64,000 nt of DNA from Haloarcula sp. DT43 (GTDB lineage Archaea > Halobacteriota > Halobacteria > Halobacteriales > Haloarculaceae), in NCBI RefSeq assembly GCF_037078405.1, contig NZ_JAYMGZ010000001.1:1178001-1242000 (forward strand), given 5' to 3'. The notes below the pieces were generated by a model. That model was not told the origin of the DNA. It did no database searches and was given only the letters and a program-made list of their open reading frames with translations. Shown here piece by piece: positions 1 through 64,000 of the stretch. The translations under genes and the position numbers were made by a program. Numbering within the stretch: position 1 is the stretch's first letter; each line of letters opens with the position of its first letter.

Positions 1-1
1 C

Positions 2-1327
2 TCGACGCTACCCGAGGACCTGACGCGGGACTCGCTGACGCTCCCGGGGCCGGCCGAGCCGGAACTGGCCCGCCACTACACGCGCCTCTCGCAGATGAAC
101 TACGGCGTCGAGAGCGGGCCGTTCCCGCTTGGCTCCTGTACGATGAAGTACAACCCCTCGTTCACCGAGGACGTCGCCGCACGGCCCGACGCCGCGGTCC
201 ACCCGGACCGCCCCGACAGGACGGTCCAGGGGACGCTCGCGCTGTGTCACCGCCTGCAGGACTACCTCGGCCGCATCGGCGGGATGGACGCCGTCACCCT
301 CCAGCCCCCGGCCGGCGCGGCCGGCGAGTTCACCGGCATCCGGATAGCGAAGGCCTACCACGAGGAAAACGGCGACGAGCGCCGTGAGGTCGTCATCCCG
401 GACTCGGCCCACGGCACGAACTTCGCGACGGCGGCGATGGCCGGCTACGACGTGGTCGAACTCCCGAGCGACGACGACGGCCGCGTCGACGTCGAAGCGC
501 TGGCGGCCGCAGTCGGCGACGACACCGCCGCGCTGATGCTCACGAACCCCAACACGCTCGGGCTGTTCGAGCGCGACATCGAGACCATCGCGGACATCGT
601 CCACGACGCCGGCGGCCTGCTGTACTACGACGGCGCGAACCTCAACGCCCTGCTCGGGCGCGCTCGCCCCGGCGACATGGGCTTCGACGTGATGCACTAC
701 AACGTCCACAAGACGTTCGCGACGCCCCACGGCGGGGGCGGCCCCGGAGCCGGTCCCGTCGGCGTCCGCGAGGGACTGGCTCAGTTCCTGCCGGCCCCCC
801 ACGTCAGGGAACGCGACGGCAACTACGAGTACTACGAACCGGAGGCGTCGATTGGCAAGGTCCACGGCTTCTACGGCAACTGGCCGGTGCTGGTCAAGGC
901 CTTCGCCTACATCGCCCGGCTCGGCGACGCGGGGCTCCGGGACGCCAGCGCGAAGGCCGTGCTGAACGCGAACTACCTCGCCGAGCAGATAGCGTACGAC
1001 GTGCCCTTCGGCCCGTTCCACCACGAGTTCGTCGCCAGCGCGGGCGACCAGGACGCGGCCGACGCCGCCAAGCGGATGCTCGACTACGGCGTCCACCCGC
1101 CGACGACGAAGTGGCCCGAAATCGTCGACGAGGCGCTGATGACTGAGCCGACCGAGGCGGAGACCAAGCGGTCGCTCGACCAGCTCGCGGCCGCGTTCGA
1201 CGCCGTGGCCGGCGACTCCGACGCCGAACTGGCCGACGCGCCCTCGCGCCCGGCGGCGAAGCGCATCGACCAGGTCAGCGCCGCCAGGACCCCGCGGCTC
1301 TCCTGGCAGGCCCTCGACGACGCGTAG
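2..1327 (+). CDS. gcvPB: Glycine dehydrogenase (decarboxylating) subunit 2, 5'-truncated by the window
   Basis: This is the C-terminal subunit of the split P-protein of the glycine cleavage system, which decarboxylates glycine with pyridoxal phosphate and passes the aminomethyl group to lipoyl GcvH. The frame is open from base 2, so the true start lies upstream; the ATG at 95 is internal, because residues before it (HYTRLSQMNYGVE) already match the family. Visible family segments are FPLGSCTMKYNPS, the glycine-rich TPHGGGGPGAGP stretch and the HYNVHKTF motif, whose Lys (codon 710-712) is the expected PLP-binding residue. The upstream neighbour is presumably gcvPA, outside the window. The stop at 1325-1327 is followed by an AT-rich promoter for the next gene. 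Confidence 0.95.
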   Translation, partial: STLPEDLTRDSLTLPGPAEPELARHYTRLSQMNYGVESGPFPLGSCTMKYNPSFTEDVAARPDAAVHPDRPDRTVQGTLALCHRLQDYLGRIGGMDAVTLQPPAGAAGEFTGIRIAKAYHEENGDERREVVIPDSAHGTNFATAAMAGYDVVELPSDDDGRVDVEALAAAVGDDTAALMLTNPNTLGLFERDIETIADIVHDAGGLLYYDGANLNALLGRARPGDMGFDVMHYNVHKTFATPHGGGGPGAGPVGVREGLAQFLPAPHVRERDGNYEYYEPEASIGKVHGFYGNWPVLVKAFAYIARLGDAGLRDASAKAVLNANYLAEQIAYDVPFGPFHHEFVASAGDQDAADAAKRMLDYGVHPPTTKWPEIVDEALMTEPTEAETKRSLDQLAAAFDAVAGDSDAELADAPSRPAAKRIDQVSAARTPRLSWQALDDA

Positions 1328-1360
1328 CCGCGTTTCGACATTTGATACTTTCGCCCGAGC

Positions 1361-1368
1361 GTATATGA
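1361..1368 (+). promoter_or_regulatory. TATA box of the large histidine kinase gene
   Basis: The sequence GTATATGA lies about 35-40 bases before the ATG at 1402 in an otherwise AT-enriched 70-bp gap after gcvPB. A second AT-rich patch (GTTATAA, about 1386-1391) is too close to the ATG to be the TATA element. Assignment is by position and composition only. Confidence 0.45.
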
Positions 1369-1401
1369 TACCCCGCCGTATAGCAGTTATAACGGAACGC
1401 T

Positions 1402-4400
1402 ATGTCGGATACGCCGAACTTGTTGTACGTCGGTCCTGCCGACGAGGACGCGGACACAGCCACACCGGACGCGTCGGCCACAGTCACGACAGTGACGGGC
1501 GCGCTGTCGGAACTGGCCGACCGGCCCTACGACATCGTCGTCTGTGAACAGACCCTGCCGGGGGACGAGTCCGGCCTGGACGTGCTGGCGGCGATACGCG
1601 CCGACTATCCGGGGCTTCCGGTCGTCCTCACGACGGCCGAACCGGACGGCGCGGTCGCCGCCCAGGCGACGCGTCACGACGTGACCGAGTACGTGCCCCG
1701 CAGCGAAGTGTCGCTGTCGGACCGAGTACGCGACATCGCGGGGCGCGAACCGATGGATACCGACGAGGGTGCCGCCGGCGACGGCCGGGCGAGACTCCCG
1801 CCGACGCTCGCGGCTCCGTTCGACGCCATCGCCGGCAGCATCTCCGACGCCGTCGTCACAATCGACGACGAGAGCGAGATAGTGTACGCGAACGACGGGG
1901 CCGCCGAACTGACGGGCTACGACCGCGGGGCGCTGGTCGGAGCCGACTTCGCGGAACTGATTCCCGAGCACCTGCGAAGCGCCCACCGCGAGGGCATCGA
2001 CCGCTACCGCCGGACCGGCGACCGGAACGTCGACTGGGACTCCCTCGAACTGCCGCTCGTGACCGCCGCCGGGGACCAGCTGACCGTCGCGGTGTCGTTC
2101 GGCGACTTCGAGCGAGACGGGCAGTGGTTCTGTACGGGCGTTCTCAGGGACATCTCCGGCCGGAAGGAGCGCGAGCGCGCCCTCGAAGAGACGAACCGGC
2201 GGCTCGACCTGGCGCTCGACGCGACCGACACCGGCGTCTACGAATGGAACCTGGGAACCGACGAGATGGTCTGGGACGACGCGACCGCGGCCCTCTTCGG
2301 GACGACGCCGGACGCCTTCGAGGGCACCGTCTCGGCGTTCTACGAGTACGTTCACCCCGACGACCGCCAGTCGCTCGAAGCGGCCTTCGAGCGGGTCACC
2401 GACGGCGACGAGCGGTTCGACGCCGAGTTCCGGGCCGCCGTCGACGGGGAGACGCGGTGGCTCCGGACCCGTGGCATCGTCGAGGACCGCGACGCCCAGC
2501 CCCCGCGTCTGGTCGCCATCGTCACAGACATCACGGAGCGCAAGGAGCGAGAGCGGACGCTGCGTGCCAACAACGACTCGCTCCAGGAACTGACACAGCT
2601 GGCCACCGCGGACGGACTCAGCGAGACTGCGACCGTCGAGCGGGCCATCGGAATCGGGCTGGACCGGCTCGGGATGTCGTTTGGCTACCTGAGCCGTATC
2701 GACGATGGGGTCCACGAAGTCCGGACGGTCGTCGGCCGCTCCCCCGTCGAGCCCGGCAGGCAGACGGCGCTTGAAGACACCTACTGCAAGCGGGTGCTCG
2801 AAACCGGCGACCTCTACGCGATTACCGACGCCGCCGCGGCGGACGGGCACGTGGCGGAGGTGTACCACGACTGCGGTATCGCGTGTTACGCCGGCGGCCT
2901 CATCACGGTCGACAGCGAACCGTACGGCACGCTCTGTTTCGCCGACCGACAGGCCCGCGCGGAGTCGTTCTCGGAGAACGAGGAGGCGTTCCTGAAACTG
3001 CTGGTGGAGTGGGTCAACCACGAACTCCAGCGCCGCCACCGCGAGGACGAACTCGAACGGTACGAGAACATCATCGAAGCGGTCGACGACGGCGTGTACG
3101 CGCTCGATTCCGAGGGCTATTTCGAGTTCGTCAACCAGGCGATGACCGACCTCACGGGCTACGCCGAGGACGAACTGCTTGGCTCGTACACCGGCTCCAT
3201 CAAGGACGACGCCGTCGTCGAGCGCGCCGAGTCCATCGTCCAGGCGATGATATTCGGGGACCGCGACGACGAGGAGTCGTTCGAACTCGAGATACAGCAG
3301 GCCTCGGGGAACTCGTTCCCCGCTCAGGACCACATGACGCTGCGGTACGACGACGACGGGCGGTTCGCCGGCACCGCGGGCGTCATCCGGGACATCACGG
3401 AGCAGAAACGCCGCGACGAGGCGCTGTCGGGGCTGCTGGACACGACCCGGTCGCTCATGCAGGCCCAGACGCCACAGGAGGTCGCCGAGACCGTCATCGC
3501 GGCGACCGAGGTGGACCTCGGGTTCGACCACGCGCTCGTCAGGCTCTACGACGAGGAGACGGACACGCTCCGGCCGGTCGCCGCCAGCGACGAGGTGCCC
3601 GAACGGCCGGTGTACGACGCCGACGAGGGGTTCCCCGGCGACGCGTTCGAGCGCGACGAACCGATGGTCGTCGACGAGTTCGAGCGGGTAGACAACTACG
3701 AGTCGAACGTGCTGACCGCGGCGATGTACCTCCCGCTCGGCGAGTACGGCGTCGTGAGCATCGGCGCAGAGGCCGGCCACGAGTTCACCGACTCGGACGT
3801 CTCCATCGGGGAGATTCTCGCGTCCAACGCGGTCGCGGCGTTCGACCGCGTCGAGCGAGAACGGAGCCTGTTGCGGTACGAGTCGGTGGTCGAGAACGTC
3901 CGTGACATGATGTACGTCCTCGACAACGAGGGCCGGGTCCAGCTGGTCACCGAACCGCTCGCGGAGTGGCTCGGCTACGAGCGGGACGCGCTCCTGGGCC
4001 AGCATCCGAGTACCGTCCTCGAACAGGGTGCCATCGACGAGTTCGACCGCCGCATCTCCGACCTCTGCCGGCAGGGCGGGACCGGCGCGGTCCAGTTCGA
4101 AACGACGCTGGAGACGGCCACAGGCGAGCGGCGACCGGCCGAAATCGAGGTGTCGCTGCTCGACGCCGACCAGTTCCGCGGCACCGTCGGCGTCGTCCGA
4201 GACCTGACCGAACTCAAGCAGGCCCGGGCCGAGCTAGAGGACGAGCGCGACCGCTTCTCGTACCTGTTCAACACGCTCCCCGACGCCGTCATCGAGACGG
4301 AGACGGTCGGGGACGAGTCCGTCGTCAGGTCGGTCAACCCCGCTTTCTCCGACGTGTTCGGGTACGGCCAGGACGGGGCCGTCGACAGCCCGCTGTCCGA

Positions 4401-5259
4401 CCTCCTCCGGCCGCCGGACACCACGGGCGACACGCTCCCCCGGTTCGACGAGACGCAGACGAACGGCGACGCATTCCAGACCGAACTCCGGCTGATGACC
4501 GAGACCGGGTTCCGCGACTTCCTCTTCCGGGGCGTCCCCTACAGCCGGGACGGCGACAGCGTCCGTGGGTTCGGTATCTACACCGACATCACGGACCAGC
4601 GGGAGCGCGAACGCCGGCTGAAACTGCTCAACCGCGTCCTCCGGCACAACCTCCGGAACGACCTGACCGTCGTCCTCGGGATGGCCGACGCCCTGGCGGA
4701 GCGCATCGACGACGCCGAGCGTCGGTCCATCCTCCGCAGGCTCCAGCGGAAGGCCGAGGAGATGGCGGCTCTCGGCGAGCGCGCACGCGAGATGGAGCGG
4801 TCCGTCCGCCGCGACCAGTTCGGGCAGGACCCGGTCGACGTGCCGGCCGCCGTCTCCGACATCGTCTCCACCTACCGGGACGAGTACGCCGGCCGGATAG
4901 AGACGGACCTCCCGGAGCAGTCAGTCAGCGCGGGCGACGGGCGGCTCCACCGGGTTCTGGGCGAACTCGTCGAGAACAGCCTCGAACACGGCGGCGACGA
5001 GCCCTCGGTTCGTGTCGACGTGCAGGCGGGCCAGCAACTCATCGCGATCACGGTCGCGGACGACGGGCCGGGGATTCCACAGCACGAACTCGACGTCGTG
5101 ACCGGCGACGAACCGATAACGCAGCTCCGTCACGGGACCGGGCTCGGGCTGTGGCTCGTCGTCTGGGTGACAGAGACCTACGGCGGGACAGTCGAGTTCG
5201 ACAGCGGCCCGGACGGCGGGACGGTCGTCACGCTGGAACTGCCGCGGATGGACGCCTAG
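1402..5259 (+). CDS. Large soluble multi-PAS/GAF sensor histidine kinase with pseudo-receiver N terminus
   Basis: This 1285-residue cytoplasmic sensor kinase has no evident membrane segment. In order it shows a receiver-like domain (about 5-115), two PAS domains (about 140-385), a GAF domain (about 395-545), PAS (about 548-670), GAF (about 680-815), two more PAS (about 820-1070), a haloarchaeal-type H-box (RVLRHNLRNDLTVV, His1082) and a HATPase_c domain with N-box (ELVENSLEHGG) and G-boxes (DDGPGIP, HGTGLGLWL). PAS domains end in the usual DIT(E/D)(R/Q)KERE linkers. The receiver carries Glu49 (VVCEQTLPG) where the phosphorylated Asp is expected, so it is probably a non-phosphorylatable or constitutive input module. 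The convergent response regulator downstream overlaps its stop by 4 bases and may be a partner, although the two are not co-transcribed. Confidence 0.93.
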   Translation: MSDTPNLLYVGPADEDADTATPDASATVTTVTGALSELADRPYDIVVCEQTLPGDESGLDVLAAIRADYPGLPVVLTTAEPDGAVAAQATRHDVTEYVPRSEVSLSDRVRDIAGREPMDTDEGAAGDGRARLPPTLAAPFDAIAGSISDAVVTIDDESEIVYANDGAAELTGYDRGALVGADFAELIPEHLRSAHREGIDRYRRTGDRNVDWDSLELPLVTAAGDQLTVAVSFGDFERDGQWFCTGVLRDISGRKERERALEETNRRLDLALDATDTGVYEWNLGTDEMVWDDATAALFGTTPDAFEGTVSAFYEYVHPDDRQSLEAAFERVTDGDERFDAEFRAAVDGETRWLRTRGIVEDRDAQPPRLVAIVTDITERKERERTLRANNDSLQELTQLATADGLSETATVERAIGIGLDRLGMSFGYLSRIDDGVHEVRTVVGRSPVEPGRQTALEDTYCKRVLETGDLYAITDAAAADGHVAEVYHDCGIACYAGGLITVDSEPYGTLCFADRQARAESFSENEEAFLKLLVEWVNHELQRRHREDELERYENIIEAVDDGVYALDSEGYFEFVNQAMTDLTGYAEDELLGSYTGSIKDDAVVERAESIVQAMIFGDRDDEESFELEIQQASGNSFPAQDHMTLRYDDDGRFAGTAGVIRDITEQKRRDEALSGLLDTTRSLMQAQTPQEVAETVIAATEVDLGFDHALVRLYDEETDTLRPVAASDEVPERPVYDADEGFPGDAFERDEPMVVDEFERVDNYESNVLTAAMYLPLGEYGVVSIGAEAGHEFTDSDVSIGEILASNAVAAFDRVERERSLLRYESVVENVRDMMYVLDNEGRVQLVTEPLAEWLGYERDALLGQHPSTVLEQGAIDEFDRRISDLCRQGGTGAVQFETTLETATGERRPAEIEVSLLDADQFRGTVGVVRDLTELKQARAELEDERDRFSYLFNTLPDAVIETETVGDESVVRSVNPAFSDVFGYGQDGAVDSPLSDLLRPPDTTGDTLPRFDETQTNGDAFQTELRLMTETGFRDFLFRGVPYSRDGDSVRGFGIYTDITDQRERERRLKLLNRVLRHNLRNDLTVVLGMADALAERIDDAERRSILRRLQRKAEEMAALGERAREMERSVRRDQFGQDPVDVPAAVSDIVSTYRDEYAGRIETDLPEQSVSAGDGRLHRVLGELVENSLEHGGDEPSVRVDVQAGQQLIAITVADDGPGIPQHELDVVTGDEPITQLRHGTGLGLWLVVWVTETYGGTVEFDSGPDGGTVVTLELPRMDA

Positions 5260-5624
5260 ATTGCCTCGCGGATGCGGTCGGCGAGGACGCTGTACTGCTC
5301 CGTGCCCGTCCCCTTCTGGACCACGGCAGTGACGCCGTGTTCCGCGGCGGTGTCCGCGACGTCGTCGTACTCGCGGGCCGTAAACAGCAGGAACGGGATG
5401 CCGACGCCGTCGTCCCGGAGCGCCCGACACAGCTCCATCCCGTCCAGCCGGGGCATCTTGTAGTCGCTGACGACCGCGTCGAAATCGTCCGCCGTTGCCA
5501 GGTCCAGTGCCGTCTCGGGGTCGGTTTCGGTCGTTATCTCGAACCCGTCCTCCTGTCCCAGAAACGCACCCACTATCTCCAGGACGTCCTCGTCTTCGTC
5601 TACCAGTAGGACCTCGATACTCAT
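5256..5624 (-). CDS. Single-domain response regulator (CheY-like receiver)
   Basis: The 122-residue product is a stand-alone receiver domain: acidic pocket DEDED near residue 10, phospho-acceptor Asp in VVSDYKMP, Thr/Ala in LFTA and Lys in VVQKG. There is no output domain, so signalling must be by protein contact or by passing the phosphate on. The start at 5624 (MSIEVLLVDEDED) begins directly at the first strand of the fold; an upstream in-frame ATG at 5666 would add 14 residues unlike any receiver. The gene converges on the large histidine kinase with a 4-base stop overlap. Confidence 0.88.
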   Translation of the reverse strand: MSIEVLLVDEDEDVLEIVGAFLGQEDGFEITTETDPETALDLATADDFDAVVSDYKMPRLDGMELCRALRDDGVGIPFLLFTAREYDDVADTAAEHGVTAVVQKGTGTEQYSVLADRIREAI

Positions 5625-5662
5625 CGGTTCTAGGTCCGTGGTTCCCCGGTAAAAACTCTCGG

Positions 5663-5866
5663 TCACCGCATCGCGTCCAGGTCGACGACGACCGCCCTGT
5701 CCACGGTAATCCAGGTCGATAGCTTGGCGACGCCGGAGAGCCCCCGCGGCGAGACGGTACAGCGGTCCGGTTCCCCGGTGTACTCCACGACGGTCATCGA
5801 CAGCTCCTGTGGGGCCCCCGGCCGCTCGTCCGTCGCGCTCCCGCTACCGTCCGGGTCGAGGCTCAT
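5663..5866 (-). CDS. Small haloarchaeal protein, DUF7511-like
   Basis: This 67-residue acidic protein has a conserved-looking core, VVEYTGEPDRCTVSP followed by STWITVDRAVVVDLDAMR. From memory this pattern matches the short haloarchaeal DUF7511 family, whose function is unknown. An AT-rich TATA-like patch on the minus strand (GTTTTACA, about 5893-5900) lies some 30 bases before the start, consistent with its own leaderless transcript. It sits about 39 bases upstream of the response regulator in the same direction and could read through into it. Confidence 0.65.
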   Translation of the reverse strand: MSLDPDGSGSATDERPGAPQELSMTVVEYTGEPDRCTVSPRGLSGVAKLSTWITVDRAVVVDLDAMR

Positions 5867-5934
5867 CGGTACGAGAGACTGCTCGGGGATAGTGTAAAAC
5901 AGCTGCTAAGAGGTCTCTATACCGCTCGGGAGAG

Positions 5935-6105
5935 CTATGCCGCCTGTCCGGTGTCGACTTCGCCGTCGATGCGGACGAACCCGTACTCACACTCCGGGCA
6001 GTGCCACTTGACCTTGGTCCCCAGGTGCATCGTCGTGCTCGCGACCTTCCAGAAGTCGCGGTACTCTTCGCATTCGGGACAGTAGTGTTCGAGTTCGAGG
6101 CCCAT
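5935..6105 (-). CDS. Small zinc-ribbon protein
   Basis: The 56-residue product has two CPEC knuckles (HYCPECEEYRDFW near the N terminus and KWHCPECEYGFVRIDGE about 25 residues later), which together form one treble-clef or ribbon zinc site. It is a typical haloarchaeal mini zinc-finger protein; the function is not known. The start at 6105 (MGLELEHYCPEC) is preferred because the longer in-frame ORF from 6171 adds low-complexity residues lying in the leader of the divergent msrA. Confidence 0.75.
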   Translation of the reverse strand: MGLELEHYCPECEEYRDFWKVASTTMHLGTKVKWHCPECEYGFVRIDGEVDTGQAA

Positions 6106-6195
6106 ACCGAGTTGGTTCCGCGGGGGTACAGTTGAACTTCCCGGTTCCGTCCGGGCCGTCGAAGCAGGCAAGCCGCTCGAACCCCTGGGTCCGGT

Positions 6196-6860
6196 ATGCC
6201 ATCGACGTACGAGCCGACCCGGCCGACCGAACTGGCCGTCGACGCCGACGCGCCGCCGCCGTCGGCGACCGAGACGGCGACGTTCGGCATGGGCTGTTTC
6301 TGGGCCCGGACGCGCGGTTCGGCGCGATGCCGGGCGTCGTCAGGACGCGGGTCGGCTACGCCGGCGGGACCGAACCGACCCCCAGCTACTACGCGCTCGG
6401 CGACCACACCGAGGTCGTGCAGGTCGAGTACGACCCCGACGCGGTGAGCTACGCGGCCCTGCTCGACGTGTTCTGGGCGAACCACGCGCCGTTTTCGGCC
6501 CCGCACAAGCGCCAGTACCGCGCTGTGGTGCTGGCACACGACGACCGCCAGCGCGAGGTCGCCGAGCGGACGCGAACCGACCTCGAATCGCGGACGGGGA
6601 CGGCAGTCGAGACGGCTATCGAGAACCTCGACCGGTTCTACCTGGCAGAAGACTACCACCAGAAGTACGAACTCCGCTCGACGCCGGTGGTCGCCGACGA
6701 ACTCGAAGACCGTTGTGGCGACGGGTTCGTCGATTCGACGGTCGCTGCCCGGCTCAACGGCTTCGTCGCCGGCCACGGGGACGACGCCCAGCGCGAGGCG
6801 CTGTTCGCCGAACTGGACCTCCCGCCGGCCGCCCTCTCGGAGGTCCGCCGCCGGCTCTGA
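6196..6860 (+). pseudogene. msrA: Peptide methionine-S-sulfoxide reductase, apparent single-base frameshift at the active site
   Basis: MsrA reduces the S-epimer of methionine sulfoxide in oxidised proteins. The N-terminal part from ATG 6196 reads to the catalytic motif FGMGCFW (Cys codon 6295-6297), then loses frame. The rest of the enzyme (GPDARFGAMPGVV, TRVGYAGGTEPTPSYY, GDHTEVVQVEYDP, LAEDYHQKY) continues in another frame to the stop at 6860. TGGGCCCGGAC is seen at 6301-6311 where TGGGGCCCGGAC would restore Cys-Phe-Trp-Gly-Pro-Asp, so one G is missing around 6302-6304; with it the gene would encode 221 residues. All other regions look intact, so this is either a very recent loss or a base-calling error in a G run. 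Confidence 0.9.
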
Positions 6861-6929
6861 GCCGGCGGGTCGGCCGCTCCCCAAGGATTCGCCCACGGCT
6901 ATAAGACGCTGGCAGTGCCAGCATCAGCT

Positions 6930-7466
6930 ATGACTATCTACACCGGCCGCGGCGACCAGGGCCAGACGGACCTCCGGAACATGGAGCGGGTCTCGAAGGA
7001 CAGCCGCCGCATCGAGGCGTACGGCACCGTCGACGAGGTGAACGCGCTGGTCGGCGTCGTCAGGCCGACCGGCCACGACGACATCGACGAGAAGCTCCGC
7101 GTCGTCCAGAACCACCTCCACATCGTCCAGGCCGACTTCGCGAACCCCAGCCCCGACGAGGACGACCCGCGGATACAGGAGTCCCACGTCGAGACGCTAG
7201 AGGACCTCATCGACGAGGCCGACGCGGAACTGGACCCGCTGGAGTCGTTCATCCTCCCCTCGGGGTCGGAGCCGGGGGCGAAGCTCCACCACGCCCGCGC
7301 GGTCTGTCGGCGCGCCGAGCGCCGCTGTGTCTCCTTCGCCGCCGAGGAGGCCGGCGTCAACGAGACGGCCATCATCTACCTGAACCGCCTCTCGGACGCG
7401 CTGTTTACCCTCGCCCGCCTCGTCAACAAGCGCGAGGGTGTCCGCGAGGAGAACCCCGAGTACTGA
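6930..7466 (+). CDS. pduO: PduO-type ATP:cob(I)alamin adenosyltransferase
   Basis: This enzyme attaches the 5'-deoxyadenosyl group to cob(I)alamin to make coenzyme B12. The 178-residue product has the N-terminal ATP-binding signature IYTGRGDQGQTDL, then EAYGTVDEVNALVG, and the C-terminal helices ARAVCRRAERR and IYLNRLSDALFTLAR typical of the PduO fold. The start at 6930 (MTIYTGRGD) fits the family N terminus; an in-frame upstream start at 6915 adds five residues. A TATA-like CTATAAG at about 6899-6905 lies some 27 bases upstream, so the mRNA is probably leaderless. Confidence 0.93.
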   Translation: MTIYTGRGDQGQTDLRNMERVSKDSRRIEAYGTVDEVNALVGVVRPTGHDDIDEKLRVVQNHLHIVQADFANPSPDEDDPRIQESHVETLEDLIDEADAELDPLESFILPSGSEPGAKLHHARAVCRRAERRCVSFAAEEAGVNETAIIYLNRLSDALFTLARLVNKREGVREENPEY

Positions 7467-7548
7467 GCGCCTCCACCCGGCCGCCGCGGTGGGCGGTGCC
7501 GCGTCGGCGGTTCGCAATAGCAAAGTGACCGGCCCGGAAGGGTGAGGT

Positions 7549-8523
7549 ATGAAAGCGACCGCGAAGGCACATCCGATTCAGGGGCTGGTGAAGTACCACG
7601 GGATGCGCGACGAGGAACTGCGGCTGCCGTACCACGACAGCATCTCCGTCTGTACCGCGCCGAGCCACTCGAAGACGACCGCGGCCTTCGACCCCGACCG
7701 CGAGGAGGACGTGTACGTCATCGACGGCGAGACGGTCACCGGCCGCGGGGCCGAGCGCATCGACGCCGTCGTCGACCACGTCCGGGACCTCGCCGGCATC
7801 GACCACGGCGTGCGCTTCGAGTCGGCGAACAACTTCCCGACGAACATCGGCTTTGGCTCCTCGTCGTCGGGCTTCGCCGCGGCGGCGATGGCGCTGGTCG
7901 AGGCCGCCGGGCTGGACATGACCCGCCCCGAAATATCGACGGTCGCCCGCCGCGGCTCCTCGTCGGCCGCCCGAGCGGTGACCGGCGCGTTCTCCCACCT
8001 CAGGACCGGGATGAACGACAAAGACTGCCGGAGCGAGCGCATCGAGACCGACCTCGAAGACGACCTGCGAATCGTCGCCGGGATGGTCCCCTCCTACAAG
8101 GAGACCGAGGAGGCCCACAAGGAGGCCGCCGAGAGCCACATGTTCGAGTCGCGGATGGCCCACATCCACGGTCAGATTTCGGATATGCGAGACGCACTGT
8201 ACGACGGTGACTTCCACCGGACGTTCGAACTCGCCGAGAAAGACTCGCTGTCGCTGGCCGCGGCGACGATGACCGGCCCCGCCGGCTGGGTGTACTGGCA
8301 GCCCCGCACCATCGAGATTTTCAACGCCGTCCGGGAGCTTCGAAACAGCGAGGACGTGCCGGTGTACTTCTCCGTCGACACCGGCGCGAGCGTCTACATC
8401 AACACCACCGAGGCGTACGTCGACCGCGTCGAGGAGACGGTCGCGGACTGCGGCGTCGACACCCGCGTCTGGGACGTCGGCGGCCCCGCACAGGTACTCG
8501 ACGAGGACGCGGCGCTGTTCTGA
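7549..8523 (+). CDS. mvaD: Phosphomevalonate / diphosphomevalonate decarboxylase
   Basis: This GHMP-superfamily enzyme of the mevalonate pathway supplies isoprenoid units for archaeal lipids and carotenoids. The 324-residue product has the N-terminal KAHPIQGLVKYHGM segment, the glycine/serine-rich nucleotide motif PTNIGFGSSSSGFAAAAMA at about residues 98-116, and the ARRGSSSAARAVTG region that binds the phosphorylated substrate. In Haloferax volcanii the homologue acts on phosphomevalonate together with isopentenyl phosphate kinase; I infer the same here. The ATG follows a GGAAGGGTGAGGT purine-rich stretch that may serve as ribosome-binding site. Confidence 0.92.
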   Translation: MKATAKAHPIQGLVKYHGMRDEELRLPYHDSISVCTAPSHSKTTAAFDPDREEDVYVIDGETVTGRGAERIDAVVDHVRDLAGIDHGVRFESANNFPTNIGFGSSSSGFAAAAMALVEAAGLDMTRPEISTVARRGSSSAARAVTGAFSHLRTGMNDKDCRSERIETDLEDDLRIVAGMVPSYKETEEAHKEAAESHMFESRMAHIHGQISDMRDALYDGDFHRTFELAEKDSLSLAAATMTGPAGWVYWQPRTIEIFNAVRELRNSEDVPVYFSVDTGASVYINTTEAYVDRVEETVADCGVDTRVWDVGGPAQVLDEDAALF

Positions 8524-8550
8524 GCGCTCGTTGCCCCGGACCGCCCACGC

Positions 8551-9770
8551 TCACCCGGCCCCGTGGTCGACCGGTCGCCGGAGGCGGAGTTCCACGTCGG
8601 TGCCACCGAGGCACCCCTCCGAGACGGCGACCAAGCCGTCCGATTCGCGGACTATCCACTGGGTGAGCCACAGGCCCGTCCCCGTGCTGTGAGAGAGCGG
8701 CGTCTCCGTCCCGGTCGCCAGGACGCCTCCTGCGTCTCGGGGAGGCCCGGACCGTTGTCGGCGACCGTGAGCGTGACCCGGTCGGTGCCGGCCTCGGGCT
8801 CGGCGGTCACCTCGACGCGGGGGGTCGCGGCGTCGTTGTGCTCCACCGCGTTGTCGAGCGCGTACGGCAGCAGTTCGTGCCCGACGACGCGTCCCTCGAC
8901 CCGGACGTTCCGGCGGAGGTCCACGGCCGCCTGCTCGGCCCGCAGACGCCCGGTCCGGTCACGGAGCAGGGCGTCGAGGTCGAACGTCGTCCGCTCGGAC
9001 CCGTCGCCGTGTTGCAGTTGCTCTATCTGGTGTGCGGCCTCGCTCAGCCCCCGGATGTCCTCGATGCGGTCGGCGATGACCTCGACGTGCTCGCTGTCGC
9101 ACTCCTCGGCGAGCAGGTCCAGGTGGCCGCGGACGACGGTCACGTCGTTGCGGATGTTGTGGCGAAACAGCCGGTTGAGGACGGTGATCCGCTGTTCCCG
9201 CTGCTTCTGTTCCGTGATGTCGTTGACGACCAGCGACGCGCCGTCCGTGCCGTCGCCGTTGAGCGGCGCGCCCCACAACTGCACGTCGAACGACGACCCG
9301 TTGGCGTGTCGGTGGCAGGCCTCGACACCGGTCAGGGACTCGCCGTCGACGAGCGACCCGAGTAGCTCGTCGAGTTCGGCGGGGGATTCCCCCAGCGTGT
9401 CGGCGTAGGCCCGGCCGGTCACCTGTCCTTCCGTCCACCCGAACAGCCGCTCCGCGCCGTCGTTCCAGAACTGAATCGACCCGTCGGCGTCGATCACCAC
9501 CACCGCCGCGGGGACCGACTGGACGATGGCCGAGAACCGTTCGACCAGCGACCCGACCGAGTCCGCCAGGATTTCGACCTCCGCGTCGCGGTCGAGCCGG
9601 GCGTCCAGCAGCGTCAGAAACTCGGACAGCAGTGTCCGGGAGAGGGCCTCACGCTCGCGGACCGCGCTGTCCTGGTACGCCTCCAGCAGCGCCTGTCGCG
9701 TCTCCGTGTGACCCGCTTCGGTCAGCGACTGGAACAACTCGCCAACGAGTAACTCGACACCGTCGTCCAT
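8551..9770 (-). pseudogene. PAS-domain sensor histidine kinase, frameshifted inside the ATP-binding domain
   Basis: The intact part has a helical N-terminal segment (1-78), one PAS domain (about 79-190), an H-box (FRHNIRNDVTVV, His204), an N-box (LDNAVEHND, Asn307) and the first G-box (DNGPGLPE, about 339-345). The frame is then lost after Glu348-Ala349 and ends in 20 or so arginine-rich residues at 8652. One base earlier in phase, the normal C terminus appears (VLATGTETPLSHSTGTGLWL, then GCLGGTDVELRLRRP) and stops at 8551. A single missing C on the plus strand near 8721-8726 explains this; the repaired protein would have 406 residues. Without the second G-box the truncated form should not bind ATP properly. 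Confidence 0.88.
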
Positions 9771-9772
9771 TT

Positions 9773-9784
9773 TAGGCTAGCCTA
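9773..9784. promoter_or_regulatory. Perfect palindrome, candidate DtxR/Idr-type metal-repressor operator
   Basis: TAGGCTAGCCTA is a perfect 12-bp palindrome within TTTAGGCTAGCCTAG, directly before the start codon of the histidine kinase (9768-9770). It closely resembles the TTAGG-N-CCTAA core bound by DtxR-family iron regulators, including the haloarchaeal Idr proteins. The position at the expected transcription start of the kinase gene suits a repressor site. The assignment rests on motif resemblance only. Confidence 0.5.
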
Positions 9785-9798
9785 GTCGCCACGGTACG

Positions 9799-9809
9799 TG
9801 AATATAAAT
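9799..9809. promoter_or_regulatory. Shared divergent TATA element
   Basis: The near-symmetrical AATATAAAT block lies about 30-35 bases from the histidine-kinase start (9770) on the minus strand and about 35 bases from ATG 9843 on the plus strand. It can therefore serve as TATA box in both directions for the kinase and the NDH-2-like gene. Confidence 0.5.
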
Positions 9810-9869
9810 GGTACGGTGGGTCGTCCCCACGGAGACAGGCCTATGAGCGTCTGGTCCCAACCGGGCGGT

Positions 9870-11012
9870 ATGCGCGTCGCCGTTCTCGGAGCCGGATACG
9901 CGGGGCTCACGCTCGCACGGAAACTCGAAGGGACGCTTCCGGACGGCGTCTCGCTCGTCGTCGTCGACGAGCGGCCCGAGCACCTCGTCCAGCACGAACT
10001 CCACCGGGTCGTCCGGCGGCCGTCGCTGGCCGCGGAGATAACCGTCGACTTAGACGCGGTGCTGGACTGCGAGATTAAGCAGGCGACGGTCACGGATGTC
10101 GCCCCCGACGAGGGGACGGCGACGCTCGACGGCTCGGAGACGCTGTCCTACGACGTGGGCGCGGTGTGTCTCGGTGCCCGGACGGCGTACTACGGCCTGC
10201 CGGGCGTGCGCGAGCACGCGACGCCGCTGAAACGGCTCGAAGACGCCCGCGACATCCGCGAGCGGTTCCTGGCCCTCGACGACGGCGACCGCGTGGTCGT
10301 CGGCGGCGCTGGCCTGTCGGGCGTGCAGGTGGCCGGCGAACTGGCCGAGATGCGCGAGGACGGCGTCGAGGTCCTGTTGCTCGAACAGGACGACGCCGTC
10401 GCCCCGTCGTTCCCGCCGGCGTTCCAGTCGGCGGTCCACGACGCGCTCGTCGACGTCGGCGTGACCGTCCGCACGGGGACGGGTGTGGTCGGGGCCGACG
10501 CCGACGCGATTGCGCTCGACGACGGCTCGGACCTATCGGCGGACCAGTTCGTCTGGACCGGCGGCATCGAGGGGTCGCCGGCGCTCGACGCCGACCGGCC
10601 CGTCGTCCGGGCGGACCTCCGACTCGGCGAGTCGACGTTCGCCGTCGGCGACGCCGCCCGGGTCGTCGACAGCGACGGCGAGGCCGTCCCGGCCAGCGCG
10701 GCGGCGGCCATCCGCGAGGCCCGCGTCGCCGCCGACAACATCGGGACGCTCGTCGACCGCAAACGGGGCGACGCCGGCGGCTTCGGGCCGCGGCTCACAC
10801 AGTACCAGTTCGACGTGCCGGGGTGGCTCGTCTCCGTCGGCGACGACGCCGTGGCGAAGGTCGGCCCTTCCGTCCTCACCGGGCGGGCCGCGCTGGCGCT
10901 CAAGACGACCGTCGGTGCGGGCTACCTGGGAACGGTGGGGGCCGTCGAGAACGCGGTCGACCTCGTCAGCGAAGAACTGAATCTCGACGCGGACGGGACG
11001 GACGAGCAATAA
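9870..11012 (+). CDS. NDH-2-like FAD-dependent NAD(P)H:quinone oxidoreductase
   Basis: This 380-residue flavoprotein has two Rossmann motifs: FAD-binding VAVLGAGYAGLTLAR at the very N terminus and NAD(P)-binding VVVGGAGLSGVQVAGELAE near residue 145. It also has the C-terminal FAD-contact segment STFAVGDAARV. It is expected to pass electrons from NAD(P)H to menaquinone without pumping, a useful route in haloarchaea whose Nuo complex lacks the NADH module. The start at 9870 (MRVAVLGAGYAG) fits the family; an ATG at 9843 in frame would add nine residues and matches the TATA spacing slightly better. The gene is divergent from the broken kinase, with a palindromic operator between them. Confidence 0.82.
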   Translation: MRVAVLGAGYAGLTLARKLEGTLPDGVSLVVVDERPEHLVQHELHRVVRRPSLAAEITVDLDAVLDCEIKQATVTDVAPDEGTATLDGSETLSYDVGAVCLGARTAYYGLPGVREHATPLKRLEDARDIRERFLALDDGDRVVVGGAGLSGVQVAGELAEMREDGVEVLLLEQDDAVAPSFPPAFQSAVHDALVDVGVTVRTGTGVVGADADAIALDDGSDLSADQFVWTGGIEGSPALDADRPVVRADLRLGESTFAVGDAARVVDSDGEAVPASAAAAIREARVAADNIGTLVDRKRGDAGGFGPRLTQYQFDVPGWLVSVGDDAVAKVGPSVLTGRAALALKTTVGAGYLGTVGAVENAVDLVSEELNLDADGTDEQ

Positions 11013-11025
11013 AACAGCGGCGCAG

Positions 11026-11952
11026 TCAGTCCTCGTCGCCGTCGGTCGCGCTCCCGAGCACGTCGTCGGGCTCTATCCAGATGACGAACTCGTCTTCGTC
11101 CTCGCGGTCGACGACGCCGTTGATGTACTCGCCGTCGACCGGCGCGGAGTTGACCTCCGACTCGGCGACGGGGACGACCTGTCGGACCTCGTCGACTATC
11201 CAGCCCATCGCGCCTTGCTCCTCGAACACGTCGGCGTCGAAGACGACGATGAGGTTCTGCGTGCCCTCGCTGTCGATGTCCATCATCTCCTTGGGGTCCA
11301 GAATCGTCGTAATCTGGCCCCGCAGGTCGACGACGCCATCGACGTAGTCGTCGGTGTTGGGAACGCGGGTGACCGTGTCACGTTTGACGATTTCCTCGAC
11401 GTAGTCGATGTCGAGACAGTAGTACTCGTCGCCGAGCGCGAACTCGAGCACCCGGACCAGCTCTTCGGTCTGTGTGGACTCGTCGTCGACCGCCGCGGCG
11501 CGAGCGCCGCCCTCGGTCGTCGCCGCGTCGCTCCCTTCCATCGCCTCCTCGATGAGTTCCTGGTCGGGCAGTTCGACGCCGGTCGGCCCCTGCATCGGGT
11601 TGGCCGACGCCGAGAGGTCGTCGGTCGGCTGGTCGACAGCGTCGGCGTCCGAGTCGGTGTCACCGGCCACCTGCTCGGAGGCCTCGGCCGCCCGCTGTGC
11701 GGCGGCCATCGCGTCGGCGGTGTCGTCGCCGGCGTCCGAGTCAGCCTCGTCGCTCTCGGCCGTCTGTCCGTCGGCGGCCACGTCGTCGGTGTCGGCGGTC
11801 TCGGTCGCCGGCTCCTCGCTCTCCGGTGGTTCACCGGCCCCGTCCGCGGAGGCGTCGCCCGCTTCCTCGGCGTCGTCGGTACTTTCCGCCTTGTTCCCCT
11901 CGCGCATCTGCCGGATGCGCTCCGCCCTGTCCATGCGTTCGTCGTCACTCAT
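11026..11952 (-). CDS. cheW: CheW-type chemotaxis scaffold with long acidic N-terminal extension
   Basis: CheW couples chemoreceptors to the kinase CheA. The C-terminal domain (about residues 160-300) has the typical CheW pattern: VRVLEFALGDEYYCLDIDYVEEIV, VPNTDDYVDGVVDLRGQI, TTILDPKEMM and GWIVDEVRQVVPV. The first 150 or so residues are low-complexity, rich in Asp, Glu, Ala and Thr, and probably disordered, which makes the protein about twice the usual CheW length. The start codon overlaps the stop of the ParA-type gene by ATGA (11949-11952), so the two are translationally coupled. That linkage suggests the ATPase positions CheW-containing arrays. Confidence 0.88.
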   Translation of the reverse strand: MSDDERMDRAERIRQMREGNKAESTDDAEEAGDASADGAGEPPESEEPATETADTDDVAADGQTAESDEADSDAGDDTADAMAAAQRAAEASEQVAGDTDSDADAVDQPTDDLSASANPMQGPTGVELPDQELIEEAMEGSDAATTEGGARAAAVDDESTQTEELVRVLEFALGDEYYCLDIDYVEEIVKRDTVTRVPNTDDYVDGVVDLRGQITTILDPKEMMDIDSEGTQNLIVVFDADVFEEQGAMGWIVDEVRQVVPVAESEVNSAPVDGEYINGVVDREDEDEFVIWIEPDDVLGSATDGDED

Positions 11953-12851
11953 GCTGGTACCTCTGTGTCGGTAAAGCCGAACTGCTCGTCGAGTTCCGCG
12001 GCGATGTCCTCGAAGACAGCCGCCATGTCACACGGTTCCTCGGCCGCGAAGATAGACTGGCCGGCGCTGAACGCCCGCTGGAGCGCCACGCGCTTGCGGA
12101 CCTCCCAGACCGGGCTGTCCGGGAACGCCATGTTGAACCACTCGAGCATCGTCTCGTCCTCGGAGGTGGTCTCGACGCGGTTGGCGACGACCCCGAGCGT
12201 GGTTATCGACGCGTCGGTCCCGCGCTCCATCGCGGCCATCTGGTCCATCAGCAGTTCGATGGCCCGCTCGGAGGTGGCCTCAGTCAGTGCGGGAACGAGG
12301 ACGTTCTGTGCGGCGTACATGCCCGTGTCCGTCAGTTTCCCGTAGAACGGCGGGCAGTCGATGATGACGTAGTCGTAGTCGGCCTCGACCGTCGACAGCG
12401 CCCGGTCGAGCGTATCGAGCGCGTGTGACCCGGTGACCATCTCCGGCGTGACGTTGATGGCAAACGAGGCCAGCGCGTCCCGGTCGACGTCCCCGCCCTG
12501 GGTGTTGGCCCGGGCGAGGAGGTCCGCGATGGTCAGTTCGTGTTCGGCCTGGAGCATGTCGATGCTCGACGGAACCACGTCCATCTCCTCGCCCTCACAG
12601 ATGAGGTCGCCCAGCGCCGACGGGTCGCCGGTCAGCGCGTCGAACAGCGTCGGCGGGTCGGCGTCGTAGGCCTCGACCAGACCGACGCCCTCCGTCGCGT
12701 TGCCCTGGGGGTCGAGGTCGATGAAGAGGACGTCCCGGCCGCGGTCGTTCAGTGCACCGGCTACGTTGATAGCAACCGTCGTCTTTCCGGTCCCGCCTTT
12801 CGCGTTGGTCACGCAGAAGCGGGCTGGACCGGTTTCTGATTGCCGGCTCAT
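11949..12851 (-). CDS. ParA/MinD-superfamily partitioning ATPase linked to CheW
   Basis: This 300-residue P-loop ATPase has the deviant Walker A motif NAKGGTGKTTVA with the signature lysine, FIDLDPQGNATEG just after, and Walker B YVIIDCPP near residue 170. It lacks an obvious C-terminal amphipathic membrane helix, which places it nearer ParA/Soj than MinD. The start at 12851 (MSRQSETGPARFCVTN) is chosen because the P-loop then sits at its usual position; the 27 extra residues to 12932 lie in promoter sequence. Overlap with cheW suggests a role like the ParA homologues that segregate chemosensory clusters (ParC of Vibrio, PpfA of Rhodobacter), which is inference. Confidence 0.87.
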   Translation of the reverse strand: MSRQSETGPARFCVTNAKGGTGKTTVAINVAGALNDRGRDVLFIDLDPQGNATEGVGLVEAYDADPPTLFDALTGDPSALGDLICEGEEMDVVPSSIDMLQAEHELTIADLLARANTQGGDVDRDALASFAINVTPEMVTGSHALDTLDRALSTVEADYDYVIIDCPPFYGKLTDTGMYAAQNVLVPALTEATSERAIELLMDQMAAMERGTDASITTLGVVANRVETTSEDETMLEWFNMAFPDSPVWEVRKRVALQRAFSAGQSIFAAEEPCDMAAVFEDIAAELDEQFGFTDTEVPA

Positions 12852-12884
12852 CGTCGAAGTATCCACAGGTCGACCCCGAGTCAC

Positions 12885-12892
12885 TATAAAAA
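12885..12892 (-). promoter_or_regulatory. TATA box of the parA-cheW pair
   Basis: Read on the minus strand the sequence is TTTTTATAGTG, centred about 37 bases before the chosen ATG at 12851. It lies inside the 173-bp divergent intergenic region shared with the FlaD/E gene. Confidence 0.5.
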
Positions 12893-13024
12893 TGTGGTCC
12901 CGATTATCAACGCCGCAACTGGGGGACGGCACGCGGCAGAGCGGGAAACGCCCGTGAACGCGTGCATGACGGCCGTCAGACGGTGTGCAAGATTTATGAT
13001 TGTGTAGATTGAAGGGTCAGTATC

Positions 13025-13510
13025 ATGACCATCAACCCGCGCGACTACGACCTCGACGAGCTACGGAAGATGGCTCGCCAGCGGGGGAACGGGATGGGCG
13101 ACGAGGAGGTCCCGGACCCGACGAACCTGGATATGGGACTGGACGGCGACGACGAAGAAGTGCTCGCGGGGAGTTCCTTCCGCTCCGGGCTGTACCGCGA
13201 ACTCCTGCCGTTCCTCGGTGGCGAGGCCCAGGAGAAGCCCTACCTCGAAACCCTGCCAGAGACGTACGCCGCGGAGTTCGTCGTCTTCGAGTGGCTGGAG
13301 TTCCTGCTGATGCACTCCGGCTACCAGGGGGCCGACGAAGCGCTCGACTACTACCGCTCTATCGACTGGATAACCGAGGCCGTCCAGGACGACCTCTCGG
13401 ACTACCTGCTCGGCATCGACGAGTCCGCGACCAACGACGACAACGAACTGAGCGTCGACGACCACATGCTGAGTCTCGTCTACGTCGCGAAGCTCACCGC
13501 GATGACGTAA
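13025..13510 (+). CDS. FlaD/E (ArlD/E)-domain protein, stand-alone
   Basis: The 161-residue product consists of a short N-terminal linker starting with NPRDYDLDELRKMA and a C-terminal FlaD/E domain (KPYLETLPETYAAEFVVFEW, LEFLLMHSGYQGADEAL, YYRSIDWITEAV). Archaeal FlaD/E domains are found in archaellum accessory proteins (ArlC/D/E) that link the motor to the chemotaxis adaptor CheF. No archaellin or motor genes are nearby, so this is a detached member. It is divergent from parA-cheW and followed by an actin-like gene, which supports a structural or positioning role. A TATA-like ATTTATG lies about 32 bases before the ATG. Confidence 0.83.
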   Translation: MTINPRDYDLDELRKMARQRGNGMGDEEVPDPTNLDMGLDGDDEEVLAGSSFRSGLYRELLPFLGGEAQEKPYLETLPETYAAEFVVFEWLEFLLMHSGYQGADEALDYYRSIDWITEAVQDDLSDYLLGIDESATNDDNELSVDDHMLSLVYVAKLTAMT

Positions 13511-13606
13511 CCCCCTCTTACTCGCCCGCTCCGAATCCCTGACAGCGCCGGCCGTCCGTATCGACTGCCCGAGGGGACGGCTATCAGACATGAATACTAG
13601 GGAGAG

Positions 13607-13614
13607 GATATATA
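13607..13614 (+). promoter_or_regulatory. TATA box of the actin-like gene
   Basis: GATATATAG lies about 31 bases before ATG 13642, in a 131-bp gap after the FlaD/E gene. The actin-like gene therefore has its own promoter and is not simply read through. Confidence 0.55.
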
Positions 13615-13641
13615 GCGGGCGGTCGACAAGGACGACCGTAC

Positions 13642-14736
13642 ATGAGTGACGAGGATGCGGACGACGACACCGGGTCCGAATCGGACGCCGGTGTGTCGTC
13701 AAGCGGCGCTGCCGCTGTTCCGGTCGGGGTCAAGCTCGGGAGCACCCGGACCGTCATTGCCCTGCCGGGCGAACACGGCACGGAGAACCGGATTATCAAG
13801 ACGCTGACGTGCATGGCGACCTACGAGGATGCCCTGACCGGCGAGGAGAAGGTCCTCTACGGCGAGGAGGCGGCCCGGGAGTACCCGGACCGCGTCCAGT
13901 ACATGCTCCGGTCGGGACTGCCCGAGGACGCCGACCGGGCCGAGATGACCAAGACGTTCTTCGAGGCGATAATCGAGGAACACGACATCCCGGAACACAG
14001 CGGCGTCGTCTACGCCATCCCGACCATCGACAACCCGACCGGGCTGGAGAACCTCCGAGACGTCATCGAGAACTCCCCTATCGGGCTGGACCTGGTCGAG
14101 AGCTACCCCGAGTCGCTATGTGGCTCTATCCCGGCCTTCGGCGACGACCTCGAAGCCATCGACGAGATATTCGTCGCCGTCAACATGGGGTCGACGAACC
14201 TCGAAGCCTCCGCCTACCGCCGGGGCGAACAGCTCTCCCCGTTCACGACGGGCGCGGTGACCGGCAACGAGGTCGACCGCATGATAGCGAACTACGTCGA
14301 GGAAGAGACTCAGGGCCGAGTCAACATCGACACCCAGACCGCCCGCGAGTACAAGGAGGAACACGCCGATTTCGTCGACTTCGAGCCGTTCACGGACATC
14401 ATCCAGCAGCCCGGCGGCGGCTCGCACGAGTTCACCATCGAGCGCTCGGTGATGGACGCCCTCGACGAGTACCTTGACGACGCCGTCGACGAACTGGCGA
14501 ACACGTTCCTGCCGGAACTGGCCAACGACTACATGAAGGTGTACCAGCTCGCGCTGGACCGACCCATCGCCCTCACCGGCGGCATGGCTTGTATCCCCGG
14601 CATCGTCGACGAGTTCGAGGAGCGCCTCAGCGCGGAACTGAACCGCGACATTGAGGTCATCGCCGCCGACGAACCGGACGTCGCGCCGACCATCGGCGCA
14701 CAGCGCATCGCGGCGCGGCTCGTCGAGACCAACTAG
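13642..14736 (+). CDS. Haloarchaeal actin-like ATPase (salactin/volactin/MreB type)
   Basis: The 364-residue product has actin-superfamily landmarks: phosphate-1 loop VPVGVKLGSTRTVIALPG (about residues 27-44), connect and phosphate-2 segment EIFVAVNMGSTNLEASAYRRG (about 177-197), and the adenosine motif ALTGGMACIPGI (about 308-319). A charged tail of about 25 residues precedes the fold. Haloarchaeal members of this group (salactin of Halobacterium, volactin of Haloferax) form dynamic filaments; which of these is the orthologue cannot be told here. Its neighbours FlaD/E, ParA and CheW are unusual and suggest a link between filaments and motility or chemosensory organisation. Confidence 0.85.
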   Translation: MSDEDADDDTGSESDAGVSSSGAAAVPVGVKLGSTRTVIALPGEHGTENRIIKTLTCMATYEDALTGEEKVLYGEEAAREYPDRVQYMLRSGLPEDADRAEMTKTFFEAIIEEHDIPEHSGVVYAIPTIDNPTGLENLRDVIENSPIGLDLVESYPESLCGSIPAFGDDLEAIDEIFVAVNMGSTNLEASAYRRGEQLSPFTTGAVTGNEVDRMIANYVEEETQGRVNIDTQTAREYKEEHADFVDFEPFTDIIQQPGGGSHEFTIERSVMDALDEYLDDAVDELANTFLPELANDYMKVYQLALDRPIALTGGMACIPGIVDEFEERLSAELNRDIEVIAADEPDVAPTIGAQRIAARLVETN

Positions 14737-14906
14737 GGGTTCCGCCAGCAGTTCAGCCACCGCTCGATTCTCGGCTCCGGTCGCGCCATCCTGTGGCCCC
14801 GACCGGTCGATAGCAGTTCGAACACGTCGGTGTCGATGCCGAGGCTGGTCGCGTCGGTCGAGAGACCACCCTGTGGGCTCCGCTCTCCGAGACGGCTCCG
14901 TGCCAT
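14733..14906 (-). CDS. Possible small protein antisense to the 3' end of the actin-like gene
   Basis: A 57-residue ORF begins at ATG 14906 and ends at 14733, with a 2-base stop overlap against the convergent actin-like gene. It encodes MARSRLGERSPQGG, then LGIDTDVFELL and a tryptophan-rich end (ERWLNCWRNP). Codon use is G/C-rich at third positions, and a TATA-like CTTTAGGTAT on the minus strand lies about 25 bases before the ATG, the spacing of a leaderless haloarchaeal transcript. I do not recognise the family. It could also be chance within a 363-bp gap. Confidence 0.4.
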   Translation of the reverse strand: MARSRLGERSPQGGLSTDATSLGIDTDVFELLSTGRGHRMARPEPRIERWLNCWRNP

Positions 14907-15099
14907 ACGTCGCGTTCGGGCACATGATACCTAAAGCCAAGTCAGACGGCCGTCTGCCGGCCGGCGGACGGCCCGGCACGAGACCGTGGCCCGACCGGGG
15001 ACTGTCGGGTCGATACACCCGAGAATCGTATTAATTTACGGCGTCGGTATCAGAATAGATAAGTGAATATCAAGGCCTAAGACGTATTCTAACCCGATA
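14907..15099. other. Intergenic region upstream of the PH-like/helical-repeat gene
   Basis: The rest of the gap between the actin-like gene and the next plus-strand gene holds no convincing ORF. It contains a GC-rich imperfect inverted repeat around 14948-14975 (GACGGCCGTCTGCCGGCC) and an AT-rich 70-bp stretch before ATG 15100. A CCTAAGAC patch about 25 bases upstream is the likely TATA element. Confidence 0.5.
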
Positions 15100-16596
15100 A
15101 TGGGAAAAATTATCAACTTGAATAATTGCGAGGGCGACCCGCCCGACCTCCTCACCGGGACCGGTCCGGGGGGGCTCCTCTCGTCGGGGTATCTCCACGA
15201 CGGCCCGGCGCTGGCGGCCGTCGACGACGACGAGACGCCGCAGTTCGTTCTCACCAGCCGCAAGCACGGCGTCGAAATCGGTCCGCCGGACGCCGGCGAG
15301 ACGGTCCAGCCGGGACGCAACTATCGCATGATAGGGGTCGTGACGGACAAGCGGTTCCTGGTGCTGGTGGGCGACGCCGACGGCGATACGCGGTTTTCCG
15401 TCCCGCACGTCGACCTCGACCAGATAGCCAGCGACAGGTCGCTGGGGCACGGCCGGGTCACGTTTCGGCGGTGTGGCGACACGGAGTGGCGGGTCCACTG
15501 CGGCAAACAGGGCCTCGTCGACCTGACCGCGTACCTCTCGCACGCGTCGCAGGCGTGGGTTCGCGTCGAGAACATCCTCGACGAGGTCAAGCGGATGCTC
15601 GTCACGGCGACCGAACAGCGCGACCAGGGGGACCACGAGGGGGCGCTGGAGACGGCTCAGGAGGCCGGGGACCGCCTCGACACGGCCGGCGAGACGGCCG
15701 CCGAGTTTGGCCCGCCCGGGGACGCGAACGCGCTCGAAGGCCGCGTCAGGACCGTCCGGGAGCGCCACGCCGCGACACTCACCGAGGTTCGGCGCAGTCG
15801 CGCCCGGCGGGCGGTCGACACCGGCGAGCAACGCTGGCGGGACAACGACTTCGAAGCGGCCTACGAGGCCTACGACGCGGCGCGGTCGGAGTACGACGCC
15901 ATCGTCTCGCTCCCGAGCGAGTCCGTCCCCGACCTCGCCGACGTCCGCGAGGAACGCGAGCGACTGGACGACGTCGTCGCGGACCTCGAACGGTCGCCGC
16001 TCCGCACCGCGGTCGCGGCCGACAACGAGGCCGTCGCGGCGGAGGACCCCGCCGTCGCCGCCGACCACTGGGCCGAGGCGCTCGACGCCTACCGCGAGGT
16101 CCTCGAACTCGACTGGGGCGCAGACGAGCGGCGATTCGCCGGCGACCCCGAGAAGGTCCGCGACCGGCTGGGGGCCGTCGCGGAGAACCTCGTCGCCGCC
16201 CGGCGGACCGTCGCCACGGACGCGATGGAGGCCGGGGACTGGTACGCCGACGCCGGCCAGCCCGACGTCGCCCTGGAGGAGTACGAGGCGGCACGGGCAG
16301 CGTTCGAGACGGCCCTGGCGGCCGCGCGGGACTGTTACCCGGACGCCACCGACCACCTGGAGGCGGAACTCGACGCCGTCGAACAGCGACTCTCGCGGAC
16401 GGAGGCCAGGCTCGGCGGCGAGCGCGTCGACGTGGACGAACGCTTCGACGAGACCGAGCCGGTGCCGGACGTGGACCTGCCGGCCACCGACGACCGCTCG
16501 CTGTCGCCGGCCGACACCGCCGACCTCGCGGACGCCGAGGGCGGCATCGACGACGCCGACCCGAAAATCGACCCGACCGGCCACGGCGGGTCGTAG
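15100..16596 (+). CDS. PH-like N-terminal domain protein with helical-repeat (TPR-like) C terminus
   Basis: I do not recognise a named family for this 498-residue protein. The first 115 or so residues resemble haloarchaeal PH-like domains (VLTSRKHGVEIGP, NYRMIGVVTDKRFLVLVGD, DTRFSVPHVDLDQI). Residues about 125-450 are almost entirely charged alpha-helix with repeated pairs such as AAYEAYDAARSEYDAIV, DHWAEALDAYREVLEL and DVALEEYEAARAAFETAL, which look like TPR-type helices. The tail is acidic and disordered. Such an arrangement suggests an adaptor that binds membrane or protein through the PH-like part. It follows the actin-like gene in the same direction but has its own AT-rich leader. Confidence 0.6.
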   Translation: MGKIINLNNCEGDPPDLLTGTGPGGLLSSGYLHDGPALAAVDDDETPQFVLTSRKHGVEIGPPDAGETVQPGRNYRMIGVVTDKRFLVLVGDADGDTRFSVPHVDLDQIASDRSLGHGRVTFRRCGDTEWRVHCGKQGLVDLTAYLSHASQAWVRVENILDEVKRMLVTATEQRDQGDHEGALETAQEAGDRLDTAGETAAEFGPPGDANALEGRVRTVRERHAATLTEVRRSRARRAVDTGEQRWRDNDFEAAYEAYDAARSEYDAIVSLPSESVPDLADVREERERLDDVVADLERSPLRTAVAADNEAVAAEDPAVAADHWAEALDAYREVLELDWGADERRFAGDPEKVRDRLGAVAENLVAARRTVATDAMEAGDWYADAGQPDVALEEYEAARAAFETALAAARDCYPDATDHLEAELDAVEQRLSRTEARLGGERVDVDERFDETEPVPDVDLPATDDRSLSPADTADLADAEGGIDDADPKIDPTGHGGS

Positions 16597-16761
16597 TCAC
16601 GCCAGCGTCGCACCTACAGCGACCGTTCGCGCACTGGAACCTCGCCAGCGGCGGCTCCGTCGCGAGGACAGACCTAGATACACTGCACCATGTGAATGAA
16701 ACCCACAATTCGGCCGTTACAGACCGTCTCCCGGCCGACCCCGACTATGGGCGGGAGAAAG

Positions 16762-16769
16762 TTTATATT
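16762..16769 (+). promoter_or_regulatory. TATA box of the mini zinc-ribbon gene
   Basis: TTTATATT is centred about 29 bases before ATG 16795 in a strongly AT-rich 50-bp stretch, the clearest leaderless promoter in this part of the window. Confidence 0.65.
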
Positions 16770-16794
16770 CTTTAGTGAAGTATATACAATTATA

Positions 16795-16929
16795 ATGGAC
16801 TGCACCAACTGTGGCACACGGATGTCGTACAACGACCAGACGACGAAACTCACCGAGTTCGTCTGCCCCAGTTGCCACGAGACCGTCATCGACTGGAAGG
16901 CCCAGGCCCGCAACGCCCGCGTCCACTAG
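16795..16929 (+). CDS. 44-residue zinc-ribbon protein
   Basis: This tiny protein contains one complete four-cysteine zinc ribbon: MDCTNCGTRMSYN followed by FVCPSCHETVIDW. The ATG at 16795 is preferred over the longer reading from 16696 because the cysteines begin two residues after it and the TATA spacing fits. Single zinc-finger mini-proteins are common in haloarchaea and some influence swarming or biofilm formation; no specific role can be assigned here. Confidence 0.72.
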   Translation: MDCTNCGTRMSYNDQTTKLTEFVCPSCHETVIDWKAQARNARVH

Positions 16930-16990
16930 TTCCGCCCGCCGGTTCCGTTTCTCCGACAGTCTCGCTCGCAGCCACCACTCTGTCGAGTGA

Positions 16991-19258
<2,268 letters not shown>

Positions 19259-19304
19259 ACAGCCGCGGCCGGACGTCAGCGAACGCGTCGCTGCGTCCGT
19301 TCTT

Positions 19305-20630
19305 TCACTCGGTCCCCGTCCGCGCGCCGTAGCTCCCGGTGTCGGCGCGGTTCCCGCGCCGAATCAGTTCGCGGTCGGTCGGCGGCAGTTCCTCGCCGTC
19401 CAGCGGGATGTGCCAGTGACCCAGCGCGCCGAGGATTCGCGTCCGGCTCCCCTCCACGTCGAGTCTGAGCGTCGGGCCGAGCGAGCCGCCGAACCGGCGC
19501 ATCTGCTCGGACTCGGGCAGGTGGGCGATTTCGTCCAGCGTCTCGCCGTCGAAGTCGTAGTAGTTGAAGAAGCTCTGGACCAGCACCTCCTCGCCGTGGG
19601 GGAAGGCCATCCACGAGTACGACTGGAACGGCGCGTTCGCGGGGTTCGTGGCGACCAGCCCGGAGTCGTTCAGCGGGACGTACTCGCCCCGCAACTCCTC
19701 GGCGACGAAGCCGTACAGCGCGTCGAACCCGTCCAGGCCCGGCGCGAAGGTGTGGAGGTGGCTGGAGACGAACAGGTAGTACAGGCCGTCACGGTACACG
19801 ACGTGGGGGCGTTCGAGTTCCTGATTGACGCCCACGGCGTCAAGCAGCGGGTCTTCGAGTTCCCACTCCAGCGGGTCGCCCGTCGGCGAGCGGGCGAGGC
19901 CCACGCTCCCGTTGAACTCCTGGAGTGCGGCGTCACCGCCGCAGGCGTCGCTACCCTCGGGGACCGGCGTGTTCGCCTCGAACAGGAGCCACGTCTCGCC
20001 CGTCGCGGGGTCCTCGAAGAACCACGGGTCGCGGAAGGTGTATATCATCCCCCGGGACTGCTCCTCGCGCTCGTAGCGGTCGCCGTCCGGAGTGAGCAGT
20101 TCGTGATGGGTCCACGGTCCCGAGAGGTCGAACCCGTCGTCGGTGTCGATTCGCCCGCCGCTCGCGCCGACGATGCGCTGCGTGTAGGTCAGGTCCTCGC
20201 TCCCCTCCTCGCCGGCGGCGGTGTAGTAGAGATAGACGCTGCCGTCATCGTCGTACAGCGCCGACCCGGCCCACTGGCGCTGGCCCAGGGCCGCCTCGAA
20301 CACCGGGCCGGCGTTGTGCCAGGTGCGGCCGTCCTCGGAGTAGAAACAGCGGATGGTCGCCACGTCGTGGCGCTTGCCGGGCAGCAGGTCCGACGGGGCC
20401 GTCAGCGAGAAACAGACCCGGTAGCCGTCGACCGAAGCGAGCGTGCCGTCGCGCTCGCGGAGGAACCAGGTGTCCCAGATGTGGACCTCCGGGACCTGGT
20501 CGGTCGCGGGCGGGTAGACGATTGGGGCGACGGTGTCGTCGGTCCGCTCGATGCGACGCGCCTGCTCGCGCGTCCAGCCGGCGCGAGCCCTCGTTCCGGG
20601 ACGACTCTCGCCGCGTGTCTCGTCTGTCAT
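19305..20630 (-). CDS. GH68 levansucrase / inulosucrase-type fructosyltransferase
   Basis: This enzyme cleaves sucrose and transfers fructose to a growing levan chain or to water. The 441-residue product has all three GH68 catalytic residues: nucleophile Asp53 in VHIWDTWFL, stabiliser Asp201 in TFRDPWFFED and acid/base Glu273 in ELERPHVVY. No Sec or Tat signal is visible, although haloarchaeal GH68 proteins are often reported without one. The start at 20630 (MTDETRGESR) lies 27 bases after a minus-strand TATA box. Convergence with the GH32 enzyme suggests one fructan synthesis/degradation unit. Confidence 0.92.
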   Translation of the reverse strand: MTDETRGESRPGTRARAGWTREQARRIERTDDTVAPIVYPPATDQVPEVHIWDTWFLRERDGTLASVDGYRVCFSLTAPSDLLPGKRHDVATIRCFYSEDGRTWHNAGPVFEAALGQRQWAGSALYDDDGSVYLYYTAAGEEGSEDLTYTQRIVGASGGRIDTDDGFDLSGPWTHHELLTPDGDRYEREEQSRGMIYTFRDPWFFEDPATGETWLLFEANTPVPEGSDACGGDAALQEFNGSVGLARSPTGDPLEWELEDPLLDAVGVNQELERPHVVYRDGLYYLFVSSHLHTFAPGLDGFDALYGFVAEELRGEYVPLNDSGLVATNPANAPFQSYSWMAFPHGEEVLVQSFFNYYDFDGETLDEIAHLPESEQMRRFGGSLGPTLRLDVEGSRTRILGALGHWHIPLDGEELPPTDRELIRRGNRADTGSYGARTGTE

Positions 20631-20652
20631 ACCCCACGTTGGGCCGACCACG

Positions 20653-20661
20653 GCTATAAAT
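20653..20661 (-). promoter_or_regulatory. TATA box of the GH68 gene
   Basis: On the minus strand the sequence CATTTATAG is centred about 27 bases before ATG 20630, the normal spacing for a leaderless haloarchaeal transcript. Confidence 0.6.
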
Positions 20662-20747
20662 GTTGTCAGGTGGGTACTACGGGTGTTGTATGAAAAATTC
20701 GAAACACGTGCGGGACGGCGCTGGAGCGAGGCCCGGGCACCGGCAGA

Positions 20748-20975
20748 CTACTCGCCCGAGTCGTCGCTCCGGCTGACGCCTTCGGGGCCGGTGATGTCGA
20801 TGGGGCGGACCCATTCGTACCAGATGAAGACGACGCCGAGGCCGTACCCCAGCGCCCAGGCGGCGCTCCCGACCCAGGGGTACCCGAGCGTGCTGAACCC
20901 CCAGTTCGCGAGGCCGGGGAGGACGACCACGAGGACGACCGTCAGCGCCAGCACCACTGCGTCCTGACTGTTCAC
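20748..20975 (-). CDS. Small membrane protein with two transmembrane segments
   Basis: With the GTG start at 20975 the product has 75 residues: a first hydrophobic helix VVLALTVVLVVVLPGLANW, a second AAWALGYGLGVVFIWYEW, and a charged tail ending RSDDSGE. A purine-rich GGGGAGGG lies about 7-9 bases before the GTG and acts as a good Shine-Dalgarno match, whereas the longer ORF from ATG 21065 would run through the promoter region of the divergent synthase gene. Function unknown. Confidence 0.6.
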   Translation of the reverse strand: MNSQDAVVLALTVVLVVVLPGLANWGFSTLGYPWVGSAAWALGYGLGVVFIWYEWVRPIDITGPEGVSRSDDSGE

Positions 20976-21114
20976 GGTCGCGCCCTCCCCGTCGCTTGGC
21001 CGTTCATACGCCACGTTAGGAGTGGACACTCCTGAGTCTGTCGAAAGGCCGGCTCGGGACGACACTGTAGCCGTCCCATTTTTATCATCGTATGCCCTAC
21101 CCCGGATGTCGGGA

Positions 21115-22161
21115 ATGTCTCAGAACCACACAGACCGGTCGTCTTCGGAAGACATCGAGTGGTGCTACGATGCCGTCCATCGTGTGTCGCGGACGTTTAG
21201 TCTCACGATTTCGGAACTCAACGAACCGATGGCCCGGGACATCTGTCTGGGCTATCTTCTCTGCCGTGTGGCCGACACAATCGAGGACGCCGGTCACCTC
21301 CCTCCCGCGGTGCAGACGGAACTCCTGCAGACGTACAGCCGCTCGCTCGAACCGTCGAGCGGGACGACCGTGTCGTCGTTCCACGACGCCGTCGAGGAGT
21401 GGATTCCCACGACGACGAACGCTGACTGGGAGGTCGTCGAGAACGCCGACCGCATCGTCGACGTGTTTCACGCGCTCGATTCCCACTCCACACAGACGAT
21501 TCGCGGCCCGGTCCGGGAGCTCGTCGACGGGATGGCGATGTTCGTCGACCGCTACGCCGACGCCGGCGGACTCCGAATCAAGACCCTCGACGAACTCGAA
21601 GAGTACTGCTGGTACGCCGCCGGCACCGTCGGCACGCTCGTGACCGGCCTGGTCTCTCACGAGGCCACCGACGAGCAGGTTGTCCAGATGGAGGACAACG
21701 CCCGGTCGTTTGCCCTCCTGCTCCAACTGGTCAACGTCGCCAAGGACGCCGCGACGGACATGGAAGAGGAGAACAACGTCTACCTCCCGCTGGAACTGCT
21801 CCACGAGCAGGGACTGGACCACAGCGACGTGAGCGACACCGACAACGTCGATGCGCTGGTCCCGGTCATCGAGCAGGTCACCGAGCGAGCGGAGGGGTAC
21901 CTCGACGACGCGCAGGCGTGGCTCGAAGCCATGCCCGAGACCCGCGGCAACACGCTCTCGGCGTGGGCGATTCCGTTCCTGCTCGCCGTCGGCACTATTC
22001 GGGAACTCCGGGAGCGGCCCGCCGACGTCATCGAGCAGGGCAACGTCAAGATTTCCCGCGAGGAGGTCCACTCCGTGACACAGCAGTTCGGCGGCGAGGA
22101 CGACCCCGCTATCGGGGAACTGCGGGCCAAGATACGCCGGCAGCCGCTCCACCAGTACTGA
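21115..22161 (+). CDS. Squalene/phytoene synthase family protein (likely squalene synthase)
   Basis: Head-to-head prenyl synthases join two farnesyl or geranylgeranyl diphosphates to make squalene or phytoene. The 348-residue product has the first Asp-rich motif in RVADTIED, the FSLTI segment (SRTFSLTISEL), YCWYAAGTVGTLVTGL and the second motif NVAKDAATD. Similarity in the YCWYAAGTVG region suggests squalene rather than phytoene synthesis, but this is not certain. An ATG at 21106 in frame would add three residues. A TTTTTATC TATA element lies at 21079-21086. Confidence 0.88.
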   Translation: MSQNHTDRSSSEDIEWCYDAVHRVSRTFSLTISELNEPMARDICLGYLLCRVADTIEDAGHLPPAVQTELLQTYSRSLEPSSGTTVSSFHDAVEEWIPTTTNADWEVVENADRIVDVFHALDSHSTQTIRGPVRELVDGMAMFVDRYADAGGLRIKTLDELEEYCWYAAGTVGTLVTGLVSHEATDEQVVQMEDNARSFALLLQLVNVAKDAATDMEEENNVYLPLELLHEQGLDHSDVSDTDNVDALVPVIEQVTERAEGYLDDAQAWLEAMPETRGNTLSAWAIPFLLAVGTIRELRERPADVIEQGNVKISREEVHSVTQQFGGEDDPAIGELRAKIRRQPLHQY

Positions 22162-22399
22162 GACCTCACAGAGACATTCCCACTTCGCGGTCGGTTGCGA
22201 CTCCTCGCTGGACGCGCGACCGTGCCCCGCTCTACTTTTGGCTTCCCCTCGCGTGTCGTACTCCCGGACGATTTCTCTGAGCCACCAGAGCTTCGGCCCG
22301 CTCGTCGCAAGCGTCGCGGCCGCGGCGCTGGCCGGCCGACAACGCCAAGCGACGTGGCGGGGACAGAACACTCATGGCCGCCCTGTGTGAACGCGGCCT

Positions 22400-23641
22400 A
22401 TGGCCACAGCGGCGTCGGGGCTCTCCGAGCCACAGGTACTCGCCAGGACGAAAGACCGGCTGTTCGCGGACCGCGAGGACGCCTACGTCGTCGCGGACAC
22501 GCAGTTCGCACAGCGGCGGTGGCTGGACGACACGACCATCGAGGCGTCCGTGCAGGCGACGCTCGCCCCGTTCAACCACGTCCGGGTCGGCACCGGCTAC
22601 CCCGACCTCGTGGGCGTGCAGACGCTCTCGACGGACCTGGTGTCCGTGGACCGGCTCGGCGACCGGCCGCCGCTGGTCGCCGTCGAGGCGAAGGGGTACA
22701 CCGGCGACGGGACCGTCGACGCCGAGCGCGGGGTCGTCCAGGCCCACGACCGGCTCAACGAAGCCAACGTCGCCTTCCTGACCGCGCCCCGGGGCGGCAT
22801 CTCCACCGCCGCGCGGACGATGGCCCGCGAGCTGAACGTCGGGGTGCTTGGCGTCGCCCCCGACGGCTCGGTCTCGGTCCTCGAACGGCCTCGCGTGGTC
22901 GGCCACGGGTCGATGGACGCCGCTTCGGCCATCCGGTTCCAGGCGGGCGCTCAGGGCGTCGCCGACCAGAGCTTCGGGCTCAACCATCCCAAGAACTACG
23001 TCGCGGTGCCGCTGGCCGTCTACCACGACGGCGACACGCGGGCGCTGCTTTCCTCCCACGTCGTCGGGGCCGTCGAGGGCGCTCTCGGGGGCGCAGCGTT
23101 CCTGAACCTGGTCGAGCCCGGCCAGGGCTCGCCCGCGCTGACGCCGCTCGGTCGGGAGGTCGTCCGGTTCGCGCTCCGGACGGACGGGGACCTCGACGCC
23201 GCCCTCCGACGGTTCGAGGACTGGCAGCGCTCCCGCAAGCGGTTCGTCGACGTCGCGCCACAGTGGGGGCAGCTCGTCCGCCGGGTCGTCTCGGAGTACC
23301 CGGCCACCGAACTCCTCGTGGACGGGCTCTACGCCTGTCACCGGGACGGCTACGACGCCCCGTCGCTCGTCGAGTTCGTCGAGTACCTCCACGCGCTCCA
23401 CCCCGAGTTCACCGTCGAGCTGTTCCTCCGCGGCGACGAGGCCGTCCGCCAGCGGGTGCTGACCGGCGACGGCGACCTCCGCCGCCCGGAACTCGCGGAC
23501 GGCGGCGTCTACCACTCCCCGACCGTGTTCCAGCTGAAGGCGATGTACTACCACGCCGGCGTCGTGACCGAGCGCGGCGCGGAGCCGTCGAACCTCGACC
23601 CGGAGACCGACGAGTGGGCGCTGTGTGACCCGCTCGCGTAG
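22400..23641 (+). CDS. Haloarchaeal protein with N-terminal PD-(D/E)XK nuclease-like domain
   Basis: I do not recognise a characterised family for this 413-residue protein. Residues about 60-110 read TGYPDLVGVQTL followed by PLVAVEAKGYT, which resembles the Asp...Glu-X-Lys core of restriction-endonuclease-fold domains; after it come GVVQAHDRLNEANVAFLTAP and ARELNVGVLGV, typical of the alternating strands and helices of that fold. Residues about 250-400 are helical and may form a winged-helix or binding domain. It could act in DNA repair or defence; no adjacent methylase or defence gene supports the latter. The 238-bp gap upstream holds no convincing gene. Confidence 0.6.
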   Translation: MATAASGLSEPQVLARTKDRLFADREDAYVVADTQFAQRRWLDDTTIEASVQATLAPFNHVRVGTGYPDLVGVQTLSTDLVSVDRLGDRPPLVAVEAKGYTGDGTVDAERGVVQAHDRLNEANVAFLTAPRGGISTAARTMARELNVGVLGVAPDGSVSVLERPRVVGHGSMDAASAIRFQAGAQGVADQSFGLNHPKNYVAVPLAVYHDGDTRALLSSHVVGAVEGALGGAAFLNLVEPGQGSPALTPLGREVVRFALRTDGDLDAALRRFEDWQRSRKRFVDVAPQWGQLVRRVVSEYPATELLVDGLYACHRDGYDAPSLVEFVEYLHALHPEFTVELFLRGDEAVRQRVLTGDGDLRRPELADGGVYHSPTVFQLKAMYYHAGVVTERGAEPSNLDPETDEWALCDPLA

Positions 23642-23689
23642 CGGTCTCGCGCACAACGCTGAAGCGTCGGTAGCCCCTACGGTAGCGCG

Positions 23690-24067
23690 ATGGCCCGGAC
23701 CCTGGAGCTCCCCAACGGCGACGTCGTCTCGCCCGACGACGTGTTCTGCTACAACGACTACCCCTACCGGCTCGTCTGGCTCGACGACGACACCCACGAG
23801 TTCGCGCTCTCCCCGCTGTACTGGGGCGACAGCGGCATGGACATCCCGTTCCGCGACCGCGAGGCGCTCGTCGACCAGTGGGAGGTCGACTCCGAGGGCC
23901 GGATGACGGCCGAGGAGTGGGCCGGCTGGCTCGACGATGCGACGACGGACCCCAGGTACACCGACGACGAGGTCGCGTCGCTGGCGGCCGAACTCCCGAC
24001 GGAGTGGACTCCAGAGGGCGGGACCGACGACTCCGGGGGCGGCCTCCTGGACCGCCTCGGGCTGTGA
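23690..24067 (+). CDS. Conserved-looking haloarchaeal hypothetical protein
   Basis: The 125-residue acidic protein begins MARTLELPNGDVVSPDDVF and has aromatic-rich segments (YNDYPYRLVWLDDD, LSPLYWGDSGMDIPF), then a helical and Gly/Ser-rich tail ending LLDRLGL. There is no membrane segment or catalytic motif. It lies 48 bases after the nuclease-like gene in the same direction. Function unknown. Confidence 0.65.
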   Translation: MARTLELPNGDVVSPDDVFCYNDYPYRLVWLDDDTHEFALSPLYWGDSGMDIPFRDREALVDQWEVDSEGRMTAEEWAGWLDDATTDPRYTDDEVASLAAELPTEWTPEGGTDDSGGGLLDRLGL

Positions 24068-24116
24068 GCGCTGCGGACTCTGAAAGGTCTTAAGCCGTCG
24101 TCCCGCAACCCCATGC

Positions 24117-24464
24117 ATGGAACCCATCTGGCTCGCCGCCGGCGGGGCCGCTCTCGCCGTCGGCATCGCCCTCGCGGTTGCGATTACCCGCCGCTCGTCC
24201 AGCAGCGCGTCGAAGCGCGCCCACGAGGCCGCACAGGAGCGGGACCCGCCGGTCGAACTCGGCGAGACCTACGAGTTCGGCGTCACCGAGTTCACCGATC
24301 ACCACTCCGGCGACCGCGTCGCCGTCGGGAAGGTAGAGGGGTTCGTCCTGTTCACCGAGGACGTGCCGTCGTCGGTGTCGGCCGGCGACGTCATCCGGGC
24401 GAAGGTGCTGTCGTTCAACCGCGACCACACGTCCGCCGACGCCCGGTTCGTCGAGCGGGCGTGA
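24117..24464 (+). CDS. Membrane-anchored TRAM-domain protein
   Basis: The 115-residue product has an N-terminal transmembrane helix (IWLAAGGAALAVGIALAVAI), a short basic/serine linker, and a TRAM-like OB fold (ELGETYEFGVTEFTDHHSGD, VGKVEGFVLFTEDV, GDVIRAKVLSFNRDHTSADA). TRAM domains bind RNA and stand-alone ones act as cold-shock-like chaperones in archaea; membrane anchoring is a common variant in haloarchaea. A TCTTAAGC patch some 25-30 bases before the ATG may be the promoter. Confidence 0.75.
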   Translation: MEPIWLAAGGAALAVGIALAVAITRRSSSSASKRAHEAAQERDPPVELGETYEFGVTEFTDHHSGDRVAVGKVEGFVLFTEDVPSSVSAGDVIRAKVLSFNRDHTSADARFVERA

Positions 24465-24547
24465 GCGAGCCGCGGTCGGACGGGACGCGTGCCCGTTCGG
24501 TCCGGAGTGAGAAACCGATATGTGTCCACCGCGCTAAGGGTGTAGCC

Positions 24548-25174
24548 ATGAGCGAATCGGACGGGCAGAGTACGCCACAGGACACCCGTGAGGTCATCAT
24601 GGAGGCCACCTTCCGAGCGCTGAGCAAGCACGGGTACAAGGACCTGCGGGTCCGCGACATCGGCGAGGAGATGGACATGTCCCGGCAGGTGATTCACTAC
24701 CACTTCGACGGCAAGTACGACCTCATCTCCTCGTTCCTGGCGTACATCATCGACCAGTACGAGGGCAGCGTCGAGGTCGACGACGAGACCGACCCCCGCT
24801 CGGAACTCGACGTGCGCATCGACCGGTGCCTGTTTGGCCCGGAGTTCGAGGACTTCTCCCACTGGGACCGGATGCAGGTGTACCACGAACTGTACGCCTA
24901 CGCGCAAAACGACGACGAGCACCGGGCGCTGTTCAACGAACACTACGACCGGCTCCGGGACAGCATCGTCACGGTCATCGAAGACGGGATAGAACAGGGC
25001 ACGTTCCGCGACGTCGACGCCGACCTGATGGGCCAGCTCGTCACCGACGTGATTCACGCCGCCCGGGGCCGGCGTATCGCCCTCGGTCACGAAGACGCGC
25101 CCGAGGAGGCCAAACGCGCCGTCAACGACTTCGTTCTCGACTCGCTGTACCCCGCGGACGCCGGCAAGCCCTAG
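24548..25174 (+). CDS. TetR/AcrR family transcriptional regulator
   Basis: The 208-residue product has the TetR helix-turn-helix in its first 60 residues (REVIMEATFRALSKHGYKDLRVRDIGEEM, then SRQVIHYHFDGKYDLISSF) and a helical ligand-binding domain after it. The start at 24548 (MSESDGQSTPQ) follows a GGGTGTAGCC stretch. It converges on the DoxX gene with a 4-base stop overlap (25171-25174). Its target and ligand are unknown; the redox genes that follow are possible candidates. Confidence 0.9.
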   Translation: MSESDGQSTPQDTREVIMEATFRALSKHGYKDLRVRDIGEEMDMSRQVIHYHFDGKYDLISSFLAYIIDQYEGSVEVDDETDPRSELDVRIDRCLFGPEFEDFSHWDRMQVYHELYAYAQNDDEHRALFNEHYDRLRDSIVTVIEDGIEQGTFRDVDADLMGQLVTDVIHAARGRRIALGHEDAPEEAKRAVNDFVLDSLYPADAGKP

Positions 25175-25581
25175 ACGGGACTGATACCGACGCTAAGCGC
25201 CCACGTCCCGGTCGCGGACGCCGCGACGACGAGCGCGCCGCCCGCGAGCGTCACGTTCTTCAGGAAGCTGTTCAGTTCGTCCTGTCGGTCCTCGTCCGGC
25301 ACGGCCCAGAAGTCGTGCATCGTCACCGCGGAGACGACGAGGAACGCCGCGAGGGCGACCGCCGCGACGACCGGGAAGACGCCCACGGTCACGCCGAGGC
25401 CGCCGAGGATGAGGAGGCCGCCGGACGCGAGGACGGAGAACCTCGGTGCCGGGAGGCCCTTGTACTCGGCGTAGCCGGCCATCTGCTCGGTCTGAGTGAA
25501 GTGGCTCAGCCCGGTGAACGCGAGCACGCCACCGAAGAGCACGCGGCCGATGACGAGCAACACGACGTCGATTTCGGCCAT
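25171..25581 (-). CDS. DoxX-family membrane protein
   Basis: The 136-residue product has four predicted transmembrane helices (VLLVIGRVLFGGVLAFTG; LASGGLLILGGLGVTVG; VAAVALAAFLVVSAV; LAGGALVVAASATG) and the HFTQTEQMAGYAEYKGLP segment after helix 1 found in DoxX proteins. DoxX relatives are linked to quinone reduction and oxidative stress. A GGAGGGTGAG ribosome-binding site lies about 8 bases before ATG 25581. It is followed upstream by redox genes in the same orientation. Confidence 0.87.
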   Translation of the reverse strand: MAEIDVVLLVIGRVLFGGVLAFTGLSHFTQTEQMAGYAEYKGLPAPRFSVLASGGLLILGGLGVTVGVFPVVAAVALAAFLVVSAVTMHDFWAVPDEDRQDELNSFLKNVTLAGGALVVAASATGTWALSVGISPV

Positions 25582-25675
25582 CAGGCGCTCACCCTCCAGG
25601 CTTCGCGGTAGCTTGCAACGGTACTACTCGGGGTAACTGTGGGATTCATTGTGAGAGTGTATTCTGACCGCGTGC

Positions 25676-26236
25676 TCAGAGTTCCGGTACGTCCGACGGC
25701 ATGTCGAAGTCGTGGTAGTACTCGCCTTTCTCCTTCGAGAGGATGTCGAGCACGGCGGCCGCGCCGTCGCCGGCCGCGATGACCGCCTGCCACTTCTCGG
25801 CTCGCCCCATCGCGCCCGTCGCGTAGACGTTCTCGACGGACGTCTCCATGTCGACGGTCACGTCGACGACGTCCTCGTCGGTGAACGCACAGCCGAGATC
25901 CTCGGCGAGGCTCCGGTCGCCGCCGGTCGCCAGGACGACGTACGCCGCGGTGTACTCGTCCCCGTCCGTCGTCAGGACGAACCCGTCGTCGGTCTGCTCG
26001 ATGCCGGTGACCGCAGTCTCGTGGAGCGTCGCGCCCCGGTCGCGGGCCTGCCCGCGGGCGATAGTGAGGAACTCCTCGCCGCTGATGGACCGCACGGCGG
26101 GGTAGTTGAACAGGTGCGCCTTGTGCATCCAGGACTCGTCCGTGTCGAAGGCAATCGTTTCGAGGTCGTTCTTCGCAGCGTACTGTGCCGCACTCAGTCC
26201 GGCGGGGCCGCCGCCGACGACTGCTACATCTGCCAT
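25676..26236 (-). CDS. Thioredoxin-reductase-like FAD/NAD(P) oxidoreductase, single-domain size
   Basis: The 186-residue flavoprotein has the N-terminal FAD motif VAVVGGGPAGLSAAQYAA, then YVVLATGGDRSL and a C-terminal VYATGAMGRAEKWQAVIAAGDGAAA. There is no central NAD(P) domain and no CxxC pair, so it is a small relative of thioredoxin reductases rather than a true one. Homologues are common in haloarchaea and usually annotated only as oxidoreductases. The promoter carries a TTACC-N4-GGTAA palindrome shared with the pirin gene upstream. Confidence 0.8.
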   Translation of the reverse strand: MADVAVVGGGPAGLSAAQYAAKNDLETIAFDTDESWMHKAHLFNYPAVRSISGEEFLTIARGQARDRGATLHETAVTGIEQTDDGFVLTTDGDEYTAAYVVLATGGDRSLAEDLGCAFTDEDVVDVTVDMETSVENVYATGAMGRAEKWQAVIAAGDGAAAVLDILSKEKGEYYHDFDMPSDVPEL

Positions 26237-26268
26237 ATGTCACGGCACGGGTCGCCCGCAAAAGAGTC

Positions 26269-26282
26269 TTACCATTTGGTAA
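26269..26282. promoter_or_regulatory. Palindromic operator TTACC-N4-GGTAA, copy 1
   Basis: TTACCATTTGGTAA lies 33-46 bases before ATG 26236. On the minus strand the same element reads GTTTTACC at its upstream edge, so it overlaps the expected BRE/TATA position. A second copy with identical arms and spacing lies before the pirin gene. Confidence 0.6.
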
Positions 26283-26346
26283 AACGCGGCCAGTGCGGAA
26301 CGGACACTGGCGGTCGGCCGTCAGCGAGTTACCGGCACGGCGGCCC

Positions 26347-27096
26347 TCACAGGACGAACGGGCCGCGCTGTCGAATCGGCTCCCCGTGCGGGCGGCCCGA
26401 GACGGCGACGACCCGGAGGGACTCGTCGCTCCGCAGCGTCACCGACCGCGCGTCGGTGACCGGCAGGACGTCACCGGCGGCGAAGGGCCGCCCCTCGGCC
26501 GTCCCGCTGCCGTCGACGCCGTAGACGAATCCGGCCCATTCGTCGGGCACCGACCACGTCCACGCGTCGGCGACGGTCACGTCCAGGTATTCCATCGGCG
26601 TGTGGAGGCTGATGGGCGAGCCGTCGCCGACGACCGTCGTGACCGTCGCGCCGTCCCGTTCCGCCGTCGGCAGTTCCGCCGCCCTCGCGTCGACGTAGTC
26701 CGGGTCGACCTCCTTCTCCGCCCGCGGCAGATTCACCCAGAGCTGGAGGCCCGTACAGGCCCGTCCGTCCGCGGGGAATTCGGAGTGGCGTATCCCGCTC
26801 CCGGTCGTGATTCGCATCGCGTCGTTCTCGTAGGCGGTGTTCGTGACCCCGAGCGAGTCCTCGTGTTCCATGCCGCCCTCAATCATGTACGAGACTATCT
26901 CGAAGCCGCGGTGTGGGTGCATCGGGAACCCCTCGTCGGGGTCGATGTAGAACTGCTCGAACAGGACGAACGGGTCGAGGTTGTGCGGATACCCCTCCGT
27001 CGGGAACGCGCGGTTCGAATTCACACCCGTCCCGTGGCGGACCGTCTCCCCGGCGACGGGGCCGTCGGTCGACGCGTGGGACTCGCTGCTGGTCAT
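26347..27096 (-). CDS. Pirin-family cupin protein
   Basis: Pirins are iron-binding double-cupin proteins, some with quercetinase or redox-sensing activity. The 249-residue product has the metal site in GFPMHPHRGFEIVSYMIEGG with EHEDS after it, NDAMRITTGSGIRHSE, and the LQLWVNLP segment before the second cupin. The start at 27096 (MTSSESHAST) is chosen; an ATG at 27105 would add three residues. The TTACC-N4-GGTAA palindrome covers its promoter. Confidence 0.9.
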   Translation of the reverse strand: MTSSESHASTDGPVAGETVRHGTGVNSNRAFPTEGYPHNLDPFVLFEQFYIDPDEGFPMHPHRGFEIVSYMIEGGMEHEDSLGVTNTAYENDAMRITTGSGIRHSEFPADGRACTGLQLWVNLPRAEKEVDPDYVDARAAELPTAERDGATVTTVVGDGSPISLHTPMEYLDVTVADAWTWSVPDEWAGFVYGVDGSGTAEGRPFAAGDVLPVTDARSVTLRSDESLRVVAVSGRPHGEPIRQRGPFVL

Positions 27097-27108
27097 ACTC
27101 CCCATAGT

Positions 27109-27122
27109 TTACCGAGCGGTAA
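27109..27122. promoter_or_regulatory. Palindromic operator TTACC-N4-GGTAA, copy 2
   Basis: TTACCGAGCGGTAA (flanked to TTTACC...GGTAAA) lies 13-26 bases before ATG 27096. On the minus strand its edge CTTTTACC sits about 25 bases before the start and doubles as the likely TATA box. Binding of a regulator here would block transcription. Confidence 0.62.
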
Positions 27123-27282
27123 AAGCGGCCGGGTACGCCTCGGCACGTCTGTGTGCGGCGCAATCGCTGGCAGATATCCGACAGTCCACGCGGCGGCCGG
27201 TCGGGATACGCGTCAACGGACGCTATGGCAGACCTGGTTCGGGGAGTCGGATACTCTCCTTCAAAAGTGTGAAGCGAACGGA

Positions 27283-27357
27283 TGGGTTGGGGCGGATTCG
27301 AACCGCCGACTTCCTCCGTGTGAAGGAGGTATCATAACCGGACTAGATCACCAACCC
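27283..27357 (-). tRNA. tRNA-Val (CAC)
   Basis: On the minus strand the 75-base sequence folds as a complete cloverleaf: acceptor GGGTTGG/CCAACCC, D arm with AGTCCGGTTAT loop, anticodon stem CCTCC/GGAGG with loop TTCACAC (anticodon CAC, codon GUG), T arm GGCGG/CCGCC with TTCGAAT loop and discriminator A. No intron and no encoded CCA are seen. Confidence 0.95.
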
Positions 27358-27405
27358 GACGCACTCGACTCTATTCGAGCCCGTCCCTTAAGAATTGCTT
27401 TCCGT

Positions 27406-27675
27406 CTACGCTTCCGTCTCGTTCTTGCCGCGGTAATCCCCGATTTTCTGGCGGGCGTCGGCAATCGCCTCCTCGGCCTCGCCCTCGGCTTTCTCCTGTA
27501 GCTCCTTCAGGTCGGACTTGACGGCCTCCAGCCGGCTGGGTTCGGGCTCTTCCTCCTTCCCGGTGAGTTCGCGGAACCGCTCCTCGACCGGTTCGAGTTC
27601 TTCTTTGACGCCTCTGGTGGCCGTCTCACCGGCGCGTTTCAGGTAGTACCGCGCATCTTCGAAGTGTTTGTTCAT
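27406..27675 (-). CDS. Small helical haloarchaeal protein, DUF7553-like
   Basis: The 89-residue protein is highly charged and almost entirely helical, beginning MNKHFEDARYYLKRAGETA and continuing ELEPVEERFRELTGKEEE, with a coiled-coil-like second half (LKELQEKAEGEAEEAIADA). From memory this matches the haloarchaeal DUF7553 family of unknown function. The start at 27675 fits a minus-strand TATA-like GATATATT about 28 bases upstream. The longer in-frame reading to 27873 covers promoter DNA. Confidence 0.72.
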   Translation of the reverse strand: MNKHFEDARYYLKRAGETATRGVKEELEPVEERFRELTGKEEEPEPSRLEAVKSDLKELQEKAEGEAEEAIADARQKIGDYRGKNETEA

Positions 27676-27823
27676 ATCTGTCCCTACGCGAAGGACGAAT
27701 ATATCTCTTGTGCCCGAAACACGGTGTGGAAGCGCGGCATATCGCGGGACGGCGTTCGTCCACAGTAGTAAACGTGTCCCGCGGGTACGAACTGTTTTGC
27801 GCCGGGACCCGCAACGGGGAGAC

Positions 27824-28771
27824 ATGTTCACGAGGGTGTCGATTCCGACGCCGTTCCAGGTCGGGGCTGTCAACGCCTACATCGCCAGACGAACCATCGT
27901 CGACCCGGGACCCGACAGCGAGGAAGCGTGGTCGCGCCTGGTCGAGGCGCTCGAAGCCCGCGAACTCGCACCGGGCGACATCGAGCAGGTGCTCGTGACA
28001 CATCCCCATCCGGACCACTTCGGCATGGCGAACCGGTTCGCCGAGCAGGGCGCGCGCGTCCTCGCCAGCGAACCGGCGGCGGACATCATGCACGACTTCG
28101 CGGCGCAACTGCACGCCGAGCAGTCGTACTTCGCGGACTTCTTCGAGCGGTGTGGCGTCTCGCGCGAGACGGCCGAGACGGTCACGCAGTTGCCGGAGGC
28201 GTTCCTGCCCTACGCCCAGAGCGTCGACACCGACCGCGCGCTGGGTCCCGGTGACACCGTCACCGTCGACGACACCGAACTCGTCGTCGACAGCGTGCAG
28301 GGCCACTCCGCCGGCGAGATTATCTTCTCGTACGACGTCCAGGGCCGGCGGGAGGCGCTCGTCGGCGACAACGTGCTCGGCGACATCACGCCGAACCCGT
28401 TCCTCCAGCTCCCCGACGACAGCGGGATGCGTCCGCGGGTGTTGCCGGCGTTCAACGACTCCCTGCGGTGGCTCCGCGAGCAGGGTCACGACCGCTTTCT
28501 CACCGGCCACCGCGAGCCGGTCGAGTCCCCACAGGAACGCATCGACGCGATTCTCGACGAACACGACCGGCGCACTGCGGAGGTCGCCGACATCGTCGCC
28601 GGTGGCGCGACGACGCCAAGCGACGTGATGACGGCGCTGTTCGGCGACCTGCCGGCCACCGAGTACTTCGCCGGGATGAGCGAGGCCGTCGGGCACCTGG
28701 ACGTGCTCGAAGTCGACGGTTGCGTCGAAAAACGGTCAAGCGGCGGCGTGTTCGTCTACGAGTCGGCGTAG
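27824..28771 (+). CDS. Metallo-beta-lactamase-fold hydrolase
   Basis: The 315-residue product has the metal-binding motif THPHPDHFG (HxHxDH), a later VVDSVQGHSAGEIIFSYD with the third metal His, VGDNVLGDITPNP carrying the bridging Asp, and FLTGHREPVE for the last His. The last 80 residues look like a winged-helix substrate-binding domain (DRRTAEVADIVAGGATTPSDV). This is the arrangement of LACTB2/glyoxalase-II-like hydrolases acting on thioesters or nucleic acids; substrate unknown. The start at 27824 fits the family N terminus FTRVSIPTPFQVGAVNAYI. Confidence 0.88.
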   Translation: MFTRVSIPTPFQVGAVNAYIARRTIVDPGPDSEEAWSRLVEALEARELAPGDIEQVLVTHPHPDHFGMANRFAEQGARVLASEPAADIMHDFAAQLHAEQSYFADFFERCGVSRETAETVTQLPEAFLPYAQSVDTDRALGPGDTVTVDDTELVVDSVQGHSAGEIIFSYDVQGRREALVGDNVLGDITPNPFLQLPDDSGMRPRVLPAFNDSLRWLREQGHDRFLTGHREPVESPQERIDAILDEHDRRTAEVADIVAGGATTPSDVMTALFGDLPATEYFAGMSEAVGHLDVLEVDGCVEKRSSGGVFVYESA

Positions 28772-28778
28772 CCGCGAG

Positions 28779-30329
28779 TTACAGCAACTGCGCGGCCTGG
28801 AACGCGATTTCGGAGACGCGGTTGAAACCGGGGACGAGCAGCACCGTCACGATGGCGGCCCCCACCACGGCGGTGTACAGCCCCATCGGGTACGACTCGA
28901 TGGTCCGGTTGCCCGTCGGCTCCTCTATCCACATCGCCTTGACGACGCGGGAGTAGTAGAACAGGCTGAGCGCGCTGTTGATGATGAGCGCGGCGGCCAG
29001 CGACCACGCGCCGACGTTGAGCGTCGCCGAGAACAGGTAGAACTTCGAGAAGAACCCGCCGCCGATGGGCAGGCCTGCGAGGCTGAACAGGAACACCGTC
29101 ATCGCCGCGCAGGCGACCGGCGCTTCCCTGCCCAGGCCGTTGTAGTCCTCGAAGCGGCGGCCGACGCCCCAGTACTCGGCCAGCGCGATGAACAGGAACG
29201 CGCCCGTGTTCATGAAGCCGTAGACGAGCAGGTGGGACATCCCGGCGCTCAGGCTGAGGCTCAGCCCCTCGCCGGAGCCGGAGACGGCGGCGAGGCCGAT
29301 GAGGACGTAGCCGGCGTGGCCGACGCTGGAGTAGGCCAGCATCCGCTTGACCGTCTCCTGGGTCGCGGCGGCGAAGTTCCCGATGAACATCGTCGCGATG
29401 GCCAGTATCTGGAACGCCATCACCCAGTTTATCGCGCCACCGGCCGCAAGCAGGTCACCGATGGGGAAGGCGACGGCGAAGACGCGGAACGCCAGCACGA
29501 AGCCGGCGGCCTTCGACGCCGAGGAGAGGAACGCCGAAATCGGTGCCGGCGCGCCCTCGTAGGCATCGGGTGCCCAGAAGTGGAACGGCACGGAGGCGGT
29601 CTTGAACGCGACGCCGCCGATTATCATCAGGATGCCGACCCCGAGGACGGCCATCGGGACGGTCGGCTCACCGGACTGGGCCTGGACCGACCCGTCGACG
29701 ATGGTCTGGACGGTTCCGCTCGAAATGGCCGTCGCGACGCCGTCGAACCGGAGGACGCCCGTCGCGGCGTACACCAGCGAGATGCCGTAGGCCAGCACCG
29801 CAGACGACACCGCGCCGATGAGGAAGTACTTCAGCCCGGCCTCGACGCTGCCCTTGTTCTCCTTGAGGAAGGCGACCAGCGCGTAGGACGGCAGCGACAC
29901 CAGTTCCAGCGCGACGAAGGCCGACGCCAGGCCGTTGGCCGCGCTCAGGAGGCTCATCCCGGTCGCCGACAGCAGCACCAGCGCGAAGAACTCGGCCTGG
30001 TAGCTGTGTTCGGCGACGTAATCGTAGCTCGCGAGCACGACCAGCGTCGTGACGCTGCCGACGATCGCCATGAAGAACAGGGCCATCTGGTCGACGACGA
30101 GCTGGTTGTTGAACAGCGCGACGCCGGTGTCGTTGACCATCCCGGTCCCGGCGGTGATGAACCAGCCGGCGAACCCGAAGGAGAGCAGGGAGCCGACGAC
30201 CGAGATACCGGCCAGCGCCTTCGTGTTCGTCGTGTCCGGGTTGACCGAGTCAGACAGGAGCAACGCCAGGGCGGCGAGACCCAGCGAGAGCGCCGGGGCC
30301 AGCGCCATCCAGTCGGGAAGTGCGACCAT
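28779..30329 (-). CDS. nuoN: NADH dehydrogenase-like complex subunit N
   Basis: This is one of three antiporter-like proton-pumping membrane subunits of the haloarchaeal complex I. The 516-residue protein has about 14 transmembrane helices, with NuoN landmarks including SLPSYALVAFLKENKGSVEAGLKYFLIG and the proton-channel lysines in helices 7 and 12. It is the last gene of the nuo operon, starting directly after nuoM. Confidence 0.95.
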   Translation of the reverse strand: MVALPDWMALAPALSLGLAALALLLSDSVNPDTTNTKALAGISVVGSLLSFGFAGWFITAGTGMVNDTGVALFNNQLVVDQMALFFMAIVGSVTTLVVLASYDYVAEHSYQAEFFALVLLSATGMSLLSAANGLASAFVALELVSLPSYALVAFLKENKGSVEAGLKYFLIGAVSSAVLAYGISLVYAATGVLRFDGVATAISSGTVQTIVDGSVQAQSGEPTVPMAVLGVGILMIIGGVAFKTASVPFHFWAPDAYEGAPAPISAFLSSASKAAGFVLAFRVFAVAFPIGDLLAAGGAINWVMAFQILAIATMFIGNFAAATQETVKRMLAYSSVGHAGYVLIGLAAVSGSGEGLSLSLSAGMSHLLVYGFMNTGAFLFIALAEYWGVGRRFEDYNGLGREAPVACAAMTVFLFSLAGLPIGGGFFSKFYLFSATLNVGAWSLAAALIINSALSLFYYSRVVKAMWIEEPTGNRTIESYPMGLYTAVVGAAIVTVLLVPGFNRVSEIAFQAAQLL

Positions 30330-31865
30330 CTATGCACCACCTCCGATATCGAGAACCGGTGAAATCGAGTCCTGTATCATGGCGAAGGAGAGGTCCGGCG
30401 CGACGCCGAGTGCGATGACCAGCAGGAGCAACACGGCAAGCGGCGCGACGTCGTGGAACGCGGCCGGGCTGACCTCGTAGTCGGTCTCCAGGCTGAAGGT
30501 CCCGAACAGCGTGCGCTGCATGGCCCACAGCAGGTAGCCGGCGACGATGACGATGCCGAACATCGCAAGCGAGGTCAGCACCGGCGCGGCCCCGCCGAGC
30601 GTCGGCGCGTCGAACGAGCCCTGGAAGATGAAGTACTCCCCGGCGAAGCCGGCCATCAGCGGCAGGCCCATGTAGCCGAAGGCGGCGGCAACGAAGATGC
30701 CGACCGTCCAGGGCATGCGGTCCGCGAGGCCGGACATGTCGCCGACCATCCGCGTGTGCGTCGTGTTGTAGATGACGCCGACGGTCATGAACATCAGCCC
30801 CGAGATGAGGCCGTGTGCTATCATCTGGAAGGTCGCCCCGCCCATGCCGTAGGGCGTGAACGCGACCAGCCCCAGGATGACGTACCCCATCGACGAGATG
30901 GAGGAGTAGGCGACGATGCGCTTGAGGTCACGCTGGGCCAGCGCGAGCATCGCGCCGTAGATGACGCTGACGACACCGACGATGGCCAGCGGCACCGCGA
31001 GCGCCCGCGCCGTGTCCGCGAGCATCGTGAAGTTGAACCGCAGCAGCGCGTAGGTCCCCATCTTCAGGAGGACGCCGGCCAGCATGACCGACACCGGCGT
31101 CGGGGCCTCGACGTGTGCGTCGGGCAGCCACGTGTGCAGCGGGAAGACTGGCACCTTCACCGCGAACCCGAAGAACATCAGGATAAAGGAGATGGTCATC
31201 AGGTTGACGCCGGCGATGGTCGGCAGGCCGCTGGCGGTCCGGAACGCCTCGGCCATCGCGGGCAGGGACAGCGACGTGAGGTCGGTGCTGAACACGAGCG
31301 CGAATAGGCCCGCGAACATTATCAGCGACGCCACGTTCGTGTACACGAAGAACTTGATGGCGGCGTACTTCCGACGCGGGCCGCCCCAGACGCCGATGAG
31401 CAGGTACATCGGGATGAGCACGCCCTCCCAGAAGACGAACCACAGGAAGAAGTCGAGCGCCGAGAACACGCCGATGAGGCTCACCTCCATGAACAGCATT
31501 AGCCCGTAGAACTGGGACTGGCGCTCGTCGATGGGCGTCCACGCCGAGACGATGGCGAGCGTCGTCAGAACCGTCGTCAGCGCGAGCAGCGGCATGCTGA
31601 TGCCGTCGAGGCCGACGTAGTACGACACCTGCAGTTCACCCAGCGTGAGCCAGGGAATCTGCTGGCCGAACGCGATGTCGGCCGGCGACAGCAGGGCGTT
31701 GCCCGTGCCGCCGTACTGCGTGAGGTACACCCAGTACATGTAGAGGCTGCCGACGGCCGGAATCGCGCTGATGCCGGCCGCGAGCTTCCCGGCGTACCGG
31801 TCGGGCGAGAGGAACACGAGCCCGGTTCCCAGCAGGGTCACGAGCAGGAGTGCGGCGACCCACAT
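30330..31865 (-). CDS. nuoM: NADH dehydrogenase-like complex subunit M
   Basis: This 511-residue antiporter-like subunit of complex I has about 14 transmembrane helices, the conserved FWEGVLIPMYLLIGVWGG and the FPLHTWLPDAHVEAPTPVSV motif typical of NuoM. The stop of nuoM and start of nuoN are adjacent, consistent with translational coupling. Confidence 0.96.
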   Translation of the reverse strand: MWVAALLLVTLLGTGLVFLSPDRYAGKLAAGISAIPAVGSLYMYWVYLTQYGGTGNALLSPADIAFGQQIPWLTLGELQVSYYVGLDGISMPLLALTTVLTTLAIVSAWTPIDERQSQFYGLMLFMEVSLIGVFSALDFFLWFVFWEGVLIPMYLLIGVWGGPRRKYAAIKFFVYTNVASLIMFAGLFALVFSTDLTSLSLPAMAEAFRTASGLPTIAGVNLMTISFILMFFGFAVKVPVFPLHTWLPDAHVEAPTPVSVMLAGVLLKMGTYALLRFNFTMLADTARALAVPLAIVGVVSVIYGAMLALAQRDLKRIVAYSSISSMGYVILGLVAFTPYGMGGATFQMIAHGLISGLMFMTVGVIYNTTHTRMVGDMSGLADRMPWTVGIFVAAAFGYMGLPLMAGFAGEYFIFQGSFDAPTLGGAAPVLTSLAMFGIVIVAGYLLWAMQRTLFGTFSLETDYEVSPAAFHDVAPLAVLLLLVIALGVAPDLSFAMIQDSISPVLDIGGGA

Positions 31866-33962
31866 CTAGAACCACCCTCCCATGACGCCGAAGGCGGCAA
31901 GCAAGAGCACGAGCCCGAGCGTCAGCAGCGCCGCGTAGTTGCTGACGACGCCGGACTGGATGCGTCGGATGCGGCTGCCGCCGAACAGGCTCACGCTGGA
32001 GACGCCGTTGACGACACCGTCGACGACGCCCTGGTCGAACTTGTTCATCGCACGGGCGAGCGGGTAGGTGACACCCGTCGCGAGCCACACCTGATATTCG
32101 TCCTGGTAGTAGTTGTGCATGAGTAGCGTCTTCAGACCGCCGAGCTTGTCGGTATGCTCAACCGGGTCGGCACCGGCATAGAGGCTCCGCGCGAAGAGCA
32201 CGCCGGCGAGTGCCAGCCCGAGCGAGACGCCCGCCGAGACCAGCAGCGTGCCGGTTTCACCGCCCAGCGGGTAGGCCGGGTCGACGTGGGGCACGTTGTG
32301 GAGCAGTTCCTCGTAGTGGTGCAGGTCCGTCGAGAGGAGCGCGGGCCAGCCGCCCTCCTCCGGACCGGTCAGCCACTTGTGGAGGTAGTCGATGGGTGCG
32401 CCGGTGAGCTTCGCGACCGGGGCCATGTTGATGAACCCGATGGTCGTAGCGAGGATACCGAGCACCGTCAGCGGCCCCTTGACGTTCCAGCGGACGGGCA
32501 CGGGGTCCCGTGCCGTGTCCGAGCGCGCGTCGCCGTGGAAGGTCAGGTAGACCATCCGGAAGGTGTAGAAGCCGGTGAAGAACACGGCCAGCAGCCCCAT
32601 CGCGTACGCGAGGAGGTAGGCCGTCCCGAGGCCACCCTCGGTACCGAACCCGTGGATGAGCGCCTCGTACAGCACTTCGTCTTTCGACCAGAAGCCGGCG
32701 AAGGGAACGATGCCGGCGAGCGCCAGCGACCCGGCGAGGAACGTCCAGTAGGTCACCGGCATCCGGTCTTTCAGGCCGCCCATGTCCCACATGTTCTCGT
32801 TGTGGTGCATGGCGATGATGACCGACCCCGCGCCGAGGAACAGCAGCGCCTTGAACACGGCGTGAGTAGTCAGGTGGAAGACCGCGGCGATGTAGCCGCC
32901 CGACCCCAGCGCGAGCATCATGTACCCGTACTGGGAGATGGTGGAGTAGGCGAGCACCTGCTTGATTTCCTGTTTCACGAGCCCCATCGTCGCCGCGAAC
33001 AGGGCCGTGAAGCCGCCCACGAGCGCGATGACCGCGAGCGCCGTCGGCGAGATGGCGTAGAAGCCGTACATCCGCGCGACGAGGTAGACGCCGGCCGCGA
33101 CCATCGTCGCCGCGTGGATGAGCGCGGAGACGGGCGTCGGACCTTCCATCGCGTCCGGGAGCCAGGTGTGCAGCGGGAACTGGGCGGACTTGCCGATGAC
33201 GCCGCCCAGCACGAGCAGGCCAAGCACCGTGAACCAGGCCTGCGCGCCCATGCCGACCGTCTCCAGCATCGCGATGCCTTCGGTCTCGCCGTCGACGACG
33301 GCGTGTTCGGCCAGCATCGGGAAGCTCTCGGCGACCACCTCGCCCCCCTGCGTTATCGGGGCGAACAGGCCGGTCCCGAAGGTGGCGAAGATGCCGACGA
33401 CGCCGATGAGGAAGAAGTAGTCACCGAAGCGGGTGACCAGGAACGCCTTCTTGGCGGCGCTGGGCGGGCCGTCCTCGCGGAACCAGAAGCCGATGAGCAG
33501 GTACGAACACAGGCCCACAAGCTCGAAGAACATGAACGCCATCAGGAGGTTGTTGGCGACGACGAACCCGAGCATGCTCGCCGTGAACAGGCCGAGGCCG
33601 GCGTAGTACCGGGGGAGCCCGGTCTCGCCCTCGTCGTTCATGTATCCAAGCGAGAAGATGTGGACGAGGAACGAGATGAGACAGACGATAAGCAGCATGA
33701 GCGCCGACAGCGGGTCCAACAGGAGACCGAAGTTCAGTCGGAGCGACTCGACGCTCGCGGTCCACGTGTACAGTATCTCGTTGTGGACGTCGCCGCCAGC
33801 CACCGTCAGCGCGACCCATATCGACAGCAGGAGCGATCCGCCCGTCGCGGTAATCCCGGCGAGCGCGCCGCCTTTCGGCATGCGCTCGCCGGCGAACAGC
33901 GCGACGAGGAACGATACGAACGGCAGCAGGACAATCGCCGGAGCGTATGTGAATGCAGCCAT
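31866..33962 (-). CDS. nuoL: NADH dehydrogenase-like complex subunit L
   Basis: The 698-residue subunit is the distal proton pump with its long lateral helix. It has FFELVGLCSYLLIGFW, the FPLHTWLPDAMEGPTPVSALIHAATMV region (read in two parts) and the C-terminal extension expected of NuoL. It begins 3 bases after nuoK and abuts nuoM. Confidence 0.96.
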   Translation of the reverse strand: MAAFTYAPAIVLLPFVSFLVALFAGERMPKGGALAGITATGGSLLLSIWVALTVAGGDVHNEILYTWTASVESLRLNFGLLLDPLSALMLLIVCLISFLVHIFSLGYMNDEGETGLPRYYAGLGLFTASMLGFVVANNLLMAFMFFELVGLCSYLLIGFWFREDGPPSAAKKAFLVTRFGDYFFLIGVVGIFATFGTGLFAPITQGGEVVAESFPMLAEHAVVDGETEGIAMLETVGMGAQAWFTVLGLLVLGGVIGKSAQFPLHTWLPDAMEGPTPVSALIHAATMVAAGVYLVARMYGFYAISPTALAVIALVGGFTALFAATMGLVKQEIKQVLAYSTISQYGYMMLALGSGGYIAAVFHLTTHAVFKALLFLGAGSVIIAMHHNENMWDMGGLKDRMPVTYWTFLAGSLALAGIVPFAGFWSKDEVLYEALIHGFGTEGGLGTAYLLAYAMGLLAVFFTGFYTFRMVYLTFHGDARSDTARDPVPVRWNVKGPLTVLGILATTIGFINMAPVAKLTGAPIDYLHKWLTGPEEGGWPALLSTDLHHYEELLHNVPHVDPAYPLGGETGTLLVSAGVSLGLALAGVLFARSLYAGADPVEHTDKLGGLKTLLMHNYYQDEYQVWLATGVTYPLARAMNKFDQGVVDGVVNGVSSVSLFGGSRIRRIQSGVVSNYAALLTLGLVLLLAAFGVMGGWF

Positions 33963-33965
33963 CTG

Positions 33966-34268
33966 TTACCACCTCATCGTCGTCGCCTTCGTCACGTCCA
34001 CGTCTGTGAAGTTGCGGTACAGGACCAGGATGATGCCGATGCCGATGGCGACCTCGGCGGCGGCGAGCGCCATCCCGAACAGCGCGAACACCTGGCCGGT
34101 GAGGTTCCCGTGTTGCAGCGAGAACGCGACGAGGTTGATGTTCGCAGCGTTCAGCATCAGCTCGACGGACATCAGGAAGACGAGCGCGTTCCGCCGGGTG
34201 AGGATGCCGAACAGGCCGATACAGAACACGGCCGCCGAAAGCAGGAGGTACGTCTCGGCCGGAATCAC
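33966..34268 (-). CDS. nuoK: NADH dehydrogenase-like complex subunit K
   Basis: This 100-residue membrane subunit has three transmembrane helices. The sequence [17 protein letters not shown] contains the two buried glutamates' first (Glu in VELMLNA) needed for proton transfer, with the second in [14 protein letters not shown]. It overlaps nuoJ2 by 4 bases. Confidence 0.96.
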
Positions 34269-34663
34269 GCGTCCTCACCCCCCTGGCCGCCGTCGGCGGC
34301 AACGGCCACGTCCTCATCCTCCGTCGTCTCCACGCCGAGTGTCACCGACTCGCCGGCGACTTCCCGCCGGGCGAGCATGACGGCCCCGACGAGTGCGGCC
34401 ACCAGCACGATGTCGATAATCTCGAAGACGATGAGGAAGCCCTCGCCGGGGACGGCCGTCTCGCCTTCGTCCATTATCGCGCCCGGGGCGATGTCGAACA
34501 GCGCCGCCCCGAGGCTCTTGGTTATCGCCGCCCCTTCGCCGAAGCCCGCCGGGGCGGGAAACGAGACGCCGATAAACACGGCCCCGAGGACGACGAACAG
34601 GCCAACAGCGGCTAGTCCCGCGACGAAACTCCCCTCGGTCTGTAGTTCGGGCTTTGTAGTCAT
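34265..34663 (-). CDS. nuoJ2: NADH dehydrogenase-like complex subunit J, C-terminal half
   Basis: In haloarchaea the NuoJ protein is split in two. This 132-residue part has two transmembrane segments, one near the N terminus ([20 protein letters not shown]) and one at [21 protein letters not shown], then an acidic tail. It overlaps both neighbours by 4 bases, so expression of J1, J2 and K is tightly coupled. Confidence 0.92.
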
Positions 34664-34929
34664 GGTGCCACCTCTATCACCGACTCGTCCTCACGAGTCA
34701 GCATCACCGCGAAGGTGATGAGGACGAGGACGCCGCCGACGTACACCAGGATTTGCATGGTTGCGACGAACGCCGCCTGGTTCATGACGTAGAACACTGC
34801 GACGCTGACCAGTGACACGCCCAGTAACAGCGCCGAGTGCCAGACGTCCCGGACTAACACGACGCCCGCAGCGCTGCCCACCGTTACCATAGCGAACAGC
34901 GCGAACGCGATTGACTCTGCCAGTGCCAT
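34660..34929 (-). CDS. nuoJ1: NADH dehydrogenase-like complex subunit J, N-terminal half
   Basis: The 89-residue product carries the first three NuoJ helices, including VFYVMNQAAFVATMQILVYVGGVLVLI (read in parts), which is the conserved NuoJ core, and ends in an acidic tail. The start at 34929 (MALAESIAFALF) is preferred over longer readings because hydrophobic helix 1 begins there. Confidence 0.93.
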   Translation of the reverse strand: MALAESIAFALFAMVTVGSAAGVVLVRDVWHSALLLGVSLVSVAVFYVMNQAAFVATMQILVYVGGVLVLITFAVMLTREDESVIEVAP

Positions 34930-35193
34930 CTTACTTGGAGACTCTTTGCGGCGTCCCTTTGAAGATTCCTCTTTCGTCTCGCCAGTAGAGCCACTGTTTG
35001 CCGGTATGACCCCCCAGATTTCGGGGGCACTCCCGCTGCATGGACGACCCCCTACCAAAATAGGCGGTGTTCTTGCCGGGAGAACGGTCACACAGGCCTC
35101 GAACCGTGAGCTGCGAAGGTACCTGGCCGTCGGTCGGGAACGACTGTCCGGAACGGCCACACGTCAGAGAACAACCGGAAAGCGCGCGAGACG
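34930..35193. other. 264-bp spacer inside the nuo operon, between nuoI and nuoJ1
   Basis: All other nuo genes overlap or lie within 50 bases of each other, but here 264 bases separate nuoI from nuoJ1. No ORF is convincing on either strand. On the minus strand it has a TATA-like CCTATTTTGG (about 35055-35064) that could start a second transcript for nuoJ-N, and a G/C-rich imperfect inverted repeat around 35015-35050 (CCCCCCAGATTTCGGGGG). Confidence 0.5.
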
Positions 35194-35655
35194 TTACTGG
35201 TAGTCGACTTCGCCGTCGCCCTCGCCGATCCACGCGCCCCGGTCCGGTTCGCGGGACTCCAGCGGGTCGATGTCCTTGTACCACGGCACGTTCTTGAGCT
35301 GTTCCTTGTCGTAGGCGAACTCGTCTTTCGTGTCCGCGGTGAACTCGAAGTTCTGGGTCAGCAGGATGGCGTCGGTCGGACAGACCTCCTCGCACAGCCG
35401 GCAGTAGATACACTGGCCGATGTGGAGGTTGTACTGCTCGCCGTTGCGCTGCTCGTCCATCACGATCTGGATGGTGTTGTTCGGGCAGACGTTCTCACAC
35501 TGCCGACACCAGATACACCGCTCCTGGCTCCACTTGTGGACGCCGCGGAAGCGGGGGCTCACCTCGGGGGCGACGTCCGGGTACTCCACCGTGAACGTCT
35601 CCCCGTCGAGGGCGTGTTTCATCGTCGTCGCCATTGATTTCAGGATTCCTATCAT
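35194..35655 (-). CDS. nuoI: NADH dehydrogenase-like complex subunit I (2x[4Fe-4S])
   Basis: The 153-residue ferredoxin-like subunit carries two cluster motifs, CIWCRQCENVCP and CIYCRLCEEVCP, that carry electrons through the peripheral arm towards NuoB. An ATG within the first eight residues (MATTMKHALDGE) could also be the start. Confidence 0.95.
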   Translation of the reverse strand: MIGILKSMATTMKHALDGETFTVEYPDVAPEVSPRFRGVHKWSQERCIWCRQCENVCPNNTIQIVMDEQRNGEQYNLHIGQCIYCRLCEEVCPTDAILLTQNFEFTADTKDEFAYDKEQLKNVPWYKDIDPLESREPDRGAWIGEGDGEVDYQ

Positions 35656-35701
35656 GACAGGTCACCTCCGGTCGCTCGTGGGTCGATACGTGTGGCCGTC
35701 A

Positions 35702-36742
35702 TTAGACGGTCACCCCGACGATGACCGCGGTCAACAGCAGGTTCGCAAGCGAGAGCACCAGCATCCCCTTCCAGCCGATTTCGATGAGCTGGTCGATACG
35801 GACGCGGGGCACCGCCGAGCGGGCCCACTGCGTGAACAGGAAGACGCCCCATATCTTGATCATGAACCACACGATGCCCGGCAGGACCGGGCCGGCCGGC
35901 CCGCCGAGGAAGATGGTGGCGATGATGGCCCCGCCCAGGAAGATGTGGATGAACTCCCCGAGGTAGACGAGCACGAAGTACACCGAGGAGTACTCGGTCT
36001 GGTACCCGGCGACGATTTCGGTCGGCGCTTCAGGGATGTCGAAGGGGTTGCGGCCGACCTCCGCGAGGTTCGCTATCATGAAGAGGACGAACGCGAAGGG
36101 GTTCACGAACGCGTACCACGACGGCAGCGGGCCGACCAGCGACTGCTGCTGGGCCGCGACGATCTCGCTCATCTGGAGCGAGCCGGCGAAGATGACGACC
36201 GACGCGCCCGTCAGGATGAGCGGAATCTCGTAGGCGAGGTTCTGCGCGACCGCGCGCAGCCCGCCGAGGAACGAGTACTTGTTGTTCGACGCGTAGCCGG
36301 CCATCACGAGACCGACGGAGGCCATCGAGGCCGTCGCGAACACGTACGCCAGGCCGACCTCGGGGTCGGCGAGCTGGATGCCGTTCCCCATCGGGATGAC
36401 GGCGAACCCGAGCAAGGCGGTGCTGGCGATGACCAGCGGCGCGAGGTCCCACGCCGGCCGGTCGACGCCTTCGGGAACGATGAGTTCCTTCGACAGCAGG
36501 CGGACGGCGTCGGCCACGATGATGAACAGCCCGTACGGACCGATACGGTCGACGGCGATGCGGTCGGTGAACGCGGCGGTTATCTTCCGCTTTGCCCACG
36601 GACCGGCAAGCGCCGTGTTCGTCATCATGAGCGTCCCGATGAGCCCCGCGCCGACGAGGCTCATCACTATCATCACGGCCGTGCTGTTGGGGTCGAGTCC
36701 CAGCAGGTTCGCGAGCGTCTCGGGCAACGGCGCCGACTGCAT
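35702..36742 (-). CDS. nuoH: NADH dehydrogenase-like complex subunit H
   Basis: This 346-residue membrane subunit lies at the quinone site. It has about eight helices and family segments including AKRKITAAFTDRIAVDRIGPYG and GRNPFDIPEAPTEIVAGYQTEY (read in two parts), with the acidic loop facing the quinone channel. Its start overlaps the stop of nuoCD by 1 base. Confidence 0.96.
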   Translation of the reverse strand: MQSAPLPETLANLLGLDPNSTAVMIVMSLVGAGLIGTLMMTNTALAGPWAKRKITAAFTDRIAVDRIGPYGLFIIVADAVRLLSKELIVPEGVDRPAWDLAPLVIASTALLGFAVIPMGNGIQLADPEVGLAYVFATASMASVGLVMAGYASNNKYSFLGGLRAVAQNLAYEIPLILTGASVVIFAGSLQMSEIVAAQQQSLVGPLPSWYAFVNPFAFVLFMIANLAEVGRNPFDIPEAPTEIVAGYQTEYSSVYFVLVYLGEFIHIFLGGAIIATIFLGGPAGPVLPGIVWFMIKIWGVFLFTQWARSAVPRVRIDQLIEIGWKGMLVLSLANLLLTAVIVGVTV

Positions 36743-38424
36743 TACCGGTCCACCTCCCCGAGCACGATGTCGAGGCTCCCGAGCGAGGCAATCATGTCAG
36801 GGATGTACTCGCCCTGGGACATCTCCGGCAGCGTCTGCAGGTTCGAGAAGCACGGGCTGCGTATCTTGAACCGGGCCGGCTTGTCCGTCCCATCCGAGCG
36901 GATGTAGATGCCGAGTTCGCCCTTCGCACCCTCGACGGAGCGGTAAATCTCCCTGTCGGGGTCGGGGCGGAGCGTCCGCGGGACGTTGGCCTGAATCTCG
37001 CGGTCGTCCTCCGGCCACTGCTCCAGGAGGTCGACGCACTGTTCGATGATGCGGGCCGACTCCTCGACCTCGCGGAGGCGAACGAGCACGCGGCTGAAGT
37101 TGTCGCCGCCCTGCTCGGTGACGACGTTCCAGTCGAGTTCGTCGTAGTAGCCGTACGGGTCGTCCCGGCGGAGGTCGTAGTCGACGCCCGAGCCACGCGC
37201 CACGGGGCCGGTCGCGCCGTACTGCTTGACCATCTCCTTGCTCAGGACGCCGGTGTCGACACACCGCATCTGGAAGATTTCGTTGCCGGTGACGAGGTCG
37301 TGGATCTCCTCGAGCTTGTGCGGCAGGTCGTCGAGGAAGTCACGGACCTTCTCGAAGTACTCCTCGCGGGGTTCGGGCAGGTCCCAGGCGACTCCGCCCA
37401 GCCGGAGGTAGTTGAACATCAGCCGCTGACCGGTCAGGTCCTCAAGCAGGTTCTGGACGATTTCGCGGTCGCGGATGCCGTACTGGAAGACGGCGGTGAA
37501 GTCGCCGAACACGTCCAGCGCGAACGTCGCCAGCGCGAGTTCGTGGGAGGCGATGCGGCACATCTCGGCGGACATCGTCCGGATGATCTGTGCGTACTCG
37601 GGGACCTCGATGTCGGCGAGGTCCTCGGCAGCACGAGCGTAGGCCCACTCGTTGAGGATGCCGGCCGAGATGTAGTCCCAGCGGTCGGGGTAGGGCATGA
37701 TCTGGTGGCGGTAGGTGCCCTGCTGGCACATCTGCTCCTCACAGCGGTGCAGGTAGCCGATGTCTGGCTCGATGTCGGCGATCTGCTCGCCGTCGAGCAC
37801 CGTCTCGACGTGGAGAACGCCGTGGGTCGCCGGGTGGTGCGGGCCGATGTTGACGAACATCGTGTCCGGGTCGTCCTCGCTGCGCTTGTCGTCCTGCAGC
37901 GGGTTCGCGTGCTCGCGCAGGGAGACGATCTGTGGCTGGTCCTGGTTGTAGTCCTGGCTCAGCGGGTGGCCCTGCCAGGTCTCGGGCAGGAGGATGCGAC
38001 GGAGGTCGGGGTGGTCGTCGTAGTCGATGCCGACCAGGTCGTAGGCCTCCCGCTCGTGCCAGTCCGCGGTGTCGTAGACGCGCGCGGCCGACTCGTTGTG
38101 CGGGTCGTCCTTCGGCGAGGGCACGACGACGGACAGCTCCTGTGTCGGGTCGTCGTACTTCCGCAGGTGGTAGATGGACTCGTACCGGTCGTCGTACTCC
38201 TGTGCGGTGACACAGGCGCAGTGGTCGAACCCTGCCTCCTCTTTCAGCGTCGAGAGGACCTCCTGGACCTCGTCGGGACGGATGACGAACCCCTCGGCGT
38301 TGACGTGCTCCTCGCGGTCGAGGACGTGTCCCCCGAGCAGGTCCGCGAGCGCGTCGTAATCGAGGCCGTCCTCCGTAACGCCGACGTCGAGCGCCGTGTC
38401 GCGTGATGGTTTTTCTAAACTCAT
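36742..38424 (-). CDS. nuoCD: NADH dehydrogenase-like complex subunit CD (fused)
   Basis: NuoC and NuoD are fused in this 560-residue protein. The NuoC part (about 1-180) has YDLVGIDYDDHPDLRRILLPETWQGHPL (read in parts), and the NuoD part (about 190-560) begins with FVNIGPHHPATHGVLH, a quinone-contact segment. The fused arrangement is normal in haloarchaea. It starts 6 bases after nuoB. Confidence 0.96.
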   Translation of the reverse strand: MSLEKPSRDTALDVGVTEDGLDYDALADLLGGHVLDREEHVNAEGFVIRPDEVQEVLSTLKEEAGFDHCACVTAQEYDDRYESIYHLRKYDDPTQELSVVVPSPKDDPHNESAARVYDTADWHEREAYDLVGIDYDDHPDLRRILLPETWQGHPLSQDYNQDQPQIVSLREHANPLQDDKRSEDDPDTMFVNIGPHHPATHGVLHVETVLDGEQIADIEPDIGYLHRCEEQMCQQGTYRHQIMPYPDRWDYISAGILNEWAYARAAEDLADIEVPEYAQIIRTMSAEMCRIASHELALATFALDVFGDFTAVFQYGIRDREIVQNLLEDLTGQRLMFNYLRLGGVAWDLPEPREEYFEKVRDFLDDLPHKLEEIHDLVTGNEIFQMRCVDTGVLSKEMVKQYGATGPVARGSGVDYDLRRDDPYGYYDELDWNVVTEQGGDNFSRVLVRLREVEESARIIEQCVDLLEQWPEDDREIQANVPRTLRPDPDREIYRSVEGAKGELGIYIRSDGTDKPARFKIRSPCFSNLQTLPEMSQGEYIPDMIASLGSLDIVLGEVDR

Positions 38425-38430
38425 GGCAAG

Positions 38431-39123
38431 TTATGGAGAGTCGTTCCAGTTGTACCGCATGACGAGGTCCTCCTCGTCGATTTCGCTGGCGAGTTTGTCC
38501 ACGAGCTCGTCCTGTTCGAGGTCGCCGAACTCCTCCAGTTCGTAGGGCTTGACCGTCACCGGCGAGGACTCGCCCTCGGCGATTCGCTCCTGGAGCTTGG
38601 CGATACCGTAGATGAGCGCCTCGGGGCGGGGCGGACAGCCCGGGACGTGGATGTCGACCGGGATGACCTCCTCCGCGCCCTTGATGACGTTGTACCCTTC
38701 CTGGAACGGCCCCCCAGAGATGGTACAGGACCCCATCGAGACGACGAACTTCGGCTCGGGCATCTGGTCGTAGACCCGCTTCATCCGCGGGGCGAACTTC
38801 GAGACGATGGTCCCCGGGACGATGATGACGTCCGCCTGGCGCGGGGACGCGCGCGGCACCCCCGACCCGAAGCGGTCCAGGTCGTGCTTGATAGCGTAGG
38901 TGTGAATCATCTCGATGCTACAGCAGGCGATGCCGAACTGCAGCATGAACATCGAGGAGCCCCGGACCCAGTTCATGAACTTGTCGAACTTGGTCAGGAT
39001 AAAGGGCGTCGACCCGAACGCCTCGCGCAGCGTCGAGTTGAAGCGGTCGTCGGCCCCGTCACCCATGCGGGCCTCCTGTGTCGATACGTCTTCGACGGCC
39101 GGTGGTGTCTGGTCACTACTCAT
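38431..39123 (-). CDS. nuoB: NADH dehydrogenase-like complex subunit B
   Basis: The 230-residue protein binds the terminal N2 [4Fe-4S] cluster; cysteines are seen in QFGIACCSIEMI, then VSMGSCTISGGPF and VPGCPPRPEAL. The start overlaps nuoA by 8 bases. A short acidic N-terminal tail precedes the fold. Confidence 0.96.
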   Translation of the reverse strand: MSSDQTPPAVEDVSTQEARMGDGADDRFNSTLREAFGSTPFILTKFDKFMNWVRGSSMFMLQFGIACCSIEMIHTYAIKHDLDRFGSGVPRASPRQADVIIVPGTIVSKFAPRMKRVYDQMPEPKFVVSMGSCTISGGPFQEGYNVIKGAEEVIPVDIHVPGCPPRPEALIYGIAKLQERIAEGESSPVTVKPYELEEFGDLEQDELVDKLASEIDEEDLVMRYNWNDSP

Positions 39124-39529
39124 ATGTGTCTGCCCCCTTCGTGGCGCGCGGACTGCGCACCCACTGGACTGCGCCGTTGCGCCAGGCCCAACCGAGTCCG
39201 ACGATGAGCACGCCGATGAATACGACCATCGGCAGCAGCGCCGTAGTCATCCCGAACTCAGCGACGGCGTCGCTGTAGATGACCGTCCACGGGAAGATGA
39301 GGACGGTCTCGATGTCGAAGATGACGAACAGCAGCGCGACCATGTAGTACTGGATATTAAACTTGATCTTCTGGCTGCTGCCAGTCGGCACTTCACCGGA
39401 CTCGTAGGTGGTGCGTTTGCCTTGTTCCGGCACGCTGGGCCGCAAGAGGCTCGAAACTGCCATCATACTGACTGGGATGGCTAGCGCCACGACCGCGAGC
39501 GCGCCGATGGCGATCCATGGATTACTCAT
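39116..39529 (-). CDS. nuoA: NADH dehydrogenase-like complex subunit A
   Basis: The 137-residue membrane subunit has three helices and the conserved YESGEVPTGSSQKIKFNIQYY, DIETVLIFPW segments. It is the first gene of the operon; the start at 39529 (MSNPWIAIGAL) has a GGAGATACC ribosome-binding stretch 10 bases before it, so this mRNA has a leader, unlike many others in the window. Confidence 0.95.
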   Translation of the reverse strand: MSNPWIAIGALAVVALAIPVSMMAVSSLLRPSVPEQGKRTTYESGEVPTGSSQKIKFNIQYYMVALLFVIFDIETVLIFPWTVIYSDAVAEFGMTTALLPMVVFIGVLIVGLGWAWRNGAVQWVRSPRATKGADTYE

Positions 39530-39566
39530 TCCGGTATCTCCTATCGTCTGCCGGTTAGAAGTACTC

Positions 39567-39577
39567 GCATATAAGGG
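39567..39577 (-). promoter_or_regulatory. Promoter of the nuo operon
   Basis: On the minus strand CCTTATATGC lies about 40 bases before the nuoA ATG. The extra distance and a good ribosome-binding site are consistent with a leadered transcript. Confidence 0.55.
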
Positions 39578-39680
39578 TTCATTGTTCGGTTTTTCGGCCC
39601 TGTAGGTCTTTAAGAGCCGACGCGCCACGAGCGGGCCCGACCCCCTCCGGCGTGGCTCGCGGGCTCCGATACCACCCGGC

Positions 39681-40331
39681 CTACTCGTCCCAGTACTCGC
39701 GTTTGAAGCCGGGCGTCCCGAGTTCGTGGAGGTCGCGCGACGCCTCGCCGACTTCTGTCTGGAGCCCCTCGTGGTAGGAGACGAGACGGTCGCGCAGTTC
39801 GTCGTACTGCCGTGCGAGAATCTGTGCCGCCGAGAGCGCGGCGTTGAACGACTTGCCGGCGTCGACGGCGGTGATTGGCGCGCCCTGCGGCATGCCGATA
39901 ACCGAGTCGACGGACTTCTCCTGTACCGGGACGCCGATGACCGGCAGCGGGTACGCGATGCTCGCGGTCATGTTCGGCAGGTCCGCGGACTTGCCGCCCG
40001 CGCCGGCGATAATCACGTCGACGCCGCGGTCGGCGGCCGTCTCCGCGTACGCGTACATCAGGTCCGGCGTCCGGTGAGCCGAACAGACGAACGTCTCGAA
40101 GGTGAAGCGGCTCTCGGGCGCGTCGGTGTAGTCCGTCTGTTCCTCGAACCCGAGTTCGTCCGCGAGCGCGGCGTACGCTCCCGGCCGCTTGCCCTGCCCG
40201 CCGGCCATCGTCGGCAGGTCCGAATCCGACCCCATGACGATGCCGACGTCGGGCGTCAGGTCGTTCGGCCGGTCCATCGCGGCTTCTTCGTGCAACTGGT
40301 CGATGAGCGACTGGACGCTGTCTGCGGGCAT
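39681..40331 (-). CDS. purE: 5-(carboxyamino)imidazole ribonucleotide mutase
   Basis: PurE moves the carboxyl group of N5-CAIR to C4 to give CAIR in purine synthesis. The 216-residue product has the GIVMGSDSDLPTM nucleotide motif, CSAHRTPDLMYAYAE, IIAGAGGKSADLPNM and PVIGVPV. Compared with the bacterial enzyme there are about 20 extra residues between SDSD and SAHRTP (GKRPGAYAALADELGFEEQT region), seen in haloarchaeal PurE. An alternative start at 40277 (MDRPNDLTPD) would remove 18 residues. It lies 46 bases downstream of a membrane protein gene and not beside purK. Confidence 0.93.
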   Translation of the reverse strand: MPADSVQSLIDQLHEEAAMDRPNDLTPDVGIVMGSDSDLPTMAGGQGKRPGAYAALADELGFEEQTDYTDAPESRFTFETFVCSAHRTPDLMYAYAETAADRGVDVIIAGAGGKSADLPNMTASIAYPLPVIGVPVQEKSVDSVIGMPQGAPITAVDAGKSFNAALSAAQILARQYDELRDRLVSYHEGLQTEVGEASRDLHELGTPGFKREYWDE

Positions 40332-40377
40332 GCGACCGACTGCGACCGGGACCGGCGTAAGTGTAGGCGGTTTCCGG

Positions 40378-40791
40378 TCAGTCGGCAAGCGCCGCGTCCA
40401 GTTCGACAAGCAGCGTCTGTGGCTCCGCGGGGAAGCATCTGAGAGGGGCTGCACGGCCCCGTACCTGTATCCTGAGCGCGTCCCGCTTGCGGTAGGTGAG
40501 CGCGAGGCTGACGACGCCGGCGACGGCGAAGGCACCGCCGAGGAGGACCGACCGGCCGAACGACAGCAGGCCGAACCCCACAAGCGCGGCGCTCATCACC
40601 GCGAGAAACCAGTCGACGTCCTGGAGGCTCACCTCGACGACGTCGTCGAGTTCGACCACCACCGGACCGTCACCGCGGTCGACTACCAGGCGGTCGGCAC
40701 CGAGGACGACGCGCCCGCCGAGCCGGAGCGAACCGGCGTACCGCTCGGAGCGGACGGGCGCTTCGGCCGCGTCGTGGCTGTCCTCGCCCAC
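40378..40791 (-). CDS. Small membrane protein of unknown function
   Basis: The 137-residue product has beta-rich N-terminal sequence (YAGSLRLGGRVVLGADRLVV, VVVELDDVVEVSLQDVDW), two adjacent transmembrane segments (VMSAALVGFGLLSFGRSV, GGAFAVAGVVSLALTY) and a C-terminal beta segment (ALRIQVRGRAAPLRCF). This layout is like haloarchaeal PH-domain-type membrane proteins. It starts 3 bases after the permease stop, so it is likely co-transcribed with it and purE. Confidence 0.6.
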   Translation of the reverse strand: MGEDSHDAAEAPVRSERYAGSLRLGGRVVLGADRLVVDRGDGPVVVELDDVVEVSLQDVDWFLAVMSAALVGFGLLSFGRSVLLGGAFAVAGVVSLALTYRKRDALRIQVRGRAAPLRCFPAEPQTLLVELDAALAD

Positions 40792-40793
40792 GG

Positions 40794-42416
40794 TCAGTCG
40801 TCGCTCGGCGCGGGCGGCCGGTCACCGCCGCGGCCGCGGATGCGGTCGAGCGACGAGACGTACTCGCTGTCGTCCTCGGTGAGCGCGGCCCAGGCCGCGA
40901 GGCCGCGCTCCTCGCGGGTCCCCGGCACGGTGTTGTCGAGGACGAAGGCGACGATGCCGCCGACGACCATCCCGGTGCCGCCCATGACGAACAGCGTGGT
41001 GGCGACGACGTCGGTCCCGAGGACGCCGCCCAGCACCGGGACCGCCGCAAGACCCTGCTGGAGCGCCGTCGACCCGCCGACGTCCATCCCCTGTCCGACC
41101 TGGCTCATGTACTCGGGCACCGCGAGGCCGGCAAAGAGCGCGAAGCCGACGATGAAGACGTTCCGGTTGGCGTCGAGGTCGACGTACTTGAGCTGTGAGA
41201 GCCCGACGGCGGCAATCTGTCCGAACATGACGATGTAGAGGCCGCCGATGATAGGCGACGGGATGGTCGCAAACAGCTGGCCCGCCGGGCCGAAGTAGCC
41301 GACCAGCATCATCACGACCGCGCCGATTTGCACGACGTAGCGCGAGGCGACGCCGGTGATGGCGATTGCGCCGACGTTCTCGGTGTAGGAGGTACAGCCG
41401 TTGCCGGTCCCCATGATGCCGGCGAACACGTTGCCGATACCCTCCATCCCGATGCCGTCGTTGATTCGGCGGCCGCTCGGTGCGCCGCGGCCGGCGATGC
41501 GGGCGACGGAGTGGTAGTCGCCGAAGCTCTCGACGACGGAGGCGAGCATCCCGGCGAACATCCCGACGACGAACCCCGGCGTGAACTGCGGGAGCCCCCA
41601 CTGGAACGGGTAGATGGGCTGGACCAGCGGTGCGCTCGTGACCGAGCCGAGCGAGACGTAGCTGACAGAGCCGGCGGCGAAGACGCCCGTGACCGAGAGG
41701 ACGGCCGCAACGGTCCACGCGAACACGATGCCCAGCAACACGGGAAAGAGCTTGAACGCGCGGTGGCGTCGGTCGAGGTACTGCGAGCAGGCGACGATTG
41801 CGAGCATCGTCAGCCCGAGCAGCCACCAGTTCTGGCCGGTCCCGGGGCTTGCGAAGTTCGGGTTCGCAATCTGGGGGACGTTGAACAGCGCCAGGCCGAT
41901 GAGCGCGATGACCGGCGCGATGACGACCGGGCCGACGTAGCGCTTGAGCTTCCCCATGAGGCCGCTGTAGCCGATTAGCACCTCGACGACGCCGGCGACG
42001 ATGACGGCCCCCTGTAGCTCGACGAGCATGGTCTGCCAGTCGGCCCCCTGCTGGGCGAGCACGCCGATGATGGCCAGTCCGGGCGCGAGCATGGAGAACG
42101 TCCCGCCCTGGACGATTGGGTACCGGTTGCCCAGCGTCGTCTGGGCGAGCGTGGCGACGCCGGAGACGACGAAGAACGTCCCGATGAGACGGCCGACCTG
42201 TCCCGGTGCGGCTTCGAGCATCCCCATCGCGCCCGCGAGTCCGAGCGGAATCGCCACGGACGCGCCTATCATCGTGAGGTAGTGCTGGACGCCCAGCAGT
42301 ATCGCCTGTTTCCGTGGCGGCTTGTCGTCGATGCCGTACTCGACGAAGCCGGCGGTCTCCGGTTCCTCCGGTGTGGTCGCGTTTTGGCCGTCGTCCGGCG
42401 GTGTCTCGTCAGTCAT
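40794..42416 (-). CDS. NCS2-family nucleobase (xanthine/uracil) permease
   Basis: The 540-residue membrane protein with about 12-14 helices has the NCS2 signature GNGCTSYTENVGAIAITGVASR in two parts, GGVMAALFGSI-type helices and the KYVDLDANRNVFIVGFALF loop. It should import xanthine, uracil or related bases by cation symport. The start at 42416 (MTDETPPDD) follows 35 acidic residues before helix 1; a much longer in-frame ORF upstream is not coding. Its neighbour purE suggests a purine substrate. Confidence 0.92.
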   Translation of the reverse strand: MTDETPPDDGQNATTPEEPETAGFVEYGIDDKPPRKQAILLGVQHYLTMIGASVAIPLGLAGAMGMLEAAPGQVGRLIGTFFVVSGVATLAQTTLGNRYPIVQGGTFSMLAPGLAIIGVLAQQGADWQTMLVELQGAVIVAGVVEVLIGYSGLMGKLKRYVGPVVIAPVIALIGLALFNVPQIANPNFASPGTGQNWWLLGLTMLAIVACSQYLDRRHRAFKLFPVLLGIVFAWTVAAVLSVTGVFAAGSVSYVSLGSVTSAPLVQPIYPFQWGLPQFTPGFVVGMFAGMLASVVESFGDYHSVARIAGRGAPSGRRINDGIGMEGIGNVFAGIMGTGNGCTSYTENVGAIAITGVASRYVVQIGAVVMMLVGYFGPAGQLFATIPSPIIGGLYIVMFGQIAAVGLSQLKYVDLDANRNVFIVGFALFAGLAVPEYMSQVGQGMDVGGSTALQQGLAAVPVLGGVLGTDVVATTLFVMGGTGMVVGGIVAFVLDNTVPGTREERGLAAWAALTEDDSEYVSSLDRIRGRGGDRPPAPSDD

Positions 42417-42530
42417 GCTCGCTACCCGTGGCACTGCCACTCCCGACACATATTCTTTGCTCGTTGGCCCGGCGGGACGGCCCGCTTCGAAAGGAAAACG
42501 CTCTTGGCCCGTTCCGACACAGTCTTGGAC

Positions 42531-43802
42531 ATGAGCAACGGGGACGACGAGGCCGACGCGTCGGACGACGCCGAGGCAGATGGGAGCGACGTGACCGCCG
42601 AAGAACTGGAATCGCGTCTCACGGAGGCCGGCGAGGCCCTCGACGCCGCATCGACGGAGGCCGACCTCGACGACGTCGAGTCGTCCCTCGACGACATCGA
42701 GAGCGACCTCGAAGCCGCCGACCTGCCGGAACCCGACGAGGACGACGACGATGCCGAGGACCCCCGCGAGGAACTGGAGGCCCAGCTCTCGGACCTGCGC
42801 GCCGACCTCGACGAACAGCGTGGTCCCTACGCCGAGGACGTGGTCGCCATCGTCTCCGACGCCGCGGACACCGTCACCGACAGCGAATGGACCGACGACG
42901 GCGAGGCGGACGCACAGGACGCGGTCGAGACGTTCCTCGACGAGAGTGCCGAGTTCGTCGACCACGACGCCGACACGGGTGGCGATTTCGTCGCCGCCGG
43001 GGACGCGCTGGAGACGGTCGCCGACGCCATCGAAGCCGAGAGCCTCGACCCCGACGACGACACGGAGACCATCCAAGGGCTCCTCGAAGCCGCCGAGACG
43101 CTGGAGACGGGGCTCGAAGAGGCCGAAGTCTGGGACGACCTGACGGTACAGGAGCAACTCGACGCCCGCGGGTTCTACGACGTGTTGACGAACGAGAACC
43201 GGAAGGACTTCCCGCCGGAGTGGAACGCGGCGAAGCTCCACGCCGAGGAGGGGAACTTCGAGCAGGTCCTGTTCGCCTACGACAAGCTCGGGTCGGAGTT
43301 CTTCGACGGCTACATCGTCGACCTCCTGTACAACCTCGGGAGCGACGCGGAACCGGCCTTCGACGCGATGCACCAGCGCGCACAGAAACGCGACAAGGGA
43401 CCAATCGAGGTGCTGGGGAAGATCGGCGACGAGCGCGCGACCGAGACGCTCCACGACTACATCGACGGCGACGGCGACCCCGCGCTCCAGAAGGTCACGC
43501 TGCGTGCGCTGGGCGCCATCGGCAGCGCGTCGTCGGTCCAGCCCGTCGCCAATCGGCTCGACGCTGACAGCGAGGAGGTCCGCTCGGTCGCGGCCCGCGC
43601 TCTGGGCCTGCTCGGAGACACCCGCGCCATCGAGCCGCTGAGTAACGTCCTCAAATCCGAGGACAGCGATTCCGTCCGCGCCTCCGCCGCGTGGGCGCTC
43701 CGACAGATAGGGACCGAAGCGGCCCTCGACGAGGCCGCCCGCTACACGGACGACCGCGCCTACCTCGTCCAGGCCGAGGCGGAGAAAGCGGCGAGCGCCT
43801 GA
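42531..43802 (+). CDS. HEAT-repeat protein with acidic coiled N terminus
   Basis: The 423-residue protein has a highly acidic, coiled-coil-like first half (Glu/Asp/Ala-rich with a repeat-like SSLDDIESDLEAADL), a middle helical domain (VWDDLTVQEQLDARGFYDVL) and at least four C-terminal HEAT repeats, for example EVLGKIGDERATETLHDYID, RALGAIGSASSVQPVANRL, RALGLLGDTRAIEPLSNVL and ALRQIGTEAALDEAARYTD. Such repeats serve as protein-binding scaffolds. The function is unknown. It is divergent from the permease. Confidence 0.8.
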   Translation: MSNGDDEADASDDAEADGSDVTAEELESRLTEAGEALDAASTEADLDDVESSLDDIESDLEAADLPEPDEDDDDAEDPREELEAQLSDLRADLDEQRGPYAEDVVAIVSDAADTVTDSEWTDDGEADAQDAVETFLDESAEFVDHDADTGGDFVAAGDALETVADAIEAESLDPDDDTETIQGLLEAAETLETGLEEAEVWDDLTVQEQLDARGFYDVLTNENRKDFPPEWNAAKLHAEEGNFEQVLFAYDKLGSEFFDGYIVDLLYNLGSDAEPAFDAMHQRAQKRDKGPIEVLGKIGDERATETLHDYIDGDGDPALQKVTLRALGAIGSASSVQPVANRLDADSEEVRSVAARALGLLGDTRAIEPLSNVLKSEDSDSVRASAAWALRQIGTEAALDEAARYTDDRAYLVQAEAEKAASA

Positions 43803-43844
43803 GCCCGGGAACCTTTTTGTACGAAGGGGCGGCCAGACGCCCCG

Positions 43845-45467
43845 ATGCGGTCGCTCACATTCGTCTGCTGTCTGCTCGTCCTCGTAGCTACGGCCCCACA
43901 GACCGCCACCGGACAGGCCGCTTCGGCCACGACGACGGCCGGTGGTCCCGACGAGCCGTCGATTCACGCGGTGTATCCGGACCCCGTCGCCGGCGGCGAC
44001 GAGGGAGAGTTTGTCGTCCTCAGCGCCCCCGAGGGGACCGACCTCGGGGAGTACGCCGTCACCGACGGTGACAGCACCGCTGCCGTTCCGAACACGACTG
44101 CCAGCGGACGTGTCGTCCTCTCGACGGCACCGAACCGGACCCGGAGGCTCACCGACCGGCCGGTCGTGGGCCTCGACGGCCACCTCGGGCTGGCAAACGG
44201 CGGCGAGCGAATCCGGCTCCAGCACGGCAACCGGACCGTCGACGCCGTCCGGTACGCCGACCCGGCTGAGGGCGAACTCGGCGTCGTGAACGGCTCGGTC
44301 GTTCGCTGGCGGCCGCTGGGCGCGACCGACCGCCCCGTCGTCAGGGCCGCGGGCGGCGAGGTGCGGGCGTTCGCGCTCCCGGACGCGCCCGCAACCCCGC
44401 TTCGTCCGATACGGAACGCCACGGAGCGGGTGTACCTGGCCGGGTATACGCTCTCATCCGACAGAGTCGCCGACGCCCTCGTCGCCGCCCAGCGCCGCGG
44501 TGCGACCGTCCGCGTCCTGCTGGAAGGCGACCCGGTCGGGAGCCGAACCGCCACGGAAGCCCGCACCCTCGACCGGCTGACCGACGCCGGCGTCTCCGTC
44601 CGGGTCGTGACGGGGCCCCGCGCCAGATACCGCTACCACCATGCCAAATACGCCGTCGCCGACCGGCAGGCCGTCGTACTGACGGAGAACTGGAAGCCCG
44701 CGGGCACCGGCGGCAACAGCAGCCGCGGCTGGGGCGTGGTGACGGCACAGCCGCGGGTCGTCGCGGGGCTGAATCGGACGTTCCAATCCGACGCCGGCTG
44801 GCAGGACAACCAGCGGTGGTCGACGTACCGTCGTGGCCGGCAGTTCGAGCGAGGCGAGCCGGCGACCGGGGACTATCCGACCCGATTTCCCGCGGAGTCG
44901 GTGGCAGTCCAGCGGACGGACCTCCTGGTCACCCCGGACAACGCCCAGCGCAAACTCGTCACGACGATAGACGACGCGGAGGACTCCGTCGACGTCGTCC
45001 AGCCGACGGTCGGGGACTGGGACAGCCCGCTGCTCCGGGCGCTCCGTCGGGCTGGGGCACGCGGCGTCGAGGTCCGCCTGCTCCTCAGTGACGCGTGGTA
45101 CGTCCGCGAGGAGAACACACGGACGGCAGAGCGGTTCCGGGAGTGGGCCGAGCGCAACGACGCGGCGCTGACGGCGAAAGTGGCCGACCCCGACGGGCGC
45201 TACGAAAAAATACACGCGAAAGGCGCAGTCATCGACGACGAGCGCGTCGTCGTCGGCAGCCTCAACTGGAACGAGCAGGCGGCGACGGAGAACCGGGAGG
45301 TCGTGGTGATACTCCACGGGAGCGACGCGGCGGCCTACTTCGGCGCGGTCTTCGACGCGGACTGGGCGGCCGGCGGGTTCGATACGCCGGTCGGGGTCCT
45401 CGCCGCCGTGGTCGGCCTCCTCGTGGTCGCTGGGCTCGCCGCTCGTCGCGTGTCCTTCGAGGCCTGA
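43845..45467 (+). CDS. Secreted, membrane-anchored phospholipase-D-like protein with lamin-tail domain
   Basis: The 540-residue product has a signal peptide (FVCCLLVLVATAPQTATG), a beta-rich lamin-tail-like domain (about 37-150), two PLD domains with complete HKD motifs (YHHAKYAVADRQ at about 265-276 and KIHAKGAVIDDE at about 461-472) and a C-terminal transmembrane anchor (VGVLAAVVGLLVVAGLAA). Both HxKxxxxD sites are intact, so it should be an active phosphodiesterase outside the cell. A lamin-tail domain joined to PLD is seen in secreted nucleases; lipid or DNA could be the substrate. Confidence 0.85.
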   Translation: MRSLTFVCCLLVLVATAPQTATGQAASATTTAGGPDEPSIHAVYPDPVAGGDEGEFVVLSAPEGTDLGEYAVTDGDSTAAVPNTTASGRVVLSTAPNRTRRLTDRPVVGLDGHLGLANGGERIRLQHGNRTVDAVRYADPAEGELGVVNGSVVRWRPLGATDRPVVRAAGGEVRAFALPDAPATPLRPIRNATERVYLAGYTLSSDRVADALVAAQRRGATVRVLLEGDPVGSRTATEARTLDRLTDAGVSVRVVTGPRARYRYHHAKYAVADRQAVVLTENWKPAGTGGNSSRGWGVVTAQPRVVAGLNRTFQSDAGWQDNQRWSTYRRGRQFERGEPATGDYPTRFPAESVAVQRTDLLVTPDNAQRKLVTTIDDAEDSVDVVQPTVGDWDSPLLRALRRAGARGVEVRLLLSDAWYVREENTRTAERFREWAERNDAALTAKVADPDGRYEKIHAKGAVIDDERVVVGSLNWNEQAATENREVVVILHGSDAAAYFGAVFDADWAAGGFDTPVGVLAAVVGLLVVAGLAARRVSFEA

Positions 45468-45482
45468 AAACGAGCGCCGACC

Positions 45483-47396
45483 CTACACTTCGTCCGGCAG
45501 CGCCGTCGAACTGCCCAGTTCCTCGTCGATTTCGGCCTCGGCCATCTTCTCGACCAGCGCGTCGATGACCGACTCGCGCCGGCCCTTGACGAACTTGATG
45601 GAGCCGACGACGAGGTGGCCGCCGCCGGAGACGCCGCCGCCGTCGACCTCCTCGGTGAGTTCGGTGACCATCCGCGGGATGTCGAGTCGGACGCCGTCGG
45701 AGCGCAGGACGGCGAAGTCCGGACCGTAGCCGATGGTGATGACGGGGTCGCCGGTCTCGGCGACCTTCCGGTCGTGGATTTCGCCGGTCGTCTTGCCGGG
45801 TGCGGGGTACGTGAAGCGGTGAGCGTGGTTCTCGACGTCGATGGTGTAGAGGTGCGCGCCGTTGTCGAGGCGCTCGTGCTCGACGTGGCTCATCGCGGCG
45901 TCGAGCTGGTCGGCCACGTCGCGCTCGGCGCGCTCGGCGAGGAAGTCGACGACCTCCGCGTGGCGCTCGCGGTCGTCGCAGTCGACGTTCAGCACGTCGG
46001 TGATGAGCTGTTCGCCGGAGCTGTACCGCAGCCAGTGGGTGGCGTAGTCGAGCGCCTCACCGATGTCGCGCAGGTCGGTCTCGTCGTACCCCTGTTCGCT
46101 CGCCAGGTCGATGTAATCCCGCATCGCCTCGGCCTCGGAGCGGTCCGAGAGGCCGGCGACGGCGGGGACGTGCGTGAGGTCCTCGGTGAGGTCGGGATCG
46201 ATCATCCGGGCGAGTTCGACACAGAGCATGCCCGTCGTGATGCGGTAGTCCTCGTCGTGGAGATAGGGGTTGACGTGTTGCTCGATGAGCGGCTCGACGG
46301 CCTCGGGGTCCGGGTGGTGGTGGTCGACGACGACGACAGGGATGTCGTAGTGCCGGAGGTTCCGGTAGGCCGGCGTGTCCTCCTCGGTCGAGCCGTTGTC
46401 GAGCATCAGCAGCATCGGGAGCTTCTGGCCGTGGCGGGTTCGGTCCTCCAGCGCGAAGTTGAGGTCCCGGGTCACGTCCTCCATCTCGTAGTAGGGGGCC
46501 TTGCTCGGCAAGCGCTTGAGGAGGTGCTGGGGCGCGCTGTCGTCCTCGTACTGGGAGGCGATAAAGGACTCCAGCGCGACCTGCAGGGGGACGCTCGCAC
46601 AGAGGCCGTCGCCGTCGGCGTGGTGGCGCATCCGAATCGGCCGGCCCGAGAGCACGGTCTTGCGGAGTTCGGTCGCCACTTCGCGGAGGTCGTCCCACAG
46701 CTTCTCGAAGGCGGGCCACTCGACGAGTGGCTCGATGTCGGCCGGCTGGGCGGCCTCGGCCAGCGCGGCGTCGAGGTCGCTCTCGACGTCGGCGGCGGCC
46801 TCACCGTCGAGGACAGTGAGCGACTCGGCCTCGACCTGCAGGCCGTCGTCGCGCTCCTCGGCGCGCCCGGAGACGCGGACGATGTCGTCGATTTCGACCT
46901 CGGGGTGGGCCCGGACGCCGGCCTCCTCGAAGGCGGCACAGGGGACGATACCAGTCTCGTCGCGGACCTGGAACACCGTCGGGCCGCCGGTCTGTTTTAT
47001 CTGGACGACCTGGCCCTCGATGACGACGGTCGAGCCGGTGGCGTCGGCGAGGTCGGCGACGGTGGTCGCGTCGCCGTGGACGACGCGCTCGTCCTCGTAG
47101 TCGGCGACCCGGACCTCCTCGAAGCTCAGGTCGCCGTCAGGGCGGATTTCGCCGAGTTCGACGATGAGGTCGTCGCCCACGTCGTACTGACCAAGGAGAT
47201 TAGAGTCGTGGACGAGTCCGGAGACAGCGTCGGAGAGGTCGACGAACACGCCGTATTCGACGGTCCCGTTGACGGTTGCGTGGTACAGTGCGCCTTCTTC
47301 GAGGTCGTCGGACGTACATTGGTCCGCGAGATCGTAGACGATGGTCCCGCCGTCGGGGACCGTCGCACCGTCACCGGTGCCAGTTGGCGAAGACAT
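45483..47396 (-). CDS. DHH-family RecJ-like exonuclease with S1 domain
   Basis: The 637-residue protein has an N-terminal S1-type RNA-binding domain (about 36-105), an OB-like region (about 120-190), then the DHH phosphoesterase domain with motif I HADGDGLCASVPLQ, motif II MLLMLDNGSTEED and DHH motif VVVVDHHHPDPEA, and a DHHA1-type C terminus with GGHLVVG. All metal-binding aspartates and histidines look present, in contrast to the degenerate RecJ-like gene at 56641. It is divergent from the JAMM gene, 94 bases away. Confidence 0.88.
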   Translation of the reverse strand: MSSPTGTGDGATVPDGGTIVYDLADQCTSDDLEEGALYHATVNGTVEYGVFVDLSDAVSGLVHDSNLLGQYDVGDDLIVELGEIRPDGDLSFEEVRVADYEDERVVHGDATTVADLADATGSTVVIEGQVVQIKQTGGPTVFQVRDETGIVPCAAFEEAGVRAHPEVEIDDIVRVSGRAEERDDGLQVEAESLTVLDGEAAADVESDLDAALAEAAQPADIEPLVEWPAFEKLWDDLREVATELRKTVLSGRPIRMRHHADGDGLCASVPLQVALESFIASQYEDDSAPQHLLKRLPSKAPYYEMEDVTRDLNFALEDRTRHGQKLPMLLMLDNGSTEEDTPAYRNLRHYDIPVVVVDHHHPDPEAVEPLIEQHVNPYLHDEDYRITTGMLCVELARMIDPDLTEDLTHVPAVAGLSDRSEAEAMRDYIDLASEQGYDETDLRDIGEALDYATHWLRYSSGEQLITDVLNVDCDDRERHAEVVDFLAERAERDVADQLDAAMSHVEHERLDNGAHLYTIDVENHAHRFTYPAPGKTTGEIHDRKVAETGDPVITIGYGPDFAVLRSDGVRLDIPRMVTELTEEVDGGGVSGGGHLVVGSIKFVKGRRESVIDALVEKMAEAEIDEELGSSTALPDEV

Positions 47397-47490
47397 TTGT
47401 CAGTTCTTCGGTGCTCCCCCGTTTGTACTCTTCGGAATCCACGGACGGACGAACACAACGCGTAAAAAGCGCCCGACCCGACTGCCTGGT

Positions 47491-47988
47491 ATGGGGTTGT
47501 TCCGAACGAGCGGGATACTCGGGGTCGCGGAGTCCGCCCTCGAGTTCGCGCTCGCAGCCTCCGAGGAGGCCCATCCCAACGAGTACATGGGCTTCCTCCG
47601 GGGCGATGACGCCAGCAAGCTCGGGCTCGACGAGGACGGGACGGTTCTGACCGACGTACTGGTCATCCCGGGGACGGAGTCGAACCCGGTCAGCGCGACC
47701 GTCAAGACGAGCATGGTACCAAACGACATGCGAGCGGCGGGGTCGATTCACTCCCACCCGAACGGCGTCCTCCAGCCCAGCGACGCCGACCTCGCCACGT
47801 TCGGCCGCGGCGACGTCCACATCATCGTCGGCTACCCGTACGGCCGCGACGACTGGCAGGCCTTCGACAGCGACGGGACCGAGGTCGACCTCCCGGTGCT
47901 GGACGTCGAGCCGCCCGAGGAGTCCTTCTTCGATTTCGACCAGGCCGACATCGACGCCGAACTGCGCGAGGAGGAGTTCGACCAGTGA
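47491..47988 (+). CDS. JAMM/MPN+ metalloprotease (desampylase-like)
   Basis: The 165-residue protein has the JAMM zinc motif with Glu in [12 protein letters not shown] and HSHPNG...[10 protein letters not shown] (HxHx7Sx2D pattern). Archaeal members such as HvJAMM1 remove the ubiquitin-like SAMP proteins from targets. Whether this is the same enzyme or the less studied paralogue cannot be decided here. Its last bases overlap the GTG start of the next gene, so the two are coupled. Confidence 0.87.
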
Positions 47989-48413
47989 CCCGCGTCGTCG
48001 CTCAGGGCACGTTCGACATCCTGCATCCGGGCCACGTCCACTACCTGCAGGACGCCGCCGACATGGGCGACGAGCTACACGTCATCGTCGCCCGCTCGGT
48101 CAACGTTACGCACAAGGAGCCGCCGGTCGTCCCGGACGAGCAGCGCCGGGAGATGGTCGGCGCGCTCAAGCCGGTCGACGAGGCCCACCTCGGCCACGCC
48201 GAGGACATCTTCGTGCCCATCGAACGTATCGAACCCGACGTCATCGCGCTGGGCTACGACCAGCACCACGACGACGAGCAACTGCAGGCGGCGCTGTCGG
48301 CGCGCGGCATCGACTGCGAGATACGCCGGGCCAGCCCGCTGGAATCCGAGGCGGCCGAGCGACTCCTGTCGACGGGACGGATCATCGACAGGGTGCTCGA
48401 AGAGCGAGACTGA
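47985..48413 (+). CDS. ribL: Archaeal FAD synthetase (FMN adenylyltransferase)
   Basis: RibL adenylates FMN to FAD. The 142-residue nucleotidyltransferase has the [14 protein letters not shown] motif, the middle segment [12 protein letters not shown] and [17 protein letters not shown]. The GTG start overlaps the stop of the JAMM gene (GTGA). The stop codon lies at the edge of the 8-bp target duplication of the mobile element that follows; only the second half of the stop is in the duplication, and the coding sequence is intact. Confidence 0.93.
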
Positions 48414-48419
48414 ATAGCT
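48412..48419. repeat. Left 8-bp target-site duplication
   Basis: GAATAGCT directly precedes the left inverted repeat and is repeated exactly at 49812-49819 after the right inverted repeat. An 8-bp duplication fits the ISH1 group of the IS5 family. Confidence 0.85.
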
Positions 48420-48436
48420 GGCTCTGTTGAAATCCT
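48420..48436 (+). repeat. Left terminal inverted repeat
   Basis: GGCTCTGTTGAAATCCT pairs with the right end of the element (49795-49811) with one mismatch. Confidence 0.85.
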
Positions 48437-48471
48437 CAGAGGGTTACAGGTTCGCCCGGTAGTTTGACCGA

Positions 48472-48865
48472 ATGCAGGCCTTCCCGAAGTCGCGGTTACT
48501 CCGTTTGTTGAGCAGGCGTCTCACTTTTCTCGAAGAGCTGTCACTCGGGACTCCTCAAAGTTCTCGAAACACCGGGACACACTCCACCAACACATCGTCT
48601 TGCTGTGTCTCCAGGGTCGGAAGAATCGACGTACCGAACGCTTCTCGGCGAATTCATCGAGATGTCCCGGATTCGGAGTGCCATCGATCTTGAGGAACTG
48701 CCGTCGCCCTCGATGCGGTGTAAAGCGTTCAATCGACTCAAGATGGCTGTTTGACGGGTTCTTCTCAACCACTCGGTCACACTTCTCCCGACTAGCGGTG
48801 TCGTCGGTATCGACGCCTCCGGGTTCGACCGGAGTCACGCCTCGAAGCACTCACTACGCAGTAAA
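48472..48865 (+). pseudogene. Degenerate IS5-family transposase, 3'-truncated
   Basis: The start MQAFPKSRLLRLLSRR at 48472 reads to LEELSLGTPQ. It then continues in a second frame as SKFSKHRDTLHQHIVLLCLQ and in a third as TYRTLLGEFIEMSRIRSAID followed by LEELPSPS. An in-frame TGA comes after NRLKMAV, and the relic goes on to TLLPTSGVVGIDASGFDRSH, the motif around the first catalytic Asp of haloarchaeal IS5-type transposases, where similarity ends. Two frameshifts, one stop and loss of the C-terminal catalytic part make it inactive. Assignment is from remembered family patterns. Confidence 0.82.
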
Positions 48866-48892
48866 TCGGCTATCTCTGCCTCTGGCACACCG

Positions 48893-49717
48893 TCACACGA
48901 TTTCAAGTCCGTTTGCTAGCGCGAGGCTGGCGATGGCGGCAAATCCGCCTGCTGCCAGTCCATACTTCAACATCTGGTAGCGAAGACTGCGGCTGAGTTC
49001 ATCGAATCCTTGGTCGGAAAGCACCAGCGGTTCTTTGTCACTTCCCTGGAGCACGGGAGTACCTTGATCGACGGAGACTTCTCCGCAGACTGCCAGCATC
49101 TCGCCGTCGACAATAGCTCTCGCCTCAAAATACTCGTCGTCGGGGATTTCTTCGGGTTCATCTGCATCGAAGATGGACTCCATAATGGGACCGGGATTGA
49201 CAGTCCAGTGTTCCTCCAGCTGGATGAACGGCGATCTCCAACTACGTCTCGACAGCCAGGTCGATACCGTCCAATCAGGAGACACTGTTGTAATGTTGGT
49301 GCTGTCGTGGGCCTCGGCCAACCAGTCTGTGTCGATCTGAATCTCGCGGCGACCGTCGTCTACGGTAAACGCCCCGGACTCAATCCCGGATGCATACGTG
49401 ATCATATTCATCTCCGCTCCGGGCTTTTCGGCATCAAGGTTGTAGTTATGAGACTCGGTGTCCTTGAGCCGCCACACGTACGCACCAACGGGCTCCTCCT
49501 CATCGGTCGACAGAGAGTGGCTTAGTGGCGGGGAATCCCTCACATTCACCGTCCCCTCTACGGCGATTTTCTCACCCTCGACGAGCGTTAACGGACGACC
49601 GTTCTCGGTTGGTGACACTGTTCGGTAGAGCCGTCCGGCAGTAATTGCTCGGTGACCGAACCACAGCGCGGAAGCAAGTAGAACTACCCCAATGAGAGTC
49701 CGTACCGCGTCGACCAT
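48893..49717 (-). CDS. Cargo gene: membrane protein with GIDE-like domain
   Basis: The 274-residue product has a transmembrane helix at the N terminus (TLIGVVLLASALWFG), a soluble middle domain (PLTLVEGEKIAVEGTVNV, VGAYVWRLKD, GAFTVDDGRREIQID) and a second hydrophobic helix at the C terminus. The middle resembles the GIDE domain of mitochondrial MUL1-type ubiquitin ligases as found, without a RING, in many haloarchaeal proteins. The start at 49717 (MVDAVRTLIG) fits a minus-strand TATA CTATAAGT 28 bases upstream; the ORF from 49753 adds 12 residues. It lies wholly inside the mobile element. Confidence 0.6.
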   Translation of the reverse strand: MVDAVRTLIGVVLLASALWFGHRAITAGRLYRTVSPTENGRPLTLVEGEKIAVEGTVNVRDSPPLSHSLSTDEEEPVGAYVWRLKDTESHNYNLDAEKPGAEMNMITYASGIESGAFTVDDGRREIQIDTDWLAEAHDSTNITTVSPDWTVSTWLSRRSWRSPFIQLEEHWTVNPGPIMESIFDADEPEEIPDDEYFEARAIVDGEMLAVCGEVSVDQGTPVLQGSDKEPLVLSDQGFDELSRSLRYQMLKYGLAAGGFAAIASLALANGLEIV

Positions 49718-49794
49718 ATTCGTCTGAACCGTTTGAATGTACTTATAGCACACCTACCGAACGGCTATTCCAGCGAGAGAACTGTTAGAACGAT

Positions 49795-49811
49795 AGGCTT
49801 TCAACAGAGCC
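49795..49811 (-). repeat. Right terminal inverted repeat
   Basis: The sequence AGGCTTTCAACAGAGCC is the reverse complement of the left repeat with a single mismatch. Confidence 0.85.
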
Positions 49812-49819
49812 GAATAGCT
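49812..49819. repeat. Right 8-bp target-site duplication
   Basis: GAATAGCT follows the right inverted repeat and equals the left flank at 48412-48419, marking one insertion event. Confidence 0.85.
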
Positions 49820-49825
49820 GGCTCC

Positions 49826-50281
49826 TCAGCCCGACGCGTCTGTCGAGGTGCCCGCGCTCTCGACGGTGATGATCGCCTCCGAGACGGCGCGCTCGTCCGT
49901 GGTCTCCGACCCCGCCTCGACCGGGAGCGCGTACTCACCGGGGGGTGCCGCCGAGGGGACGGCGACCGATAACTGGCCGCTCACCGACTCGACCGCCGGG
50001 TCCCAGACCAGTTGTGGCGGATACGACTCTCTAATGGCGGTCGGCTGTGGCTCGAAGCTTTCGTGGGTGATCTGCCAGCTCTCGGGCACGTCGCCGAGAC
50101 GCCAGGTGAGAACGCCGACGAGGGTGGCTTGGACGTCGACCGTCGCCGTCTCGCCCGGAGCGACGGTCGCGCCCGACGTGTCGACGGAGAGCGAGCCGCC
50201 GGAACCGCCGCCGGGCGACCGACAGCCGGCGACCAGCGCGGTTCCGGCGGTGAACGCGAGCAGGGCTCTTCGAGTTGGCAT
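49826..50281 (-). CDS. Predicted lipoprotein of unknown function
   Basis: The 151-residue product has a signal peptide with lipobox (ALVAGC) preceded by two arginines (TRRALLAFTAG), which suggests a Tat-exported lipoprotein, the usual haloarchaeal form. The mature part is beta-rich with an immunoglobulin-like pattern (ATVAPGETATVDVQATLVG, PPGEYALPVEAG). Substrate or partner unknown. Its 3' end faces the mobile element, 7 bases after the right target duplication. Confidence 0.75.
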   Translation of the reverse strand: MPTRRALLAFTAGTALVAGCRSPGGGSGGSLSVDTSGATVAPGETATVDVQATLVGVLTWRLGDVPESWQITHESFEPQPTAIRESYPPQLVWDPAVESVSGQLSVAVPSAAPPGEYALPVEAGSETTDERAVSEAIITVESAGTSTDASG

Positions 50282-50329
50282 ACTGACGTTTTCTGCCGAG
50301 CGGTGAAAACAGTTCGTCAGACGGCCGGC

Positions 50330-51535
50330 CTAGAGCAGATCTTCCGCTGCGAGGCGGTCGACGGCCTCTTCGAGGCGATCCTTGCTGTTCGCGTAGGAGA
50401 AGCGGGCGTAGCCCGGCGTCCCGAACGCGCTGCCGGGGACAGTGGCGACCTGGGCCTCGGAGATGGCCGCGTCGCACCACTCGGTGTCGTCGCCGTCGGG
50501 GGCGACTTCCGGCATCATGTAGAACGCGCCCTGCGGTTCGGGGACGCGGACGCCGCGGTCTTCCAGCAGGTCGATGAGGAACTCGCGGCGCTCGGCGAAG
50601 GCCTGTCGCATCTCCTCGACGGCGTCGTCGGTGTTCGTGAGCGCCTCGACGCCGGCGTGCTGGACGAAGTTCACGGCACAGGAGACGGAGTGGGAGTGGA
50701 TCTTGCCGGCCTGAGAGACCAGTTCCTCGGGCCCGGCGAAGTAGCCGAGCCGCCAGCCGGTCATCGCGTAGGCCTTCGAGAAGCCGTTGAGCGTGACCGT
50801 CCGGTCTGCCATGCCGTCGAGCGTGCCCAGCGAGATTGCCTCCGCGCCGTCGTAGGTGATCTCCTTGTAGATCTCGTCGGAGATGACCGTGATATCGTGC
50901 TCGACGGCGAGGTCACGGACGCCCTCCATCGCCTCCCGGGAGTACACCGCACCGTGGGGGTTGCCCGGCGAGTTGACGACGAGGAGCGCGGTGTCGTCGG
51001 AGACGGCTGCGGCGAGGTCGTCGAGCGCGCCCTCGAGCTGGAAGTCGTGGGCGGCGGTGTCGACGCGTGTCAGCGTGCCGCCGGCGAGCTTCGCCATCGC
51101 CTCGTAGGACACCCACGCGGGGTCCAGCAGGGCGACCTCGTCGCCAGTGCGGGACTCCGTCCCGCTTGATGACGGGTGTGACCCGTCATCGCCGTCGATG
51201 ACGGTCTGGAAGATCTCGTACAGCGCCTGCTTGCCGCCGGGCGTGACGATGAGGTTCTCCGGGCCATACTGGGTGAGGCCGTCGTCGTGGAGCTTCTCGG
51301 CGATGGCCTCCTTGAGTTCGGGGATGCCGTTCGAGGACGTGTAGCCGGTGTGGCCGGCGTCGAGTGCGTCCTTGGCGGCCTGTTTGATGTTTTCGGGCGT
51401 ATCGAAGTCGGGTTCGCCGACGCTCAGGTCGACGACGTCCTTGCCCTCGGCCTCCAGTTCTGCGGCCTTGTTGCTGATTGCGAGGGTCGCGCTCGGTTCT
51501 ACACGTTCGACGCGGGATGCGAAGTCCATAGTCAT
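50330..51535 (-). CDS. aspB: Class-I PLP aminotransferase (aspartate-type) with in-frame insertion
   Basis: The 401-residue fold-type-I enzyme has YTSSNGIPELKEAIAEKL, LLDPAWVSYEAMAKLAGG, NSPGNPHGAVYS, EIYKEITYDG and the PLP-lysine motif TLNGFSKAYAMTGWRLGY. Aspartate, or possibly an aromatic or branched-chain amino acid, is the expected donor. Between VTPGGKQALYEIFQTVI and ALLDPAW there are about 16 extra residues (GSHPSSSGTESRTG core) encoded by a 48-bp double-hairpin insertion; the frame is kept. The start overlaps ribH by 4 bases. Confidence 0.9.
   Translation of the reverse strand: MTMDFASRVERVEPSATLAISNKAAELEAEGKDVVDLSVGEPDFDTPENIKQAAKDALDAGHTGYTSSNGIPELKEAIAEKLHDDGLTQYGPENLIVTPGGKQALYEIFQTVIDGDDGSHPSSSGTESRTGDEVALLDPAWVSYEAMAKLAGGTLTRVDTAAHDFQLEGALDDLAAAVSDDTALLVVNSPGNPHGAVYSREAMEGVRDLAVEHDITVISDEIYKEITYDGAEAISLGTLDGMADRTVTLNGFSKAYAMTGWRLGYFAGPEELVSQAGKIHSHSVSCAVNFVQHAGVEALTNTDDAVEEMRQAFAERREFLIDLLEDRGVRVPEPQGAFYMMPEVAPDGDDTEWCDAAISEAQVATVPGSAFGTPGYARFSYANSKDRLEEAVDRLAAEDLL
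51141..51193. repeat. In-frame palindromic mini-insertion in aspB
   Basis: The plus strand holds two perfect hairpins side by side: GCGGGAC-TCC-GTCCCGC (51149-51165) and GATGACGGGT-GTG-ACCCGTCATC (51168-51190), two bases apart. The unit is flanked by 5-bp direct repeats TCGCC at 51141-51145 and 51189-51193, exactly 48 bases apart. Removal of 48 bases would leave the usual aminotransferase loop (VIDGDEVALLD). Confidence 0.7.
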
Positions 51536-51945
51536 TGTTCGAGTTCGGTGGCGAGTTCGATTGCGCTCCGGACGGCCGAGGCCCCCTTGTCGGTTCGGGC
51601 CTCGGCCTCGTCCTGGCTCATGCCCGGGCCGATGATACCCAGCGTGACGGGGGTGTCGCGGTCGAGTGACACGTCCGTCAGGCCCTGTGCGGCGGCGTTG
51701 CCGATGACCTGGTCGTGGTCGGTGTCGCCGCTGATAATCGCCCCGAGCACGGCGACGGCGTCGATATCTGACCGACGCGCGAGCCGGTCGGCTGCCAGCG
51801 GCGTGTCGTAGGACCCGGGGACGGCGAGCGAAGCGACGATTTCGGCGTCGCCGTCGGCGGCCGCCTCGCGTGCCCCGTGCTCCATCGCCTCGATAACTGC
51901 CCCGTGTTTGTCGTACTGGGCGACGACCAGCCCGAGCTGCACCAT
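51532..51945 (-). CDS. ribH: 6,7-dimethyl-8-ribityllumazine synthase
   Basis: RibH makes the riboflavin precursor from butanone phosphate and a ribitylamino-uracil. The 137-residue product has VQLGLVVAQYDKHG, the VPGSYDTPLAADRLA loop, AVAVLGAIISGDTDHDQV and TPVTLGIIGPGMSQDEAEAR (in parts). It lies 3 kb from ribL, so two flavin genes are near each other though not in one operon; the mobile element and aspB lie between them. Confidence 0.93.
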   Translation of the reverse strand: MVQLGLVVAQYDKHGAVIEAMEHGAREAAADGDAEIVASLAVPGSYDTPLAADRLARRSDIDAVAVLGAIISGDTDHDQVIGNAAAQGLTDVSLDRDTPVTLGIIGPGMSQDEAEARTDKGASAVRSAIELATELEQ

Positions 51946-52031
51946 ACCTGACTCCCGGGGAGGGCCGAATAAAGTACTACCGTTCCGCGCCTGTGGCCGG
52001 TCGCTGTGCCGAACGGCTGGGGTAACATCCT

Positions 52032-52039
52032 GTTATAGA
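52032..52039 (+). promoter_or_regulatory. TATA box of the Agl23-type gene
   Basis: GTTATAGA lies about 45 bases before ATG 52080 and about 21 before ATG 52056, which favours the downstream start with a short leader. Confidence 0.45.
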
Positions 52040-52079
52040 AACCAGAAGGATTCTAATGCCCCATGTGCTTGAGCCAGGT

Positions 52080-54044
52080 ATGGCTGTGCCGTCCGTCCTC
52101 CACGATTTCCGGGACCGGTGGCGGTCCTGGTTCGCGGACGACCCCCGAGCCACCGTGAAGCTCGTCGTCGCCGTGACGCTTCTCGGTCTCGTCCTCAGAG
52201 TCGCGGCACTCGGGAGCCGCGTCGCCCACTTCGACGAGGGTCGGGTCGCCTACTGGGCGCTCCACCTCCGCGATTCTGGCTCGTTCGCGTACCGCTACAT
52301 CATCCACGGCCCGTTCATCCAGCACGTCGACAGCTGGATGTTCGCTGTCGCCGCCCCCACCGACTTCACGATGCGGCTCCCCGTCGCAATCATCGGCGGC
52401 CTGCTTCCGCTGACGGCGTTGCTCTTCCGCGAGCACCTTCGGGACGACGAGACGGTGCTCACGGCCGCTTTCCTCGCGCTCAACCCCGTCCTCCTGTACT
52501 ACTCGCGGTTCATGCGTAGCGACGTGCTCGTCGCGGCGTTCATGTTCACCGCCTTCGGCCTGCTGGTCCGGTTCGTCGACACCCGCAGGGCGCGCTATCT
52601 CTACGGCGTCGGTGCGTTCATGGCGCTTGGCTTCGCCTCGAAGGAGAACGCCATCGTCTACGTGCTGACGTGGCTGGGCGCGACCGGCCTCCTGCTGGCG
52701 AAGGTGCTCGTCCTCCCCAACGGCTACCGCGACACCGCGGCCTTCCTCCGGACCGTCCCGAGCGCCGGCGGGATCTGGGGACGGCTGTCGGGACGCGCCC
52801 GGGCCAGCGTTGGGCGCGTCGTCGACACGGTTCGCTCGTTCCGCGAGCGCCACGACAGCGCCGGTACCGTCCTCGCGGCGTACGCGGGCCACGTCGTCCT
52901 CGCCGCGCTGGTGTTCGCGCTCGTCTCGCTGTTCTTCTACGCCCCCCGCGGGGCCGGCGTCGCGGGCATCGAGTACCCGCCAGCACCGGCGGCCAGCGGC
53001 GACGTGAACTTCTGGTCGGGCGTGACGAACCCTTCGCTGTTCCCCGACCTCGTCGGGGCCACCTGGGAGCGGGTCGTCGACCAGTACACCGAGTGGTTCT
53101 CGCCGGCCTCCGAGAAGGCCACGACGACGGAAACCGGCCTCGTCAACTCCCTGGAGACGTTCTACGAGAGCGTCGACGGTCACTACGAGATACTGCTGAA
53201 GGCGCTGGGCTACACCGCTGCCCCGCTGCTTCTGTTCTCGGCGTTCGGGTACGCGCTCGACCGCCTCGGCACCGTCGAGCCGCGCCACCTCGTCCCGTTC
53301 GTGGCCTACGGCGGCTACGTCTCGATTCTGGGCTACCCCATCGGCACCGACATCGGCGCACCGTGGCTCGCCGTCCACGTCGTCGTCCCGCTGTCGATTC
53401 CGGCCGCCGTGGGCCTGGCCGCGGTCGTTCGCTGGGGGAGCGAGTCGCTGTCGGCCGACGACGTGACCGGTGCCGCCATCGCCGCCGCCGTCGTCTTGCT
53501 CGTCACAGCGCTGGTCGTCAACACCGCCGCCACGCGGGTGTACACGAACGAACATCTGGACGGCAATCCGCTGGTCCAGTACGCCCAGCCCCAGGAGTCG
53601 CTCCGGGCGGACCTGGCGGCGATGGACCGCATCGCGACCGCCAACGAGAACGGCACGGACGTGGTGATGTACCACGGGGAGCGCGGCGACGCCTACGACG
53701 GCGACGACGCCTACGTCAAGGAGGACCGCAGCGAGTGGAACGACTCGTGGTGGAACACCAGACCGACCTGCCTGCAGTGGTACAACTCGCTGCCGCTGCC
53801 GTGGTACTACGCGGCTGGCGACGTGAACGTCACGTGCGAGAACCGCCCCGACGCCCTCGCCGGGCAGGCCCAGGACGGAGCGCCGCCGATAATTCTCACC
53901 CAGCAGATAGACAGCACGGTCCCCATCGAGCGGCTCGAAGCCGCCGGCTACGAGCCCCGAACCCACCGGATGCGGACGAAGTACAGCTCGAACGACATGA
54001 CCGTGTGGGTCCACGAGTCGTACGGCCGGGAAACCAACGCTTAA
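52080..54044 (+). CDS. Agl23-type (TIGR03663) multi-pass membrane protein
   Basis: The 654-residue protein has about 11-12 transmembrane helices and a C-terminal extracellular domain. An early loop HFDEGRVAYWALHL is like the Asp/Glu loop of GT-C glycosyltransferases, and the family is annotated as flippase activity-associated protein Agl23. A role in surface-glycan or lipid-linked sugar handling is likely but not certain. The start at 52080 (MAVPSVLHDFRD) fits the TATA spacing; the ATG at 52056 would add eight residues. No glycosylation genes are beside it. Confidence 0.8.
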   Translation: MAVPSVLHDFRDRWRSWFADDPRATVKLVVAVTLLGLVLRVAALGSRVAHFDEGRVAYWALHLRDSGSFAYRYIIHGPFIQHVDSWMFAVAAPTDFTMRLPVAIIGGLLPLTALLFREHLRDDETVLTAAFLALNPVLLYYSRFMRSDVLVAAFMFTAFGLLVRFVDTRRARYLYGVGAFMALGFASKENAIVYVLTWLGATGLLLAKVLVLPNGYRDTAAFLRTVPSAGGIWGRLSGRARASVGRVVDTVRSFRERHDSAGTVLAAYAGHVVLAALVFALVSLFFYAPRGAGVAGIEYPPAPAASGDVNFWSGVTNPSLFPDLVGATWERVVDQYTEWFSPASEKATTTETGLVNSLETFYESVDGHYEILLKALGYTAAPLLLFSAFGYALDRLGTVEPRHLVPFVAYGGYVSILGYPIGTDIGAPWLAVHVVVPLSIPAAVGLAAVVRWGSESLSADDVTGAAIAAAVVLLVTALVVNTAATRVYTNEHLDGNPLVQYAQPQESLRADLAAMDRIATANENGTDVVMYHGERGDAYDGDDAYVKEDRSEWNDSWWNTRPTCLQWYNSLPLPWYYAAGDVNVTCENRPDALAGQAQDGAPPIILTQQIDSTVPIERLEAAGYEPRTHRMRTKYSSNDMTVWVHESYGRETNA

Positions 54045-54069
54045 CCCCGCTGCTGTGAAAACGCGCGGT

Positions 54070-55215
54070 ATGACGCTCACGTCACCAGGACCCACCGTCG
54101 GAGTGGTCGGCGGTGGCCAACTCGGCCGGATGCTGGGCGAGGCGGCCGCGCCGCTCGGCCTCGAACTGCTCGTGACCGACCCGACGCCGGACTGCCCGGC
54201 CGCGCCGGTCGTCCGCGACCAGCTCGTCGGCGACTTCGACGAGGAGTCGACCCTGCGAGAACTCGCCGAGCGCGCCGACTACCTCACGTTCGAAATCGAG
54301 CTGGCCGACCCGGACGTGCTCGAACGGGTCGCCGAGGAGACCGGGACGCCGGTCCATCCCGCCCCAGAGACGTTGCGGACGATTCAGGACAAGCTCGTCC
54401 AGAAGCGCCGGCTCGCCGACGCCGGCGTTCCAGTGCCGGCGTTCCGCGCAGTCGATACCGCCGAGGACCTCCGCGAGGCCTGCGCGGAACTGGGCTACCC
54501 CGCCATGCTCAAGGCCCGGACCGGCGGCTACGACGGCCGCGGGAACGTCCCCGTCGACGGCCCGGAGGATGTCGCGGACGCAATCGACGCCATCGCCGGC
54601 CCCGCGATGGTCGAGGAGATGGTCGACTTCGAGCGGGAACTGGCGGTCATGGGCTGTCGCGGCGCGGACGAGCGCGACACGTTCCCGGTCACCGAGACCA
54701 TCCACCGCGAGGAGATACTCCGGGAGTCAGTCGCGCCGGCACGGGCGTCAGAGGCCGTTCGCGAGCGCGCGCGTGCGGTGGCCCACGATGTGCTGGACGC
54801 CATGGACGGGCGCGGCGTGTTCGGCATCGAACTGTTCGAGACGAGCGACGGCGGGATTCTGCTCAACGAAATCGCGCCCCGGCCCCACAACTCCGGGCAC
54901 TGGACCATCGAGGGGTGTCACACCTCGCAGTTCGAGCAGCACCTGCGGGCGGTCACCGGGCGGCCCCTGGGGTCGACCGACCAGCGGTTCCCGACCGTCT
55001 CGACGAACATCCTCGGGGACGTGGCCGAGCGCCAGCCGGCGGAGCTACGGGGCGAGGACGGCGTGCTGGCGACGCCGCGGGCGCACCTGCACTGGTACGG
55101 CAAGCGCGAGGTGTACGACCTCCGGAAGATGGGGCACGTGACCCTGACCGCCGACGCCGGCGACGGCCTGCTCGCCGAGGCGCGCGAACTGCGTGCTGGG
55201 CTGACCTTCGAGTAG
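54070..55215 (+). CDS. purK: 5-(carboxyamino)imidazole ribonucleotide synthase
   Basis: PurK carboxylates AIR to N5-CAIR with ATP, the step before PurE. The 381-residue ATP-grasp protein has VGVVGGGQLGRMLGEAA, the DYLTFEIELAD segment, PAMLKARTGGYDGRGN and NEIAPRPHNSGHWT motifs. It is 14 kb from purE in this window, whereas in many archaea the two are adjacent or fused. The start at 54070 (MTLTSPGPTV) is preferred; an in-frame ATG at 54055 would add five residues. Confidence 0.94.
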   Translation: MTLTSPGPTVGVVGGGQLGRMLGEAAAPLGLELLVTDPTPDCPAAPVVRDQLVGDFDEESTLRELAERADYLTFEIELADPDVLERVAEETGTPVHPAPETLRTIQDKLVQKRRLADAGVPVPAFRAVDTAEDLREACAELGYPAMLKARTGGYDGRGNVPVDGPEDVADAIDAIAGPAMVEEMVDFERELAVMGCRGADERDTFPVTETIHREEILRESVAPARASEAVRERARAVAHDVLDAMDGRGVFGIELFETSDGGILLNEIAPRPHNSGHWTIEGCHTSQFEQHLRAVTGRPLGSTDQRFPTVSTNILGDVAERQPAELRGEDGVLATPRAHLHWYGKREVYDLRKMGHVTLTADAGDGLLAEARELRAGLTFE

Positions 55216-55286
55216 TACGGCCTGTCCGCCGGGGCCACCCGCATCGGAACCGAGCGGTCTTTGGCCGTTCAGTTCTGAGTTTGGGT

Positions 55287-55727
55287 ATGGAACGACGGGC
55301 CTTCCTCCGAGCTGTCGGGCCGGCGGCCGCCGCCGGGCTGGCAGGCTGTATCGGCGGCGGCACCGCTGAGGGCGATTACGACGTGGGGATGTCAGCGGCT
55401 GCGTTTCGCCCGGTTCGCATCGCCGTCGAACCGGGGACGACCGTCCGGTGGCTCAACACGAGCAAACAGGGCCACTCGGTCACGGCCTACGAGGACGGAC
55501 TCCCCGACGGCGCGGCGTACTTCGCCTCGGGCGGGTTCGACACCGAGCAGGCGGCCCGCGACAACTGGGGGAGTTCCTCCGGCGGGACGATGTACGAGGG
55601 GCAGGCGTTTACCCACACGTTCGAGACGCTCGGCGAGCACCCCTACTTCTGTATTCCGCACGAACGGGCCGGGATGGTCGGGACCGTCGTCGTGACCGAG
55701 AACCCGGACGCCGTGACGGAAAGCTAG
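55287..55727 (+). CDS. Halocyanin-like blue copper protein
   Basis: The 146-residue product has a Tat-type lipoprotein signal (ERRAFLRAVGPAAAAGLAGC) and a plastocyanin fold with copper ligands His in KQGHSVTAY, Cys and His in YFCIPHERAGM and the Met of that loop. It is expected to sit on the outer face of the membrane and carry electrons between a cytochrome complex and a terminal oxidase. The start at 55287 is directly before the twin-arginine region; the longer in-frame ORF from 54915 is not plausible. Confidence 0.9.
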   Translation: MERRAFLRAVGPAAAAGLAGCIGGGTAEGDYDVGMSAAAFRPVRIAVEPGTTVRWLNTSKQGHSVTAYEDGLPDGAAYFASGGFDTEQAARDNWGSSSGGTMYEGQAFTHTFETLGEHPYFCIPHERAGMVGTVVVTENPDAVTES

Positions 55728-55779
55728 CACCGTCGCTGTCCGGCGCGTGCGCGACCGAAAAAACCGACACGCGACGGCG

Positions 55780-56421
55780 TTACGCTTCGACGTCGACGTC
55801 TTCTTCGTCCACGTCGACGGCCGTCTCCTCTTCGGCGGCGACTTCCTCGGGCCGCGCTTCGAGCGTGGTCTTCTTGATTTCGACGCGTCGGAGCGGGTAG
55901 ATGTCCTTGGCCTCGCCGTAGATGGCGGAGGAGAGCCGCCCCTCGACGACGCTGTCGACCAGCTGTTCGAAGGTGCGGTCCTCGGCCGTCTCGCGGACGA
56001 GGTCTATCATCGTCCGGCGGATGGCCTTCTCCTGGGAGGCGTCGGCCTTCTTCGTCGTCACGGCGACCGGCTGGACCTGGACGCGGTAGTCGTCCGTGGT
56101 CAGCACGGTGATGTAGGCCTCGACCTTCGAGGAGCCCCGTCGGACGAGCGAGCGGAGGTAGTCCCGCGTGAGCTCGTGGCGGATGAACTCCGTGTACGCC
56201 GTGTCCGAGGCGACCTCGTTGATTTTGAAGGTCAGTTTGGTGTTGTTCTCGCTGGCGTCGTTGGTCAGTTCGCCGAGCGTCGTTTCGATGGTGCGTCCGA
56301 GCACCTTGTCCGGTTCGTCCGCCGGTGTCTTACCGAGAACCTCCCGGTCGAACTGCTCGGGAGCCTGCACGGTGTACCACCGTTTCTGTTCTGTGCGCTT
56401 GGAGACGCTTCGTTCACTCAT
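55780..56421 (-). CDS. rps1e: 30S ribosomal protein eS1 (S3Ae)
   Basis: The 213-residue protein is the archaeal/eukaryotic small-subunit protein S3Ae, with QKRWYTVQAPEQFDREVLGKT (in parts), LTFKINEVASDTAYT, RSLVRRGSSKVEAYI and KKTTLEARPEEV. The C-terminal tail is acidic as usual in haloarchaea. Its start overlaps pcc1 by 8 bases. Confidence 0.95.
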   Translation of the reverse strand: MSERSVSKRTEQKRWYTVQAPEQFDREVLGKTPADEPDKVLGRTIETTLGELTNDASENNTKLTFKINEVASDTAYTEFIRHELTRDYLRSLVRRGSSKVEAYITVLTTDDYRVQVQPVAVTTKKADASQEKAIRRTMIDLVRETAEDRTFEQLVDSVVEGRLSSAIYGEAKDIYPLRRVEIKKTTLEARPEEVAAEEETAVDVDEEDVDVEA

Positions 56422-56644
56422 GGTTGGATTGTGTGTGTTGGTCTGCGAGCTGTGCTGCGACCCGGATGTTGACGACGTAGTCGTCGACGGTCGCCTGCAG
56501 GCCGCCGGTCGAGTCCCGTTCGACGGTCGTGACCACGGCGTCGCCCTCGACGCGCGTGGTCATCTCGTCGGTATTGTCCGGCCGCATCGCGCGTGCAACG
56601 CGTTCGGGCGAGTCGTGTGTCGTGCGAATCTCGGCCCGTCTCAT
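56414..56644 (-). CDS. pcc1: KEOPS complex subunit Pcc1
   Basis: Pcc1 is the small dimerising subunit of the KEOPS complex, which makes the threonylcarbamoyl-A37 modification of tRNAs. The 76-residue product has RAEIRTTHDSPERVARAMRPDN, TTRVEGDAVVTTVERD and GGLQATVDDYVVNIRVA (each quoted in part). It overlaps both neighbours. Confidence 0.88.
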   Translation of the reverse strand: MRRAEIRTTHDSPERVARAMRPDNTDEMTTRVEGDAVVTTVERDSTGGLQATVDDYVVNIRVAAQLADQHTQSNHE

Positions 56645-57762
56645 ACTGCCTCCCGGAACGCCTCGATGAAGTCGGCCGTCGAGACGTCGAAGCGGGCGCG
56701 TGCCCGCTCGCCCGTCCCGACGGCGTCGCCGCCGACCGCGTCGGCAGCGGCGTGCATCGTCTCGGCGACGTCCCGGCCGTCCGTGGCGCGGGCCGCGGCG
56801 CGGTCGTCGGTGACGACGAGCGTCACCGGTTCCGGTGCGCGGTAGTCCGCGAACAGGCGGGCGACGGTGCCGGTCGGCATCGCGTCGCCGCGGGCGACGA
56901 ACAGGCCGTCGTACCGGCCCGTGGTCGCCTCGGAGACGGCTTCGTGGGCGCGCCGGGCGTGCGTCCGCCAGGCGTCGAGTGCATCCTCGCGGACGGCGTC
57001 GTGACCGAGCGCGAGCGCGACCGCGGTACCGGGCCGTTCGCGGGCGACGGCGTCGAGGACGTCGGCGTAGCCGCCGACCGTCTCGAAGGGGCCGCCGACC
57101 GCGGGACGGAGCGCGCGCTGGACCGCGTCGGCGGCCCGCGGCGGCGCGTCCGCGGTGACGGCCAGCGCGACCAGCGACGCGAGGCGTCGGCGGTCGTCGG
57201 CCGAGAGAGAGTCGGCCTGCCCCGACTCCGCGTCGAGGCCCAGTTCGGCGAGCGCGGCCCGCGCGGCCTCCGTCTCGCCCGAGAAGGGCGCGACGAACAG
57301 CGTCGAGTGGGCCAGCCCGTCCGCGAGGTTCGCCGTCGGAACGGCGACGCCGGGCCGGCGGTCGAGCCCCGCCTGCTCGGCGGCTTCGGCGACGGTCCCG
57401 TCGACGTCCCCGGCGGCAATCGTGCCGGCCAGGGCGAGCGCGGGGTCCGCCGTGCCGAGTTCGCGGGCGGTCTCGAAGGCGGTCGCGGCGGCGCGGTCGG
57501 TCAGCGTCACGTCGGCGGTCGGCTGCGTGCGACCGATTGCGACGGTGATGTCGGTCTCGGTGGTCCGGTCGGGGTCCTCGAACGGGCGGACGACGCTCGC
57601 CTGGAACGGCGTGTCGTCGAGCGCCCGCGCCAGCAGGCCAGTCGCGGCCAGCGCCTCGCCGGTCGCGTCGCTGACGAGGCGCACGAAGGCGGCCTCCCGC
57701 AGCGACCCGGCGAGGTCGCCGGGCGAGGTGGCTGGCGTCGGTTCCCGACCGGTCGCCGACAT
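56641..57762 (-). CDS. RecJ/DHH-like protein with degenerate catalytic motifs
   Basis: The 373-residue protein has the layout of RecJ-like DHH proteins but the catalytic residues are mostly lost: motif I, usually CDxDG, reads SDATGEALAATGLL, and no DHH triplet is visible where expected (ELGTADPALALAG). The C-terminal DHHA1-like part remains (YDGLFVARGDAMPTG). The gene order uS15 - RecJ-like - Pcc1 - eS1 is conserved among archaea, where RecJ-like proteins (GAN/Cdc45 relatives) work with the replicative helicase. A structural rather than nuclease role is inferred. Confidence 0.72.
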   Translation of the reverse strand: MSATGREPTPATSPGDLAGSLREAAFVRLVSDATGEALAATGLLARALDDTPFQASVVRPFEDPDRTTETDITVAIGRTQPTADVTLTDRAAATAFETARELGTADPALALAGTIAAGDVDGTVAEAAEQAGLDRRPGVAVPTANLADGLAHSTLFVAPFSGETEAARAALAELGLDAESGQADSLSADDRRRLASLVALAVTADAPPRAADAVQRALRPAVGGPFETVGGYADVLDAVARERPGTAVALALGHDAVREDALDAWRTHARRAHEAVSEATTGRYDGLFVARGDAMPTGTVARLFADYRAPEPVTLVVTDDRAAARATDGRDVAETMHAAADAVGGDAVGTGERARARFDVSTADFIEAFREAV

Positions 57763-58233
57763 CTATTCGAGACCCAGCGCTTCGACGGCGTTGTCGTAGC
57801 TGTAGGTGAAGTCCTCGTCGACCTCGTCGCCGCGGTAGTAGTCGATGAGACGCCGAATCTTCGACTGCGTGTTCTGGAGCGCACGCTTGTTCTGGTAGTC
57901 GCCGGGGTTCTCGTCCATGTGGTCGCGGAGGCGGACGGCCCGCTCGAGCAGGTTTCGGAGGTCCTCCGGCAGGTCCGGCTCGGCCTCGTTCTCCTCGAGG
58001 ATTTCGGTGACTTTCTTGCCAGTCGCGAGCGAGACGTCAGGAATCGGCGTGCCCTGGACGCCCTCGTCGCGCAGCTTCAGGCCGATTTCGCTGGGCGAGT
58101 GACCCTGTTCGGCCAGTTCGACGACGCGCGCTTCGATGGCGTCTTCGTCGACGTCGCTCCACTCCGGGGGTTCGTCTGCCGCCGGTTTGTCCGAGTCGGA
58201 CGAACCGCGGCGGCGTGTGTGCATTCGTGCCAT
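57763..58233 (-). CDS. rps15: 30S ribosomal protein uS15
   Basis: The 156-residue archaeal S15 has an N-terminal extension of about 70 residues (RMHTRRRGSSDSDKPAADE, ARVVELAEQGHSPSEIGLKL) and the C-terminal core with LLERAVRLRDHMDENP and NTQSKIRRLIDYYRG. The start at 58233 (MARMHTRRRG) is the usual archaeal N terminus. It is the first gene of the operon. Confidence 0.95.
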   Translation of the reverse strand: MARMHTRRRGSSDSDKPAADEPPEWSDVDEDAIEARVVELAEQGHSPSEIGLKLRDEGVQGTPIPDVSLATGKKVTEILEENEAEPDLPEDLRNLLERAVRLRDHMDENPGDYQNKRALQNTQSKIRRLIDYYRGDEVDEDFTYSYDNAVEALGLE

Positions 58234-58281
58234 TGTAATCTGGTTGGAACCGCACGAACCGCTCTCGTTACGAGGCGTATT

Positions 58282-58297
58282 GGCACTGTACAGTGCC
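58282..58297. promoter_or_regulatory. 16-bp perfect palindrome upstream of rps15
   Basis: GGCACTGTACAGTGCC is a perfect palindrome 49-64 bases before the rps15 start, in a 272-bp divergent region with no genes. It could be a regulator site for the ribosomal operon or the end of a transcript; no family match is recognised. Confidence 0.45.
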
Positions 58298-58505
58298 GAA
58301 CACGGCCGCAATCCCGAGCTGTGAAAGCCCACAGCGAGTCAGATTTGCGGTCGTGCTGTTCCCATCGCCACGTCCGGGAGGGCACGACAAAACCGTTCCG
58401 CTTCCCGGCCGACGCGTCGGCTCCAGAGACAACTATCTTCGGAGTATTACGATTGATAACTTGCCCGCCTCTTTTAACACATTTGTCGGCATATGTGCAG
58501 GTAAT

Positions 58506-60272
58506 ATGGGTAGTGTTGGGTGGAGCCTCGGGACTCGCGGACAGAGCGCTCCGCTCGGGCTCGCGCTGGTTTTCGCGGTGATGATCGTCTCGACGACGGC
58601 GGTCGTCGCGCTGGGCGCGGACGCCATCACGAGCACGCAGACCCAGCTCGACGTGGAGCGAACCGAGAAGTCGCTGACGGAACTCAACTCCAAGACCGCG
58701 CTCGTGGCGCTGGGGCAGACGGACGTCCAGCAGGTCTCGCTCCCCGCGAGCAGTGCGAGTTCCTATCGCGTCGACGAGGACGCCGGGTGGATGAACGTCT
58801 CCTACCGGAACACCACGTCGGGGAACCGGACGACCGTGTTCAACGAGTCGATGGGCGAGGTGGCCTACCGCGGCAGCGGTGAGACGCGGCTCGCGTATCA
58901 GGGCGGCGGCGTCTGGCGGTCCAACGGCGACGGCACGTCGGTGATGGTCTCGCCGCCGGAGTTTCACTACCGGGACGCGACGCTGACGCTCCCCCTGGTG
59001 ACGGTGAGCGGCGACGGCCTGGTCAGAGACAGGGCGGTCATCACGCCGAACCGCTCGGAGCGGTACTTCCCCAACTCGACGCGGAACGAGGAGTTCACCA
59101 ACCCGCTCGAGAACGGGAAGGTGAACATCACCGTCCAGAGCGAGTACTACCGCGCGTGGGGGACGTACTTCGAGGAGCGGACCGACGGTGAGGTGACCTA
59201 CTACCCCGACAGCAGCCGCGTGTCCATCATCCTCAAGGTCCCGGCCGGGCCGCGGAAAGTCCGGAACGCCGTCGCCGCGACGAGCGACACCGGGTCTATC
59301 AAGCTCAGCGGGAACGACGCGTTTACCGACAGTTACACCTCGGCGGACGGGGACGGGTACGACGCCGCCGAGGCCGGCGACGGCGGCGACCTCACGACGG
59401 CGGGCGACATCACCGTCACCGGGAGCGCGGAACTGAACGGGAACATCACCGCCGGCGGTCGCGTCGAGTTCAGCAGTAACTCGATGACGTTCGACGGCGA
59501 CCGGGTCGAGTGGGCGGAGGCGTTCGACGACAAACACGGGGCGTGTTCGGCGTCCTGTTCCGACGAACAGATTGCGTCGTTCGGGGACACCACCAACATC
59601 AACTCCCACGTCGACACGCAGGTCGACGACCTGTCGTCGTCGAACGACAACGCGGGCACGATAGCCGACGACGGCGTTATCGACGGGACCGAGGGGACGA
59701 CGACCCTGTCAGCGGGTCGGTACCACGTCGACAGAATCGACCTCAGCGACGACGTGGAGTTCGACACGACGGGCGGGAACGTAATCATCGGCGTCGAGAA
59801 CTACGTGAGCCTCAACACCGGGAACGACATCACGGTCTCGGGCCCGAACCAGGTGAAAATATACATACAGGGCGAGTCCGCCGCGTCGGGCGGCAGCGCC
59901 AGCGGCTATCACTTCTTCACGCAGGCGAGCGACATCAGGACCACCGGCGGTGTCAGCGAGCGGTCGACACAGGTGTGGATATACGGGAAAGACCACCTCC
60001 AGGCCCGGATGGAGAAGAAGGGGTCCGACGAGTCCAGGGTCACCGGCGTCATCTACGCACCGGGCGGGAAGCCCGGAACGAGCAGGTTCGAGATATGGAA
60101 AAGCGACCTCTACGGCGGCGTGGTCACGAGCGAGGTCGAACTCGAAAAGGGCGGCGCGGTCCACTTCGACCAGGCGCTCAAACAGGAGCGGACGATTCCC
60201 AAGGACACGAGCGTGGTCGCCATCACCTACCTCCACATCTCGACGAACGACGTCAACGTCACGTCCAGCTAA
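58506..60272 (+). CDS. Pilin-like surface protein, DUF7289-type, copy 1
   Basis: The 588-residue protein has a short basic segment (RGQSAPLG) followed by a transmembrane helix (LALVFAVMIVSTTAVVALGA) as in archaeal type-IV-pilin-like proteins, a beta-rich middle domain (GEVAYRGSGETRLAYQGGGVW, FHYRDATLTLPLVTV, YYRAWGTYFEERTDG) and a C-terminal half with alternating short strands (ITVTGSAELNGNITAGGRVEF, IIGVENYVSLNTG) that looks like a beta-helix or bactofilin-like fold. From memory the N-terminal half matches haloarchaeal DUF7289. The start at 58506 (MGSVGWSLGTRG) lies about 32 bases after a CTTTTAAC TATA element. Confidence 0.75.
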   Translation: MGSVGWSLGTRGQSAPLGLALVFAVMIVSTTAVVALGADAITSTQTQLDVERTEKSLTELNSKTALVALGQTDVQQVSLPASSASSYRVDEDAGWMNVSYRNTTSGNRTTVFNESMGEVAYRGSGETRLAYQGGGVWRSNGDGTSVMVSPPEFHYRDATLTLPLVTVSGDGLVRDRAVITPNRSERYFPNSTRNEEFTNPLENGKVNITVQSEYYRAWGTYFEERTDGEVTYYPDSSRVSIILKVPAGPRKVRNAVAATSDTGSIKLSGNDAFTDSYTSADGDGYDAAEAGDGGDLTTAGDITVTGSAELNGNITAGGRVEFSSNSMTFDGDRVEWAEAFDDKHGACSASCSDEQIASFGDTTNINSHVDTQVDDLSSSNDNAGTIADDGVIDGTEGTTTLSAGRYHVDRIDLSDDVEFDTTGGNVIIGVENYVSLNTGNDITVSGPNQVKIYIQGESAASGGSASGYHFFTQASDIRTTGGVSERSTQVWIYGKDHLQARMEKKGSDESRVTGVIYAPGGKPGTSRFEIWKSDLYGGVVTSEVELEKGGAVHFDQALKQERTIPKDTSVVAITYLHISTNDVNVTSS

Positions 60273-60410
60273 CGGCCCGCCCACTCCGGCAGTATCAGAA
60301 CTGGGACCACCGTCACGCGGTTTTGCCTCTCCCGGCTACAGCTAGCCACCGGAACGACGCCGTTCGCTCCGGCCAGCAACCTTATCAGCTGTGATAACTA
60401 CTGTCGGACA

Positions 60411-62135
60411 ATGCAACGTCTCCGGGGGACCCAGCGGGCACAGTCGGCCCCGCTGGGGCTGATACTGGTTCTCAGCCTCGTCGTCGTCGGCTCCGCGGTG
60501 GTCGTCGGCCTGGGCGCGACGGCGCTTTCCGACACCGAGTCCGGTCTCGACGTCTCGCGGGCGGAGACGGGGATGACCCAGTTCGACTCCCAGGCTGCGC
60601 TGGTGGCGCTTGGTAGCTCCGAGAGCCAGCAGGTGTCGCTCGTCGGGACGGACGCGGCCACGTACCGGCTCGACGAGGACGCTGGGCGGATGACGGTCAA
60701 CATCACCAACCACTCGGCCTCCCCGCCGACGACGGTCACGCTGCTCGACGAACAGCTCGGGGCGGTCGTCTACGAGAACGGGAACCAGGAAGTCGCCTAC
60801 CAGGGCGGTGGCGTGTGGCGGCGCTCCGACAGCGGCAGCGTCATGGTCTCGCCGCCGGAGTTTTACTACCGCGACGCGACGCTGACGCTCCCGCTCATCA
60901 CCGTTCGCGGCGACCGGTCGCTTGGCTCGCGGGCGAGCATCTCGAAGGACGGCACGACGCAGGTGTACCCCGACCGGGCGGCCGGGAAGGCCAACCCGCT
61001 TGACTCGGGGACGGTCAACGTCACCGTCCGGAGCCAGTACTACCGCTCGTGGGGGCGGTACTTCGAGGAGCGGACCGACGGCGACGCGCATTACGACCAC
61101 GCCGACAACAGCGTGACCACGACGCTCGTCGTGCCGACGGGGCCACGGCAAGTGACCAGCGCCGTCGCGGCCACGTCCGCGGGCGGGGAGATATCCCTCT
61201 CCGGCAGCGGCACCTCCCCCGCCCGGACGGACAGCTACAACTCCTCTCTCGGCAGCTACTCGGCCACGCGGGGGTCGTTCGGGACGATTACCACGGCCGG
61301 CGACGTCTACGTCAAGGGCAACAGCGAGGTAAACGGCTCCATCCGCTCCGGCGAGCGGGTCGAAGTCAAGGGCAGCGGCGTCGTCACCCGCGACGTCGAG
61401 TACTCCACCACCAAGCACATCAAGGGCACCGTCGACGGCGAGGTCAGACAGATTTCGGGCGTCGAGGGGGCCGGCGCTATCGACGGCCTGGTGACCCGGA
61501 CGGTCGCCAACGCGAGCAGTACCAACGACAACGGCGCGACGAGCAGCATCTCGGGTGCCCAGCTGCTCTCCGGCGACCAGACGCTCGACGCCGGCACGTA
61601 CTACCTGGAGGACCTGACGCTGAGCGGCGAGACGCTGACGATTAACACGGGGGGCGACGACGTGACCATCGCCGTCCGGGACTACGTCTACATCGAGAAC
61701 AACGGGCGAATCGAGGTCAACGGCGACGGCGAGGTCCGCTTCTACGTCAAAGGTGAGACCACGTCGGCCAGCGGCCACCACTTCCACATCTACCGTACCG
61801 GGGCCGTCGACGTCGATACCGCGCAGAACGCGACGCAGTTCTGGCTGTACGGCCAGTCCGACTTCGACGCCGCCATCGAGGGCGACACCGACACCCCGCA
61901 GTTCGAGGGCGTGATTTACGCGCCGGCCGGCGGTGTCGGTGCCAGCAACGTCTACGTACAGAAGGCGGAACTGTACGGCGGCCTCGTCGCGGGGTCGGTC
62001 GAGGTCGACAACGGCGGGCTGGTCCACTACGACCGGTCGCTGAAGAACGTCAGGGCCGTCCCGAAGGACACGAACATCATCCGGCTGACGTACCTCCACG
62101 TCTCGAAGAACCGGCTCAACGTCACCAGCGGGTGA
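60411..62135 (+). CDS. Pilin-like surface protein, DUF7289-type, copy 2
   Basis: This 574-residue paralogue of the previous gene has the same plan: RGTQRAQSAPLGLILVLSLV at the N terminus, GGGVWRRSDSGSVMVSPPEF, FYYRDATLTLPLITV, YYRSWGRYFEERTDG and a beta-helical C-terminal half (VYVKGNSEVNGSIRSGERVEV), ending LHVSKNRLNVTSG like LHISTNDVNVTSS in copy 1. It has its own TATA (CTTATC about 28 bases before the ATG), so it is a tandem duplicate and not an operon partner. Shared motifs with diverged loops suggest surface-variation or a two-subunit structure. Confidence 0.77.
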   Translation: MQRLRGTQRAQSAPLGLILVLSLVVVGSAVVVGLGATALSDTESGLDVSRAETGMTQFDSQAALVALGSSESQQVSLVGTDAATYRLDEDAGRMTVNITNHSASPPTTVTLLDEQLGAVVYENGNQEVAYQGGGVWRRSDSGSVMVSPPEFYYRDATLTLPLITVRGDRSLGSRASISKDGTTQVYPDRAAGKANPLDSGTVNVTVRSQYYRSWGRYFEERTDGDAHYDHADNSVTTTLVVPTGPRQVTSAVAATSAGGEISLSGSGTSPARTDSYNSSLGSYSATRGSFGTITTAGDVYVKGNSEVNGSIRSGERVEVKGSGVVTRDVEYSTTKHIKGTVDGEVRQISGVEGAGAIDGLVTRTVANASSTNDNGATSSISGAQLLSGDQTLDAGTYYLEDLTLSGETLTINTGGDDVTIAVRDYVYIENNGRIEVNGDGEVRFYVKGETTSASGHHFHIYRTGAVDVDTAQNATQFWLYGQSDFDAAIEGDTDTPQFEGVIYAPAGGVGASNVYVQKAELYGGLVAGSVEVDNGGLVHYDRSLKNVRAVPKDTNIIRLTYLHVSKNRLNVTSG

Positions 62136-62139
62136 CCGC

Positions 62140-62883
62140 TCACTGGTCGACGTCGACCGCGATGTCGTGGTAGACCACGTAGGTCCGTCCGATTTCCCCC
62201 GAGGGGGCCGTGAAGTTACACCAGCCGTTGGCCGCGCAGGTGAACCCCTCGCTCTCGAAGTACGACTGCCAGAGCGCCTCGCGTTGCGGGGTCGAGTCGA
62301 CGCTGACGTTGACGTGTTCGACGTTGCCGCCGGTGTCGGCGAACGAGACGTTGCTGTGCCGGTGGTTCGTCCGGACGAGCACCGTCGACCCGCCCAGGCT
62401 CTGCTGGTCGCTGGCGGTCGTTCCGACGACGGTGACGAGCACGCGCTCCTCCGAGACGACTATCGGCGGCGACCGCTGTCGGACCCCGCTGTCCCGGTTC
62501 GTCCGGAACACCGCCCCCGCTTCGTACACCAGCTCCCGCTCCTGGTTGCCGGCGTAGACAATCGGCCGTATCTCCCAGCTACCGACGTCTACGGGGGCCG
62601 TGCCGTCGTGGACCTGCACCGATATCGTCGTGTTCTCGCCGGTCCTGAGCGACGCCTCGCCGAGGCTGACCTCCGTCGCACGGCTCGGTGCCCCCTGTTT
62701 GTGGAGGTCCGCGATGTTGTCCGAGAGCACGTCGAACGCCCGCTCGGCGTTCTCCATCTGCTCGGCGTCCCGGGCGTTCTGTAACGCCCCAAGCCCGCTC
62801 ACCGAGACGAGGATTATCGAGGCCACGATGAGGCTGAACACCAGGGCGAAGCTCAGCACCTCGCTGACGGCGCGGTCAGCCAT
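62140..62883 (-). CDS. Pilin-like secreted protein with N-terminal type-IV-pilin-type helix
   Basis: The 247-residue product begins MADRAVSEVLSFALVFSLIVASIILVSV (in part), an archaeal pilin-like N-terminal region, followed by a helical stalk (ARDAEQMENAERAFDVLSDNIADL, in part) and a beta-rich body with asparagine-linked sequons. From memory related proteins are DUF7289-like. The stop converges on copy 2 above, 4 bases away. It overlaps the next gene upstream by 8 bases. Confidence 0.7.
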   Translation of the reverse strand: MADRAVSEVLSFALVFSLIVASIILVSVSGLGALQNARDAEQMENAERAFDVLSDNIADLHKQGAPSRATEVSLGEASLRTGENTTISVQVHDGTAPVDVGSWEIRPIVYAGNQERELVYEAGAVFRTNRDSGVRQRSPPIVVSEERVLVTVVGTTASDQQSLGGSTVLVRTNHRHSNVSFADTGGNVEHVNVSVDSTPQREALWQSYFESEGFTCAANGWCNFTAPSGEIGRTYVVYHDIAVDVDQ

Positions 62884-63316
62884 CTCGGACCTCCAGTTGC
62901 CCGCTCGACTCGTCGTAGAACACGGTTATCACGCCGCCGCCGGCGGAGGACTCGCCCAGGCTCGTCCGGCTCTTGAGCCGGACCGTCACCGACACCTCCG
63001 GCGAGGTCGATTCGAGGGAGAGTTCTGCGGCCCCGGCGTCAATCGAGACCTGATAGGTGCTCCCGCTCACCCGCTCCGGGAACGTGTGGTTCAGCCGCGC
63101 GGTCGGGTCGCCGTCGGCGGCGACTACGAGCCGGTCGATGCGGGCGATGTCCGAGGCGACCTGCTGGCCGATGACGTCGAGTTCGTCCCTGATGACCTGC
63201 TCCTGCCGGCTCTCGACGAAGTTGCCGCCGGCGATGAGCAGCCCCGACACCAGAATCGAGGCGATGGCCAGGCTCAGCGTGTAGCTCAGCGTCGTCGAGA
63301 CGGCGCGATTACGCAT
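62876..63316 (-). CDS. Pilin-like protein, DUF7266-type
   Basis: The 146-residue protein has an N-terminal pilin-like helix (MRNRAVSTTLSYTLSLAIAS then ILVSGLLIAGG) and a soluble domain with an internal VSIDAGAAELSLESTSPEVSV strand pattern. From memory it fits the haloarchaeal DUF7266 family, which is found in operons of pilin-like proteins of unknown function. The start at 63316 overlaps the next upstream gene by 8 bases. Confidence 0.7.
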   Translation of the reverse strand: MRNRAVSTTLSYTLSLAIASILVSGLLIAGGNFVESRQEQVIRDELDVIGQQVASDIARIDRLVVAADGDPTARLNHTFPERVSGSTYQVSIDAGAAELSLESTSPEVSVTVRLKSRTSLGESSAGGGVITVFYDESSGQLEVRDG

Positions 63317-64000
63317 CCGGCTCACCCGGGGCTACCCGTATCTTCGCGTCGTACTGCAGGTTCGACGTGGCGTAGCGGTAGCGGACGGTCGCGTTGTAAA
63401 TCGCGGGCGTGCTGAACGGCGACGCGGGGGCCGTATCGAGCGTGTTGGCCGGCGTGCTGTCGCGGACGACCATCGAATAGTTCCCCCGTATCCCGTCGCC
63501 CCCCGCGTACGTGATGTTGTACTCGTCGCCGACGCCGTGGGCGAAGCGACCATCGAAGCTTCCGCCCCGGAGCGCGAGACACGGCTCGCCCTGGACCGTC
63601 CCGCCGGTCACGTCGATGTGAGCGTACGGCTCCTCGATGGGGACGGAACACGTCTGCGTGCCCGCCGACGTGTCGACCTCCACGTTGACGGTCCCGCCGG
63701 GGCCGACCGAACCCCAGATTCGCATCGTCCACTCCGGGTTGCCACCGGTACCGTTGGCCGTGACGACGAACTCGTTGCCCGAGATGGGGAGCTGCGTCGC
63801 GTTGATGACGAACCGCCTGGTCGCGGTCGTCCCGTCACCTGGACGGGTGACCCGTTCTCTGACCATCCAGTCGGCGCTCGGCGTCGCCTCGCCGGACTCG
63901 AACCGCGAGGTGTTGGTCTGAGCAATCCGCGTGCCGTAGGTCGGCGACCCGGCCAGCGTGACGTTCACGAGCGTCCCGCTGGTGACTCGCTGGCGCTCCG
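63309..64000 (-). CDS. Surface/pilin-operon protein, 5'-truncated by the window
   Basis: The frame is open to the end of the window, so the N terminus is missing; the GTG at 63968 is only an internal candidate. The visible 230 residues are beta-rich and Thr/Asn/Gly-rich (DGTTATRRFVINATQLPISG, NEFVVTANGTGG, GGTVNVEVDTSAGTQTCSV) with several N-linked glycosylation sequons and two cysteines. It overlaps the DUF7266-type gene and is probably a DUF7261/7288-like member of the same operon; the exact family is a guess. Confidence 0.65.
   Translation of the reverse strand, partial: ERQRVTSGTLVNVTLAGSPTYGTRIAQTNTSRFESGEATPSADWMVRERVTRPGDGTTATRRFVINATQLPISGNEFVVTANGTGGNPEWTMRIWGSVGPGGTVNVEVDTSAGTQTCSVPIEEPYAHIDVTGGTVQGEPCLALRGGSFDGRFAHGVGDEYNITYAGGDGIRGNYSMVVRDSTPANTLDTAPASPFSTPAIYNATVRYRYATSNLQYDAKIRVAPGEPDA

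Follow-up and report, generated by a model that had tools for sequence, protein, structure and literature searches.

Proteins that activate ParA-type ATPases, such as those of the ParB, MinE, PomX and TlpT type, carry a short stretch of basic residues at the N-terminus, attached to a domain that mediates interaction (PMC7993993). In Haloferax volcanii, chemosensory arrays are positioned by MinD2 and MinD4 (PMC11588486). FlaD was found to be required for archaella in this species, and a FlaD-GFP fusion was seen at the cell poles as well as in small foci moving between them (PMC6509185). Salactin filaments were shown to extend from the cell poles and to be dynamically unstable, and a salactin deletion mutant of H. 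salinarum swam normally, with a DNA-partition defect in low phosphate (PMC10746226). That study reported poor synteny, made no mention of archaella or pili, and obtained no lead from its context search beyond nearby DNA genes (PMC10746226).

The window analyzed here is a 64,000-nucleotide stretch of the genome of Haloarcula sp. DT43, in which five neighboring genes (Table 1) contain two conserved pairs, parA-cheW2 and arlD-salactin. The gene order was described in an earlier note, which placed an ATGA overlap between parA and cheW and, on the divergent side, a FlaD/E gene followed by an actin gene and a PH-like/helical-repeat protein; all of these were confirmed. Among what would refute its idea, the note named a lack of conservation of the pairs in related genomes, and the idea came through this check strongly. 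A cheW was kept at all 52 parA loci, and the FlaD/E gene adjoined the actin gene in 66 of 83 genomes of many genera, a grouping far beyond chance. The proposal of one joint module survived only in part, as the pairs are conserved but the four genes form two separable pairs, which sit together only in part of the Haloarculaceae and are separated in many genomes; a conserved four-gene operon was therefore rejected. What is observed are the genes, their conservation, the N-terminal peptide of CheW2 and the persistence of a pair in genomes that have lost the archaellum genes tested; that the proteins touch one another and that they serve positioning is inferred in all that follows. With slightly better than even confidence, we read the block as two positioning modules for the swimming and sensing machinery, ParA-CheW2 for the arrays and a Salactin filament with ArlD.

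Table 1. Features of the region, with positions counted from the first letter of the window.
Feature	Position	Strand	Description
cheW2	11026..11952	-	CheW-domain adaptor, N-terminal Arg-rich peptide and ~145-aa acidic linker; PF01584 80.9 bits, residues 168-301
Arg-rich N-terminal peptide RMDRAERIRQMREGNK of CheW2	11890..11937	-	Candidate ParA-ATPase-activating tip; conservation in orthologues
parA, ParA/Soj-type ATPase	11949..12851	-	AAA_31 PF13614 125.8 bits; stop overlaps cheW2 start (ATGA)
Divergent intergenic region, 173 bp	12852..13024		TATA-like boxes read from sequence and assigned by eye: parA (about 12886-12892, -), arlD (about 12993-12998, +)
arlD, small FlaD/E-domain protein, archaellum switch family	13025..13510	+	PF04659 103.8 bits
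TATA-like box (atatata)	13608..13614	+	28 nt upstream of salactin ATG; read from sequence
salactin, actin-fold filament protein	13642..14736	+	PF25229 621 bits; NF053533 602 bits
Predicted PH domain and TPR-like helical-repeat protein	15100..16596	+	Gene maps; AF2 model; PDB fold search

The longest open reading frame of parA spans 11949-12932 on the minus strand, and its likely start is the conserved ATG at 12851. The product has a deviant Walker A motif (KGGTGKTT), and its best solved relatives are ParA/Soj chains. A C-terminal amphipathic membrane helix of the MinD2/MinD4 type is absent from ParA, the C-termini being acidic in the orthologues shown, and the NCBIfam model minD_arch gave 66.5 bits, below its cut-off of 201.75. 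As for ParABS plasmid partition, no ParB gene adjoins parA, whose neighbors are cheW2 and arlD, and NF041546 scored 92.3 bits, below its cut-off of 180. A same-strand cheW neighbor was present in the gene calls at 51 of the 52 parA loci and was found by search at the last one (G041); the ATGA overlap was seen at 43 of 49 loci. In two genomes of family f4, a ParA with 61-63% identity has as its partner a different CheW with Arg-rich repeats of the RAERLR/RADRIS type, and this pairing with another Arg-repeat CheW counts in favor of our reading of ParA-CheW2.

The acidic extension of CheW, put at about 150 residues in the earlier note, measures about 160 (linker net charge -44), and its telling part is the conserved Arg-rich N-terminal tip. 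Among 48 orthologues, 8 of the 16 residues of the tip are invariant, and the mean pairwise identity was 78% in the tip, 29% in the linker and 68% in the CheW domain. With six basic residues among the first 22, CheW2 has what is looked for in the sequence of a ParA-ATPase-activating protein, an N-terminal stretch rich in basic residues on an interaction domain. A conserved basic tip on a variable linker is the layout of such activators, and judged by its sequence CheW2 is a candidate for this role. For H. salinarum, whose CheW2 binds receptors without binding CheA (PMC3579733), a competition of CheW2 with CheW1 for the receptors has been proposed; CheW2 of the window could likewise be mainly a signaling modulator, with ParA only setting its availability. 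That binding pattern speaks for this, but we hold it to be very unlikely, since the short CheWs of the arl clusters in family f2 (about 131 aa where the calls are cleanest) have neither the extension nor the Arg-rich tip, and this ParA is not their partner. Identity of the two CheW2 proteins was rejected on the basis of the f2 genomes, in which the arl-cluster CheW lies near a MinD-like ATPase.

In the first of our two proposed modules, the CheW domain would fix CheW2 in the chemoreceptor array, with ParA as the ATPase, and the Arg-rich tip, on its long disordered acidic linker, would contact ParA-ATP and trigger hydrolysis. ParA may thereby carry the array or keep it in place, probably over the nucleoid, as with PpfA/TlpT or ParC/ParP, and ParA-CheW2 would give the chemosensory arrays their polar position. 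Since the arrays of H. volcanii are positioned by MinD2/MinD4, this is not a general haloarchaeal solution.

The second pair begins with ArlD, a protein of 161 aa with a FlaD/E domain (PF04659) alone, no FlaC domain and no other family match. In a tree of 128 domains (split support 93/89, few columns) it groups with the small ArlD of the f2 arl clusters, apart from ArlCE. The AF2 model is helical (pLDDT 81), with no fold relative in the PDB by sequence and nothing below E 1.6 in Foldseek. The N-terminal motif NPRxYDxxELR was considered as a Salactin-binding peptide, but a specificity for Salactin was rejected: f2 and f6 genomes that lack salactin have similar motifs, and some salactin-linked ArlDs are without it.

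The actin matches Salactin over its full length and above the curated cut-offs (NF053533, 601.7 bits against 400; PF25229, 621 against 27.1); the Volactin family PF25216 gave 22.0 bits, below the Pfam cut-off of 35. The 66 of 83 salactin-bearing haloarchaeal genomes with arlD directly upstream of salactin represent 29 of 32 genera, and in named records this arrangement is found at 66 of 80 loci. Five f4 genera have the gene order cheY-cheC-cheD-(x)-arlD-salactin, and Halovenus-type genomes carry two salactin copies within the arl operon. In Halobacterium, salactin does not adjoin arlD, and no conserved synteny emerged from the Salactin study because the surroundings that it examined were those of Halobacterium. 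In H. volcanii, arlD is transcribed as a single unit with HVO_1202 (PMC13286277), and HVO_1202 should be salactin, as deduced from the Haloferax gene order (L279, L280). Co-transcription in the window is not certain, because salactin has its own promoter-like box. The separate TATA-like boxes of parA, arlD and salactin, together with the general clustering of haloarchaeal motility genes, would suit an explanation in which the genes are neighbors only since all are on in motile cells, with no contact of ArlD with Salactin or of ParA with CheW2. This is distinctly unlikely, given that of many motility genes it is arlD that accompanies salactin, even where the che/arl cluster is far off, that the two persist together where the archaellum genes tested are gone, and that parA and cheW2 share a 4-bp overlap and a conserved candidate for a ParA-type activating peptide.

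Eight genomes (G183, G276, G289, G337, G351, G360, G388 and G334) retain arlD-salactin without recognizable CheF or FlaC. Archaellin had no match in seven of them and left only a stop-bearing remnant in G289, and in seven of the eight the arlD beside salactin is the sole FlaD/E gene. An apparent converse, the absence of FlaD/E from salactin-less, CheF-less Haloarculaceae, was dropped, as the phmmer threshold had missed one true case (G183). The retention in these eight genomes counts for our reading of the pair. Like the low-phosphate phenotype of the deletion mutant, it also favors a reading in which Salactin serves DNA segregation, as published, with arlD as a dedicated cofactor (anchor or ParR-like adaptor) taken from the archaellum and a motility link that is only historical. 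We consider this unlikely, since salactin is part of che/arl clusters in a number of f4 genera, lies within the arl operon in Halovenus-type genomes, adjoins pilus-type genes in the Archaeoglobus class and in f19, and tracks chemotaxis genes across 391 genomes (salactin and CheF both in 175, salactin only in 11, CheF only in 58, neither in 147; relatedness ignored). Our own reading also has evidence against it: in several families (f3, f6, f9, f10 and f11) genomes with chemotaxis lack salactin, some Halobellus-type genomes (g22) have arlD and no salactin, and the deletion mutant swims normally. The use of MinD2/MinD4 for the arrays of H. volcanii, the promoter-like box of salactin in the window and the frequent separation of the two pairs count against it as well. 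The note's suggestion of a role for the actin in motility structures needs correction in that the actin is the known Salactin, and its deletion in H. salinarum had no motility phenotype (PMC10746226).

In the second of the two positioning modules, ArlD, which belongs to the archaellum switch complex at the cell poles, would be the partner of Salactin. It may anchor or nucleate a pole-based Salactin filament or be the cargo of that filament, which would keep the switch/polar complex at the poles or hand it to a daughter cell. Besides the conserved pair, the polar growth of Salactin filaments, the polar FlaD-GFP of H. volcanii, the co-occurrence of salactin with CheF and the neighbors of salactin in the Archaeoglobus class speak for this module.

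Outside the haloarchaea, 13 of 13 assessable loci of the Archaeoglobus class have genes for a coiled-coil protein and for a ParA/MinD ATPase after salactin, and in five of them type-IV-filament genes lie beside salactin. A broader view, which we put forward tentatively as possible but somewhat short of even, is that type-IV-filament machines of the Methanotecta, archaella and pili alike, have an ancestral cytoskeletal arm in the pole-based Salactin filament. The filament would place these machines or see to their inheritance together with a filament-machine protein, which would be ArlD in haloarchaea and, in Archaeoglobi, the coiled-coil protein with the ParA/MinD ATPase encoded near pilus genes; in Haloarculaceae a second device, ParA-CheW2, would place the chemosensory arrays. 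The protein encoded 3' of salactin (15100-16596), a frequent neighbor in Haloarculaceae, had no family match; its AF2 model (pLDDT 85) has a PH fold at the N-terminus, and TPR-like repeats. A C-terminal Mrr_cat-like domain, present in several orthologues, is missing here.

Taken at the level of gene content, the recurrent pairs suggest that an actin filament and a ParA motor may help to place the machinery for swimming and sensing. Salactin is the first archaeal actin whose dynamics in vivo are known, and its conserved arlD partner, joining polar actin filaments with polar archaella, is a direct lead to its cellular role that is accessible in genetically tractable hosts such as H. volcanii. 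ParA-CheW2, if our reading is true, would correspond in archaea to the array positioning that ParA drives in bacteria, and its candidate activating peptide can be seen in the sequence.

Like ParC/ParP of Vibrio (PMC5706961), ParA-CheW2 combines a ParA ATPase with a partner that has an N-terminal extension and a C-terminal CheW-like domain and is encoded beside parA, at 52 of 52 loci. ParC/ParP belongs to a che operon, whereas parA-cheW2 lies outside the che cluster, which is about 570 kb away on the same contig (C1:605-625 kb versus 1189 kb). The domain of CheW2 is of the true CheW family, while the AIF of ParP is nearer to CheA-P5, and CheW2 has a short Arg-rich tip and acidic linker, with no HubP known. 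PpfA/TlpT of Rhodobacter likewise pairs a ParA ATPase with a chemosensory protein whose positively charged N-terminus is a suggested ATPase activator (PMC7993993), but TlpT is a receptor and the partner here a CheW. Haloferax MinD2/MinD4 are also deviant Walker ATPases and act on polar chemosensory arrays (PMC11588486), whereas the ParA described here is Soj-like, without the C-terminal amphipathic helix and with its own CheW partner. ArlD resembles the archaellum-switch ArlD/FlaD (PMC6509185) in its FlaD/E domain and its tree grouping with the small arl-cluster ArlD, and differs in that its gene is outside the arl operon, next to an actin gene, and in being kept where FlaC is not recognizable and archaellin not intact. 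Salactin of the window is of the same family as that of H. salinarum over its full length (PMC10746226; PF25229, NF053533), and here, as in most haloarchaeal genera examined, its gene stands directly downstream of arlD.

All of the genes that the earlier note had placed in this neighbourhood were found at the locus, and the Salactin encoded there was about 96% identical to that of several Haloarcula species, which puts the genome (window at G000:C1:1178001-1242000) in Haloarcula or close by, within the Haloarculaceae. The product of the gene downstream of salactin had no family match, and its predicted structure (mean pLDDT 85) combines a PH fold at the N-terminus with TPR-like helices, the former matched by Foldseek to the PH domains of Vps36 and USP37 (target TM ~0.6, E ~0.007-0.01). 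The model and these matches bear out the PH/helical-repeat label proposed before. Several orthologues carry a C-terminal Mrr-type restriction-endonuclease-like domain, which the window copy does not have. Genes for a GH32 fructosidase and a GH68 levansucrase/invertase (17084-20651) adjoin the block, a GH32 gene being again located downstream of salactin at Haloarcula and Halomicrobium loci, and a CheW-domain fragment with in-frame stops (G000:C3:617405-617728 of the same genome) is possibly a decaying chemotaxis gene.

Genes of the block in the window, and second small FlaD/E proteins at three Haloferax-type loci
Feature	Position	Strand	Remarks
cheW2	11026-11952	-	CheW domain residues 168-301
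parA	11949-12932	-	orthologues favor ATG 12851 as start; ATGA overlap with cheW2
small FlaD/E protein (arlD)	13025-13510	+	161 aa; divergent from parA
salactin (actin)	13642-14736	+	Salactin by both Pfam and NCBIfam
PH/TPR-like protein gene	15100-16596	+	498 aa; downstream of salactin
second small FlaD/E	L133:16275-16724
second small FlaD/E	L134:17010-17459
second small FlaD/E	L135:16817-17272

At the threshold used, the genome encodes two FlaD/E proteins, the small one and the 544-aa FlaC-D/E fusion ArlCE of the arl cluster (C1:620 kb). When 128 FlaD/E domains were placed in a tree, built on few columns and not resolving fine branching, the salactin-linked small proteins clustered with the small ArlD of arl clusters in family f2, apart from ArlCE (93/89), and we infer that the window gene is that of the archaellum-switch ArlD. 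In H. volcanii, deletion of flaD abolished archaella, and FlaD-GFP was polar with additional small mobile foci (PMC6509185). Gene calls at the fetched loci were made by a composition-based script followed by an HMM check. It was found that arlD lies directly upstream of salactin, on the same strand, in 66 of 83 salactin-bearing haloarchaeal genomes examined and 29 of 32 genera (f4, the family of Haloferax, Halobellus and Halorubrum, 36/37; f1, Haloarculaceae, 29/42; f5 1/1; f2 0/3), and at 66/80 loci of named genome records, counts drawn from an uneven sampling in which related genomes are not independent data points. In five f4 genera (g22, g34, g58, g67, g83) the order cheY-cheC-cheD-(x)-arlD-salactin stands beside arl genes, and Halovenus-type genomes (L091, L156, L265, L267) have two salactin copies within the arl operon itself, which also holds extra arlCE/arlH copies. 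At Haloferax-type loci a second, divergent small FlaD/E (~149 aa) follows just past arlD-salactin and a PAS-domain kinase. "ArlD/HVO_1202" was described as an H. volcanii transcriptional unit adjoining CheY/C/D (PMC13286277, 2026); HVO_1202 would be expected to encode Salactin, judging by the gene order of other Haloferax (L279, L280). In f2 genomes arlD is inside the arl cluster and salactin elsewhere, the arl-cheW layout fitting that described for H. salinarum, and because of this separation the published synteny search around Halobacterium salactin was blind to the pair.

Salactin and CheF occurred together in 175 of 391 genomes and were both absent from 147, with salactin only in 11 and CheF only in 58 (odds ratio 40, uncorrected for relatedness). 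Two salactin-only genomes (G110, G251) kept the archaellum cluster, in G379 salactin was broken, and eight (G183, G276, G289, G334, G337, G351, G360 and G388, from genera g12, g51, g3 and g16) had no FlaC match that by itself cleared the curated threshold (best E 1.6e-5). Seven of these eight had no archaellin match; G289 retained only a remnant with two stop codons (L325:5212-5448) beside an intact arlD-salactin, apparently after a recent loss of swimming. In all eight arlD directly adjoins salactin, and in seven it is the sole FlaD/E gene, indicating that the small FlaD/E protein still serves a function together with Salactin once archaellum genes have gone. Conversely, chemotactic genomes devoid of salactin were found in families f3, f6, f9, f10 and f11 and in a few f4 and f2 genomes, and thus Salactin is not a required part of the archaellum. 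An H. salinarum salactin deletion mutant swam like the wild type and was defective in DNA partition in low phosphate (PMC10746226). These mutant phenotypes are still the most serious objection to a role of Salactin in Halobacterium motility.

Outside the haloarchaea, salactin was followed by genes for a coiled-coil protein and a ParA/MinD-family ATPase at 13/13 loci with continuing contig in the Archaeoglobus-like class of G412 (f15 and f32, which we take to be Archaeoglobi). Type-IV-filament genes adjoin salactin at five loci of this class, four with a T2SSF platform protein gene beside it; at L219 a PilB3-type ATPase, T2SSF and a pilin-like protein lie just upstream. In f19, presumably Methanocella-like archaea, an A24-type archaeal prepilin peptidase follows 3/4 salactin genes. 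Salactin is thus linked to type-IV-filament machines and to ParA/MinD ATPases in other archaea as well, although the ParA proteins at those loci belong to a subfamily different from that of the window. A census of archaeal type IV pili did not mention actin (PMC4858521).

We regard a functional ArlD-Salactin partnership as probable. Salactin filaments grow outward from the poles (PMC10746226), ArlD likewise shows polar localization, and the simplest arrangement would have ArlD as pole-side anchor or nucleator of Salactin, or as its cargo; the anchor role in particular is put forward tentatively.

The second pair is parA-cheW2. Gene calls placed a same-strand cheW beside parA at 51 of 52 loci, and direct search found one at the other (G041), the ATGA overlap being kept in 43/49. 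The acidic CheW extension noted earlier was confirmed (linker net charge -44 in the window copy), and it is more than acidic filler, as it begins with a conserved Arg-rich peptide, RMDRAxRIRxMREGxR, with 8 of 16 positions invariant among 48 orthologues. Mean pairwise identity was 78% in this peptide, 29% in the linker (127-262 residues) and 68% in the CheW domain. In the f4 genus g60 a ParA 61-63% identical is paired with a different CheW bearing N-terminal Arg-rich repeats of the RAERLR/RADRIS type. At f2 loci (L125:1-20000, L126, L127, L129, L130) another ATPase, which is MinD-like and has a basic tail of amphipathic appearance at its C-terminus (KLFDRVKSKFS), is encoded in the arl cluster past arlI and a ~579-aa protein, close to another, short CheW. 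The window ParA has a deviant Walker A motif, its nearest solved relatives are ParA/Soj, and no C-terminal amphipathic helix was found in it, making binding to the nucleoid likelier than to the membrane.

It is likely, in our view, that parA-cheW2 positions chemosensory arrays. CheW2 would be seated in the array, its tip would contact ParA-ATP and elicit hydrolysis, and the ParA cycle would relay or tether the array. Proteins that activate ParA/MinD ATPases, such as Spo0J, SopB, MinE, ParG and PomX, with TlpT and McdB suggested, are recognised to consist of a basic N-terminal peptide joined to an interaction domain (PMC7993993), and CheW2 seems to share this layout.
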